Source: an uncultured Gammaproteobacteria bacterium (GTDB lineage: Bacteria > Pseudomonadota > Gammaproteobacteria > Steroidobacterales > Rariloculaceae). Taken from it: DNA of 47,692 nt. The stretch lies in the NCBI GenBank assembly GCA_913041665.1, contig CAJWKT010000003.1, forward strand, positions 1 through 47,692, written 5' to 3'. Below the pieces are notes generated by a model. It searched no databases. It worked only from the letters and a program-made list of their open reading frames with translations, and was not told where the DNA came from. The translations under genes and the position numbers were made by a program. Position 1 is the first letter of the stretch. Each line of letters begins with the position of its first letter. Shown in pieces: positions 1 to 47,692 of this stretch.

Positions 1-2
1 AC

Positions 3-332
3 TGTTTGCCAGCCGGCAACCAAGAGCCAGTATTCCTTGTCCTAGATGTGCAGGTATCAACAGTTTCTGTGTTAGACAACCAACGAGTGGATGCATGGAA
101 TCAAAATAGCATTGGAACCACCGTTGATATCATAAGATGGGTCTCTCGTTTTACCCTTGACTACACTCCCTGGAATTTAGATCGAAAAACTTTAGTTTTG
201 TCCTTTGGGTCTCCGGCCACTGTCCGCATAACTGTAGATCGTGAGTGGCAATGCAATATTATGTCCGAACAAGAATTACGATCGAAGGCTACTCAGTATC
301 AACGATCACTAGTCCAAGGCAATAAAATTTAA
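3..332 (+). CDS. Partial unknown protein, C-terminal part
   Basis: An open frame enters from the left edge and stops with TAA at 330-332, giving about 109 residues of C-terminal sequence. A TTG at base 6 could serve as a start, but the frame is already open at base 3, so a gene cut by the window edge is the simpler reading. I do not recognise the family. The sequence is polar with alternating hydrophobic residues, several Trp and no membrane segment, as in a mainly beta-strand domain, and ends in a charged Gln/Arg/Lys-rich tail. It is followed within 2 bases by an ATG that starts a short copy of the 5' end of the MORN gene at 4121. It may itself be a remnant. Confidence 0.35.
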   Translation, partial: CLPAGNQEPVFLVLDVQVSTVSVLDNQRVDAWNQNSIGTTVDIIRWVSRFTLDYTPWNLDRKTLVLSFGSPATVRITVDREWQCNIMSEQELRSKATQYQRSLVQGNKI

Positions 333-343
333 CAATGAAAGAA

Positions 344-376
344 CACACACTACCTTCTAACTTTCGCCTGTTTGGA
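344..376 (+). repeat. Partial copy of the 5' coding end of the MORN gene at 4121
   Basis: These 33 bases match 4136-4168, the start of the secreted MORN-protein gene, at 29 of 33 positions. An ATG at 335 opens a matching reading frame (MKEHTLPSNFRLFG against [13 protein letters not shown]), but it ends at TAA 392-394 after 19 codons. Only the first part of the signal-peptide region is duplicated; no MORN repeats follow. This looks like a truncated duplicate, not a functional gene. Confidence 0.6.
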
Positions 377-421
377 TTGTTATTTAAGCTATAAATAGCG
401 TGGCGGAAGGAGAGAGATTTT

Positions 422-709
422 ATGGAGTGGTTTTATTGGATTATTGTAATAGGCTTACATGGATTTCTTGGAGAATCGATCCATTATTGGGGATTATTGT
501 CTTGCCTGGGTTAATAGGTATAAGGATAGCTATTGCATTTTTTAGATGGATTGTATGGGGGGGGGAAGAGACACAGAACGATATAAAATTAAAAAGGAAG
601 CTGAATTAAAAGAAATGGCTCTATTTTTTAAATGCGCCTTGGGGGCTATGTTTTTGGGGCCATAATCATACTTATAATTGCATTATTTCCAGAACAATCA
701 TCTCCTTAG
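422..709 (+). pseudogene. Frameshifted small membrane-protein gene
   Basis: Three reading frames in succession each carry one plausible piece of a single small membrane protein. The first starts at ATG 422, after an AAGGAG-like site, and reads MEWFYWIIVIGLHGFLG. The second, open from 400 to 609, carries a hydrophobic stretch (GIIVLPGLIGIRIAIAFF) and a charged loop. A third gives KKEAELKEMALFFKCALG, and a fourth shift restores a final membrane helix (GAIIILIIALFPEQSSP) ending at TAG 707-709. Joined, they would make about 97 residues with three membrane segments. Two of the shifts fall in homopolymer runs, an A run near 593 and a G run near 641, each consistent with loss of one base. It could be true decay or sequence error. 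The family is not recognised. Confidence 0.45.
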
Positions 710-768
710 GAACGGTCAATTACGCGGGAGAGGAAACTGGAACCCTTAAAACGCCTCCAAACCAACCC

Positions 769-903
769 ACCATATATAACTAGTGATCGAACATTTCTAG
801 CCAATTTTGAATGTGAACCAATTACGGTCTATGCTTGGCTAGATCTAAATAAGAGTTTGAATAAAACAAGCCAGCGATAAGCAGACTTGGGAGAGTTTGT
901 GAT
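769..903 (+). repeat. 135-bp block, copy A (upstream of YwqK-like MORN gene)
   Basis: This stretch, beginning ACCATATATAACTAGTGATC, matches 3991-4125 along its whole length with scattered substitutions and small indels near the end. It lies just upstream of the MORN-type gene at 927; the other copy lies just upstream of the secreted MORN gene at 4121 and runs into its start codon. Both copies can be read as a short frame (xPYITSDxTFLA), but the differences between them are mostly amino-acid changing and copy A has a stop, so I do not call a gene. It may be a shared leader or promoter segment or a relic of a common ancestral gene. Confidence 0.75.
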
Positions 904-926
904 TAACTACATATCTGCATTGTGCT

Positions 927-1376
927 ATGACAACACCTCCGACTCAGACGAAGAATAGTCGCCTTTATTATCTAGACACGGATGAAACCGTTACTGGAGT
1001 TGTTGAGACGTTCAATAACGACAGTCAGTTGTGGGAGAAACAAAACTACAAAGACGGGAAAAGAGAGGGTCTTGAAGAGAGGTACTCCGAAAACCTTCAA
1101 GTAGTGACAAAAGTAAACTACAAAGACGGGAAAAGAGAGGGTCTTGAGGAGTGGTTCAACGGAGACGGTCAATTACAGTTCAGACTAAACTACAAAGACG
1201 GGAAAAGAGAGGGTCTTTGGGAGATGTTCTACGAAAATGGTCAATTATCTTTCAGAGGGAACTATAAAGACGGGAAACAAGACGGTCTCTTGGAGTATTT
1301 TGACGAAGACGGAAACTTGACCAGTACAGAGACGTACAGGAACGGAGAACTAATCGAAGAAAACCTAAATTCTTAG
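927..1376 (+). CDS. YwqK-like variant MORN-repeat protein
   Basis: A 149-residue soluble protein without signal peptide or membrane segment. After about 35 residues it consists of 24-residue repeats with the core NYKDGKREGLxE followed by xxGQL, characteristic of the MORN_2/YwqK-like family; databases often label such proteins as YwqK-family antitoxins, a label resting on little direct evidence. Repeat units begin at codons starting at 1044, 1116, 1188 and 1260. The start ATG at 927 is the first in frame; a GTG at 899 within the upstream 135-bp block is in another frame. No clear ribosome site precedes it. The role is unknown; a protein-binding or structural repeat is most likely. No toxin-like partner gene is visible beside it. 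Confidence 0.65.
   Translation: MTTPPTQTKNSRLYYLDTDETVTGVVETFNNDSQLWEKQNYKDGKREGLEERYSENLQVVTKVNYKDGKREGLEEWFNGDGQLQFRLNYKDGKREGLWEMFYENGQLSFRGNYKDGKQDGLLEYFDEDGNLTSTETYRNGELIEENLNS
1044..1331 (+). repeat. Four tandem 72-bp units inside the MORN-type gene
   Basis: Units start at 1044, 1116, 1188 and 1260, exactly 72 bases apart. The first 30 bases (AACTACAAAGACGGGAAAAG and on) are identical in the first three units and changed at several positions in the fourth. Identity at the DNA level, not only in protein, points to recent expansion by unequal crossing over or slippage, or to gene conversion between units. Confidence 0.9.
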
Positions 1377-1549
1377 TAGCCCTACAAACCACCACCACAT
1401 TCCATCTAATTCATAACCTCATTTCCAGCCATCCACAGTCTTGACAAGACCCATTAAAGTAAAAAAATTAATTAGAGAGCAATTAAGACTCGACCCTAAA
1501 ACTATCCTTAACCATCCAAATCAATATCAAACCAGACAAGGAGAAAACC
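1377..1549. other. Intergenic stretch without recognised gene
   Basis: AT-rich sequence between the MORN-type gene and the 3' end of pabBC. I see no tRNA, terminator hairpin or promoter that I would defend. It ends with a good ribosome-site-like AAGGAG at about 1539-1544 preceding the short ORF at 1550. Confidence 0.4.
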
Positions 1550-1624
1550 ATGACAGAGAGAAAAGTAGTACATGATGATTATTGCAGGAGATTCAATATG
1601 GGAAATGTTGGCTTGCAAAGCTGA
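1550..1624 (+). CDS. Possible 24-residue ORF or truncated gene start
   Basis: ATG at 1550 is preceded by AAGGAG with six bases between, an unusually good ribosome site for this region. The frame encodes MTERKVVHDDYCRRFNMGNV plus four residues and stops with TGA at 1622-1624. It overlaps the last 46 bases of pabBC on the other strand. It may be the 5' end of a gene cut off where the pabBC segment joins the island, or chance. No family recognised. Confidence 0.2.
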   Translation: MTERKVVHDDYCRRFNMGNVGLQS

Positions 1625-3372
1625 CCTGAGTATTGGCCACGAACAGAATTAATCAACAGAAATTCCTTGACACTTGAAAGATCATTTAAATGAACCTTTC
1701 CCTCCTTAATTTTACCTCTATCAAGTAACCATTGCCGGTAGGTACCAGCGAGAAGACCACACCCTATCGGTGGTGTAAGCCACTTTCCATGAATTTTCAT
1801 CACAACATTTGCAATACTGGTTTCCGTGACAAAGCCAGAGCTGTTCCAAAGCAGAACATCCTCACAATCCAAAACAGATTGAAGGGCGCGCTCATATACC
1901 CCCCGCCGAGTAGTTTTATGGTACAAAAACGGGTCGTCTATACCAATAGGTTGGTTAGCCAATCTAATTCGATACTGATCTGCCCGGTGGAATTTAGAAA
2001 CAGGTTGATATTCAAACCCCATCCGACCATCCTTGTGCTGGACAAGACGAATCCTATAGTCCGTACTGTCAAAGTTCTGCACCAGTGATTCAAGTTGTCT
2101 CTCAAGATCTTTCTGATTGAATTGAAACGAAAAATATTCTGCTGATTCGCGCAAACGCCGCATGTGATAATCAAACAAAAAAATACCTTCTGCTGGCCTC
2201 CATAGCATGGTTTCAAGCAAACTAAACTCCTCATTCTGTGGCGCAGAATCCAGAATTTTTGCTTTGGTGATGCACTCAGCATATTCCTCTTCGGGTTTGG
2301 AATCCCAAACAACACCGCTACCAACACCATACACTGCCTCACTTGTGTGCTTATTAATAAGTACCGTTCGTATAGCTACATTGAATTGTGCTTGGCGTCC
2401 CGGAGCCAAATACCCAATAGCTCCTGTATATATCTCTCGCGGACTTTCTTCCAACTTATTAATTAGCTCCATACTAGAAACCTTCGGCGCCCCCGTTACT
2501 GATGCGCTGGGAAACAATGCTTGAAAAATATGAGCAATTGATGCCTCAGTCCTAGCTCCAACCGTTGAGGTCATCTGCCAAACTGTTGGGTGACGTTCTA
2601 CTGTGAACAGATTCGACACATCTATAGAGCCTGGTTCAGAAATACGACCAAGATCATTCCTAACCATGTCTGTAATCATTACATTTTCTGCGCGATTTTT
2701 TTTTGAATGGAAAAGCCAATCACCATATTCTTTATCGCCTTCAAAGGTCATACCACGCTTTGCGGTACCCTTCATGGGCTGACAACTCACTTCATGTCCG
2801 TTTAGCTTAAAAAAAGACTCTGGTGATGCCGACACAATCGCATAATCATTTGCATCCACATACGCTGCGTGGGGGGCGCTGGAAGCAATCCTTAGAAATA
2901 ACCCAAGAGCATCATGTACTCCTTCGGCATATTGACGGACCGTGTAATTAATTTGGTAAGTATTGCCAGCAACGATCTGGCTCTTGATTGTCTCCATCTT
3001 ACGAAAATAACGTGACTGGTTTTCGCTCATACGCCATACCGGAGAATTAGGTTGCATGACCGCCTTTGCCCGAGGCAGTGAGGACACTCTTATGGGATCG
3101 AGAAATAATCCAAAGCAAAGTACCGGAAGTTTTTTTTGGGCTTTAGTCAGATAACGACTATCAAAACCCGAGGCAGCCTCATAGGTTAGATATCCTGCGG
3201 CGAATAAACCTTCCCGCTCTACGCGTCTCTCTGTTTCATCGAGAAGCCTTACAACCTCTGACGGATAACGAGTAGATAAAGTTTCCACGCAATTCTTAAA
3301 AACAAGCCATTCCCCCTTAATGGAGTCTCTCAACACAATTTGATTGAGCATGGAGGCGGGTCGTTCAGACAT
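1579..3372 (-). CDS. pabB/pabC fusion: Aminodeoxychorismate synthase I fused to 4-amino-4-deoxychorismate lyase
   Basis: A 597-residue cytoplasmic fusion enzyme for p-aminobenzoate, the folate precursor. Residues about 115-375 are a chorismate-binding domain: QINYTVR (140-146), QPMKGTAKRG (198-207) with Lys201 as the PabB-type nucleophile in place of the Ala of anthranilate synthase, ENVMITDMVRNDLGRI (229-244), SVTGAPKVSSMELI (291-304) and the acidic GSGVVWDSKPEEEYAEC. Residues about 385-597 are a class IV PLP aminotransferase-fold lyase with Lys486 in YHKTTRRGVYE, the LLWNSSGFVTETSIANV segment and LLAGTYRQWLL. The glutamine amidotransferase subunit PabA is not here and must be encoded elsewhere. 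The length fits known PabB-PabC fusions. The start ATG overlaps the end of a small hydrophobic ORF by 8 bases. It sits between two MORN genes, away from other folate genes. Confidence 0.93.
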   Translation of the reverse strand: MSERPASMLNQIVLRDSIKGEWLVFKNCVETLSTRYPSEVVRLLDETERRVEREGLFAAGYLTYEAASGFDSRYLTKAQKKLPVLCFGLFLDPIRVSSLPRAKAVMQPNSPVWRMSENQSRYFRKMETIKSQIVAGNTYQINYTVRQYAEGVHDALGLFLRIASSAPHAAYVDANDYAIVSASPESFFKLNGHEVSCQPMKGTAKRGMTFEGDKEYGDWLFHSKKNRAENVMITDMVRNDLGRISEPGSIDVSNLFTVERHPTVWQMTSTVGARTEASIAHIFQALFPSASVTGAPKVSSMELINKLEESPREIYTGAIGYLAPGRQAQFNVAIRTVLINKHTSEAVYGVGSGVVWDSKPEEEYAECITKAKILDSAPQNEEFSLLETMLWRPAEGIFLFDYHMRRLRESAEYFSFQFNQKDLERQLESLVQNFDSTDYRIRLVQHKDGRMGFEYQPVSKFHRADQYRIRLANQPIGIDDPFLYHKTTRRGVYERALQSVLDCEDVLLWNSSGFVTETSIANVVMKIHGKWLTPPIGCGLLAGTYRQWLLDRGKIKEGKVHLNDLSSVKEFLLINSVRGQYSGQLCKPTFPILNLLQ

Positions 3373-3454
3373 TCTGATAGGGAGAAAAATAAAAGTAAAT
3401 CATCACAAAAAACAACAATACTCCAGCTACCAATAACAACCAAATTTCCTTCAT
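3365..3454 (-). CDS. Small single-pass membrane peptide upstream of pabBC
   Basis: ATG at 3454, preceded by AAAGGA about 11 bases upstream, opens a 29-residue frame that is almost wholly hydrophobic (WLLLVAGVLLFFVMIYFYF in the middle) with Lys-Glu at the front and a polar tail. Its TGA at 3365-3367 lies inside the first codons of pabBC (ATG at 3370-3372), the 8-base overlap expected of translationally coupled genes. It is not recognised. It could be a real small membrane protein, a coupling leader for pabBC, or chance in AT-rich DNA. Confidence 0.4.
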   Translation of the reverse strand: MKEIWLLLVAGVLLFFVMIYFYFSPYQNV

Positions 3455-3622
3455 CAGCAATATCGTCCTTTTAATACCAAAATAGGCATTCTTTCAAGCC
3501 TTTGAAAAACCTAACAAAAATACTGAAAAGTCCTTGCATTTCATGGGCCTGGAGAGTCTATAAGATATTGTTTTAGAAGGAAAAAAAGGACTGTCAGGGA
3601 TATATAGATCTATGGTTCTTTG

Positions 3623-3817
3623 TTAAGTAGATTCACCTATCGTTTTCATCATGCTTTCTTCATATCGTTGGTACTGTTCAAATTTAATTCTAGGATTAGC
3701 GTGTAAGTAGATTTCTGTTGTTGTAATTGAAGCATGACCAGCTAGATCCTTTACACAATGCAAGGACATTCCAGCTTCTAGACTTCTAGTACAGAAATGA
3801 ATAGATACCCCAATAAT
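3623..3817 (-). pseudogene. Tyrosine recombinase (integrase) C-terminal remnant
   Basis: Read on the minus strand, this frame has the canonical end of XerC/D-type phage integrases: FCTRSLEAGMSLHCVKDLAG, then HASITTTEIYLHANP and a short charged tail ending at TAA 3623-3625. The second catalytic His (LAGH) and the nucleophilic Tyr (EIYLH) are present. The preceding HxLRH box and everything upstream are gone: homology breaks at the residue before FCTRS, and a TAG lies in frame at 3818-3820. No start or upstream half was found between here and 4120. It marks a past mobile-element integration. Confidence 0.8.
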
Positions 3818-3882
3818 CTACCAACTAAACCACATAATCCTACAAAAACAATAAACCCTAAAATAAATAGCAAAAATTCCAT
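3778..3882 (-). CDS. Possible 34-residue membrane peptide
   Basis: ATG at 3882 opens a frame coding MEFLLFILGFIVFVGLCGLV and 14 more residues, hydrophobic nearly throughout, ending at TAG 3778-3780. It overlaps the integrase remnant in another frame and starts just where integrase homology is lost, so it may be the start of a different gene joined to the integrase fragment by deletion. No good ribosome site precedes it. Confidence 0.25.
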   Translation of the reverse strand: MEFLLFILGFIVFVGLCGLVGRLLGYLFISVLEV

Positions 3883-3990
3883 TTTATTTTATTGCCCAGA
3901 TGTTGTTAGAACCCTATGAAGAAACAGTATAGATAATTCTGTTTCGACTCAAATTATCTTCACTTTTAGGGCTGCGCAGAAAGTCCCCCT

Positions 3991-4125
3991 ACCATATATA
4001 ACTAGTGATCAAACATTTCTAGCCATTTTTGAATGTGAACCAATTAAGGTCTATGCTCGGGTAGATCTAAAAAAAGAGCTTAAACACAATCAAGCCAGTG
4101 ATAGCAGATTTGGGGAGTTTATGAT
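3991..4125 (+). repeat. 135-bp block, copy B (upstream of secreted MORN gene)
   Basis: Second copy of the block at 769-903. Here it runs directly into the MORN gene: its last bases include the ATG at 4121, and the frame xPYITSDxTFLA is in phase with the MORN coding frame with no stop back to about 3911, although no ATG, GTG or TTG placed like a start was seen. See copy A for interpretation. Confidence 0.75.
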
Positions 4126-4762
4126 GGGAAGAAAACGCACACTACCTTCTAATCTTCGCCTGTTTGGGTGGTGCGTTTTTTTGCTGCTTATCTCAACTCA
4201 GAGCTGGGGCCAGCGAGCTTGCCCCCCGAGCCAAGACTTTACAGAGGGGCTCGGCAGTGACTTTGGGGGAGTGGGTTACAGGTGGACCAACTGCATAGGT
4301 ACCTATACCTTACCCGACGGAAGCAAATACGTTGGTGAATTTCAGTTTGGCCAATTTTTTGGGCACGGCACCTATATTTTTCCCGATGAAAGCAAATATG
4401 TCGGTGAGTTCAGCAGCAACACCTTCAACGGACAAGGCACCTTGATTAAGGCAGATGGATCGATTCTGAAAGGCCTATGGGAAGATGGCGTTTTTCAAAG
4501 ACCTCAAGGTTGCTCTGGAAATTATGACCCAATTACTTGGACGAACTGTGTAGGTGTTATTACTTTAGCAGGCGGAAAAAGATACGAGGGTGAGTTCAGG
4601 GACGGCCAACCGAATGGACAAGGTACCTATAGCATTGCCGATGGTGAAAAATACGTGGGCACATTTAAGGACGGTACCTTCAACGGACAGGGCACCCTGA
4701 CCAGGGCAGGATCGACTCTGAAAGGCTTGTGGGAGAATGGTGAATTTTTAGGTAGCAACTAA
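4121..4762 (+). CDS. Secreted MORN-repeat protein
   Basis: A 213-residue protein with a positively charged start and hydrophobic core (about residues 1-30, ending near SWGQ) that looks like a Sec signal peptide. The rest is MORN-type repeats, seen as YVGEF/GxGT units: [50 protein letters not shown] and [16 protein letters not shown]. The protein is an internal duplication: two halves each begin with W-T-N-C (near 55 and 138) and end with LKGLWE(D/N)G. MORN repeats are structural and bind lipids or proteins; no enzyme domain is present, so a periplasmic or envelope scaffold is the best guess. A second ATG at 4124 is an alternative start. Its stop overlaps the alaS stop by 2 bases on the opposite strand. 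Confidence 0.7.
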
Positions 4763-7362
4763 CTGATGCTATCAGCAACCTGTTTGGCAACTAAGCCTAA
4801 AGCTTCATCCAATTTTTTGGGCTTAGTGCCACCCGCCTGGGCAAAATCCGCCCGTCCACCGCCACTTCCGCCTACATGCTTTGCTATCTTCCCTATCAGC
4901 TGACCGGCTTTGAGTTTGTCCGTCAAATCATCAGTCACCCCGGCTACCAAAAGAACCTTATCCCCATCAACTGCTCCCAGGACAACAACGCCCGAGGATA
5001 GTTTTTCTTTAAGTTGATCTACTGCTTCCCTGAGTCCTTTTGAATCAGCCCCATCGAGTCTTGCCACTACTAATCTTACCCCGCCAACATCCTCCGCCTG
5101 CTCAGCCAGGCCTCCGGTCCTACTCGCGGTAAACTTACCTTTCAAGGACTGCAACTGACGCTCTAAAACACTTTTCTGCTCTCCGAGCTGTTGAACCTTT
5201 TCCGTCAGATCCTCCCGGCCAGCTTTGACAATACCCGCTACACCCTTCAATATATTTTCGTTCTCTTTAACCCAACTGAGCGCACTTTCACCCGTGACCG
5301 CTTCAATTCTCCGGACACCGGACGCGGTACCGCCTTCCGAAACGATCTTGAAAAGGCCAATGTCACCGGTCCGGTTCACATGGGTACCTCCGCAAAGCTC
5401 GGTGGAAAAATCACCCAGCTTGAGCACCCGAACCTCTTCGGCATACTTGTCGCCGAAGAAATGCAGGGCACCTGAATCAATGGCCTCTTGGTAGGGCATC
5501 ACACGAACCTCCGCCTCACTGTTCAGGCGGATCTGCTGGTTCACTAGCCGTTCAATGTTCTCAACCTGTTCCGGGGTTACCGGCTCATGATGGGAGAAAT
5601 CGAACCGTGTTCGATCGGGCGCGACCAGGGACCCCTTCTGCTGTACATGCTGGCCCAGCACTGCGCGTAGGGCCGCGTGCAGCAGATGGGTCGCCGAGTG
5701 GTTCAGAACAACCGAGGCCCGTAGGTTTTCGTCCACCTCGGCGGTCACCGCGTCCCCAACCTTGATGCGTCCCTCACTGACTGTGCCAATGTGGCCGTAG
5801 GCCGAGCCTAGCTTTTGCGTGTCAGCTACGCCGAACAGCTTACCCTTGGCCCATAGCACGCCAGCATCGCCTACTTGACCCCCGCCCTCTGGGTAAAAAG
5901 GCGTGGCATCCAAGACCACAATGCCGTCCGAGCCTGACTTCAGAAGGTCCACCGGCTTGCCACCGGAAAAAAGTGCCTCCACGCGGGCGGCAGAGGACAA
6001 AGTCTCGTAGCCCGTAAAGATAGTAGATGTTTTCAAGCTTGGCAGATCCGGACTCCCCGCTGCAAAACGGCTTCCCTTTCGAGCCCGCTTACGTTGTGCT
6101 TCCATTTCTACTTCGAATCCCTTCTCGTCCACTGTGAGCCCTCTTTCCCGGGCAATGTCAGCTGTCAGGTCCTGCGGAAATCCAAATGTATCGTATAACT
6201 TGAAGACCATCTCGCCCGGTATGATTTTTTCAGGCCCGAGCTCTTGGATGGCATTTTCCAGAATCCCCATCCCTTGGTGCAGAGTCTCGGCAAAGCGCTG
6301 TTCCTCCTGTCGCAGCGCCCTCTCCACTTCCTCGCATCTTTCCGTCAGCTCAGGATAGGCCGGACCCATCTGAACTTCCAGTGGCCTAACAAGCTTATAA
6401 AAAAAAGGTTCTCTAGCTCCCAGCTTATAGCCGTGGCGAATCGCGCGGCGGATGATTCGGCGCAGTACATAGTTACGGTTTTCATTACCCGGCAACACCC
6501 CGTCCGCAATTAAAAAGGAGCAAGCACGAATGTGATCGGCAATGACGCGCAACGATTTATCTGAGATGTCTTCGGTACCGGTAACCTCAGCCGCTTCTTC
6601 GATGAGCCGTTTGAAAATATCAATCTCATAGTTAGAGCTTGCCCCTTGCATCACGGCGGCCAGACGCTCCAGTCCCATCCCGGTATCCACCGAGGGTTTG
6701 GGTAGTGCAGTTAACTTTCCACTTGAATCCCGGTCGAACTGCATGAACACCAGATTCCAAATCTCCACGTACCGGTCGCCGCTCTCATCCGCAGACCCCG
6801 GCGGTCCACCTCCAACTTCTGGGCCATGATCATAGAAAATTTCGCTACACGGCCCACAAGGTCCTATGTCACCCATCGCCCAAAAATTACTCTTCTTTCC
6901 CATCTGAGAGAACCGGCTCGAGTCGATACCGACTCCCTTTAACCAAATCTCCGCTGCATCATCATCTTCCTCAAACACGGTAACCCAGAGCCGTTCGGGA
7001 GGTAGATTCAAAACATCGGTGATGAACTCCCAAGCGTAATGAATTGCTTCATCTTTAAAGTAATCGCCGAAACTAAAATTTCCCAACATCTCAAAAAAAG
7101 TGTGGTGGCGCCCCGTATAGCCCACATTTTCTAGATCATTGTGCTTACCACCAGCTCGCAGGCATCTCTGGGAACTTACCGCCCGAGGTATGGCGCGTTT
7201 CTCCCGGCCGAGAAAAACGTCCTTAAACTGGACCATTCCGGCATTGGTAAAAAGCAGGGTCTGATCATTCGCCGGGATAAGCGGACATCCTGGAACAATC
7301 TCATGCCCCTTCTTTGCAAAATAATCCAGGAAGGCCTGGCGTAGATCATTTACGGTACTCAT
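4759..7362 (-). CDS. alaS: Alanine--tRNA ligase
   Basis: Charges tRNA-Ala in the cytoplasm and edits mischarged Ser/Gly-tRNA. At 867 residues it is of normal bacterial length. The class II catalytic core opens the protein (motif 1 region near [15 protein letters not shown]; motif 2 in [18 protein letters not shown], 85-102; [10 protein letters not shown] at 228-237 for motif 3). The editing domain has zinc ligands HSATH (His555, His559) and CGGTH (Cys657, His661). The C-terminal C-Ala domain ends with the Gly-rich [15 protein letters not shown]. It lies 12 bases after recX, completing the recA-recX-alaS order known from Escherichia and Pseudomonas. The reading frame is intact. Confidence 0.97.
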
Positions 7363-7374
7363 GACACTCCGAAG

Positions 7375-7815
7375 CTAATCGGAATTACCGTCAAGATCCA
7401 GTGCCGCATTGATCTGAGCCATCTCGAAACCTCTGTACCTGAGAAATCTTATCTGCCGAACTCGCTCCTTCAGGTCCCCAGGGGCATTGATCCCGAAGCG
7501 TTTTGTACGCGCTGCACCCGCGAGCCCCGACCAATCAAACCCTGCAACTGCCAATGCTGAACGCGCCTCGTGCTCACCAATTCCCCTCTCCAAAAGCTCG
7601 GCCCTTATACGAATCGGTCCATTTCTTTTGAATGCGCGGCTGCGGATAAATTCTTCCACAAAGCGGGTCTCGACCAGCAAACCCTCCTCTTGCAGCTGAT
7701 CCAGCGTACTGCAAATAAACTCTGCATCAAAAGAACGGTCAGCAAGTTTGTTTTCGAGTTCTAGGCGGCTATGCTCACGCCGGGCGAGCAAACCGAGGGC
7801 TTGGCGACGACACAA
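7375..7815 (-). CDS. recX: RecX, regulatory protein of RecA
   Basis: RecX binds along RecA filaments and limits recombination and the SOS response. This 146-residue version has the three-helix repeats of the family: ALGLLARREHSRLELENKL at the N-terminus, a middle repeat, and IRFLRYRGFEMAQINAAL at the end. The start is uncertain. TTG at 7815 gives the conventional N-terminus, but the frame stays open upstream with recX-like charged sequence (VEEQRK) into the recA end, with no ATG or GTG seen. It follows recA by about 43 bases and precedes alaS by 12, so it is very likely cotranscribed with recA and perhaps made by readthrough, as in related bacteria. Confidence 0.88.
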   Translation of the reverse strand: MCRRQALGLLARREHSRLELENKLADRSFDAEFICSTLDQLQEEGLLVETRFVEEFIRSRAFKRNGPIRIRAELLERGIGEHEARSALAVAGFDWSGLAGAARTKRFGINAPGDLKERVRQIRFLRYRGFEMAQINAALDLDGNSD

Positions 7816-7858
7816 CTTCCGTTGTTCCTCAACAGAGCGCGAAGGTAACGTAGCTGCT

Positions 7859-8911
7859 TCAGGCTTGCTGGAGATCGGGGCTTTCCTCCTTAGTCTCCCC
7901 CAGTACCGCTCTCGGAGGTGTGTCGGGTAACAGCTTTTCGCGGAGCTTGCTCTCGATCTCGTCAGCTACTTCCGGATGCTCAATCAGATATTCCCGTGCG
8001 TTCTCCTTGCCCTGTCCGATTCGGTCCGTCCCGTAGCTATACCAAGAGCCTGATTTTTCAACAATATCTTCCTCGACACCGAGATCGATGATTTCCCCTT
8101 CCCGAGAAATGCCATAACCATACATAATTTCAAATTCTGCCTTCTTGAAAGGCGGCGCTACTTTGTTTTTTACAACTTTGACCCGGGTTTCGTTGCCCAC
8201 AATCTCGTCGCCCTTTTTGATGGCCCCAATGCGTCGAATATCCAGCCGCACGGTAGAATAAAATTTAAGCGCATTACCACCGGTGGTGGTCTCCGGATTT
8301 CCAAACATCACACCAATCTTTATCCGGATCTGGTTAATAAAAATCACAAGGCAATTTGAACGATTAATATTGGATGTTAGTTTGCGCAGAGCCTGAGACA
8401 TCAGCCTCGCTTGCAAGCCCACGTGTGTGTCCCCCATCTCACCTTCGATCTCAGCCCTAGGTGTTAATGCTGCCACTGAATCAATCACGACAAGGTCCAC
8501 AGCACCGGAACGCACCAGCATGTCTGTAATTTCCAGTGCCTGCTCGCCTGTATCGGGTTGGGAAATCAACAACTCATCTAGATTGACCTTTAGTTTCTCA
8601 GCGTACACGGGGTCGAGCGCGTGCTCGGCGTCCACGAAAGCCGCGGTGCCACCAGCTTTTTGCACCTGAGCGACCACTTGCAGGGTTAGGGTAGTCTTGC
8701 CTGAGGCTTCTGGTCCGTAGACTTCCACCACGCGGCCCTTGGGTAAGCCACCAATACCAAGCGCGATGTCTAGGCCTAGGGAGCCAGTAGAGTATGTATC
8801 CATTTCCAGTACCCCGACGGTATCACCAAGACGCATCACGGAACCCTTACCAAATTGCTTCTCGATTTGGCCTAAGGCCGCATTCAACGCTTTCTTTCGG
8901 TTGTCTTCCAT
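7859..8911 (-). CDS. recA: Recombinase RecA
   Basis: The ATP-dependent strand-exchange protein for homologous recombination and the coprotease for LexA. The 350 residues include Walker A GPEASGKT (66-73), the lead [20 protein letters not shown] typical of Gammaproteobacteria, the Walker B-region [10 protein letters not shown], the DNA-binding loop region ([17 protein letters not shown]), and an acidic C-terminal tail. A promoter-like pair lies upstream (8953-8981), but I see no CTGT-N8-ACAG LexA box between thpR and recA. Confidence 0.98.
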
Positions 8912-8952
8912 TGATTTTCCAGGTGCGTGTTCAAAGAGGTAGCTGAACCAGC

Positions 8953-8981
8953 ATTATTCCACAGAAAGACGCTTGTGACAG
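8953..8981 (-). promoter_or_regulatory. Candidate sigma-70 promoter for recA
   Basis: On the minus strand CTGTCA (8976-8981) and AATAAT (8953-8958) are separated by 17 bases, matching 4 of 6 and 5 of 6 consensus positions. The transcript would start about 35 bases upstream of the recA ATG. It lies in the only gap between thpR and recA. No LexA operator overlaps it. Confidence 0.45.
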
Positions 8982-9014
8982 CCGCACTTTGTAGTCTCAG
9001 AAAAACAAAAAACA

Positions 9015-9557
9015 TTACTCGCCTAAGCGCCAAGTTTGCGCTACTTCATAACTCACCCCTTTAGGTGCCAGCACAGACTCCAGCAGCGCTAACTTCGTAA
9101 CAGGCCACACCACGGGTTTCACGACTTCTCTCACAATCTGACTCCTTCTAGCCAACGTGAGATGAGGGCGGTAGGGTCGATGTTCGCGCTTGCAGCCTGC
9201 CTGTTCCAGCCCATCCCATAACGACTGCCGTAACAACACCAGCTCCACTGGGATTTCACGTGGCACCAGCCAAAGCATGCGGGAGGATCTATGAAAGTGA
9301 AGTGTATCCAGGGTAATTACAAATTTTGAGGCGGTAACAGGTGGTACGGCTCGCACCTTTCTTAGCTGAGCTTTATTGATCGACCCCAGAAAGGCCACGG
9401 TGATATGTAAGTTCTCCGCGGCCACGGCGCGACCCCCGGAGACTTGAACGGTCTCTTTCGTCGAACAGACAAGATTTTCGCGAACAGACTGATCCGGCCA
9501 AAGACCGAAAAAAAAACGCCGAAGGGGTCTAGTCCCTTTGGCTACCCGAAGATCCAT
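9015..9557 (-). CDS. thpR: RNA 2',3'-cyclic phosphodiesterase (ThpR/LigT)
   Basis: A member of the 2H phosphoesterase family, which opens 2',3'-cyclic phosphates and can ligate tRNA halves with 2'-5' bonds in vitro. Both HxTx motifs are present: HITV and HLTL (His51/Thr53 and His132/Thr134 from the ATG), each preceded by the hydrophobic strand typical of the fold. The N-terminus RRFFFGLWPDQSVR is the usual opening of the family. I prefer ATG 9557, which follows a G-rich stretch, over an in-frame TTG at 9569; either way the start lies inside pncC (29 or 41 bases overlap). Length 180 residues is normal. Placement between pncC and recA is not the Escherichia arrangement. Confidence 0.88.
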   Translation of the reverse strand: MDLRVAKGTRPLRRFFFGLWPDQSVRENLVCSTKETVQVSGGRAVAAENLHITVAFLGSINKAQLRKVRAVPPVTASKFVITLDTLHFHRSSRMLWLVPREIPVELVLLRQSLWDGLEQAGCKREHRPYRPHLTLARRSQIVREVVKPVVWPVTKLALLESVLAPKGVSYEVAQTWRLGE

Positions 9558-10047
9558 TGACCACCCCAAGTAAGAGCCTTATAGCGTAAGCAACGCTCTC
9601 ACGCCGGATATTTTCGCGGTCACCCTCGAAATGACAACACTCTGCATAGAAACCACCTGGGTCGGTCCAGCCGAACCAGACCGTACCGACCGGCTTCTCC
9701 TTTGAGCCCCCCTCAGGTCCTGCAATACCAGTCACAGCCATAGCAAGCTGTGCTTGGGTCGCATCCCGGGCACCTTCAGCCATGGAGCGAGCTGTTTCAC
9801 GGCTTACAGCACCGTAATGATCGAGCACTTCTTTGGGCACATGTAACATCCTTTCTTTCGCCTCGTCGGCGTAGGTAACAAAACCCCAGCCAAACCACTG
9901 TGAGCACCCAGGGACATCTGTCAGTACCTTGGCAATCCATCCCCCAGTACAAGACTCTGCCGTAGCTACATTCCAGCCCTTGGCCAGCAAGGCTTCGCCC
10001 AGCTTGCAGCCTAAGCGATTCAGATCTTTGTCAGATGATACGGTCAC
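9529..10047 (-). CDS. pncC: Nicotinamide-nucleotide amidohydrolase PncC (CinA C-terminal domain)
   Basis: Deamidates nicotinamide mononucleotide to nicotinic acid mononucleotide, recycling the NMN released by DNA ligase. The 172-residue stand-alone CinA C-terminal domain has ATAESCTGG with catalytic Ser32, the FVTYADEAKERML segment and VTGIAGPEGGSKEKPVGTVW. The start is GTG, and GTGA overlaps the stop of the glycosyltransferase upstream. Its position just before recA is conserved in Gammaproteobacteria, apart from thpR here. Confidence 0.93.
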   Translation of the reverse strand: MTVSSDKDLNRLGCKLGEALLAKGWNVATAESCTGGWIAKVLTDVPGCSQWFGWGFVTYADEAKERMLHVPKEVLDHYGAVSRETARSMAEGARDATQAQLAMAVTGIAGPEGGSKEKPVGTVWFGWTDPGGFYAECCHFEGDRENIRRESVAYAIRLLLGVVNGSSGSQRD

Positions 10048-11132
10048 AGACGACCCTCAGATACAGAGCCATAAATTGTTAGATGACTTTCTGTCATCCT
10101 TGAAATTGAAAATTTTTCCTCAACGTGAGAACGTCCAGCATTGCCAAGTCGATTCCGTAATTCAGGATCGTCAAGCAGACACTTTAGCGCTTCAATCAGG
10201 GCAGGGGGATCATCAGGCTCAATGAGTATTCCTTGGGCCCCGTCTTGAATTACATCGGCAATACCGCCTACGTTCGATGCCACCACGGGCACCCCAGCGC
10301 TCATTCCCTGGAGCACTGCCACGCCCATGCCTTCCCGCCGAGCCGGGTGGACGAGCAAATCTAGCCCCGATAACAAGCAGGGTAAGTCGTCCCTAAATCC
10401 CAACATTTTCACGTATTCGTTTAAATTAAGCTTCCTGATTCGGTGTTGAAGCTTACCCGCCTCACTTCCCTGGCCAAAAAACAGCACCCTCAGCCGCGGA
10501 TAATGGTCTACCAGAGCCGGCAAAATGCCTAATAATACGTCGTGACCTTTGCGTGGAATGAGTTGAGCTACGACCCCGATTAGGTCGACGTCATCGGGCA
10601 ATCCCGTAACCGCAAGTAGCCGCTCCCGGCTCCCGTCTGGGCGGAACCGTTCCGTGTCTACGGCGCTTTCTATCCGTCTGACTCTGGACTGGGATAGCCC
10701 AACGCCTTTTACCAGTAAGGCTTCGATCGCCCTTGAAATCGCGATTACTGCGCGATAAGAACGGTACTTGACCCGCGCCGCAAACGCTGCCTCTAGGTTA
10801 TCCACCCGCCGGGTCAACACAGCCGGTATATTGCATTTGGCTGCGGCATAACCCCCGAACCAATCTGCTCCTCGCCTGGAATGCACGTGAAGAAGGTCAG
10901 GCGAAATGGAATGGAGCAACACTCTTAATCGGTGATATAGAAAAAAATCCAAATCGCCCCTGGACCGGATCTCCACCACATCGTTGGCTGCCGTGGCTTG
11001 AGCAATCGCACTACCCTTGGCGCAGACTAAGATATTCTCCACGCCCTGATTGCTAAGACCCTGGATCAGGCAACGGACTTGCTCGCCCCCTCCGTACAGG
11101 TGCATGCCGGTTTCAAGGTGTATGACGCGCAT
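10044..11132 (-). CDS. GT4-family glycosyltransferase
   Basis: A 362-residue GT-B fold sugar transferase. The N-terminal domain has HLETGMHLYGGGEQV and LLHVHSRRGADWFG. The donor-binding C-terminal domain has GVVAQLIPRKGHD, LFFGQGSE and the HPARREGMGVAVLQGMSAG segment. In GT4 enzymes this segment is usually E-x7-E; here Glu267 is kept but the second position is Gln275. Substrate cannot be told from sequence; LPS core or another surface glycan is likely because such enzymes act at the inner membrane. No sugar-biosynthesis genes flank it; it lies in a run with nudB, a hydrolase and pncC. The start is ATG, 3 bases after the hydrolase stop. Confidence 0.85.
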   Translation of the reverse strand: MRVIHLETGMHLYGGGEQVRCLIQGLSNQGVENILVCAKGSAIAQATAANDVVEIRSRGDLDFFLYHRLRVLLHSISPDLLHVHSRRGADWFGGYAAAKCNIPAVLTRRVDNLEAAFAARVKYRSYRAVIAISRAIEALLVKGVGLSQSRVRRIESAVDTERFRPDGSRERLLAVTGLPDDVDLIGVVAQLIPRKGHDVLLGILPALVDHYPRLRVLFFGQGSEAGKLQHRIRKLNLNEYVKMLGFRDDLPCLLSGLDLLVHPARREGMGVAVLQGMSAGVPVVASNVGGIADVIQDGAQGILIEPDDPPALIEALKCLLDDPELRNRLGNAGRSHVEEKFSISRMTESHLTIYGSVSEGRL

Positions 11133-11135
11133 TTG

Positions 11136-11783
11136 TCAGTTAGTCAGACTATCCGAAGATTCGTGAAAAAAAGATCCAAAGCGCAAAAAATGTAACACTT
11201 GATTCGCAGCCGCCCTAGACACCAAAACAGAGAAATGAGATACATGAAGCACTATGTGGTCTTTGATGCCCTGCAGCTCAGTTTCTTTTACAGCTATAGT
11301 GCCATCGTTCGGATACAGGACATCACCAACGAAACGACCCACTCCTAACGAAAGATTACCTGCAATAACACCAACCTGCTGATAAACCGAACGGGGCGCC
11401 ACTCCCTTTTCACGGACAAAATAGGCCGCGCTACTGCCAAGCAAACGGTTACCAAAAAAAGAAAGGGGTGGGGCCTGCGCTGCGATGCTTCCCTTCAAGG
11501 GAGGAACAAGACAGACCACACGCCCTACCCGGACAGGCTGATAGCGCTCCAACAGGTTAAGCATGAGTACCCCACCTAGGCTGTGTCCCACTAGGTGAAC
11601 ACGATCCCCGGGCATGTTTTCAAGAAAAGCGGCAAGACGCTCACAATTTTTGTCTGGGTTCTCCGTCCTAGATTGATAAGAAAATTGGAAGGTCCGAAAG
11701 CCTGCCGCTCTCAGGCGCTTGCGGAGCAGATATAGCTCTGCACCCGTCATCCACAGGCCGTGGGTAATAACTACGGTGTCCAA
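11136..11783 (-). CDS. Alpha/beta hydrolase, lipase-like
   Basis: A 215-residue soluble hydrolase with a visible Ser-Asp-His triad: GHSLGG with Ser68, the NDG turn with Asp160, and His183 in HVSHF. An HG motif (THGLW, residues 7-11) supplies the oxyanion hole. The compact layout resembles PGAP1-like or lipase class 2 proteins that hydrolyse lipid or ester bonds. No signal peptide is apparent. The start is taken as TTG 11783; the frame is open further upstream (EPVGGNPGNGG) but without ATG or GTG. It lies between nudB and a glycosyltransferase with 3-base spacing to the latter. The substrate is unknown. Confidence 0.75.
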   Translation of the reverse strand: MDTVVITHGLWMTGAELYLLRKRLRAAGFRTFQFSYQSRTENPDKNCERLAAFLENMPGDRVHLVGHSLGGVLMLNLLERYQPVRVGRVVCLVPPLKGSIAAQAPPLSFFGNRLLGSSAAYFVREKGVAPRSVYQQVGVIAGNLSLGVGRFVGDVLYPNDGTIAVKETELQGIKDHIVLHVSHFSVLVSRAAANQVLHFLRFGSFFHESSDSLTN

Positions 11784-11824
11784 CCCGCCATTACCCGGAT
11801 TACCGCCAACCGGCTCTACTGATT

Positions 11825-12271
11825 TTAACTGGCATCATTATCTCGTAACCTTTCGAACGCCTCCCGATTAGTCCACGAAGATACGCTAAGGATCGCATCT
11901 TCCAGCCCAAACCAACGATATGCGCTATGTTCTTTTGAGTTTAAAGTAATGGGGCACACTTCTGGCACTTCCATATACCAAAGATGCTCCAAATTTTCCT
12001 GCACATCAGCCCCATAGCGAGCACGCCAAGCCGGCAAAATAGGAAACCTTTTTCCGATACCTGAATCTACAAGGGTAGTGGGAGTCAGGCCCGTCTCCTC
12101 CATCACCTCTCGGGCAGCAGCAGCAGCTGGACTCTCTCCCCACAAGAGTGTACCGGTCACTGATTGCCAAAAATCGGATGGATCCACTCTCTCCAGCAAC
12201 AAGCAGTGATAGTCCTGTGTATAAACCACCACTAGAACAGACTCCGGGCGATGAAACTCGGAATCTTCCAT
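11825..12271 (-). CDS. nudB: Nudix hydrolase, probable dihydroneopterin triphosphate diphosphatase
   Basis: Removes pyrophosphate from dihydroneopterin triphosphate in folate synthesis if it is NudB. The 148-residue protein has a full Nudix box at 40-62, GTLLWGESPAAAAAREVMEE followed by TGL, and the family opening RPESVLVVVYTQDYHCLLLER. The position immediately after aspS, as in Escherichia, supports the name. It starts with ATG 18 bases after aspS. In Escherichia yebC and ruvCAB follow; here a hydrolase follows. Confidence 0.88.
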   Translation of the reverse strand: MEDSEFHRPESVLVVVYTQDYHCLLLERVDPSDFWQSVTGTLLWGESPAAAAAREVMEETGLTPTTLVDSGIGKRFPILPAWRARYGADVQENLEHLWYMEVPEVCPITLNSKEHSAYRWFGLEDAILSVSSWTNREAFERLRDNDAS

Positions 12272-12289
12272 CAGTCACCTAAATAGCGA

Positions 12290-14056
12290 CTAGCTAGAAG
12301 TAGACCGTAGCCGAATGCCTGCTTCCCTGAGCTGTTTTGTACTTGCTTCGGTAGGCGCTCCGGTAAGCAGGTCGGTAGCCATTTGGGTCTTGGGAAATGC
12401 GATAACCTCTCGGATGTTTTCAGTGTTGGCCATCTGCATCACTAAACGGTCTAGGCCAAACGCGATGCCACCATGAGGGGGGGCGCCATAGTCCATGGCG
12501 GTCAGCAAAAATCCAAACTTGGTTTCAGCCTCCTCAGAATCGATACCTAATATCTCAAAGATTGCTGACTGCATTTCCCGGCTATGGATACGAATTGAGC
12601 CACCACCAAGCTCCGTGCCGTTCAGAACCATATCGTATGACCTGGCCATCGCCTCGCCCGGATTGGCAAGCAAAACCTCCGGAGAATCCACTTGGGGCGC
12701 AGTGAATGGGTGGTGCTCGGATGTCCAGCCTCCCTTACCGTCAGCCGCAAATACGGGAAAGTCCACTATCCAAAGAATGCGCCACTCGTCTTCCAGCAAG
12801 CCGCGATCTCTCCCGAGCTTGTCGCGAAGTGCCCCCAAGGCATCGTTAACTACTGAAGCCTTATCAGCACCAAAGAAAATCAAATCACCATTTTCAGCGC
12901 CGAGGCGCTCAAGTACCGATTCAACCGCATCATCAGGCAGAAATTTGAGAATTGGTGACTGTAAACCCGCAGCGCCTGCGCCACGGTCCCCTACTTTTAT
13001 GTAAGCAAGTCCCCTTGCCCCGTAGCCACTAACAAAAGCTGTGTACTCATCAATTTCTTTCCGGGTCAGGACGCCCCCGCCAGGCACTTTGAGGGCCGCA
13101 ACGCGACTTTCCACATCCGAGGCAGGACCAGCAAAGACCTTAAATTCCACCCCCTGGAACAGATCAGCGACCTCGACAAGCTCCAATGGATTGCGCAAAT
13201 CGGGGTGGTCCATACCAAAGCGTTCCATGGCTTCAGCATAGGTCAAACGAAGAAATGGATCGGGCAAATCAACTCCCAACACTTTTTGAAAAATACCCCG
13301 GATCAAGGACTCCATTTGCCCCATAATTGCTTCCTGATCCAGAAACGCCGTCTCAATATCGAGTTGCGTAAACTCCGGTTGACGGTCCGCTCGAAGATCC
13401 TCGTCCCTGAAGCATCTGACAATCTGATAATAGCGATCAAAGCCGGACATCATCAGTAGCTGCTTCATGAGCTGGGGTGATTGGGGTAGTGCATAAAATT
13501 TTCCCAAATGCGTGCGGCTCGGAACTAAATAATCTCTGGCCCCCTCTGGGGTCGTCTTGGACAGAATAGGGGTTTCTATTTCGAGAAAACCCATTTCATT
13601 GAGTAGTCCCCGCAAAGTACTTGTCACTTTATGGCGCAGCCGAAGATTTTTCTGCATTTTCAGCCTGCGTAAATCAAGATAACGGTAACGCAACCTGAGC
13701 TCTTCACTTGCGTGTTCATCATGATGAAAGGGTGGCGTTTTTGACTGGTTGAGAACGGTGAGCTGCTTCGCCAGCAACTCCACCTCACCCGTTAACATCT
13801 CGGGATTTACGGTACCCTCTGGGCGCCCGCGTAATTGCCCCGTTACCGTTAACACAAATTCTCCTCGAATCCGCTCCGCCTCGGCAAAAATCTCAGCATC
13901 TTCAGGATCAAATACGACCTGTAGAAGAGTCTCCCCATCACGCAGATCAACGAAGATGACGCCGCCGTGGTCTCGGCGCCGATGCACCCAGCCCGCTACA
14001 GTAATTTCTTTACCTATTAGGGAGCGATCTACCTGCCCGCAGTGATGGCTGCGCAT
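12290..14056 (-). CDS. aspS: Aspartate--tRNA(Asp/Asn) ligase, probably non-discriminating
   Basis: The 588-residue bacterial-type AspRS has an N-terminal OB-fold anticodon domain ([15 protein letters not shown], 21-35), motif 2 FRDED (216-220) with RQPEFTQLD, the GAD insertion, and motif 3 GLDR (534-537). The bases of non-discrimination known from the Pseudomonas enzyme, His31 and Gly83, have counterparts: RRRDH and RPEG. Discriminating Escherichia AspRS has Leu and Lys there. It therefore probably charges tRNA-Asn with Asp too, for later amidation by GatCAB. The ATG is preceded by AGAGG, 3' of a terminator-like hairpin. Confidence 0.95.
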
Positions 14057-14072
14057 TGGGTCTAACCTCTTG

Positions 14073-14098
14073 AAAAAAAAGGCCTCGAATGGAGAGGC
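14073..14098 (-). terminator. Rho-independent terminator-like hairpin between DUF502 gene and aspS
   Basis: On the minus strand GCCTC, a 7-base loop, then GAGGC is followed after one C by eight T (A run at 14073-14080 on the plus strand). The stem is only 5 bp, so termination may be partial, acting as an attenuator between the upstream pair and aspS. Confidence 0.55.
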
Positions 14099-14104
14099 TG
14101 GATG

Positions 14105-14773
14105 TTACGAGGAACCCTTGGGTGGCGCAACATCATTAGAAGGATGAACGGGGTGCCACTCAGGAACTACGACGCCTAGGGAAATGATCATTTTCACTGC
14201 GTCCTTCACATTCATATCCAGTTCCGTAACCTGAGCTCTTGGCACAAATAGCATGAAACCCGAGGTTGGATTAGGGGTGGTTGGCAAAAAAACAGTGACA
14301 ATGGACTCACCCGTCCGGGACCGAACCTCCTCAGGCTCCTCTGAAGTCTGAAAAGCCAAACAATAGAGACCTTCTCGTGGATACTCGATCAGTAATGTTT
14401 TTTTGAAGGAAGAGTTGGAATCACTGAAAACTACTTCGACAAAATGTTTCACGCCCCCATAAACAGTACTGACCAACGGAATTCGGGCCAGAAACGATTC
14501 ATACAGATTAACCAAACGCCGGCCCAACAAGTTTGCAGCTGCAACTCCCGTGACCAGTATCACTAGAACTACAAGCACAGTCGCAATAATTGGTTCTAAT
14601 CCTGGTATGGATAGGTTAATTAATGCCTCTGGACGGTAGGACTGGGGTAAAAAGAAAAGAAACCGTCCCATCAAGCTAAACAATAACCTTAACGCCAAAA
14701 TAAGTGCGCCGATTGGTACCCAAATTAAAAGACCAGCGAGCAAATAACGGCGAAAGCGCGTAGCAACCCTCAA
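14105..14773 (-). CDS. DUF502 family membrane protein
   Basis: A conserved inner-membrane protein of unknown function. Two strong membrane segments are visible, around YLLAGLLIWVPIGALILAL and IIATVLVVLVILVTGVAAA, followed by PLVSTVYGGVKHFVE, the motif that marks DUF502, and a soluble C-terminal domain. I chose TTG 14773 because AAGGAGG (14783-14789) lies 9 bases before it and it leaves no overlap with the preceding zinc-ribbon gene. An ATG at 14830 would add 19 residues and overlap that gene by 53 bases. DUF502 genes next to aspS and an FmdB-like gene are a common arrangement. Confidence 0.85.
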   Translation of the reverse strand: MRVATRFRRYLLAGLLIWVPIGALILALRLLFSLMGRFLFFLPQSYRPEALINLSIPGLEPIIATVLVVLVILVTGVAAANLLGRRLVNLYESFLARIPLVSTVYGGVKHFVEVVFSDSNSSFKKTLLIEYPREGLYCLAFQTSEEPEEVRSRTGESIVTVFLPTTPNPTSGFMLFVPRAQVTELDMNVKDAVKMIISLGVVVPEWHPVHPSNDVAPPKGSS

Positions 14774-14777
14774 CTTG

Positions 14778-15122
14778 TCATCCCTCCTTATCACTGGCTG
14801 CTGGTTTAGAATTCGAGGTCTTTCCAGCATCCAGTGATTTTTTATCCGTACTCTTTTCTGTACTCACCTTTTTGTCTTGCTTAGTTTTTTCATCTTTGCT
14901 TGGCTCACTACGCTCGGCCAAATTACGCTTTTTCTCCTTGTCCGATTTGAAATCTGTTTCATACCAACCGCTGCCCTTGAGCCTAAAAGAAGGTGCGGAA
15001 ACCAGTCGTCTGAGGTCGTGGGCATTACACTGTGGGCAATCCCTAAGTGGAGTGTCATTGACCTTCTGCAACGCATCCAAGGTATGCCCGCAACTCTCGC
15101 AACGGTATTCATAGATAGGCAT
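14778..15122 (-). CDS. FmdB-family zinc-ribbon protein
   Basis: A small 114-residue protein with a zinc ribbon of two CxxC pairs (Cys8/Cys11 and Cys29/Cys32) in the typical opening MPIYEYRCESCGHTLDALQK. Members are conserved and often next to aspS and DUF502 genes, but their biochemical role is not established. From about residue 55 the protein becomes a Lys/Ser/Asp-rich, probably disordered tail, longer than in the shortest members. It ends with TGA just before the DUF502 ribosome site. Confidence 0.88.
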   Translation of the reverse strand: MPIYEYRCESCGHTLDALQKVNDTPLRDCPQCNAHDLRRLVSAPSFRLKGSGWYETDFKSDKEKKRNLAERSEPSKDEKTKQDKKVSTEKSTDKKSLDAGKTSNSKPAASDKEG

Positions 15123-15297
15123 AACACCGTCTCATCAAAAAGAATTTTTTATTTCCCAGCCTTCGCATTCTTACTCCAATTTCAAGGAAGCTAGATTGAG
15201 CCCTATTTAGTCATATTCTATCGCGGCAAACAGCCTTTGATGAACCTTTACCGCTGACATGGTTCCTCAACAAAAGCGTACTCTAATAATTTCATAC

Positions 15298-17895
15298 CTA
15301 AGCGGCGGTTTGTTCAGCTTCCTTCTTTGAGAAGTTGAGATGATCATCGGAGACACTTATTTCGATAGTGTCCCCCGGCTCAAAATCGCCATTCAGAATA
15401 CTCTCAGCTAAAGGATTTTCAAGTTGTTGCTGAATAGCGCGCTTAAGTGGTCTAGCTCCGTACACAGGATCATACCCAGCTTCTGCAAGCCGATCGCCAG
15501 CTTCGTCAGACAACACCAGTTCCAAATCCTGTTCACCCAAACGTTGATGCAAGTATTGAAGCTGAATATCAACTATTTTTCTGATGTGTTCTGATTCCAA
15601 CGGATGAAATACCACCAAATCATCGATCCGATTAATAAATTCCGGCCTAAAGTGCTGTATAACAACCTCTATTACTTCGGCTTTCATCTTTTCATAATTT
15701 TCTTCGCCAGCCAGTTCCTGGATCCTCTGACTGCCAAGATTAGACGTCATAATAACGACGGTATTCTGGAAATCCACAGTACGTCCATGCCCATCCGTTA
15801 AACGACCCTCATCCAGCACCTGAAGCAGAACATTGAAGATATCCGAATGTGCCTTCTCAATCTCATCGAATAACACCACCGAATAAGGTTTACGCCTTAC
15901 CTTTTCTGTGAGATAACCACCTTCTTCGTACCCGACATAGCCGGGTGGCGCGCCGATGAGTCTTGCAACTGAATGCTTTTCCATAAATTCAGACATATCG
16001 ATGCGGATTACCGAGTCTCCACTGTCGAAGAGAAACTCGGCGAGCGCCTTGGTTAACTCGGTCTTACCAACCCCTGTCGGGCCTAAAAAAAGAAATGACC
16101 CATTTGGTCGATTTGCCTGAGCAATACCGGCCCGGGCACGTCGAACAGCGTTGGATACGGCTTGAAGTGCTTCTTTTTGTCCAACAACCCGCGTCTCAAG
16201 AAAAGCCTCCATTTTGAGAAGCTTTTCTTTTTCGCCCACTAACATCTTAGCAACAGGAATCCCAGTCCATTTCGAAACAACCTCTGCCACCTCCTCTTCC
16301 GTGACACGGTTACGCACCAATGTGTATTCCTCTTGCTGGACTTCTAATGCATCAGAAAGCTCTTGCTCGAGCTCTGGGATACGCCCGTACTGAAGCTCCG
16401 ACATACGCGCCAAATCATGGGCCCGATGAGCCGTTTGAAGCTCCATTTTCGCTCGTTCCAGTGTCTCTTTGATCTGTGTCGCGCCCTGCATACGCGCTTT
16501 TTCTGACTTCCACACGTCCTCGAGATCAGCGTATTCGACCTCTAGTTTCTTGATCTGGGCTTCCAAATCTTCAAGTCTACGCTTTGAAGCTTCGTCTGAT
16601 TCCTTCTTCAGCGCTTCCCGCTCGATTTTGAGCTGAATCAAGCGCCGCTCGAGTCGATCAATTTCCTCAGGCTTAGAATCAATTTCCATCCGAATGCGCG
16701 ATGCTGACTCATCTATCAGATCAATGGCCTTGTCTGGCAATTGACGGTCACTGATATAGCGATGAGAAAGTACAGCAGCCGACACAATGCCCGGGTCGGT
16801 GATTTCGACCCCATGATGAACTTCGTATCGCTCCTTAAGACCCCGTAGGATCGCGATAGTATCTTCTACATTCGGCTCATCTACTATGATTTTCTGAAAG
16901 CGCCGTTCGAATGCCGCATCCTTTTCTACATGCTGGCGGTATTCATCAAGTGTCGTAGCCCCTACACAGTGAAGCTCACCACGAGCGAGCGCGGGCTTCA
17001 ACATGTTACCTGCATCCATAGCACCTTCCGCCTTTCCTGCACCAACCATGGTGTGCATCTCATCGACGAAAAGAATGATTTGTCCCTCTTGGCTAATTAG
17101 ATCGTTGAGTACGGCCTTCAAACGTTCCTCAAATTCACCGCGAAATTTAGCACCTGCAATCAACGCGCCTAGGTCCAGCGCAAGAATGCGTTTTGATTTC
17201 AGACCCTCTGGAACCTCTTCATTAATGATGCGTTGGGCAAGACCTTCTATGATGGCAGTTTTGCCTACACCGGGTTCCCCGATTAGCACTGGGTTGTTCT
17301 TCGTGCGACGCTGTAGTACCTGAATAGTTCTTCGAATTTCTTCGTCTCTCCCGATCACCGGATCTAGTTTGCCCTGTTCCGCTCTTGCAGTTAGATCAAT
17401 GGTGTATTTTTCTAAGGCTTGGCGATTGTCTTCCGCATTGGGCTCATCTACGAAGGTGCCTCCTCTCACTTCCTCGATAGCTTTCTCCACTTCTCCCTGA
17501 GTAATGCCCGCTCCCTCTAGAATGCGGCCTAAGTCCCCTTTGTCCTGGAGCGCAGCAAGCATAAAAAGCTCGCTGGAGACGTAAGAGTCACCCCTGTCTT
17601 GGGATAATTTATCAGTGACGTTAAAGAGTTTGGCTAGGTTGCTAGAGAGGTGGACTTCGCCTGCCGAACCCTGAACTGTAGGGAGCCGATCGATAGCGCC
17701 CCCAAGCTGAGACTGGAACTGGCTCACATTAGCACCAATCTTATGGAGAAGGCCGCGTGCAGTACCACCATCCTGTGCGAGGAGGGCGGCCATCAAATGA
17801 ACTGGCTCAATGAACTGGTGATTCCGCCCCACTGCTAACGACTGGGCGTCAGCCAAAGCCAACTGAAACTTGCTCGTGAATTTATCCATGCGCAT
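15298..17895 (-). CDS. clpB: ATP-dependent disaggregase ClpB
   Basis: An AAA+ chaperone that with DnaK pulls proteins out of aggregates. From ATG 17895 (865 residues, [20 protein letters not shown], matching the family opening) it has the N domain (about 1-145), first ATPase domain with Walker A GEPGVGKT (206-213), the coiled-coil middle domain (about 405-525), the second ATPase domain with GPTGVGKTE (near 605), and the D2 C-terminal domain. A TTG three bases upstream is a less likely start. A sigma-32-type promoter lies 32-60 bases upstream of the start. rluD lies upstream; the pgeF gene usual between them is missing. Confidence 0.97.
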
Positions 17896-17926
17896 CAAGA
17901 CGCACCTCTAGTTTCGTATTACCTCT

Positions 17927-17955
17927 AAATGGGGCTGCCAAGCAAACATATCAAC
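17927..17955 (-). promoter_or_regulatory. Sigma-32-type heat-shock promoter of clpB
   Basis: On the minus strand GTTGATA (17949-17955) is followed 14 bases later by CCCCATTT (17927-17934). The known Gammaproteobacterial RpoH consensus is CTTGAAA, 11 to 16 bases, CCCCATNT: the -10 element matches completely and the -35 element at 5 of 7 positions. The gap between rluD and clpB is otherwise empty, and ClpB is a known heat-shock gene, so the site is well supported. Confidence 0.78.
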
Positions 17956-17990
17956 ACCTTCTAGTACTAAGTTAGTGAAAAAGTCAGGCT

Positions 17991-18947
17991 TTAATCACCA
18001 GCATTGGCATCTTTTCTCAGGATTTCCAACAGCATACGAATGTCATCTGGCAGCGGGCTACGATAACTGACTAATTTCCCATCCTCTGGATGATGAAATG
18101 CAAGCCGAGTGGCATGCAATGCCTGACGAGAAAATTCCTGCAGGAGAAGGCGAATTTCATCCCCAGGCTTAGGCGGAAAACGGGGACGTCCACCATAAAC
18201 CGGATCCCCTACTAGTGGCATTCGGATATGGGCCAAGTGGACTCTGATCTGGTGAGTCCGACCCGTATTGAGCGTTAAAGAAAGATGAGTATGGGCCCTG
18301 AATTTCTCCATCACTCGGTAATGTGTTAGCGCAGGACGACCTCCAGTTAAAACGGCCATTTTAAGACGGTCTTTGGGATGTCGGCTGATCGGTGCCTCTA
18401 CTTTGCCGCCCCCAGTAGCAACACCCTGACACACGCCTTCATATTGGCGTTGAATTTCCCTACGCTCTAGCTCGGCTACCAGTCGATTACGAACGCCCAT
18501 GGTCCGGGCTATCAGAAGCAATCCACTAGTATCTTTGTCGAGACGATGGACGATGCCAGCTCTTGGTAAGATAGAAAGACTCTCATCCAAATTTAGTAAT
18601 GCATTTTGGAGCGTACCGGACGGATTGCCTGCTCCTGGATGAACTACTAAACCCGGGGGCTTATCGATTACCAAGATTGATTTGTCTTGGTGCACTACAG
18701 TCAGGGGAATATCTTCACTCTCAACGGGAATCACTGAATCGAGCTGTGCGTCCAAGACCAACTCTTCACCGCCACTCAGACGGGTTTTAGGCTCAACCTT
18801 CATGCCCCCCAGTGTTAAAGTGCCACTCTTTATCCATGTTTTGAGTTGACTCCGAGAAAAATCCGAAAAAATCGTTGCGGCAGCTTTATCCAAGCGACTC
18901 CCCTTAAAATCCGAAGGTACCAACGCACGTTTAAAAATCCGATCCAT
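17991..18947 (-). CDS. rluD: 23S rRNA pseudouridine(1911/1915/1917) synthase
   Basis: Modifies helix 69 of 23S rRNA. The 318-residue protein has an N-terminal S4 RNA-binding domain (about 17-80) and the RluA-type catalytic domain with HRLDKDTSGLLL, where Asp137 is the nucleophile; NTGRTHQIRVHLAHIRMPLVGDPVYGG follows the usual pattern. It is divergent from bamD as in Escherichia. The family resemblance to RluC is close, but length, S4 domain and position beside bamD favour RluD. Confidence 0.93.
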   Translation of the reverse strand: MDRIFKRALVPSDFKGSRLDKAAATIFSDFSRSQLKTWIKSGTLTLGGMKVEPKTRLSGGEELVLDAQLDSVIPVESEDIPLTVVHQDKSILVIDKPPGLVVHPGAGNPSGTLQNALLNLDESLSILPRAGIVHRLDKDTSGLLLIARTMGVRNRLVAELERREIQRQYEGVCQGVATGGGKVEAPISRHPKDRLKMAVLTGGRPALTHYRVMEKFRAHTHLSLTLNTGRTHQIRVHLAHIRMPLVGDPVYGGRPRFPPKPGDEIRLLLQEFSRQALHATRLAFHHPEDGKLVSYRSPLPDDIRMLLEILRKDANAGD

Positions 18948-19048
18948 TCTTTAAAGACTCCAGGATGCTACAAATTTTTAGATATAATCCCGCCCAACAG
19001 TTAACCTATACCCACTCTTGAAGAGTAACAAACAAAAAAATTTGATAA

Positions 19049-19789
19049 ATGACTAATTGGACTAGATTCTTGCTGTTCTGGATCGGAATCTGCACGCTAA
19101 CAGCCTGCGGTGGCCGTGACAATGTAGTTGAAGAGTTTGGTCCAGAAGCCCTATACGAAACGGGCTCCGAATCTATGCTCGCGGGTAACTACCCTAACGC
19201 GATCTCATACTTCCAGGCACTAGCCGCAAGGTTTCCATTCAGTAACGTAACTCGGCAAGCCCAATTAGACATGATTTATGCGTACTACAAAGGGGCCCAG
19301 TTCGAATCAGCAATTGATGCCGCAAATGAATTTGAGGCCGAAAACCCCACTCATCCTAGGGTTGATTACTGCCTTTATATGAAAGGCCTAATTCATTTTG
19401 ACAAAGCACCAAATTGGCTTGAAAAGCTATTCCGAGTGGATCTTACGGAACGACCACCTAGAGAAACTATGCTATCGTTCTCTGACTTCCAAGAGCTAAT
19501 TCGACGTTTTCCAGACAGTGAATATGTACCTGATGCGCGAGATCGGATGATCTTTCTTCGCAATCGGCTTGCTACTTATGAAAACCATGTTGCTCGCTAT
19601 TACATAGAGCGTGAAGCATTCGTGGCTGCGATCAATCGGGCCAAATACGCAATAGAACATTACCCGGGAGCGCCCGCTCTAGAGGAGTCTCTAGGTCTGT
19701 TAGCTGAAGCCTATAATCACTTAGGGATTGCTGATCTCGCCGAAGACGCACGACGCGTACAAGAAACCACCTTTGGTGAAAATTTGTGA
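19049..19789 (+). CDS. bamD: Outer-membrane assembly lipoprotein BamD
   Basis: An essential lipoprotein of the beta-barrel assembly machine, working with BamA on the inner face of the outer membrane. It has a signal peptide with lipobox LTAC (Cys20) and five TPR-like helical repeats (for example AGNYPNAISYFQALAARFPF and ELIRRFPDSEYVPDARDRMI). At 246 residues it is of normal length. It is divergent from rluD as usual. A TATAAT at 18983-18988 lies in the divergent gap but I see no well-placed -35 element. Its stop lies 10 bases from the nadE stop on the other strand. Confidence 0.94.
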   Translation: MTNWTRFLLFWIGICTLTACGGRDNVVEEFGPEALYETGSESMLAGNYPNAISYFQALAARFPFSNVTRQAQLDMIYAYYKGAQFESAIDAANEFEAENPTHPRVDYCLYMKGLIHFDKAPNWLEKLFRVDLTERPPRETMLSFSDFQELIRRFPDSEYVPDARDRMIFLRNRLATYENHVARYYIEREAFVAAINRAKYAIEHYPGAPALEESLGLLAEAYNHLGIADLAEDARRVQETTFGENL

Positions 19790-19799
19790 TGGCGAATAA

Positions 19800-21407
19800 T
19801 CAATAACCACTCGTGATCGGATAACGCCAATCCCGCCCGAAGGCGCGACTACTCACGCGTACCCCCGGCGGAGCCTGACGCCGCTTGTACTCATTACGCT
19901 TAACCAATCCTAAAATGTTCCCAACCATCTTACGCTCGTAACCCAGTTCAACAATTTGATCAACCGAATAATCCCTTTCGATAAATGCTTCCAGAATTGG
20001 GTCCAACAAATCGTAAGATGGGAGTGAGTCCGTATCCTTTTGGTCCATTCTAAGCTCTGCCGACGGCTCACGCGAGATAACACGCTTAGGAATAACATCC
20101 TCTGTTGAGTTGCAATACTTAGCTAGCGCGTATACCAATGACTTGCTGCAATCCTTGAGAGGAGCAAAACCCCCAGCCATGTCGCCGTATAGGGTTGCGT
20201 AGCCAACGGCCATTTCACTTTTGTTACCTGTGGTTAGCAACATACAATTAAGTTTATTAGAAATGGCCATTAGCAATAAACCACGACAACGGGCTTGAAT
20301 GTTTTCTTCAGTTGTATTCTCTGGAAGGCCTTCAAAAACATCGGTAAGTACACCCCGTATTGATTCAAAGATTGGCTCAATAGATAAAACATCGTGCTGG
20401 ACGCCCATTTTTGCCGCTTGCTTAGCAGAGTCTTCTAAGCTCATCTTGGAGGTATAGCGGGATGGCATCATCACAGTCCGTACCCGGTCCGCACCTAACG
20501 CATCCACGGCCACACATAAGGTAAGAGCTGAATCTACTCCACCGGAAAGACCAAGAACTACGTTTTTAAAGCCATTCTTGTTTACATAGTCGCGCGTACC
20601 CAAGACTAACGCTTTATAAACAGCCTCCTCAGTGCTGAGTACTGGTGCCAACTCCTGCTCCCTGAGGCAGATATCGCTAGATCCGCGTTCGATCTCAACA
20701 AGATAAATACCTTCTTCAAACGCTGGTGCTCTCATTAATGTTCTGCCCTCAGCATCTATAGCTACGGAACCACCATCAAAAACAAGCTCATCTTGACCAC
20801 CGACCATGTTCACGTAGACGAGTGGTAGTCCGATTTCCCTAGCTCGCTCCCCAAGTATGGTTTCTCGCATGGACTGCTTGTGCATGTGATAGGGAGAGCC
20901 GTTGATCACCAAAAGTATTTCGGCGCCAGCATCTGCGGCTGCGTGGCATGGTTCAGGCTCCCATGCGTCTTCACAAATCGTTAATGCGAAGTGAATCCCG
21001 CTGAGCTCTACTACGGTAGAGTCTGTGCCCGCCTCAAAATACCGCTTCTCATCAAAAACAGCATAGTTGGGTAAAATCCACTTGCGATGATTTGCCAAGA
21101 CTTGGCCATCTCTAAGTACGATGCCGGAGTTAAAAAGGTTCTTATCTTCATATTCAGGATAGCCCAAACAAAGTGTAATACCCATGACGTCGCGTCGGAC
21201 TACTTCCAGAGCTTCAATTACACGCTTCTGCATGCCTTTGTGTAGAAGCAGGTCTTCAGGTGGGTACCCGCTCAAGGTGAGCTCCGGGTAAACAATTAAA
21301 TCACAGCCCAGTTCGTCTCGAGCTTGGCAAGCGCTAACTAAAACCTTGTCGGTATTGGTTTCAATGGCACCAACATGTGTATTGAGCTGGGCAAGCCCAA
21401 TCTTCAT
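19800..21407 (-). CDS. nadE: Glutamine-dependent NAD(+) synthetase
   Basis: Converts nicotinate adenine dinucleotide to NAD with glutamine as nitrogen source. At 535 residues it contains both the N-terminal nitrilase-like glutaminase domain with triad Glu42, Lys109 and Cys145 ([10 protein letters not shown]), and the C-terminal synthetase domain with PP-loop SGGVDS (288-293). It is thus the glutamine-using two-domain form, unlike the short ammonia-dependent enzyme of Escherichia. ATGA overlaps the stop of sucD, implying coupled translation. Confidence 0.95.
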
Positions 21408-22273
21408 TCGAGTGCCCTAGTCATGGTCACACCAAGCTCAGCAGGAGAACGAACAGTAATAACTCCTGCCCGTTCAAATGCCAAATATTTTTGTTCAGCC
21501 GTTCCTTTTCCGCCCGAGATAATGGCGCCCGCATGACCCATGCGCTTACCAGGCGGAGCAGTAACCCCCGCAACATAGGCTACTACAGGTTTTTTTACAT
21601 GGCTCGCTATGTACTCTGCTGCTGCTTCCTCATCTGTGCCACCGATTTCCCCCACAAGGATAATTCCGCGCGTCTCCGGATCAGCCGCAAAAAGCTCCAG
21701 GGCATCTATAAAACTCATGCCACGTATTGGATCCCCGCCAATACCAATACAAGTCGTCTGACCAAGCCCTTCGCTTGTGGTTTGAAAGACAGCTTCATAG
21801 GTCAAAGTGCCAGACCGAGAAATAATACCGATGCTACCCGGCTGGTGGATTGATCCCGGCATGATACCGAGCTTGGCTTCACCTGGGGTTATAACGCCAG
21901 GACAGTTGGGCCCAATAAGTCGGCAGGGATAATTAGCGAGCTCTGCTTTCACCCGAACCATGTCCAGCACAGGGATCCCTTCCGTGATACAAACAATTAA
22001 CTCAACACCGGCTTCAGCAGCTTCAAGTATGGCTGCTGCCGCAAAACGGGCAGGCACATAACTCATACTTACATTGGCCTTAGTCTCCTTTACAGCTTCT
22101 AAAACTGTGTCATAGACAGAAATACCAAGATGAGACTCACCACCACGACCAGGCGTAACACCGGCCACTATCTGGGTTCCATAATCCAAGCACTGTTCCG
22201 TGTGAAAGCTGCCCTGCCGCCCTGTCAAGCCCTGACAAACCACCCGGCTATTTGAATCAACAAGAATGCTCAT
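21404..22273 (-). CDS. sucD: Succinyl-CoA synthetase alpha subunit
   Basis: With SucC it interconverts succinyl-CoA and succinate with NTP formation in the TCA cycle. The 289-residue subunit has the CoA-binding Rossmann domain ([14 protein letters not shown]) and the phosphohistidine His247 in [15 protein letters not shown]. It overlaps both sucC (ATGA) and nadE (ATGA) by 4 bases, so the three form one operon. No sucAB genes are near. Confidence 0.97.
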
Positions 22274-23442
22274 GGATTGGCGCTGCCTACTGAGGCAATA
22301 GCCTTACAGGCGGCATCAGTGAGATTGTCGGCGGCAATAATATCAAGGCCACTGTTCGCTAGAAGCATGCGGCCTTTCTCAACATTTGTACCCTCCAGCC
22401 GGACTATCACCGGAATCCTCATTTTCACTTCACGCACAGCATCAATGATGCCTTCGGCAATTAGGTCGCATCTGACAATGCCACCGAAAATATTGACTAA
22501 AATCGCCTCAACATTTTTATTAGCCAAAATAATCTTCAGCGCTTCTGTAACGCGACTGGCCGTCGCATCCCCTCCAACGTCAAGAAAGTTTGCCGGCTCA
22601 CCACCATGGAGCTTTATTAAATCCATTGTAGCCATAGCAAGACCAGCTCCATTAACCATACAGGCAATGTTGCCCTCCAAGGAAACATAGTTGAGGTGAT
22701 GTTCTCGTGCTATTCGTTCTTTTTCGTCTTCTTGATTTGGGTCCCGTAAAGCTTCAAGCTTTGTTTGCCTGAAAAGGGCACTATCCTCCACGTTAATCTT
22801 TGCATCCAACGCAAGCACGTGTCCGGAGCTCGTCAAAATCAAGGGATTAATCTCCACGACACTAGCATCACACTCGTAAAAAAGCTTGACGAGCTTAGTT
22901 AGAATATTAATAAACTCGCTTCTCTGACTCCCTTGCAAACCGAGGCCCTCCGCTAGAGAAAGAGCTTCCTTTTCCTCCAACCTACCCGTGGATGAAACCT
23001 CACCATAAAGAATTTTTTCTGGGGAGGTTTCTGCAATCTCCTCAATATCAACTCCACCAGCTACTGAAGCCATAACCATGACACGCTCTCGGAGTCGATC
23101 CACGAGCATCCCTAAATAAAACTCCTGGTCTATGGCCAAGCCCTGCTCAATATAGACACAATCGACTGACAGCCCGTTTTCCGTACTCTGATGGGTAACG
23201 AGAAATGTGCCGAGCATTTCCTTGGTATATTCACCCACTTCGTCGATCGTCCGTGCTACACGCACACCGCCAGCCTTACCGCGCCCTCCAGCGTGCACTT
23301 GGGCCTTCACAACCCAAACTTCGCCCCCTAATCTAGCTGCAGCGCTTCTAGCATCCTGCTCGCTATAGGCTACAAAACCTTGGGGCACAGGAATACCATA
23401 CTCTGAAAAAAGCACTTTAGACTGGTATTCGTGAAGATTCAT
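22270..23442 (-). CDS. sucC: Succinyl-CoA synthetase beta subunit
   Basis: The ATP-grasp beta subunit. I start it at ATG 23442, giving 390 residues beginning [20 protein letters not shown], the family's standard N-terminus; an upstream in-frame start at 23517 would add 25 residues without homology. Features include [17 protein letters not shown], the VEINPLIL metal-site strand, and [14 protein letters not shown]. First gene of the sucC-sucD-nadE operon. No ribosome site is obvious before the ATG. Confidence 0.96.
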
Positions 23443-23724
23443 AGCTGCCGTACATGGGAAAGCTCGATATTGTGCGGCAAACAACTGCCTAAGGAAACAG
23501 CACTGGAGATTTAACAAATGCTCTTTAGTGAAAGTCCGTATTTATTGAGTCGTAATCAATTCTCTTGATAGCTTATGTTGCGGCCAAAGATTAATAAAAA
23601 AACCAAAATGCCCGCTACCTAAAATGTCTGGTAGAGTGCCAGTATGAGTTGGAAAAGAGTAAACAGCAGCAGAAAAAAATGTGGGTCTTAAAAAGCTCCT
23701 GCAAGCTAGGGTTTTCAGCTGCTT

Positions 23725-23739
23725 ACCGAATCGTTCGGT
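23725..23739. promoter_or_regulatory. Inverted repeat upstream of pilD
   Basis: ACCGAA-TCG-TTCGGT is a perfect 6-bp inverted repeat with a 3-base centre, 33 bases before the pilD ATG and within the 330-bp gap between the divergent sucC and pilD starts. It could be a repressor operator or a small hairpin. A downstream T stretch is too far for a standard terminator. The rest of this gap holds no gene I trust. Confidence 0.35.
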
Positions 23740-23771
23740 CGCAAACACGTTTTTCTAGATTTTTTTGAAAA

Positions 23772-24656
23772 ATGGAATTCTTTGAGCGCCAACCTTTGAT
23801 GTTATTCATGGCAACAGGCGTAGTGGGATTGATCATAGGTAGCTTTCTCAACGTGGTTACCTTTCGGGTTCCCATCATGATAGGGCGTGTCTGGCGCAAA
23901 GAATGTGCTGATCTAAAAAATCAAAAACTTTTATTTCCGCCAAGCGCTAAAGACGGCCCGTTTAATCTGTGGCGACCGGGCTCATGTTGCCCGCATTGCA
24001 GTTCGGTGATCCCAATTCACCACAATATTCCTTTGATTAGCTATTTTTGGCTAAGGGGTCTTTGCACCTTCTGCGGTAAAAAAATTTCACTACGATACCC
24101 TATGATGGAAATGGCGGCGGCACTAGCAAGCCTCGGGGTAGCGTGGACGTTTGGCCCTACTTGGCAGACCCTAGCAGCCTTATTTTTTACTTGGGCACTT
24201 CTAGCGCTCGCAGTAATTGATATTGAAAGCCAGCTACTACCAGACTCCATTACGTTACCGCTGCTATGGACAGGCATACTGGTAAGCCTTTTTCAGCCTT
24301 ATGGCTGGGCTCTTTTCGCAGATCTGCGCTCCAGTGTAATTGGAAGCGTTGCGGGTTATCTTAGCTTGTGGGGCGTATCCCAATTGTTCAAATTGGCAAC
24401 TGGAAGGGAGGGAATGGGACGCGGAGATTTTAAATTGCTAGCCGCTATAGGAGCCTGGTTAGGCTGGCAAGTATTGCCACTTGTTATTCTGATAGCTGCC
24501 TTTGTAGGTACGATTGTTGGCATCACCATGATGGTTCTTTCTGACTGGTCCCGTACAACACGGGTTTCTTTTGGACCTTATCTAGCAGGGGCTGGGTGGA
24601 CTTCGCTGCTTTTTGGGGACCAGTTGATGGACGTGTATTTAAAAACCCTAGCATAA
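23772..24656 (+). CDS. pilD: Type 4 prepilin peptidase / N-methyltransferase
   Basis: An inner-membrane aspartyl protease that cuts and N-methylates type IV prepilins and type II secretion pseudopilins. The 294-residue protein has a first membrane segment, a cytoplasmic domain with two zinc-binding pairs (Cys73/Cys76 and Cys98/Cys101), and several further membrane helices with the catalytic aspartates in AVIDIESQLLPD (Asp150) and GMGRGDFKLLA (Asp219). It is followed by coaE 24 bases on, as in Pseudomonas, but pilB and pilC, usual just upstream, are absent. Confidence 0.94.
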   Translation: MEFFERQPLMLFMATGVVGLIIGSFLNVVTFRVPIMIGRVWRKECADLKNQKLLFPPSAKDGPFNLWRPGSCCPHCSSVIPIHHNIPLISYFWLRGLCTFCGKKISLRYPMMEMAAALASLGVAWTFGPTWQTLAALFFTWALLALAVIDIESQLLPDSITLPLLWTGILVSLFQPYGWALFADLRSSVIGSVAGYLSLWGVSQLFKLATGREGMGRGDFKLLAAIGAWLGWQVLPLVILIAAFVGTIVGITMMVLSDWSRTTRVSFGPYLAGAGWTSLLFGDQLMDVYLKTLA

Positions 24657-24680
24657 ATAAAAAACAGGAGAGCTATTCGA

Positions 24681-25304
24681 GTGTTTCGGATCGGAGTTAC
24701 CGGAGGTGTTGCAAGCGGGAAAACAATGATTGCGGACATGTTTTCCGAGTTAGGGGCTGGCGTGGTCGATACGGATCTCATTGCTCGAGATGTCGTTGCG
24801 CCGGGCGAGAAAGGGCTAAAAGCCGTTAGCGAGGCATTTGGGGATAAGGTATTGAACGCGTCGGGAGAACTTGATCGAGCTTCGCTAAGAAATATTATTT
24901 TTAATAATGCAAAAGAAAGAGATCGACTTGAAAAAATTTTACATCCCCTTATTAGAGTGCAATGCCTAGCACAAGTGAATTCCCTTCAAACACCATACGC
25001 TCTAGTAGTAGTACCTCTATTAGTTGAGACAGGCTTCGCTAAATTTGTTCATCGAGTGTTAGTAGTGGATTGTTTGGCTGATCTACAAATTCAACGCTTA
25101 ATGAAACGTGACCAGCTCAAGCAATCTGATGCCCAAGCTATGCTGGATGCTCAAGTCAACCGAGCAACGCGCCTAAAAATAGCCAATGATGTGCTAGATA
25201 ATAATGGAAGCCCCGATCAGGCCCGCGTAAAAGTGGGAAAACTACATTCAAAATATCTTGAATTGATCAAAGTTTGCCCAGAAGAACAAGGTCGGCCAGA
25301 ATAA
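24681..25304 (+). CDS. coaE: Dephospho-CoA kinase
   Basis: The last step of coenzyme A synthesis, phosphorylating the 3'-OH of dephospho-CoA. The 207-residue P-loop kinase has GGVASGKT (8-15), VDTDLIARDVVAPG and the LHPLIR motif. It starts with GTG 24681, preceded by AACAGGAG at an adequate distance. Four bases before zapD, hence cotranscribed. Confidence 0.95.
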   Translation: MFRIGVTGGVASGKTMIADMFSELGAGVVDTDLIARDVVAPGEKGLKAVSEAFGDKVLNASGELDRASLRNIIFNNAKERDRLEKILHPLIRVQCLAQVNSLQTPYALVVVPLLVETGFAKFVHRVLVVDCLADLQIQRLMKRDQLKQSDAQAMLDAQVNRATRLKIANDVLDNNGSPDQARVKVGKLHSKYLELIKVCPEEQGRPE

Positions 25305-25308
25305 CACC

Positions 25309-26112
25309 ATGCCTGATAATACTACTGATCTCGCTAGTGATTCGCCCCGAGAAGACTTCGTGGTTTTCGAGCAACCCCTTACTGAGCGGTTGCGCACTTT
25401 CCTTCGAATAGAACTGCTCTACAGACAGGCCTTATTTCACTCTCGTGCCCCTACGGACTTAAGCGCAAGGGCAGCTGTCTCCAGCCTCCTTGAAATTATG
25501 ATCATTCTCGGGCGGGGCGACACCCGGGCAGAGGTGCTAAATGAACTAGAGCACCAAAATGACACCTTGGCTAGCTATCAAAAACAAAGAGAAGTTGACC
25601 TAGAACAGCTAAACGAATTTCTGGGTAGAATCAAAACACTCAGAGCAAAACTGACTGACGTGGGCACAACCTTCATGAATCCACTTAAACACAGCGACTT
25701 CCTTAATGCCATAAAACACCGGAGTGCTATTCCGGGGGGCACCTGTATATTCGATCTGCCCGATTACGGCTTCTGGCTACGCTTACCCTACGAAGAACGG
25801 GCAAGCCAATTTCATGCCTGGACTGATACGTTGGCGCCCGTTTGCGACGCGGTCACTGAAGTACTCTGGCTCACACGGGAAACAACAGAACCGGAAAAGA
25901 AAACTGCTGAAGGCGGCCTATACCAGCACAGGTTCGGACAAAACAAGGGGAAAAAACTCGTACGTGTTTTTCTACCTGGTAGCGCGCGCGTATATCCGGA
26001 AATCAGCGCAGGCAAACATAACTTTGCGGTGCGCTTTGTTGAGTGGAAAGGCATTGATTCACCGCGAGTGGAAATCTCTGGCGACATAATATTTTTGCTG
26101 GCGCTGTGTTAA
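25309..26112 (+). CDS. zapD: Cell division protein ZapD
   Basis: A Z-ring-associated protein that crosslinks FtsZ filaments. At 267 residues it has the characteristic all-helical N-terminal half (FEQPLTERLRTFLRIELLYRQ) and beta-strand C-terminal half (CIFDLPDYGFWLRLP). It is convergent with mutT across 50 bases with no yacG between them. Its coaE-zapD pairing matches Escherichia gene order. Confidence 0.93.
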   Translation: MPDNTTDLASDSPREDFVVFEQPLTERLRTFLRIELLYRQALFHSRAPTDLSARAAVSSLLEIMIILGRGDTRAEVLNELEHQNDTLASYQKQREVDLEQLNEFLGRIKTLRAKLTDVGTTFMNPLKHSDFLNAIKHRSAIPGGTCIFDLPDYGFWLRLPYEERASQFHAWTDTLAPVCDAVTEVLWLTRETTEPEKKTAEGGLYQHRFGQNKGKKLVRVFLPGSARVYPEISAGKHNFAVRFVEWKGIDSPRVEISGDIIFLLALC

Positions 26113-26162
26113 TTAAAAACTATTTTAACTATTAATGCCCTTCTTTCTTGCCTATGTGGAAG

Positions 26163-26576
26163 TTATTCCCATCCGGGACATTCATTCCGACTAATCAAAG
26201 CTTCAATAATTGGTTTATCTGCTGGTAAAAATCTTATATTCTTCAGATCCTGCGGCAAAATCCACGCAATCGGCTGACTCTCAAGAGACACCGGCTGACC
26301 CTCATATGTTTGGATTAAAAAAATGTCAAGGCAGACACAACGATCTGGGTAGTCGTGTTTTAAAACCATTAGGGGTCGAGCTTCAAGTACCTGAATACCC
26401 AACTCTTCTTTGAGTTCTCTCTCCAGCGCCTCCTGCCTACCCTCGAGAGCTCTCCGTTTGCCTCCCGGGAACTCCCAAAAGCCCCCCATGTGTGCTCCCT
26501 CCACTCTCTGACTGACAAGAACGCGTCCCTGCCCATCCAAAATAAGACCGACTACTACATTTTTAGATACGGCCAT
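26163..26576 (-). CDS. mutT: 8-oxo-dGTP diphosphatase MutT
   Basis: Hydrolyses oxidised dGTP to prevent A:T to C:G transversions. From ATG 26576 it is 137 residues, close to Escherichia MutT, with an intact Nudix box at 39-61 (GKRRALEGRQEALERELKEE and LGI) preceded by GGFWEFPG. A longer form from TTG 26618 would overlap the secA stop and add 14 residues of no family character. It lies 20 bases after secA, as in Escherichia. Confidence 0.92.
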   Translation of the reverse strand: MAVSKNVVVGLILDGQGRVLVSQRVEGAHMGGFWEFPGGKRRALEGRQEALERELKEELGIQVLEARPLMVLKHDYPDRCVCLDIFLIQTYEGQPVSLESQPIAWILPQDLKNIRFLPADKPIIEALISRNECPGWE

Positions 26577-26596
26577 AGAGGCTACGGATTGATCAC

Positions 26597-29563
26597 TCAA
26601 CTCAGGTGCCCGTGACAATGCTTATACTTCTTCCCCGATTTGCAAGGACATGGATCATTCCGCCCAACCTTCGGTTGCTGACGGATGTAAGGCGTGGCGG
26701 GCTTTCCAGGCAAAGATTGAGGGCGGGGAGCGCCTCCACCTAGAGAGATGGGACCAGGTGACGGGAATTTTCCCGCACCGTGCGGCAATTCAGGCGACGC
26801 TGCTGCAAGCGAGGGCGCCGCAGCATGCTGAAACCTCATGGTGCCAGTTTGTGCTGCACCCGAACCCAAAGCTTGGGCATCCTCTGGCCGCCTTATATGA
26901 ACCTTTGAGAGAAAAACAATTGTGTCGTATTTAACCCTATCAAGCATTTGACTAAACATTTCAAATGATTCTCGTTTGTACTCCTGAGCAGGTTTGCGCT
27001 GTGCGTACGCACGCAGATGTATCCATTGACGCAGATAATCCAGTGCTCCTATGTGGTCCTTCCAATGTGTATCAAGCTGGCGAAGCATCATTCCTCGTTC
27101 CAGCTCCCTCATTAATTCAGCGCCATGCTCGACAACCTTCGCTTCATAATCAGCAGAGACCCGCCCTACAAGTTCTTTTCGTAAATCTACCTCATTCGCT
27201 GCATCATTTTTCTCCAAAAATTTTTCGACATCGACGCGTGTACCAAATTCGTGTTCCAAACCTTTCATTAAGCCAGCCACATCCCACGCTTCCTCAGCAC
27301 TCTGGGGTTGAATGTACTCATCTATTACCAGATTAATGACCTCCTCACGGACACCAACAATAACATCCTCGATGTCATCGGCCCCCATTAAATCAGCGCG
27401 CTGCTCGTAAATAACCTTACGCTGATCGTTAGCTACATCATCGTATTCAAGTAGCTGTTTTCTTATATCAAAGTTGTGAGCCTCTACCTTACGCTGAGCA
27501 CGTTCTATCTGACGGGAAAGCAACTTACTCTCGATCGCTTCACCCTGCTGCATACCGGCCCGAGACAACAAGCGTTTTGTGCGCTCCGGATCACCGAAGA
27601 TGCGCATCAAATTATCTTCCATTGAAAGATAAAAACGGCTAGATCCAGGATCCCCTTGACGTCCTGATCGACCACGCAATTGATTGTCAATTCTTCTTGA
27701 TTCATGGCGCTCTGTGCCCACAATATGAAGCCCACCCGAGTTGATTACTTTCTCATGAAGGCCCCGCCATTCCTTGCGAGACTCTTTGATTACTGACTCT
27801 TCTGTTACATCTCGACGCTTAAGCTCTGCTTCTGTATTCCCGCCGAGCACAATGTCCGTTCCGCGGCCCGCCATATTAGTAGCTATAGTTACAGTGCCAG
27901 GTCGTCCAGCCTGAATGATGATCTCGGCTTCTCGCTCATGGTACTTAGCATTGAGTACTTGGTGAGGAATCTGTTTCTTTCCCAAAAGCTCAGAAAGATA
28001 TTCCGAAGTTTCAATAGATGTCGTACCAACCAATACAGGCTGACCGCGTTCGTGGCAATCCTTAATATCTTCAATGATGGCATCAAATTTATCTTTCTGG
28101 GTTAGATAAACGAGATCAGCACCATCATCTCGAATCATAGGCATATGGGTCGGAATGACCGCTACCTCAAGATTATAGATCTGCTGAAACTCATACGCCT
28201 CCGTGTCCGCTGTTCCAGTCATGCCAGCTAATTTTCCATACAGACGAAAATAATTTTGGAACGTGATCGAAGCAATGGTTTGATTCTCCTCCTTTACCCG
28301 AACATCTTCTTTTGCCTCAATAGCCTGATGCAAACCGTCAGACCAGCGCCTCCCCGGCATAGTTCGCCCGGTAAATTCATCAACAATTACGACCTCTCCT
28401 TCCTGAACGATATAATCCACCTCACGCCTGAATAAAGCGTGCGCTCTAAGTGCAGCTGTTAAATGATGCATTAGGCGGATGTTGGCTGCGTCATATAGGC
28501 TGTCTCCACTTTCCAGTACTCCTGCTTCAGCCAACAACTTTTCGACACGATCGTGACCCTCTTCAGTAAGATGTGCCTGCTTAGCCTTCTCGTCCACCAA
28601 GAAATCCCCCGGAATAATTAGCTGGCATTTTGCAGGCTTAGTCTTCGCGTCTATTTCCACTAAGTGCTGACCGTTTTGCTGAGCATGGTCGAGTGCATCT
28701 TGCAAAACCATCTCCCCTCTATCTTCGCCATTAACATCCATTAATTGCACCCTTCCTGCCTCTATTTCCTCGTTCGCAGCGCCGGCAGGGGGAGAGTGGA
28801 GTTTTAGCTTAGGGACTAGGTGGTTAATTTTGACATATAGCTCTGTGCTTTCCTCGGAACGCCCAGAAATGATCAACGGCGTCCTAGCCTCATCGATAAG
28901 AATAGAGTCCACTTCATCAACGATTGCAAACGCAAGCCCTCGCTGAGCCCTATCTTCTTTTCTAAGAGCAAGGTTATCCCTCAAATAATCAAATCCAAAT
29001 TCGTTATTGGTGCCATAGGTGATATCTGCCTCGTAAGCACGACGCTTGTCATCGGGCGTTTGTCCGCTCTTAACCACGCCTACTTCCATCCCTAAGAAAC
29101 GATAGATAGGTTCCATCCAGTCTGCATCGCGCTGGGCTAGGTAGTCGTTGACAGTTACGATGTGAACACCGCGACCAGTAAGCGCATTCAAATATGCGGG
29201 CAGCGTAGCCGCCAAGGTTTTTCCCTCGCCGGTTCGCATTTCTGCGATCTTTCCCACGTGTAAAACAATGCCACCAATAAGCTGAACATCGAAATGTCTC
29301 AGCCCCAGGGCTCTTCGTGAAGCTTCACGTACTGCTGCAAATGCTTGCGGTAGAAGTGTCTCCAAATCACCATCGGTCACATACTGACTCTTCAGTTCAG
29401 CTGTAATAGAACTAAGGTCCTCATCGCTGAGATCCTTAAATTCTGACTCCAAAGCGTTAATAGCCTTTACGAGCCTACCGTACCCTTTCAGCAGACGCTG
29501 ATTCCGACTACCAAAGATGCCACGAAAAGAATTCAAAATAGCTTTAATCAAGAAAAATACCAC
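26597..29563 (-). CDS. secA: Preprotein translocase ATPase SecA
   Basis: The motor that drives unfolded preproteins through SecYEG. Walker A RTGEGKT (110-116), DEVD (216-219), the preprotein crosslinking and helical domains, and a C-terminal zinc site [13 protein letters not shown] (Cys972, Cys974, Cys983, His984) that binds SecB or lipid are present. At 988 residues it is longer than Escherichia SecA (901). About 50 of the extra residues lie at 257-318, between KLKLH and [10 protein letters not shown], in the region preceding the preprotein domain. The start is taken as GTG 29563; a TTG at 29551 is possible. Confidence 0.97.
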
Positions 29564-29927
29564 CCACCACTGAACCGGTTATTTTACGACCAGAATAGTC
29601 CTTTTGGGACCTTTCGTCAGATAGCCGCCCTAATGATCTAGCCCAAGGAATCAGTGAATTGTTCATCAAACAACATCACAAAATAAAGATCTGAACCTTT
29701 GGCACACCCATTAATGGGGCTTTACATGGGAAATCTCAACCACCCCAGCAAGGTTTCTACGGCCCAAAAGTAAGAGTATTATTGAAATTTAGCTAGCAAA
29801 ATAAGAGCCCTGATCGTAAAAGAGGAGGATTTGAGCATATTGAGTTTGTCTCGCGTATGGAATTTCAGCAAAAAAAAATTATTGAATGCGGACTTAATTC
29901 CCTACCATTGAGCGCTATTTCAAAACC
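29564..29927. other. Divergent gap between secA and dciA
   Basis: A 364-bp gap that must hold the start signals of both secA and dciA. A perfect 12-bp palindrome CCCATTAATGGG lies at 29707-29718, with another ATGGG half at 29726-29730; it may be an operator. No secM-like gene is on the secA side. A short ORF (29857-29931) precedes dciA. I found no convincing promoter pair. Confidence 0.4.
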
Positions 29928-29931
29928 ATGA
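29857..29931 (+). CDS. Possible 24-residue leader ORF coupled to dciA
   Basis: ATG 29857 opens MEFQQKKIIECGLNSLPLSA and four more residues; its TGA (29929-29931) overlaps the dciA ATG (29928-29930) as ATGA. The dciA start has no ribosome site of its own, so coupling would explain its translation. A run of nine A near 29870 is a possible slippage site. AGGAGG at about 29823 is too far upstream (28 bases) to serve this ATG well. May be chance. Confidence 0.25.
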   Translation: MEFQQKKIIECGLNSLPLSAISKP

Positions 29932-30230
29932 GCCCTGGATCACCCCGTTGTCTAGCCGATCTACTCGCTGATGGACAGCTGGGAATGCTCGCCCGTGAAG
30001 CTAGAAGCCGTCGCGGAATAACGGAAAGAATTCGATTGCTGTTGCCCGTTGATCAAGCGAAGCACCTAATTTCTGCGAACGTAAATGATAGTGGGGACTT
30101 GGTACTGCTAATGGATTCTTCTGTTTGGGCTGCACGAGCACGATATTCAGCCGGACAACTAGGCGTAAATCGGCTCAAAGTAAAAGTCTTACCCAATCTT
30201 AATCAGTCAGATAATCCTGGTACCAACTGA
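29928..30230 (+). CDS. dciA: DciA-like DUF721 protein
   Basis: DciA loads or aids the replicative helicase DnaB in bacteria lacking DnaC or DnaI. The 100-residue protein is the DUF721/KH-like domain: [20 protein letters not shown] at the front and [20 protein letters not shown], the family's signature end. It is between secA and lpxC and convergent with lpxC, overlapping its 3' end by 28 bases, the same location as in Pseudomonas. No ribosome site is apparent. Confidence 0.8.
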
Positions 30231-31114
30231 TAAGAAATTGGTGCTTGATGAGCTTCTTCAAAAGCTACCTCTTCATAACACTGCGGCTGATCCAAAAGAC
30301 TTCTCAGCAGAGCATTATTGAGATTATGTCCTGATTTAAAACCACTGAATTCACCTAGCAAACATGCTCCCAGCAAATAAAGATCACCGATAGCATCTAA
30401 TATTTTGTGGCGAACAAACTCATCCCTGAACCGCAATCCATCTTCGTTGAGCACACGATATTCATCCATAACGATGGCATTCTCCAGACTGCCACCAAGA
30501 GTCAGGTCTCGAGCTCGAAGGGTTTCAAGGTCCGTCAGAAAACCAAAAGTTCGGGCCCTGCTGATTTCTTTTAAAAAAGAGGTGGTAGAAAACTCAAGGC
30601 TCGCACTCTGGCGGTGTCTGCGCAATACGGGGTGATCAAAGTCGATTTCAAAATTGACTCTAAAACCATTGTACGGCTTCAGTCTGGCCCATTTGTCACC
30701 ATCTCTAACCTCAACTGATTTACGGATCCGAATAAATTTCTTAGGTGCCCGTTGTTCCTCAATACCTGCCGATTGGAGCAAAAAAACAAACGGGGCGGCA
30801 CTACCATCCATTATAGGCACCTCAGCCGCCGTAACATCTACGAACGCATTATCGATTCCTAAGCCAGCCATAGCAGAAAGGAGATGCTCTACGGTCGCAA
30901 CTTTAACTTGGTCCCGCTGAATTGTCGTCCCGAGAGTCGTCTCAGTAACCCTGGTTGCTTTTGCAGGAATATCGACAGGGGTATTGAGGTCTATACGGCG
31001 AAAAATAATACCTGAATTGGGTGGGGCGGGGCGCAAAGTCATGTAGACCTTGACGCCACTGTGAAGACCTATGCCGGTAGCACGAATGGAATCTTTTAGT
31101 GTGCGCTGCTTCAA
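30203..31114 (-). CDS. lpxC: UDP-3-O-acyl-N-acetylglucosamine deacetylase
   Basis: The zinc hydrolase that commits precursors to lipid A. At 303 residues, zinc ligands His77 (TVEHLLSA), His236 and Asp240 ([10 protein letters not shown]) and catalytic-region His263 (SGHNLNN) are present. The start is TTG 31114, giving [20 protein letters not shown], matching the family N-terminus; no in-frame ATG lies nearby. It follows ftsZ by 117 bases and overlaps dciA at its 3' end. Confidence 0.96.
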
Positions 31115-31231
31115 AAAGCGTTCAACTTATCCCCTTAAACGCAGAGAACACTATCACAGCGCTCAGTGGTGCGGCAAATTGCCTCAACTATATGATCGCA
31201 TCCAGCACTCCCCATAAAATCTCAAGGAAAA

Positions 31232-32383
31232 CTAATCGGCTTGGCGACGCAGAAAAGCAGGAACATCCAACAGTTCCTCCGCTCCTGGCGTAAGAACTTC
31301 TGGGCTATCTTCTGCTGCACGCTTACGCGCAATCGCTGGCTTATCAAGGTCCGTGTAATTTGTCTGAGCCAAGCTAGCCGAGCTAAGAGCCGTCACGGAC
31401 CTCACTGGCTGGTGAGTAAAGGCAGGGGATTGGCCGAGCCCAGTAGCCACGACCGTAACCCTAATCCCCTCAGACATCTCTGGATCAATGCAGGTACCTA
31501 AAACGACTGTCGCGTCCTCGGAAGCGATCTCTTTAAAAACCTCTCCAACCTCCTGAAACTCCCCGATCGAGAGATCCTTGCCCGCTGTTACATTTACAAG
31601 GATGCCATTAGCATTAGTAAGATTAATATCTTCCAGCAACGGGCTCGATATTGCATCCTGTGCAGCCTGGCTGGCACGCCCATCACCACTTGCCTCCCCA
31701 GAACCCATCATCGCCATGCCCATCTCCGACATCACCGTGCGCACATCCGCAAAATCAACATTGATCAGGCCAGGCCGCGTAATAAGGTCAGCGATACCTT
31801 GCACAGCGCCCTGTAGCACTTGATTGGCAGAGTTGAATGCGTCTAATAACGATGTGTCAGAACCATATACGCTGAGCAACTTTTCATTGGGAATCGTTAT
31901 CAGAGAATCCACATGCCGACCAAGCTCTATGATGCCTTCCTCCGCAATACGCATTCGTTTATCGCCTTCCATGCTAAAAGGCTTAGTCACCACCGCGACA
32001 GTCAAAATTCCGAGCTCTTTGGCAAGTGACGCCACAACCGGTGCTGCACCAGTACCCGTGCCCCCACCCAAACCTACTGTAATAAACAGCATGTCAGCCC
32101 CTTCAATCACCTCCTGAATCCGGTCTCGATCCTCCATGGCCGCCTGACGGCCGATTTCCGGGTCGGCACCAGCACCTAGTCCTTTTGTGATGTTGCAGCC
32201 AATTTGCAGCCCCAACTTGACACGCGCACTCTTCAGGGCCTGAGCGTCGGTATTCGCACAAATCAACTCTACCCCCTCCATGCCTGACGAGAGCATTTTT
32301 GCCACCGCATTGCCTCCGCCCCCGCCGATACCAATCACCTTGATGATTGCACTTTCACTGTAGCCGTCCATCAGTTCAAACAT
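31232..32383 (-). CDS. ftsZ: Cell division GTPase FtsZ
   Basis: Polymerises into the Z ring at mid-cell. From ATG 32383, preceded by GAGGAG, it is 383 residues (MFELMDGYSESAIIKVIGIG); a further in-frame start at 32410 lacks family sequence. It has the tubulin signature GGGTGTG (106-112), a T7 loop region, and the C-terminal peptide DVPAFLRRQAD (373-383) that binds FtsA, ZipA and ZapD; zapD is encoded about 6 kb away. It follows ftsA by 23 bases. Confidence 0.98.
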   Translation of the reverse strand: MFELMDGYSESAIIKVIGIGGGGGNAVAKMLSSGMEGVELICANTDAQALKSARVKLGLQIGCNITKGLGAGADPEIGRQAAMEDRDRIQEVIEGADMLFITVGLGGGTGTGAAPVVASLAKELGILTVAVVTKPFSMEGDKRMRIAEEGIIELGRHVDSLITIPNEKLLSVYGSDTSLLDAFNSANQVLQGAVQGIADLITRPGLINVDFADVRTVMSEMGMAMMGSGEASGDGRASQAAQDAISSPLLEDINLTNANGILVNVTAGKDLSIGEFQEVGEVFKEIASEDATVVLGTCIDPEMSEGIRVTVVATGLGQSPAFTHQPVRSVTALSSASLAQTNYTDLDKPAIARKRAAEDSPEVLTPGAEELLDVPAFLRRQAD

Positions 32384-32406
32384 GTTTACTCTCCTCACAG
32401 AAATTC

Positions 32407-33642
32407 TCAAAAATTACCTTGAAACCAAGATCGCATTCGATCAAAAAAGCCGGGGAAACCGGAGCTAAGGCCCGAACTTGGGGCGCGAGCCTGAACCGCC
32501 TCCTTCCCATATAAAAGTAACCCCACGCCTGTTGCATGAATGGGATTACGCACTACATCTGCCAAGCCTTGCACGTACTGCGGAACCCCCAAACGCACCG
32601 GCATATGAAAAACCTCTTCAGCAAGCTCCACGGCTCCTTCCATCTTCGAACTACCACCAGTAAGAACCACCCCAGCCGCGGTTAATTCTAGGAAACCGGA
32701 ACGACGAAGCTCATCACGTACTAGCGCGAACAGTTCCTCATAACGAGGCTCGACAACTTCTGCAAGTGTCTGGCGAGCTAGCCGCCGAGGAGGACGATCA
32801 CCAACACTTGGCACCTCAATAGTTTCTTCAGTATTGGCGAGCTGGGACAATGCACACGCATACTTGATCTTTATTTCTTCTGCATACTGGGTTGGTGTAC
32901 GCAAAGACACGGCGATGTCGTTTGTTACCTGGTCACCTGCTATTGGAATAACAGCCGTGTGCTGGATAGCGCCATCAGAAAAGACAGCGATGTCGGTGGT
33001 GCCACCACCTATATCTACAAGACAAATACCTAAATCTCTCTCATCTTCAGTAAGAACCGAGTAATTTGATGCAAGCTGCTCAAGAACTATATCGTCCACG
33101 TTCAATCCACAACGTTGCACACATTTGACAATATTCTGAGCGGCACTTACGGCACCAGTAACAAGATGAACTTTTGCTTCCAGTCGAACGCCAGCCATCC
33201 CTATGGGCTCACGAATACCCTCTTGTGTATCGATCAGAAACTCTTGGGGTATCACGTGCAAAATCTGCTGATCAGCCGGAATCGCAACTGCGCGTGCCGC
33301 ATCAATCACCCGATCCACATCGCTTTTGCTTACTTCTTTCTCCCTGATCGCAACAATGCCATGAGAGTTCAGACTACGGATATGACTACCTGCGATTCCT
33401 GTGTAGACGGTATTGATCTCACAGCCTGACATCAGTTCAGCTTCTTCGACAGCGCGCTGAATGGATTGGACCGTCGATTCTATATTCACAATCACACCGC
33501 GCTTTAGTCCACGTGAATTGTGTGAACCTACACCAATAATTTCCAACCCATCTTCGGAAGAAAGTTCACCTACAATCACCACAACTTTTGATGTGCCAAT
33601 ATCAAGGCCCACAAGTAATTTACGCTCTTCTCGTTTAGCCAC
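32407..33642 (-). CDS. ftsA: Cell division protein FtsA
   Basis: An actin-fold protein that anchors FtsZ to the membrane. The 411 residues open with KLLVGLDIGTSKVVVIVGEL, followed by ATP-binding segments (DIGGGTTDIAVF, VLTGGSSKMEG). The amphipathic C-terminal helix FFDRMRSWFQGNF is the membrane anchor. It starts with GTG, overlapping ftsQ by 8 bases. Confidence 0.97.
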   Translation of the reverse strand: MAKREERKLLVGLDIGTSKVVVIVGELSSEDGLEIIGVGSHNSRGLKRGVIVNIESTVQSIQRAVEEAELMSGCEINTVYTGIAGSHIRSLNSHGIVAIREKEVSKSDVDRVIDAARAVAIPADQQILHVIPQEFLIDTQEGIREPIGMAGVRLEAKVHLVTGAVSAAQNIVKCVQRCGLNVDDIVLEQLASNYSVLTEDERDLGICLVDIGGGTTDIAVFSDGAIQHTAVIPIAGDQVTNDIAVSLRTPTQYAEEIKIKYACALSQLANTEETIEVPSVGDRPPRRLARQTLAEVVEPRYEELFALVRDELRRSGFLELTAAGVVLTGGSSKMEGAVELAEEVFHMPVRLGVPQYVQGLADVVRNPIHATGVGLLLYGKEAVQARAPSSGLSSGFPGFFDRMRSWFQGNF

Positions 33643-34435
33643 TATCAGTCACCGCTTGGGTCTGTGCTACCTGGGACGCAACAACCTCTGGGAGCCACCT
33701 CACAGCAAAGCCGTTGATGTAGCGCAAATCAACATAACGGACTCGCGTAAACTTGCTCACCAGTGTCGGCACAACAATCGTAAAAAAACGATCCAGACGC
33801 TCCGTTACCCCATTTTGACCAAATCGAATCTCCTGACCATCTTCTAAAAACAGTCTTACTGCCCCTCGGTCATCCATGGAAAGTCTTTGCATTTTCAGGT
33901 TGGCTTGAGCGAGGGGACCACGCACGCTTAGATAATAATCTGCAACCTCCTTCTCCCTACCGTCGGGTCCTGTCAGCTGAGGAAGTTCTGGGAACGTATG
34001 GCGCACATTCTCCGTGAAAAGTTCTCCGTGAATATTCAACAAACCCCCCTTCCCCCAGCGGGCCACTGCCCGATGCTCCGTCAATTCAATTTTCAGCGTA
34101 TCTGGCCAAATGCGTCTGATCTCTGCTTTATCAATCCAGTCTAGCCTTTCAATCTGCCGACGCATTTCCGTAATATCGGCAGAAAGAAACCCATGGTTAA
34201 GATTAGATGCAAGGGCAGCTTCTATTTGAATCGAAGGTACTCGCTGGAAACTTCCCTGCAGGATCAACATACGAATCGGGTTGTCGAGCAATATTTTTGA
34301 GCCGAAAAAAGCCCCGCCTACAACTACGATGACTGATAAGGAAATAATCAGGGATCGAAGTGGTATTCGCGGCAATACCGGCAAACTTCTTGAACGTTTT
34401 ACAGCTTTTCGCCGGTTTGATTTTAGCGTTTTCAT
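33635..34435 (-). CDS. ftsQ: Cell division protein FtsQ
   Basis: A bitopic divisome protein linking FtsA/FtsK with FtsB/FtsL. The 266 residues comprise a basic cytoplasmic N-terminus, one membrane segment (about 28-50), a POTRA domain (LILQGSFQRVPSIQIEAAL), then a periplasmic beta domain with the RIWPDTLKIELTEHRAVARW motif. It overlaps murB by 4 bases (ATGA) with no ddl gene between. Confidence 0.94.
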   Translation of the reverse strand: MKTLKSNRRKAVKRSRSLPVLPRIPLRSLIISLSVIVVVGGAFFGSKILLDNPIRMLILQGSFQRVPSIQIEAALASNLNHGFLSADITEMRRQIERLDWIDKAEIRRIWPDTLKIELTEHRAVARWGKGGLLNIHGELFTENVRHTFPELPQLTGPDGREKEVADYYLSVRGPLAQANLKMQRLSMDDRGAVRLFLEDGQEIRFGQNGVTERLDRFFTIVVPTLVSKFTRVRYVDLRYINGFAVRWLPEVVASQVAQTQAVTDSG

Positions 34436-35340
34436 CGCCTACTCACTTCATACTCACCGACAACGTGTACTTCCATCTCGAGCGTAACGTCATGAAAATC
34501 CTTAACCGCCTCACGCACTTGCAAGATCAGAGTTTCTATGTCTGCGGCCGTTGCCGTTCCAGTATTAATTATGAAATTGGCATGCCTTTCTGACACAACA
34601 GCACCGCCAACACATCTCATCTTTAGGCCTGCTTCTTCAATGAGTTGCGCCGCAAACCCATTGGGTGGATTTTTGAATACCGAACCACAGCTGAGCTGAC
34701 CGATAGGTTGTGTCTCCGCCCGAAATCTAGTTATACCTCGGATATCGCTCATACTTGTTTCGTCATCGCGCCCAAAACAAAAAACAGCTGAAAGAAACCA
34801 TTCATTAGAAGCACCATGAACCGTGCGGTAATTTAAATCGAAGTCCGACGGTAAGCGTTTGTGCCGCTCACCCCCTCGGTCTACCGTTTCAACGCTTTCT
34901 ATTTGGTCCCAGGTTTCCCCGCCGAAAGCACCCGCATTCATGGCTAAAGCACCCCCTATCGTTCCCGGGATTCCTGCAAAAAATGCAGCTGGGCCAAGCT
35001 TCCACCGGACGCACTGACGAGCCAACAGTGCGCATGGCAACCCAGCGCTTACGCGTACCCTAACGGTATCCATGCGTTCAATTTCTCGCTTCAGTCCGCC
35101 TGTGCATATAACTGCGCCCCGAATTCCCCCATCGCGAACCAGAAGATTGGAGCCCAAGCCAATCCAAACCAAAGGTGTTTCCAAGGGCAGTTCCATCAGA
35201 AAGTGCTGAAGGTTTTCAATGTTGTCTGGCCTTAAAAAAATGTCAACTGGCCCGCCAACGCGCCAAGAAGTGTGCGCACTCATCTCTTCGCAAAGCTTGA
35301 GCTCTGAATTTGAAATGGCGCCGTTCATTAATACACTCAC
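34432..35340 (-). CDS. murB: UDP-N-acetylenolpyruvoylglucosamine reductase, type II
   Basis: The FAD enzyme that reduces enolpyruvyl-UDP-GlcNAc to UDP-MurNAc. At 302 residues it is the shorter type II form. FAD-binding GSNLLVRDGGIRG, the LNYRTV segment, and the catalytic Ser220 in CGSVFKNP are present, with HANFIINTG near the end. It starts with GTG and overlaps murC by 4 bases. A second ATG four codons in is a possible alternative. Confidence 0.95.
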   Translation of the reverse strand: MSVLMNGAISNSELKLCEEMSAHTSWRVGGPVDIFLRPDNIENLQHFLMELPLETPLVWIGLGSNLLVRDGGIRGAVICTGGLKREIERMDTVRVRVSAGLPCALLARQCVRWKLGPAAFFAGIPGTIGGALAMNAGAFGGETWDQIESVETVDRGGERHKRLPSDFDLNYRTVHGASNEWFLSAVFCFGRDDETSMSDIRGITRFRAETQPIGQLSCGSVFKNPPNGFAAQLIEEAGLKMRCVGGAVVSERHANFIINTGTATAADIETLILQVREAVKDFHDVTLEMEVHVVGEYEVSRR

Positions 35341-36758
35341 CGTTTCAACCCAACTGGCACCTTCACGGCTAATTCTGAAGGTAAAGATTGCGCAACCGCA
35401 CCAATGCTACCCGCGCCAAGCGTCAGAACTACATCATCTCCTTGAATTAGGTCTGCTAAAACCGAAGACAAGCGATCAGCCTGCCCGACAAATATTGGAT
35501 CGACTACACGGCGAGCCCTGATCGTACGTACTAGGGCACGACCATCAGCACCCGCAATGGGTTTCTCGCCGGCACCATACACATCCGTCAACACCAGTAC
35601 ATCAGCAGAGGACAGGACGCTCGCGAAATCATCCATAAGCTCCTGGGTGCGGGAGTACCGGTGAGGCTCAAATGCCACTACTAAGCGACGCTCTGGCCAA
35701 GCTTTCCGAGCTGCACAAAGAGTTGCGTCAATTTCTGTGGGGTGGTGGGCATAGTCATCAACAAACGTAACCCGACCAACCGGGGTAGTAATAGTTCCGA
35801 GCACCTGAAACCGTCTATCAATCCCTGAAAACTCAGCCAATGCTTGTTGCATAGAGAGCTCGTCAACTTCGAGCTCCGTTGAAACAGCTATCGCAGCTAG
35901 CGCATTTCGCACATTGTGGAGTCCGGGTAAATTTAACCGGATGTCCAACGGTACCCGTCCCTTGCGATGCACCTTGAAGTGGGTCTGCAAACCAACTTGC
36001 TTGACCCGATCGGCACACACGTCGGCATGATCTGAAAGCCCATAACTTATAACCCTTCTGCCCAAATTGGGAATGAGTTCACGGGTTGTCTTGTCGTCAA
36101 GACACATCACGCCCAATCCATAAAAAGGTAAATTGTGGAGAAAATCCTCGAAAGCTTGGCACAAACGACTTAGCTGGCCCTCGTAGCTTAATAGGTGATC
36201 AGCATCAATATTAGTGACAACTGCAATCATGGGCTGCAGATGAAGAAACGAAGCATCACTTTCATCGGCTTCTGCAACAAGATATTTGCCAGCACCAAGT
36301 TTTGCGTTTGCATTGGCGCTTGTGAGTCGTCCACCAATAATAAATGTGGGGTCAAGACCGGCCTCGGCCAGAATCGACGCGATCAGGCTGGTCGTGGTGG
36401 TCTTTCCATGGGTTCCAGCGACAGCGATTCCGTATCTGAAACGCATTATCTCAGCAAGCATTTCTGCCCGTTGGACCACAGGTATACGTCTACGATGAGC
36501 TTCAACGATTTCGGGATTACTCTCAGCGACAGCGCTAGAAACAACAACCGCGTCGGCCGCCCCTAAGTTTGTGTCAGCATGGCCCTCGTAAATTTCAGCC
36601 CCCAAGGATGCCAGCCTCTCTGTGGCAGAACCCAGCCTACGATCGGAGCCCTGAACTTGGTAGCCCAGATTGATGAGTACCTCGGCAATCCCGGCCATTC
36701 CGGAACCAGCAATTCCCACTAGATGAATGCATCGGACAGGACCCATTTCATTATTCAT
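35337..36758 (-). CDS. murC: UDP-N-acetylmuramate--L-alanine ligase
   Basis: Adds the first amino acid of the peptide stem. From ATG 36758 it is 473 residues; this start lies 8 bases inside the end of murG and follows a G-rich ribosome-site-like stretch. A further upstream start at 36833 would add 25 residues with no family character. It has HLVGIAGSGMAGIAEVL at the N-terminus, the ATP loop GTHGKTTTT and DDYAHHPTEI. Confidence 0.96.
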   Translation of the reverse strand: MNNEMGPVRCIHLVGIAGSGMAGIAEVLINLGYQVQGSDRRLGSATERLASLGAEIYEGHADTNLGAADAVVVSSAVAESNPEIVEAHRRRIPVVQRAEMLAEIMRFRYGIAVAGTHGKTTTTSLIASILAEAGLDPTFIIGGRLTSANANAKLGAGKYLVAEADESDASFLHLQPMIAVVTNIDADHLLSYEGQLSRLCQAFEDFLHNLPFYGLGVMCLDDKTTRELIPNLGRRVISYGLSDHADVCADRVKQVGLQTHFKVHRKGRVPLDIRLNLPGLHNVRNALAAIAVSTELEVDELSMQQALAEFSGIDRRFQVLGTITTPVGRVTFVDDYAHHPTEIDATLCAARKAWPERRLVVAFEPHRYSRTQELMDDFASVLSSADVLVLTDVYGAGEKPIAGADGRALVRTIRARRVVDPIFVGQADRLSSVLADLIQGDDVVLTLGAGSIGAVAQSLPSELAVKVPVGLKR

Positions 36759-37839
36759 GGTGTGCCCCCCCAAGCTCAAGACACGCGTCAGCAAGCCGCT
36801 TTGCTGCATGAAGTGCAGATTGATCCCAAGCATTCTCAGCCAGCTCGACCAGCCGTTTACGATCGCTTAAAAGCAATTCAAGCTCTTTTTCCAGGCGCCC
36901 GCTACGCAGCTCTGATTCCGGAACGACAATACCAGCACCGCGCGCAATGAAATGGTCAGCATTTTTCACTTGGTGGTCATCAACTGCGTGAGCATACGGA
37001 ACTAACAATGCGCCAATCCCAACAACCGAAAGCTCGGAAATTGTTAAGGCCCCGGCACGACAAACCACGAGGTCGGCCCAACCGTAAGCCCTCGCAATAT
37101 CGTTTACAAAGTCCTCCACTTTTGCCTCAATACTGACTTCAGCATAGGCCGCCTCAACCTTACTGAAACCCTTCCCGGCCTGATGCCAAATATCGGGCCG
37201 AATGTCAGAAGGCAGGCTAGAGAAAGCAATGGGTAAAGCTTTATTCAATACGTGCGCCCCTTGGCTTCCGCCCAAAACCAATACACGTGGGCGGGCCTGC
37301 CGTTTGCTCAAGCGCTCGCGTGGCGAAGGCAATTCCGCCATGGAGCGGCGTACTGGATTACCCACTAATTCAGTTTCCACGCCATCAGGAAAACTGTTCG
37401 GAAACGCCTCAAACACTTTGTTTGCGAATCGGGAAAGTAGACGATTAGTAGTACCAGCAACGGCATTTTGCTCATGAATTAGCAGCGGCCTACCAATGAG
37501 CCACGCCGCCAGGCCCCCGGGAGCTGAAACAAAACCGCCCAGCCCTAAAACCGCCACTGGCTTGCTCTTTAGCAGAATCCTCAGCGCCTGACAAACTGCA
37601 AAACAAACCAAAAAAGGTGCTGACAACCAGGCGGTCAGCCCACGACCACGAAGGCCCGCAATAGAAATCCACTCTATATCGATACCGGCCTTGGGAACGA
37701 CCTGAGCTTCTATACCTCGATGGGTTCCCATCCAAATGACTAGAGCCGTCCGCTCTCGCAACACCTCAGCTACAGCCAAACCAGGAAAAACGTGACCGCC
37801 TGTCCCGCCTGCCATAATCAGAATCGGGCCTGTACTCAA
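36751..37839 (-). CDS. murG: Lipid II synthase MurG
   Basis: Transfers GlcNAc from UDP-GlcNAc to lipid I on the inner face of the membrane. The 362-residue GT-B protein has the Gly-rich loop GGTGGH (11-16), LLIHEQNAVAG, VLGGSQGA, and VVCRAGALTISEL. Start is TTG 37839, overlapping the ftsW stop (TTGA). Family length is normal. Confidence 0.96.
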   Translation of the reverse strand: MSTGPILIMAGGTGGHVFPGLAVAEVLRERTALVIWMGTHRGIEAQVVPKAGIDIEWISIAGLRGRGLTAWLSAPFLVCFAVCQALRILLKSKPVAVLGLGGFVSAPGGLAAWLIGRPLLIHEQNAVAGTTNRLLSRFANKVFEAFPNSFPDGVETELVGNPVRRSMAELPSPRERLSKRQARPRVLVLGGSQGAHVLNKALPIAFSSLPSDIRPDIWHQAGKGFSKVEAAYAEVSIEAKVEDFVNDIARAYGWADLVVCRAGALTISELSVVGIGALLVPYAHAVDDHQVKNADHFIARGAGIVVPESELRSGRLEKELELLLSDRKRLVELAENAWDQSALHAAKRLADACLELGGAHHE

Positions 37840-39002
37840 ACCTTGATCCTCCCTGACCGTCGGGTTTTTCGGTGCCGTGTGGCCTCATTCACTTCATGCT
37901 GAATTCTGGCTAACAAGCCCAGAGACATCAGCGTTACGACCATGCTCGTACGCCCATAACTGAGAAGTGGCAGGGTTAAACCCTTGGTCGGCAACAGTCC
38001 GATGTTAACCCCAATATTGATGAATGCTTGAACGCCTAAGGTAATGCCTAGGCCAACGGTCACCAGTCCGTGAAATGGTAGCCCACACCTTGCCGCTTTG
38101 GGCCCTAGGTAAAGGGCTTTGTAGACGATCAGAGAAAGCAATACAATTACTGTGGTAGCGCCCACGAGACCGAGTTCCTCGCTGAGGACCGCAAAGATAA
38201 AGTCCGTATGCGCCTCAGGCAAATAGAAAAGTTTCTGCACGCTCTCACCGAGACCGACCCCAAACAAATCACCTCTACCGATTGCTATTAAGGACTGCGC
38301 TAACTGATATCCGCCGCCGCCTACGTCGGCCCATGGGTCCAGAAAGGCCGTAATACGCTCCATTCTCTCTTCAGACAAAAAAACAAATACAATCAAAAGA
38401 GAGCTTGCCAGAACAGTAATTACGGAAAAATCACGAAGCCTTGCCCCACCGAAAAACAAAATACCAAGGCTAACAAGGGTGAGCATGACCGTAGCGCCAA
38501 AATCAGGTTCTCTCATCAACAACGCAGATGCTAGTCCGACGACTAACATAGGTTTGATGAAGCCCAAAAATGTAGTGGTCAATTCTTCATGATGACGAAT
38601 GGCGTAACCCGATATGTACAGCAATAAAAAAAGCCGAGCGATCTCGGAAGCCTGAAACGTGATCGGCCCTAAATGTAACCATCGCGTACTGTTATTTATC
38701 TCTGGTGCCAAGCTCGGTATCAAAACCGCGCCTAACAACAACAGTGCAAAAAACAAAAGGAACCAGTTCATTCGAAACCAGACCTCGGTAGGAGTTACAA
38801 ACGCAACCAGCGCTGCGCAACAACCGATTGCAATAGCGCCCAAGTGCCGATACAAAAAATACAGTGGTTGGCCCATGTCTTTATCCGCAAGGGAAATGGA
38901 TGCAGAACTCACCATGACAGTTCCAAGTACCAACAACCCAATCACCGCGGCCAGCAAGGTCGGGTCCAGAGTTAACGAACGAAAATGCCAGACACGATTC
39001 AT
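37836..39002 (-). CDS. ftsW: Peptidoglycan glycosyltransferase FtsW
   Basis: A SEDS polymerase that makes septal glycan strands with FtsI. The 388 residues have about ten membrane helices, the WLHLGPITFQASEIARLF motif containing the conserved loop, REPDFGAT with the catalytic-region Asp, LPEAHTDFIFAVLSEELG, and GLLPTKGLTLPLLSYG. A charged C-terminus (RHRKTRRSGRIKV) points to the cytoplasm. It overlaps both murD and murG by 4 bases. Confidence 0.96.
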   Translation of the reverse strand: MNRVWHFRSLTLDPTLLAAVIGLLVLGTVMVSSASISLADKDMGQPLYFLYRHLGAIAIGCCAALVAFVTPTEVWFRMNWFLLFFALLLLGAVLIPSLAPEINNSTRWLHLGPITFQASEIARLFLLLYISGYAIRHHEELTTTFLGFIKPMLVVGLASALLMREPDFGATVMLTLVSLGILFFGGARLRDFSVITVLASSLLIVFVFLSEERMERITAFLDPWADVGGGGYQLAQSLIAIGRGDLFGVGLGESVQKLFYLPEAHTDFIFAVLSEELGLVGATTVIVLLSLIVYKALYLGPKAARCGLPFHGLVTVGLGITLGVQAFINIGVNIGLLPTKGLTLPLLSYGRTSMVVTLMSLGLLARIQHEVNEATRHRKTRRSGRIKV

Positions 39003-40393
39003 GACAACAACACCTGAACTTCCCTGACAAAAGCGTCGCCGCGAACCTGATAATCTAAAAACATATCTTGACTAGCACAGGCAGGCGAAAACAGTATCGT
39101 GTCCCCGACACTTGCCATGAAAAGAGCGCAGCTAACCGCATCACCTATCCCACCCGCTAACTCTGTCGGACACACATCCGCCAACACTGCACGAAGAGCT
39201 TCTGCAGACTCACCAATCAAAACCGCCCCTTTTAGCTTTTCGCAAGCAAATTCAACCATCGGCGCAAAATCAGCTCCCTTGGCCTGGCCGCCCGCTATAA
39301 GAACTACTGATCCAGAAATTCCGTTGAGCGCTGCTAGTGTTGCACCCACATTAGTAGCTTTGGAGTCGTTGATGAAAGCGACGCCATTCTTCTCACCTAC
39401 CCACTGGCACCGGTGCGGTAAGCCATGAAAACTCTGTAGCGCTTCGAACAATGGCTCATGATTAGTGCTAACAATTTCAGCTAGGGCCAGGGCAGCAAGA
39501 GCATTGGATTCATTGTGGGTGCCCCCTACCATGAGCGACGAAACTGGCACCAGAGGCTTCTGGTTCCTTGCAAACCAGCGCTCACCCTGAGAGAGGCACA
39601 CACTGTAGCCCTGCTCTAGCGGCTCACAAACTGAATAAGGCACCGATTTCGGATGGGCCATGCCCATCCGACGGACTATCGGGTCATCCCAGTTGACAAT
39701 AGCTATGTCTGAGTTAGTTAGCAGTTGCTCCTTCAATGCCACATATCGTTCTAGGGTTTTATGCCTATCAAGATGGTCAGCGGACACATTAAGAACAGCT
39801 GCCGCTAATGGCCTAAGGCTCTTAGTTGTCTCGAGCTGGAAACTAGAAATCTCTAACAAATACGTTGAAATATTTTTCTTTCCAAGCAGGCTCAAGGCCG
39901 GAGGACCCAAATTGCCACCGGCCGTTACATTCATTTCACTAGCTTGAAGCATAGCTTCGAGCATCGTCACGACAGTGCTTTTCCCGTTTGATCCGGTGAC
40001 GGCAAGCACTGCTGCATTAAGAGAGGCCACTTCGCGTGCAAAAAGTTCAATATCGCTAACTACAGAAATTCCCCTTCTATGGGCTTCTGCAGCAAGCTGA
40101 ATGTCAGCAGCAAGGCCCGGCGATAGAACGACCTCATCAATCCCGAGAAGCCAGCGTGGCGACAACGTTTCGAGTACCACTGGAACTTCGGGATAACGCT
40201 GCCGTAAACGTTCAAGACCAGGCGGATTCACACGGGAATCAATAACCAACACGGCCCGACCTTGAGACCTAAGATGGCAAACTGTCGCGACTCCAGTTTC
40301 CCCCAAACCGACAACTAAAGTTCGATTATTTAGCCTTTGAGCGATTACTTGCTCCTCTTGCCAGTTCATGTTTAAACACTGAGCGAAACTCAT
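38999..40393 (-). CDS. murD: UDP-N-acetylmuramoylalanine--D-glutamate ligase
   Basis: Adds D-Glu to UDP-MurNAc-Ala. The 464 residues carry the Rossmann domain TLVVGLGETGVATVCHL, ATP loop TGSNGKST, SADHLDRH and the C-terminal FINDSKATNVGATLAAL. The ATG at 40393 lies 5 bases after mraY; an internal ATG eight codons later is also possible. Confidence 0.96.
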   Translation of the reverse strand: MSFAQCLNMNWQEEQVIAQRLNNRTLVVGLGETGVATVCHLRSQGRAVLVIDSRVNPPGLERLRQRYPEVPVVLETLSPRWLLGIDEVVLSPGLAADIQLAAEAHRRGISVVSDIELFAREVASLNAAVLAVTGSNGKSTVVTMLEAMLQASEMNVTAGGNLGPPALSLLGKKNISTYLLEISSFQLETTKSLRPLAAAVLNVSADHLDRHKTLERYVALKEQLLTNSDIAIVNWDDPIVRRMGMAHPKSVPYSVCEPLEQGYSVCLSQGERWFARNQKPLVPVSSLMVGGTHNESNALAALALAEIVSTNHEPLFEALQSFHGLPHRCQWVGEKNGVAFINDSKATNVGATLAALNGISGSVVLIAGGQAKGADFAPMVEFACEKLKGAVLIGESAEALRAVLADVCPTELAGGIGDAVSCALFMASVGDTILFSPACASQDMFLDYQVRGDAFVREVQVLLS

Positions 40394-40398
40394 TTATC

Positions 40399-41487
40399 TC
40401 AACGAATCTTCAAGCTTGCCAAACCGATCAGGACTAAGACCACAGTGATAATCCAGAAACGCACGATCACCTTTGGTTCAGCCCAGCCCTTAAGTTCGAA
40501 GTGGTGATGCAAAGGTGCCATGCGAAAAATGCGCCGGCCCATCGTCTTGTAAGAAGCAACCTGAATAATCACTGAAATGGTTTCTACCACGAACACTCCA
40601 CCCATAATGAATAGCACCAGTTCTTGCCTAACAATCACAGCTACCAGGCCAAGAGCAGCACCAAGAGCCAAAGCCCCCATGTCACCCATAAAAACCTGAG
40701 CGGGATAGGTGTTAAACCACAAAAAGCCCAGGCCGGCGCCAGCCAAGGCCGCACAAAAAACAAGCATTTCACCAGCCCCCGCCACGTAAGGGATACCCAG
40801 ATAGCCCGAAAAATTTAAATTTCCGGTCACGTAAGAGAAAATTCCGAGTGCACCACAAACGAGTACGGCTGGCATGATTGCTAATCCGTCCAAGCCGTCG
40901 GTGAGATTAACGCCATTTGAACTGCCTACGATCACTAGATACGTAAACAAGACGTAGACTGCTCCACTCAAAGGAATCATCATGTTTGGGATGTACGGTA
41001 TAAGGAGAGCGTGTTCCACAGCTGGGTTCTCTGCCGTAAAGTACAATGCCAACACACCAGCCAGAGCGACTACAGATTGCAATATGAATTTAGTGTAGGG
41101 TTTTAGGCCTTTAGAGTTTCCGGCAATCAACTTCCTGTAGTCGTCAACAAAACCAACCACACCGAAGGCTAAAGTGACTCCCAAGACGATCCATACGAAG
41201 CGATTACTGAGGCTCGCCCAAAGCAACGTGCTAACTAGTATGCTAAACAAAATAAGGCCCCCGCCCATCGTTGGGGTACCACTTTTCGGGAAATGACTTT
41301 CGGGACCTGAATCCCTAATCGGCTGACTAATGCGTCTTCTGGAAAGTCTATTGATTACGTAGGGACCCATGGAAAAAGACAAAATCAGCGCCGTCAGTGC
41401 ACCTAAAATTGCGCGCATTGTTAAATAGCCAAAAACGTTGAAACCAGAGTGGAAGGTGGTCAAATAGTCTGTGACATAAATCATCAT
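40399..41487 (-). CDS. mraY: Phospho-N-acetylmuramoyl-pentapeptide transferase
   Basis: Makes lipid I from UDP-MurNAc-pentapeptide and undecaprenyl phosphate. The 362 residues have ten predicted membrane helices, [28 protein letters not shown] with catalytic aspartates, [13 protein letters not shown], and the HHHFE loop. It overlaps murF by 4 bases (ATGA). Confidence 0.97.
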
Positions 41488-42854
41488 GACCCCACCTCGT
41501 TTTTGCTGTCTTCCTCTACAAGTTTATTCACTAAAGCCTCAAGACCCATAACCCTAGAACCCTTAACAACAATGGTGACATCAGGAGCTAGTGCATTAGA
41601 AAGTTGATCTTCAGCTGCATTAATATCAACGCACATGCGGGCACCATTGCCGAAAGCCCGAGCAGCGAATTCGCTGAATTGACCAATGGCGATCAGTACA
41701 TCACATCGATCCTTAGCGTATTCGCCCACTTCGCTATGAAATTTCTCTGCATCCGGGCCAAGCTCAGCCATGTCACCCAAAACAAAGACGCGCCTACCTG
41801 CCTTTCCAGACAAATAGTCCAGGGCTGCCTTTGTTGAAGCCGGATTGGCGTTATAGCTGTCATCTACGATGGTCGAACCTAGCCTTCCGCGAAGCAAGGT
41901 CATGCGTCCATCCACCGTATGAGCATCACCTAAACCATTAATAATGTCTTCTGGGGGTGTCCCTAAGGCAAAAGTCGCTGCTGCTGCTGCCATTGCATTA
42001 AGGATATTGTGGCGTCCTGGGAGCGGAAGATGGGCCTCTAATAATTCCGCTCCTGGCAGACGTAGGGTAAAATTTGAACTGGCAGGCCCATAGGTGGGTT
42101 CACCGCTTACACAACAGTCAGCCCCGTCGCTAAACCCGAACGTAACAACTGTCTCGGCCCGACTGCGGAGGCGCCAGTCATTACAATAATGATCATCGGC
42201 ATTCAGTACAGCTACCCCAGTTGGGGGAAGGTGCTCCAGAAGTTCACCCTTAGCGGCCACTACTCCTTCCAGTGAACCAAAGCCTTCCAGGTGCGTACAA
42301 TTAGCATTAGTGATAACGCCAATCGTTGGGCATATCAGCTCACTCAAGTGAGCAATCTCTCCGGCATGATTAGCGCCCATCTCCACGATCAATACCTGAT
42401 GTTTCTCGTTCAAGCACATCAAGGTCAGCGGTACCCCTAAATCATTATTCAAGTTTCCCTGAGTTACGCAGAGCTGGCCTTGAACGCGCAGTATGCTCGC
42501 GATAAATTCCCTTACCGTAGTTTTACCGTTGCTACCTGTAACAGCTATTACCGGCAACGAAAAATTGTCCCGCCAAGCATGCGCCATTAGCCCAAAAGCT
42601 TCACGCGTGTCATTTACCCGCACCTGGGGTAGAGGGATGGCAGCCGGACTTGATACAAGTGCACCGGCAGCGCCAAGCGAGTGAGCTTCAGCGACAAAGT
42701 CATTGCCGTCGAAACGATCACCGCGGATAGCAACGAAAAGAGCTCCCGGGCTTAGGCTCCGCGTATCTATACTCACGACGTCAAAGCTTGTATCTCTTCC
42801 AATAAGCTCTCCATTAACTTTCTGTGCAACCGCAGCTAGAGTCCGCGCCACCAC
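41484..42854 (-). CDS. murF: UDP-N-acetylmuramoyl-tripeptide--D-Ala-D-Ala ligase
   Basis: Adds the D-Ala-D-Ala dipeptide. The 456-residue protein has the ATP loop [21 protein letters not shown], and [15 protein letters not shown] near the C-terminal domain. It starts at GTG 42854 with a second GTG directly upstream in frame; the single-base overlap with murE implies coupled translation. The dipeptide supply requires a D-Ala-D-Ala ligase encoded outside this window. Confidence 0.96.
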
Positions 42855-44323
42855 TAGTGACCCTTCATGGCTACTTCAACAACAGACCTGTCATTAAAAG
42901 GGTGCCTTTGTTGGCCTATTTCCTGTAAGACTTCGTGCCCTTTTCCAGCGATCAAAACAGCATCGCCCGGCGACGCCGCTCCGATAGCATTAACAATGGC
43001 TCTCTTACGATCATGCTCCACAATAACGTCAGGATGACTGGTAATTGCAGAACGGATCTGTGCAATGATTTCGCCGGGATCTTCGCCGCGAGGATTGTCA
43101 TTGGTAAGAACAATGTGATCAGCTAATTTAGCCGCTACAGCGCCCATAAGTGGGCGTTTTCCAGAGTCACGCTCTCCTCCGCAACCAAACACACACCAAG
43201 TTTCAGCAGCGGAATAGCGATTAAGGCAGGTTAGAGCATTCTCGAGTGCTGTCGGACTGTGGGCATAATCAACAATGACCCATGGTGAATCAGCCGATCC
43301 CCTGAAAACTTCCATGCGCCCAGGCGGAGTCCGGCAAAACGAAAGCATCTCACATGCATCAGCCATAGTTACATCCCAAGCAGAAAGCACGCCTAGGGCC
43401 AATAACAAATTCTCGACGTTAAAATCCCCTACCAACTTTGACTTGATTAGTCCTGTCCCGCAGAGGCCAGAAATTTGGACCGTGATACCATCCAAATCTG
43501 CCCAAAGCACTTGTCCAAAAAAATTCGCCGAGGAATCGCGAGTGCTAATACTGATTTTGGTAACGTCGTCTGGCAGCCCACGTAGCAAGGTACTGGTGAA
43601 AGGATCATCCACATTTAAAACAGCCTGCGACAGACCCGATCGTTGAAATAGCTTTGCCTTTGCACGCCCGTAGCTTGCTAGGTCGCCATGATAATCCAAA
43701 TGATCTCGACTCAAGTTAGTGAAGACGGCTGTTGGTATGTCGAGGCCGCTAATGCGATCCTGAGCCAGTGCATGCGAAGAAACCTCAACTGCCGCATAGG
43801 AGGACTGAAGATCCCTGACCTCGCGATGCAGCGTCAGACAGTCGGGTGTTGTTAATCCGTGCTCCTTAAGATCTGGCGGTATACCATAACCAAGGGTACC
43901 CACATAGCCACATGCCGCTCCTGTGTAATTCATAGCCTGGGCAATCAAATAGGCGACGGTACTCTTGCCATTAGTTCCCGTTACACCAGCAACCGCTTGG
44001 GGCGAAAAATCACACCAGAAAAATTTGCGTGCTAACTCGCCGAGTCGGTCGCTAAGACCCTCCACCGGAATACTAAATTCTGGTATTGAGCTGAAAACCG
44101 ACGCCGGCTCGTAAATAATGATGGCGGCCCCACGTCTTAGGGCGTCTTCGGCATGGGAAAGGCCGTGCTCCTGAATACCCGGTAAAGCAACAAAGGCTGA
44201 GCCTGGTGTCACTTGACGACTATCGAGAACCAGATCCGTTATCTCCACTGAACCGTGAGCTCCTGCGTTTGAACCGAGCAAATCCCCAAGCGTCATAACT
44301 GTTGTCGCCAGCGCAGCCATCAT
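42854..44323 (-). CDS. murE: UDP-MurNAc-tripeptide synthetase, meso-DAP-adding
   Basis: Adds the third stem residue. The 489 residues include the ATP loop TGTNGKST (115-122), LSRDHLDYHGD, and DNPR at 409-412, the motif of enzymes that use meso-diaminopimelate, not lysine, consistent with a Gram-negative wall. GKGHE is present near the end. It overlaps ftsI by 4 bases. Confidence 0.97.
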   Translation of the reverse strand: MMAALATTVMTLGDLLGSNAGAHGSVEITDLVLDSRQVTPGSAFVALPGIQEHGLSHAEDALRRGAAIIIYEPASVFSSIPEFSIPVEGLSDRLGELARKFFWCDFSPQAVAGVTGTNGKSTVAYLIAQAMNYTGAACGYVGTLGYGIPPDLKEHGLTTPDCLTLHREVRDLQSSYAAVEVSSHALAQDRISGLDIPTAVFTNLSRDHLDYHGDLASYGRAKAKLFQRSGLSQAVLNVDDPFTSTLLRGLPDDVTKISISTRDSSANFFGQVLWADLDGITVQISGLCGTGLIKSKLVGDFNVENLLLALGVLSAWDVTMADACEMLSFCRTPPGRMEVFRGSADSPWVIVDYAHSPTALENALTCLNRYSAAETWCVFGCGGERDSGKRPLMGAVAAKLADHIVLTNDNPRGEDPGEIIAQIRSAITSHPDVIVEHDRKRAIVNAIGAASPGDAVLIAGKGHEVLQEIGQQRHPFNDRSVVEVAMKGH

Positions 44324-46047
44324 GGGCTGGCCTCAGTAAGCGCTGCAATATGTAATGCAGGCTCCTGCAGATTGTCGGGAGGTACTCCCAAAAGCCGCAA
44401 TGCACCAGAAGCAATACTTGCAAACACCGGTGCCGCAACCTCGCCGCCGTAGTAAACGCCTGTGCGAGGCTCATCGATCACCACTACCACAACCAATTTA
44501 GGCTTAGTTACAGGAGCGATACCTGCAAAAATCGCAATATATTTGTCCTCAGAGTATCCCCCAACACCCGATTTCTTCGCTGTACCGGTCTTTCCTGCCA
44601 CCCTAAATCCTGGCACGGAGGCAAGGCTTCCAGAACCCACCGACACCACTATCTCAAGCATGTCCAGCAGTGCAGCGGAAGTAGCGCTGGAAATTACGCG
44701 CTCAACTGGCAGCGGATCCCGCACTACGCGTACCGAAACAGGCCGAAAAATACCGCCTGCGGCAACCGTTGCGTACGCGCGAGCGAGCTGTAACGCAGTA
44801 ACTGAAACCCCGTAACCGTAGGATAACGTGGCCTGACCTACCGGACGCCAGTGTTGAAAATCGGTTAGAACGCCCGATGACTCTCCAGGAAAACCAGATG
44901 TGGTTGAGCGGCCGATTCCGAAATCTGAAAGTACAGTCCATAGATCCTGCTGCCCGAGTTCGAGGGCAATCTTAGTCATCCCAACATTCGAGGACTTGGC
45001 CAACACGGTGGTTACGTCAATCTCACCAAGATTATTAGGATCTTCGATAACTACGCTGTCTGACACTTTTACGAAACCGGGCGAGGTGTCAATCAATGAA
45101 TCTGCTTGATAGCGACCGCTTTCTAAGGCCGCAGCGACAACAAAAGGTTTAAAGCTCGATCCAGGCTCAAAAATGTCGGTGACTGCCCGATTTCGAATAG
45201 GGCCCGGTTTCCGCTGAGCCCCGTCGTTCGGGTTGTATGATGGCTGATTAACCATGGCAAGCACTTCGCTAGTCTCTACATCTAAAATTACAACGGAACC
45301 AGAATTTGCCCCATTATCTTGAACTGCTTGCTTCAGTTCGCGGTAGGCCAGGTACTGAAGTCTGAGATCTAAACTGGTTGCCAGTGTGCGGCCCGGCTGG
45401 GCCGGGTCTATCAGCTCAACATCCTGAACAGTTCGGCCTAAAAGGTCTCTTAGCACACGCTTGGAACCCTCTTTGCCTTCCAGGTAGTGATTAAAGGCTA
45501 ATTCCAGTCCTTCCTGGCCCCAGTCATCGATGTTGGTAAAACCAATGACGTGGCTGGTTACTTCTCCTGATGGGTAGTAGCGGCGATATTCCCTCCGTGT
45601 CTCGATGCCAGGTATTCCGAGCTGCATAACCCGAGCAGCCGAGTCGGGACGTAGATGTCGTTCCAACCAGATGAACTGACGGTCAAGGTTTGACATAATT
45701 TTTTGCGCTAACAAACCCTCATCTAGATCTAGTGCCAGAGCAAGCTCTGCCAGTCTATTCATTGCCAGCCTTATTTTCTGGGGATTCGCCGCAATGCTAT
45801 CGACCGGCGTGCTAACAGCCAGCATCTCCCCATGCCGATCAGTGATTGGGCCGCGATGAGCCGGGATAGCAACGTCGACCAAATGGCGACTATCACCTTG
45901 CGCTGATAGAAATTCTTTGTCGACAGCCTGCAGGTAAAGCAAGCGACCCCCTAAAGCAACCGCCATTAGGGCAAAGCCCATCATTAAGGTGATGCCTCGC
46001 CACCGATTTCCACCTAGGACAACAGCACTCGGATTAAATTTCTTCAC
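44320..46047 (-). CDS. ftsI: Peptidoglycan transpeptidase FtsI (PBP3)
   Basis: The septal crosslinking enzyme. The 575-residue class B PBP has one N-terminal membrane segment (about 18-38), the dimerisation domain, and the transpeptidase motifs SSFK (Ser297 to Lys300), SSN (352-354) and KTG (486-488). It starts with GTG 46047, overlapping ftsL by 4 bases. Confidence 0.97.
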   Translation of the reverse strand: MKKFNPSAVVLGGNRWRGITLMMGFALMAVALGGRLLYLQAVDKEFLSAQGDSRHLVDVAIPAHRGPITDRHGEMLAVSTPVDSIAANPQKIRLAMNRLAELALALDLDEGLLAQKIMSNLDRQFIWLERHLRPDSAARVMQLGIPGIETRREYRRYYPSGEVTSHVIGFTNIDDWGQEGLELAFNHYLEGKEGSKRVLRDLLGRTVQDVELIDPAQPGRTLATSLDLRLQYLAYRELKQAVQDNGANSGSVVILDVETSEVLAMVNQPSYNPNDGAQRKPGPIRNRAVTDIFEPGSSFKPFVVAAALESGRYQADSLIDTSPGFVKVSDSVVIEDPNNLGEIDVTTVLAKSSNVGMTKIALELGQQDLWTVLSDFGIGRSTTSGFPGESSGVLTDFQHWRPVGQATLSYGYGVSVTALQLARAYATVAAGGIFRPVSVRVVRDPLPVERVISSATSAALLDMLEIVVSVGSGSLASVPGFRVAGKTGTAKKSGVGGYSEDKYIAIFAGIAPVTKPKLVVVVVIDEPRTGVYYGGEVAAPVFASIASGALRLLGVPPDNLQEPALHIAALTEASP

Positions 46048-46331
46048 TGGGCGGGTTCCATAACAACTAACACTTGCTCGTTACTCGGAAGACCAAGATT
46101 TAGGTGCTGCCGAGCAAGAAATTCGATCCGCGAATGAGTAGCCCAGGTACTTTGTTCGATCTGTAGCCTGCCCCAGTCAACCTGAAGACGATCGCTTTCC
46201 CGATTCAACGCTTCTAGCTCAATAAATAACTGTCTTGCCTGATGTTTTGCTGTGACAACCCAGATCCCAGAGACAGTAACTACCACGGACAAAAGCAGAG
46301 CAAACCAGAATTGTGATGTCGGAGATTTCAA
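46044..46331 (-). CDS. ftsL: Cell division protein FtsL
   Basis: A small bitopic protein that joins FtsQ and FtsB and activates FtsWI. The 95 residues have one membrane segment near the N-terminus (FWFALLLSVVVTVSGIWVV) and a periplasmic coiled coil (ARQLFIELEALNRESDRLQ). Start TTG 46331 overlaps the rsmH stop. Sequence is weakly conserved in the family; position decides the call. Confidence 0.9.
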   Translation of the reverse strand: MKSPTSQFWFALLLSVVVTVSGIWVVTAKHQARQLFIELEALNRESDRLQVDWGRLQIEQSTWATHSRIEFLARQHLNLGLPSNEQVLVVMEPAQ

Positions 46332-47275
46332 GTAACTTCTCCTGGCAACCGCTCGGCAATTCTCAAGCGTGCGCTGCGAGCCCTAGGGTTAAAAGCAACC
46401 TCCTTCTCCGAAGGTCTGATTAATCGGCCAACTAGCTTTAACGAGGGACGTGCATCTAGTGGAATATCAGGCAAGCCAGCGTAAACGGGATTGCCGCGTG
46501 CTTGGCCGCTCATGAACCGCTTAACAATACGATCCTCCAGCGAGTGAAAACTGATTACACAAAGCCTTCCACCCGCCCCCAAAAGTTCAACGCACTGGCT
46601 GAGCACACTTTCTAATGCGTGAAGTTCATTATTTACTTGAATGCGCAATGCTTGAAAAATGCGTGTAGCCGGATGGATCCGCCGTGAGCCAATTTTTGGG
46701 AGACTCTCCACTAACCGGGCTAACTGGCCCGTGGTGAGAATTGCCTTGCGGGCCTGTCTATCTAAAATGACTCTGGCAATCTGTCGTGCTCGTGGTTCCT
46801 CGCCGAAACGCCAAAAAACCGATGTAAGCGAATCCTCGTCTGCTTTGCTTAACCACTCTGCTGCCGTTATACCGTTTGTAGGGTTCATTCGCATGTCCAA
46901 TGGACCATCCATGGAAAAACTGAATCCCCTAGCCGCTGTTTCAAGTTGTGGGGATGAAACACCCAAATCCAGAAGGACGCCCACCAAGCGGCCACCCTTG
47001 AGCCATGGTTGAACGTGATCCCGAAGCGATTCGAAATCGGCATGGCGCACGGTAAATCGAAGATCATCGGCGAAACGGTGCATTGCATGCTCCGTAGCCT
47101 CAGGATCCTTATCCAAGGCCAATAGCCGACCTTTTCGCCCCAGCTTGTTGAGAATTTCAGCGCTATGCCCTCCGCGTCCGTAGGTTGCATCGACGTAACA
47201 ACCATTGCTAACCAATGCCAGCCCTTCTATCGCCTCGGTCATCAGCACTGGCTGATGATCAGATATAGTACTCAA
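46328..47275 (-). CDS. rsmH: 16S rRNA m4C1402 methyltransferase
   Basis: Methylates N4 of C1402 in 16S rRNA. The 315 residues have the SAM site YVDATYGRGGHSAEIL (27-42), LLDLGVSSPQLETAARGFSF, and SFHSLEDRIVKRFM. The start is TTG 47275, 12 bases after mraZ, giving HQPVLMTEAIEGL, which matches the family. No better start was seen. Confidence 0.95.
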   Translation of the reverse strand: MSTISDHQPVLMTEAIEGLALVSNGCYVDATYGRGGHSAEILNKLGRKGRLLALDKDPEATEHAMHRFADDLRFTVRHADFESLRDHVQPWLKGGRLVGVLLDLGVSSPQLETAARGFSFSMDGPLDMRMNPTNGITAAEWLSKADEDSLTSVFWRFGEEPRARQIARVILDRQARKAILTTGQLARLVESLPKIGSRRIHPATRIFQALRIQVNNELHALESVLSQCVELLGAGGRLCVISFHSLEDRIVKRFMSGQARGNPVYAGLPDIPLDARPSLKLVGRLIRPSEKEVAFNPRARSARLRIAERLPGEVT

Positions 47276-47287
47276 CTGCTACGCTGC

Positions 47288-47692
47288 TCAGAGGGATAGT
47301 GTTTCAAGCTCTGCAGGCAAATCTGTTGTCTCGCTACCCTCTGCAAGCCACTCATCCCTGCGCGCACTCCAGTTGTCCTCGTCCCATAATTCAAATTTTT
47401 TGCCCTGACCAATAAGCGTTGCTCGCCGGACAAGACTTGCAAATTCTCGAAGTTCACGAGGAAGCAGGATGCGGCCATGGCTATCCATCTCAAGTTCCGC
47501 AGAGTATCCCAACATGAGGCGCTGCAGCTGACGCGCGTCCTTATTGAGGGAAGGCAGACGAATAAGCTTTCGCTCAATCTCCTCCCAATCAGGTAGTGGG
47601 TAAATAAGTAGGCAATAATCCAGGTCCACAGTGACAATTAAATGCCCTTCGGACCGGCTCTCAAGCTGCTCCCGATATCGGCTAGGGATCGC
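47288..47692 (-). CDS. mraZ: MraZ, transcriptional regulator of the dcw cluster, partial
   Basis: MraZ is an AbrB-like ring-forming regulator that binds repeats before its own gene. The window ends inside it: the frame is open to the edge and reads AIPSRYREQLESRSEGHLIV before the internal GTG at 47629, matching the middle of family members. The second DxxGR box, MDSHGRILLPRELREFA, and the end KFELWDEDNW are present. About 134 of roughly 150 residues are here. The promoter and binding repeats lie outside. Confidence 0.95.
   Translation of the reverse strand, partial: AIPSRYREQLESRSEGHLIVTVDLDYCLLIYPLPDWEEIERKLIRLPSLNKDARQLQRLMLGYSAELEMDSHGRILLPRELREFASLVRRATLIGQGKKFELWDEDNWSARRDEWLAEGSETTDLPAELETLSL

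Follow-up and report, generated by a model that had tools for sequence, protein, structure and literature searches.

A 3' remnant of a tyrosine recombinase gene at a synteny break downstream of alaS in an uncultured gammaproteobacterium

The last 59 codons of a tyrosine recombinase gene, lying near the left end of a contig from an uncultured gammaproteobacterium of the family Rariloculaceae, are very probably a dead 3' scrap of a foreign gene, left by deletion or rearrangement at a synteny breakpoint after alaS, with the MORN genes beside it being independent of it. The contig, referred to here as the window, was analysed at its full length of 47,692 nucleotides and is one whole contig (C3) of the 173 that make up a 2.25 Mb assembly, which is 86% complete. 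The features discussed are collected in Table 1. The name alaS and similar gene names are presumptive, being taken from a reading of the translations; the pabBC, MORN and MORN_2 names in the window are based on Pfam.

Table 1. Features in the left part of the window, in window coordinates.
Feature	Position	Strand	Remarks
Isolated copy (34 bp) of the leader-cassette signal-sequence start	342..375	+	
Second copy of the leader repeat	766..903	+	87% identical
MORN_2 gene (PF07661)	927..1376	+	Pfam
pabBC-like fusion gene (chorismate-binding and class IV aminotransferase)	1579..3372	-	Pfam
5' part of a small membrane-protein-like ORF (MKEIWLLLVAGVLLFF...)	3349..3454	-	Broken; joined to the first pabBC codons
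Complete stop-to-stop frame of the integrase remnant	3623..3817	-	Stop codon 3625-3623
Final 59 codons (3' remnant) of a tyrosine recombinase gene	3626..3802	-	His and Tyr motifs kept; HxxR box and upstream part gone
Dispersed leader repeat and signal-sequence-like start (by eye)	3988..4172	+	Begins before the MORN gene at 4121 and reaches into it
MORN-repeat gene (PF02493)	4121..4762	+	Convergent with alaS; 4-bp overlap with the alaS end
alaS (name from the translation)	4759..7362	-	Matched in all but one of the 21 other family genomes; window without csrA and tRNA-Ser

The recombinase remnant

The minus-strand frame 3817-3626 includes IHFCTRSLEAGMSLHCVKDLAGHASITTTEIYLHANPRIKFEQYQRYEESMMKTIGEST, and its 59-residue recombinase-like stretch matches the phage integrase family PF00589 with E = 1.4e-6 and 28.6 bits (cut-off 27.1), over profile positions 136-170 of 172. 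Its 48-residue ATG-initiated ORF taken alone stays below the cut-off, at 18.7 bits. In a six-frame PF00589 search of the whole genome the remnant falls slightly under the cut-off of 27.1 (25.1 bits, E = 1.8e-5). A model of 30 integrases gives the remnant 49.8 bits and the second-best frame of the window 3.3 bits; the best frame among 50 first-order-resampled windows searched with filters off reached 10.0 bits, and with default filters zero matches were reported on 100 such windows. The members of this model were mostly chosen as matches to the fragment, and the Pfam score is therefore the independent figure.

The best PHROGs match is the integrase family phrog_1 (E = 2.9e-8), the NCBIfam models for XerA and XerC are matched with E = 8.8e-8 and E = 3.4e-7, respectively, and the best solved relative is XerA (5hxy, E = 1.5e-4). 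The NCBIfam equivalog cut-offs (29.9 bits against 335.15 for XerC, 24.3 against 329.6 for XerD) and that for the integron integrase (TIGR02249, 23.4 against 265 bits) are unreachable for a fragment, and the shortfall hence means only that the remnant is no intact member.

What the remnant shares with the tyrosine recombinases and phage integrases (PF00589; phrog_1, phrog_216) is the C-terminal histidine of GHAS and the tyrosine of TTEIYLH, within which lies EIYLH; the C-terminal PF00589 motif with its His/Trp and nucleophilic Tyr is thus present. The functional meaning of the His, Tyr and HxxR motifs is that generally understood for the family. Compared with that family, the remnant consists of the last 59 residues only; its core-binding domain has been lost, as has the remainder of the catalytic core with the HxxR box. 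The loss of the box follows from the integrase-model alignment, which begins with FCTRSLEAG, at position 280 of 339, where the intact integrases of the same genome have LRHAFATHLL or similar. Window frames upstream of the remnant contain nothing similar to the first Arg, the Lys or the HxxR box of the catalytic domain, and the search for the N-terminal core-binding domain gave no further window frame above 3.3 bits with the integrase model. The initial annotation, which described a recombinase end with the catalytic His and Tyr but without the HxLRH box and the upstream half, is borne out on this point. The 59 codons are stop-free and the frame is open throughout, which gives no sign of decay past the truncation. 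Judged by its sequence, the remnant is what is left of the 3' end of a tyrosine recombinase gene, standing in isolation, a true but ordinary finding.

Search for a parent or relatives

A parent was sought in the same genome, where 11 places (the remnant included) match PF00589, 9 of them above the cut-off. Two genomic integrases found with the fragment itself were rejected as parents, as one shares only 39% identity with it over 46 residues and the other 44% over 34 residues. Separate full-length genes, which we take to be XerC/D-like from a reading of their translations, are located on contigs C2 and C18. Further integrase genes or fragments are found on eight short contigs of 3.7-10.7 kb (C145, C105, C115, C117, C116, C148, C129 and C77), several of them at contig edges; mobile elements as such are therefore present in this genome. 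Separately, contig C1 (L040) has an exact 68-base direct repeat (1-68 and 3281-3348), the second copy of which continues, by eye, into what looks like the 3' end of a tRNA, and may be an attachment site or an assembly overlap.

Among 58 genomes (this one and 57 relatives, 21 of them from the same family), 56 match the fragment at E <= 0.001, the best-scoring outside matches being 37-53% identical. In a sample of 369 genomes of the class, this one included and with no second genome of the same genus represented, four genomes had a match at E <= 1e-6; identity in the three others was 46-52%. Short matches were found at nine loci in the genome_contigs collection (47-74% identity over 19-41 residues) and at three loci in viral contigs (67-74% over 21-23 residues); at E <= 1e-5 two phage records matched, with about 46% identity, and the plasmid collection gave no match. 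Accordingly, neither a parent or close full-length relative of the remnant nor an intact related element was detected in its own genome, the 57 relatives, the 368 other sampled class genomes or the public collections of phages, plasmids, viral contigs and genome contigs.

At the DNA level, a search of the 21 other family genomes with positions 3400-4180 (E <= 0.001) returned nothing over 3626-3802; the matches obtained were to a piece upstream of pabBC, in relative G012, and to the leader repeat, in G008 and G021. The fragment is thus not conserved in place among these relatives, which leaves standing the initial reading of past integration and decay. The titles and abstract openings listed in literature searches contained nothing on this locus, an extent of text on which no claim of absence from print is based.

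The synteny break downstream of alaS

The stretch downstream of alaS was read in 18 of the 20 relatives with a match, G001 and G010 being left out. It includes csrA in all but one of the 18 (G005) and a complete tRNA-Ser(GCT) in 16; the exceptions are G018, where the contig ends inside the tRNA, and G008, where the stretch ends at a contig end. Both csrA and tRNA-Ser(GCT) are missing from the window. No CsrA match was detected in the own genome, in which a csrA-to-tRNA query found only the TGA and GGA tRNA-Ser genes. The window has no tRNA, positions 1-5200 contain no tRNA-Ser tail, and an Rfam search of positions 1-5000 gave no match at E <= 5; an RNA search of nine sources at gathering score found two tRNAs, both outside the window. 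Given the incomplete assembly, displacement of csrA and tRNA-Ser(GCT) is as likely as their loss, and the gaps may hold both.

The base composition also changes at this locus, with a GC content of 33-36% in pieces of 3373-4120 and 33-44% over 1-4120, against 49.8% in 4763-47692. A second broken gene lies nearby: the DNA of the small membrane-protein-like ORF shares 80% identity with the beginning of an ORF that is open for 57 codons in G012 (L114 3735-3908), and, read in another frame, it provides the first eight codons of pabBC. Residues 1-8 of pabBC remain unaligned with the genes of relatives, matches to which start at residues 9, 9, 13 and 18. These pabBC matches come from four relatives, one of them covering the chorismate-binding half only.

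The surroundings of the remnant are thus AT-rich debris, at a point where the gene order that follows alaS in relatives is broken; past rearrangement and decay are supported. In the proposed history, a foreign tyrosine recombinase gene, encoding a phage- or element-type integrase, would once have been present. One or more deletions or rearrangements would have cut it just 3' of the HxxR codons, leaving the tail next to unrelated AT-rich DNA, and csrA and tRNA-Ser(GCT) would have been displaced or lost from the breakpoint downstream of alaS; the second broken gene, joined to the start of pabBC, lies at this locus too. Any product of the remnant would have neither of the catalytic arginines and no core-binding domain, and would be unable to recombine DNA. 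That an integrated element once stood at this place, when it would have arrived, and that the scrap lacks a function are inferred; the source of the recombinase may also have been of a different kind. The earlier proposal of past integration and decay of a mobile element holds in part: a 3' recombinase end lies in a rearranged, AT-rich stretch, and most of a mobile-type gene has been lost. The comparison with related genomes revealed no intact element and a locus that differs in synteny from that of most relatives.

MORN genes and the leader repeat

The remnant had also been proposed to explain the unusual gene content of 1-4760, and this is not supported, as the family of MORN genes and leaders also occurs elsewhere in the same genome and in relatives without this integrase. 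A scan with the integrase model of 16 stretches (132,473 bases), of which 14 contain a MORN gene or leader and two are merely neighboring, gave a single match, the full-length XerC-like gene on C18. Further MORN_2 loci obtained with a protein query gave no match to this model; among the stretches scanned, three contain 4.5 to 5.6% masked bases. As the scanned MORN and leader loci are without this integrase, the MORN gene beside alaS can be accounted for in the absence of one, and the MORN genes beside the remnant have most likely spread independently of it. The use of the remnant is therefore corrective: it marks the synteny break after alaS and is not to serve as an explanation for the MORN genes.

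The leader repeat has eight matches in this genome, of which three lie in the window and the others on C1, C17, C25 and C93; outside the window, the cassette is seen at L040 3524-3703 (on C1), L041 6070-6218, L101 1352-1132 and L112 1410-1268. The copy at C1:3524-3703 is 84% identical to the window copy, with identity ending within the signal-like start; past that point the window gene is a MORN gene, and the C1 gene resembles the MORN_2 gene of the window. In G012, a leader copy precedes a decayed, MORN_2-like stretch that lies between csrA and tRNA-Ser and, like its counterpart in the window, converges on alaS. In G021 the same start heads a different gene, lipoprotein-like by eye. The coding starts of these two genomes, which belong to the same genus, are identical at 74 of 74 bases, compared with 74% identity in the alaS region and 83.5% in csrA.

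A copy is also found in another genus. Window positions 826-1209, comprising the leader tail and MORN_2 gene, are 93% identical to G008:C79:1-387 (L143, L148), whereas the alaS pieces that can be aligned between the window and G008 are 67-70% identical. This similarity may reflect a recent transfer or contamination of one assembly. There are nine mismatches in 282 coding bases, four synonymous and five not, and there is therefore no sign of strong constraint on the MORN_2 copy. A protein query with the C1 gene found MORN_2 relatives in four of 22 genomes, the own genome included, and the family is thus patchy. The MORN genes are thus members of a family that has a leader and signal-sequence repeat of its own, present elsewhere in the same genome and in another genus.

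It may tentatively be suggested that the integrase scrap is incidental and that a small mobile 5' cassette, able to be copied from gene to gene and from one genus to another, has this locus as one of its landing places. Such a cassette would consist of about 130 bp of untranslated leader and the first 17-25 signal-sequence codons, and would lend signals for expression and secretion to gene bodies that are themselves unrelated (MORN, MORN_2 and another lipoprotein-like gene), amounting to bacterial exon shuffling at gene starts. A structured or riboswitch-like RNA in the leader was considered and rejected, since four copies fold like their shuffles (z = 0.78, -1.03, -0.44 and 0.10). More curious than the remnant itself is the shuffled leader cassette nearby, and the MORN genes have an apparent dispersal history of their own; the shared cassette and the 93% identical copy in another genus merit separate study.

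Alternative origins

Truncated integrases are common, and those left beside genomic islands form a known class. The remnant resembles them as an orphan tail in a rearranged, AT-rich stretch, and differs from them in that 1-7000 shows no attachment-like repeats and the window lacks a tRNA. It is nevertheless conceivable, along the lines of the initial reading, that the whole of 1-4760 came in as an integrative element or genomic island, at the csrA/tRNA-Ser(GCT) site downstream of alaS or close to it, and has since decayed, the tRNA-Ser being the likely attachment site and the scrap a leftover of the integrase. The absence after alaS of the csrA and tRNA-Ser that most relatives read possess would fit such an event, as would the low GC content of 1-4120 and the cross-genus identity of the MORN_2 gene, which exceeds that of alaS and suggests horizontal movement. 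However, this origin appears unlikely. The window has no tRNA, 1-5200 has no tRNA-Ser tail, and no attachment-like duplication is apparent: the long direct repeats in 1-7000 are the MORN and leader repeats, besides which only one 14-base pair is apparent, the contig ending at position 1. The scanned MORN and leader stretches elsewhere are also without an integrase except for the one XerC-like gene, and the decayed MORN_2 stretch of G012, with the same leader in the same orientation, has no integrase match in 1.9 kb. In addition, pabBC is a biosynthetic gene with counterparts in four relatives.

An assembly chimera, with debris and repeats from contig ends wrongly attached to the alaS contig, is considerably less probable. 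The window is a whole contig of a fragmented assembly with the odd region at its left end, the GC content steps at alaS, and the MORN matches of G008 on C34, C42, C79 and C92 are each no more than about 160 bases away from the end of the contig, so that such repeats do break assemblies; however, the MORN gene overlaps the end of alaS, and the leader family is present on five contigs of the same genome. It is hardly credible that the 48-64 residue frame encodes a working small protein, such as a DNA-binding or dominant-negative recombinase tail, for although the frame is open and has an internal ATG, the family genomes have no DNA match to it, the PF00589 match starts late in the domain, and the ATG specifies a methionine within the integrase-like stretch and not at its start.
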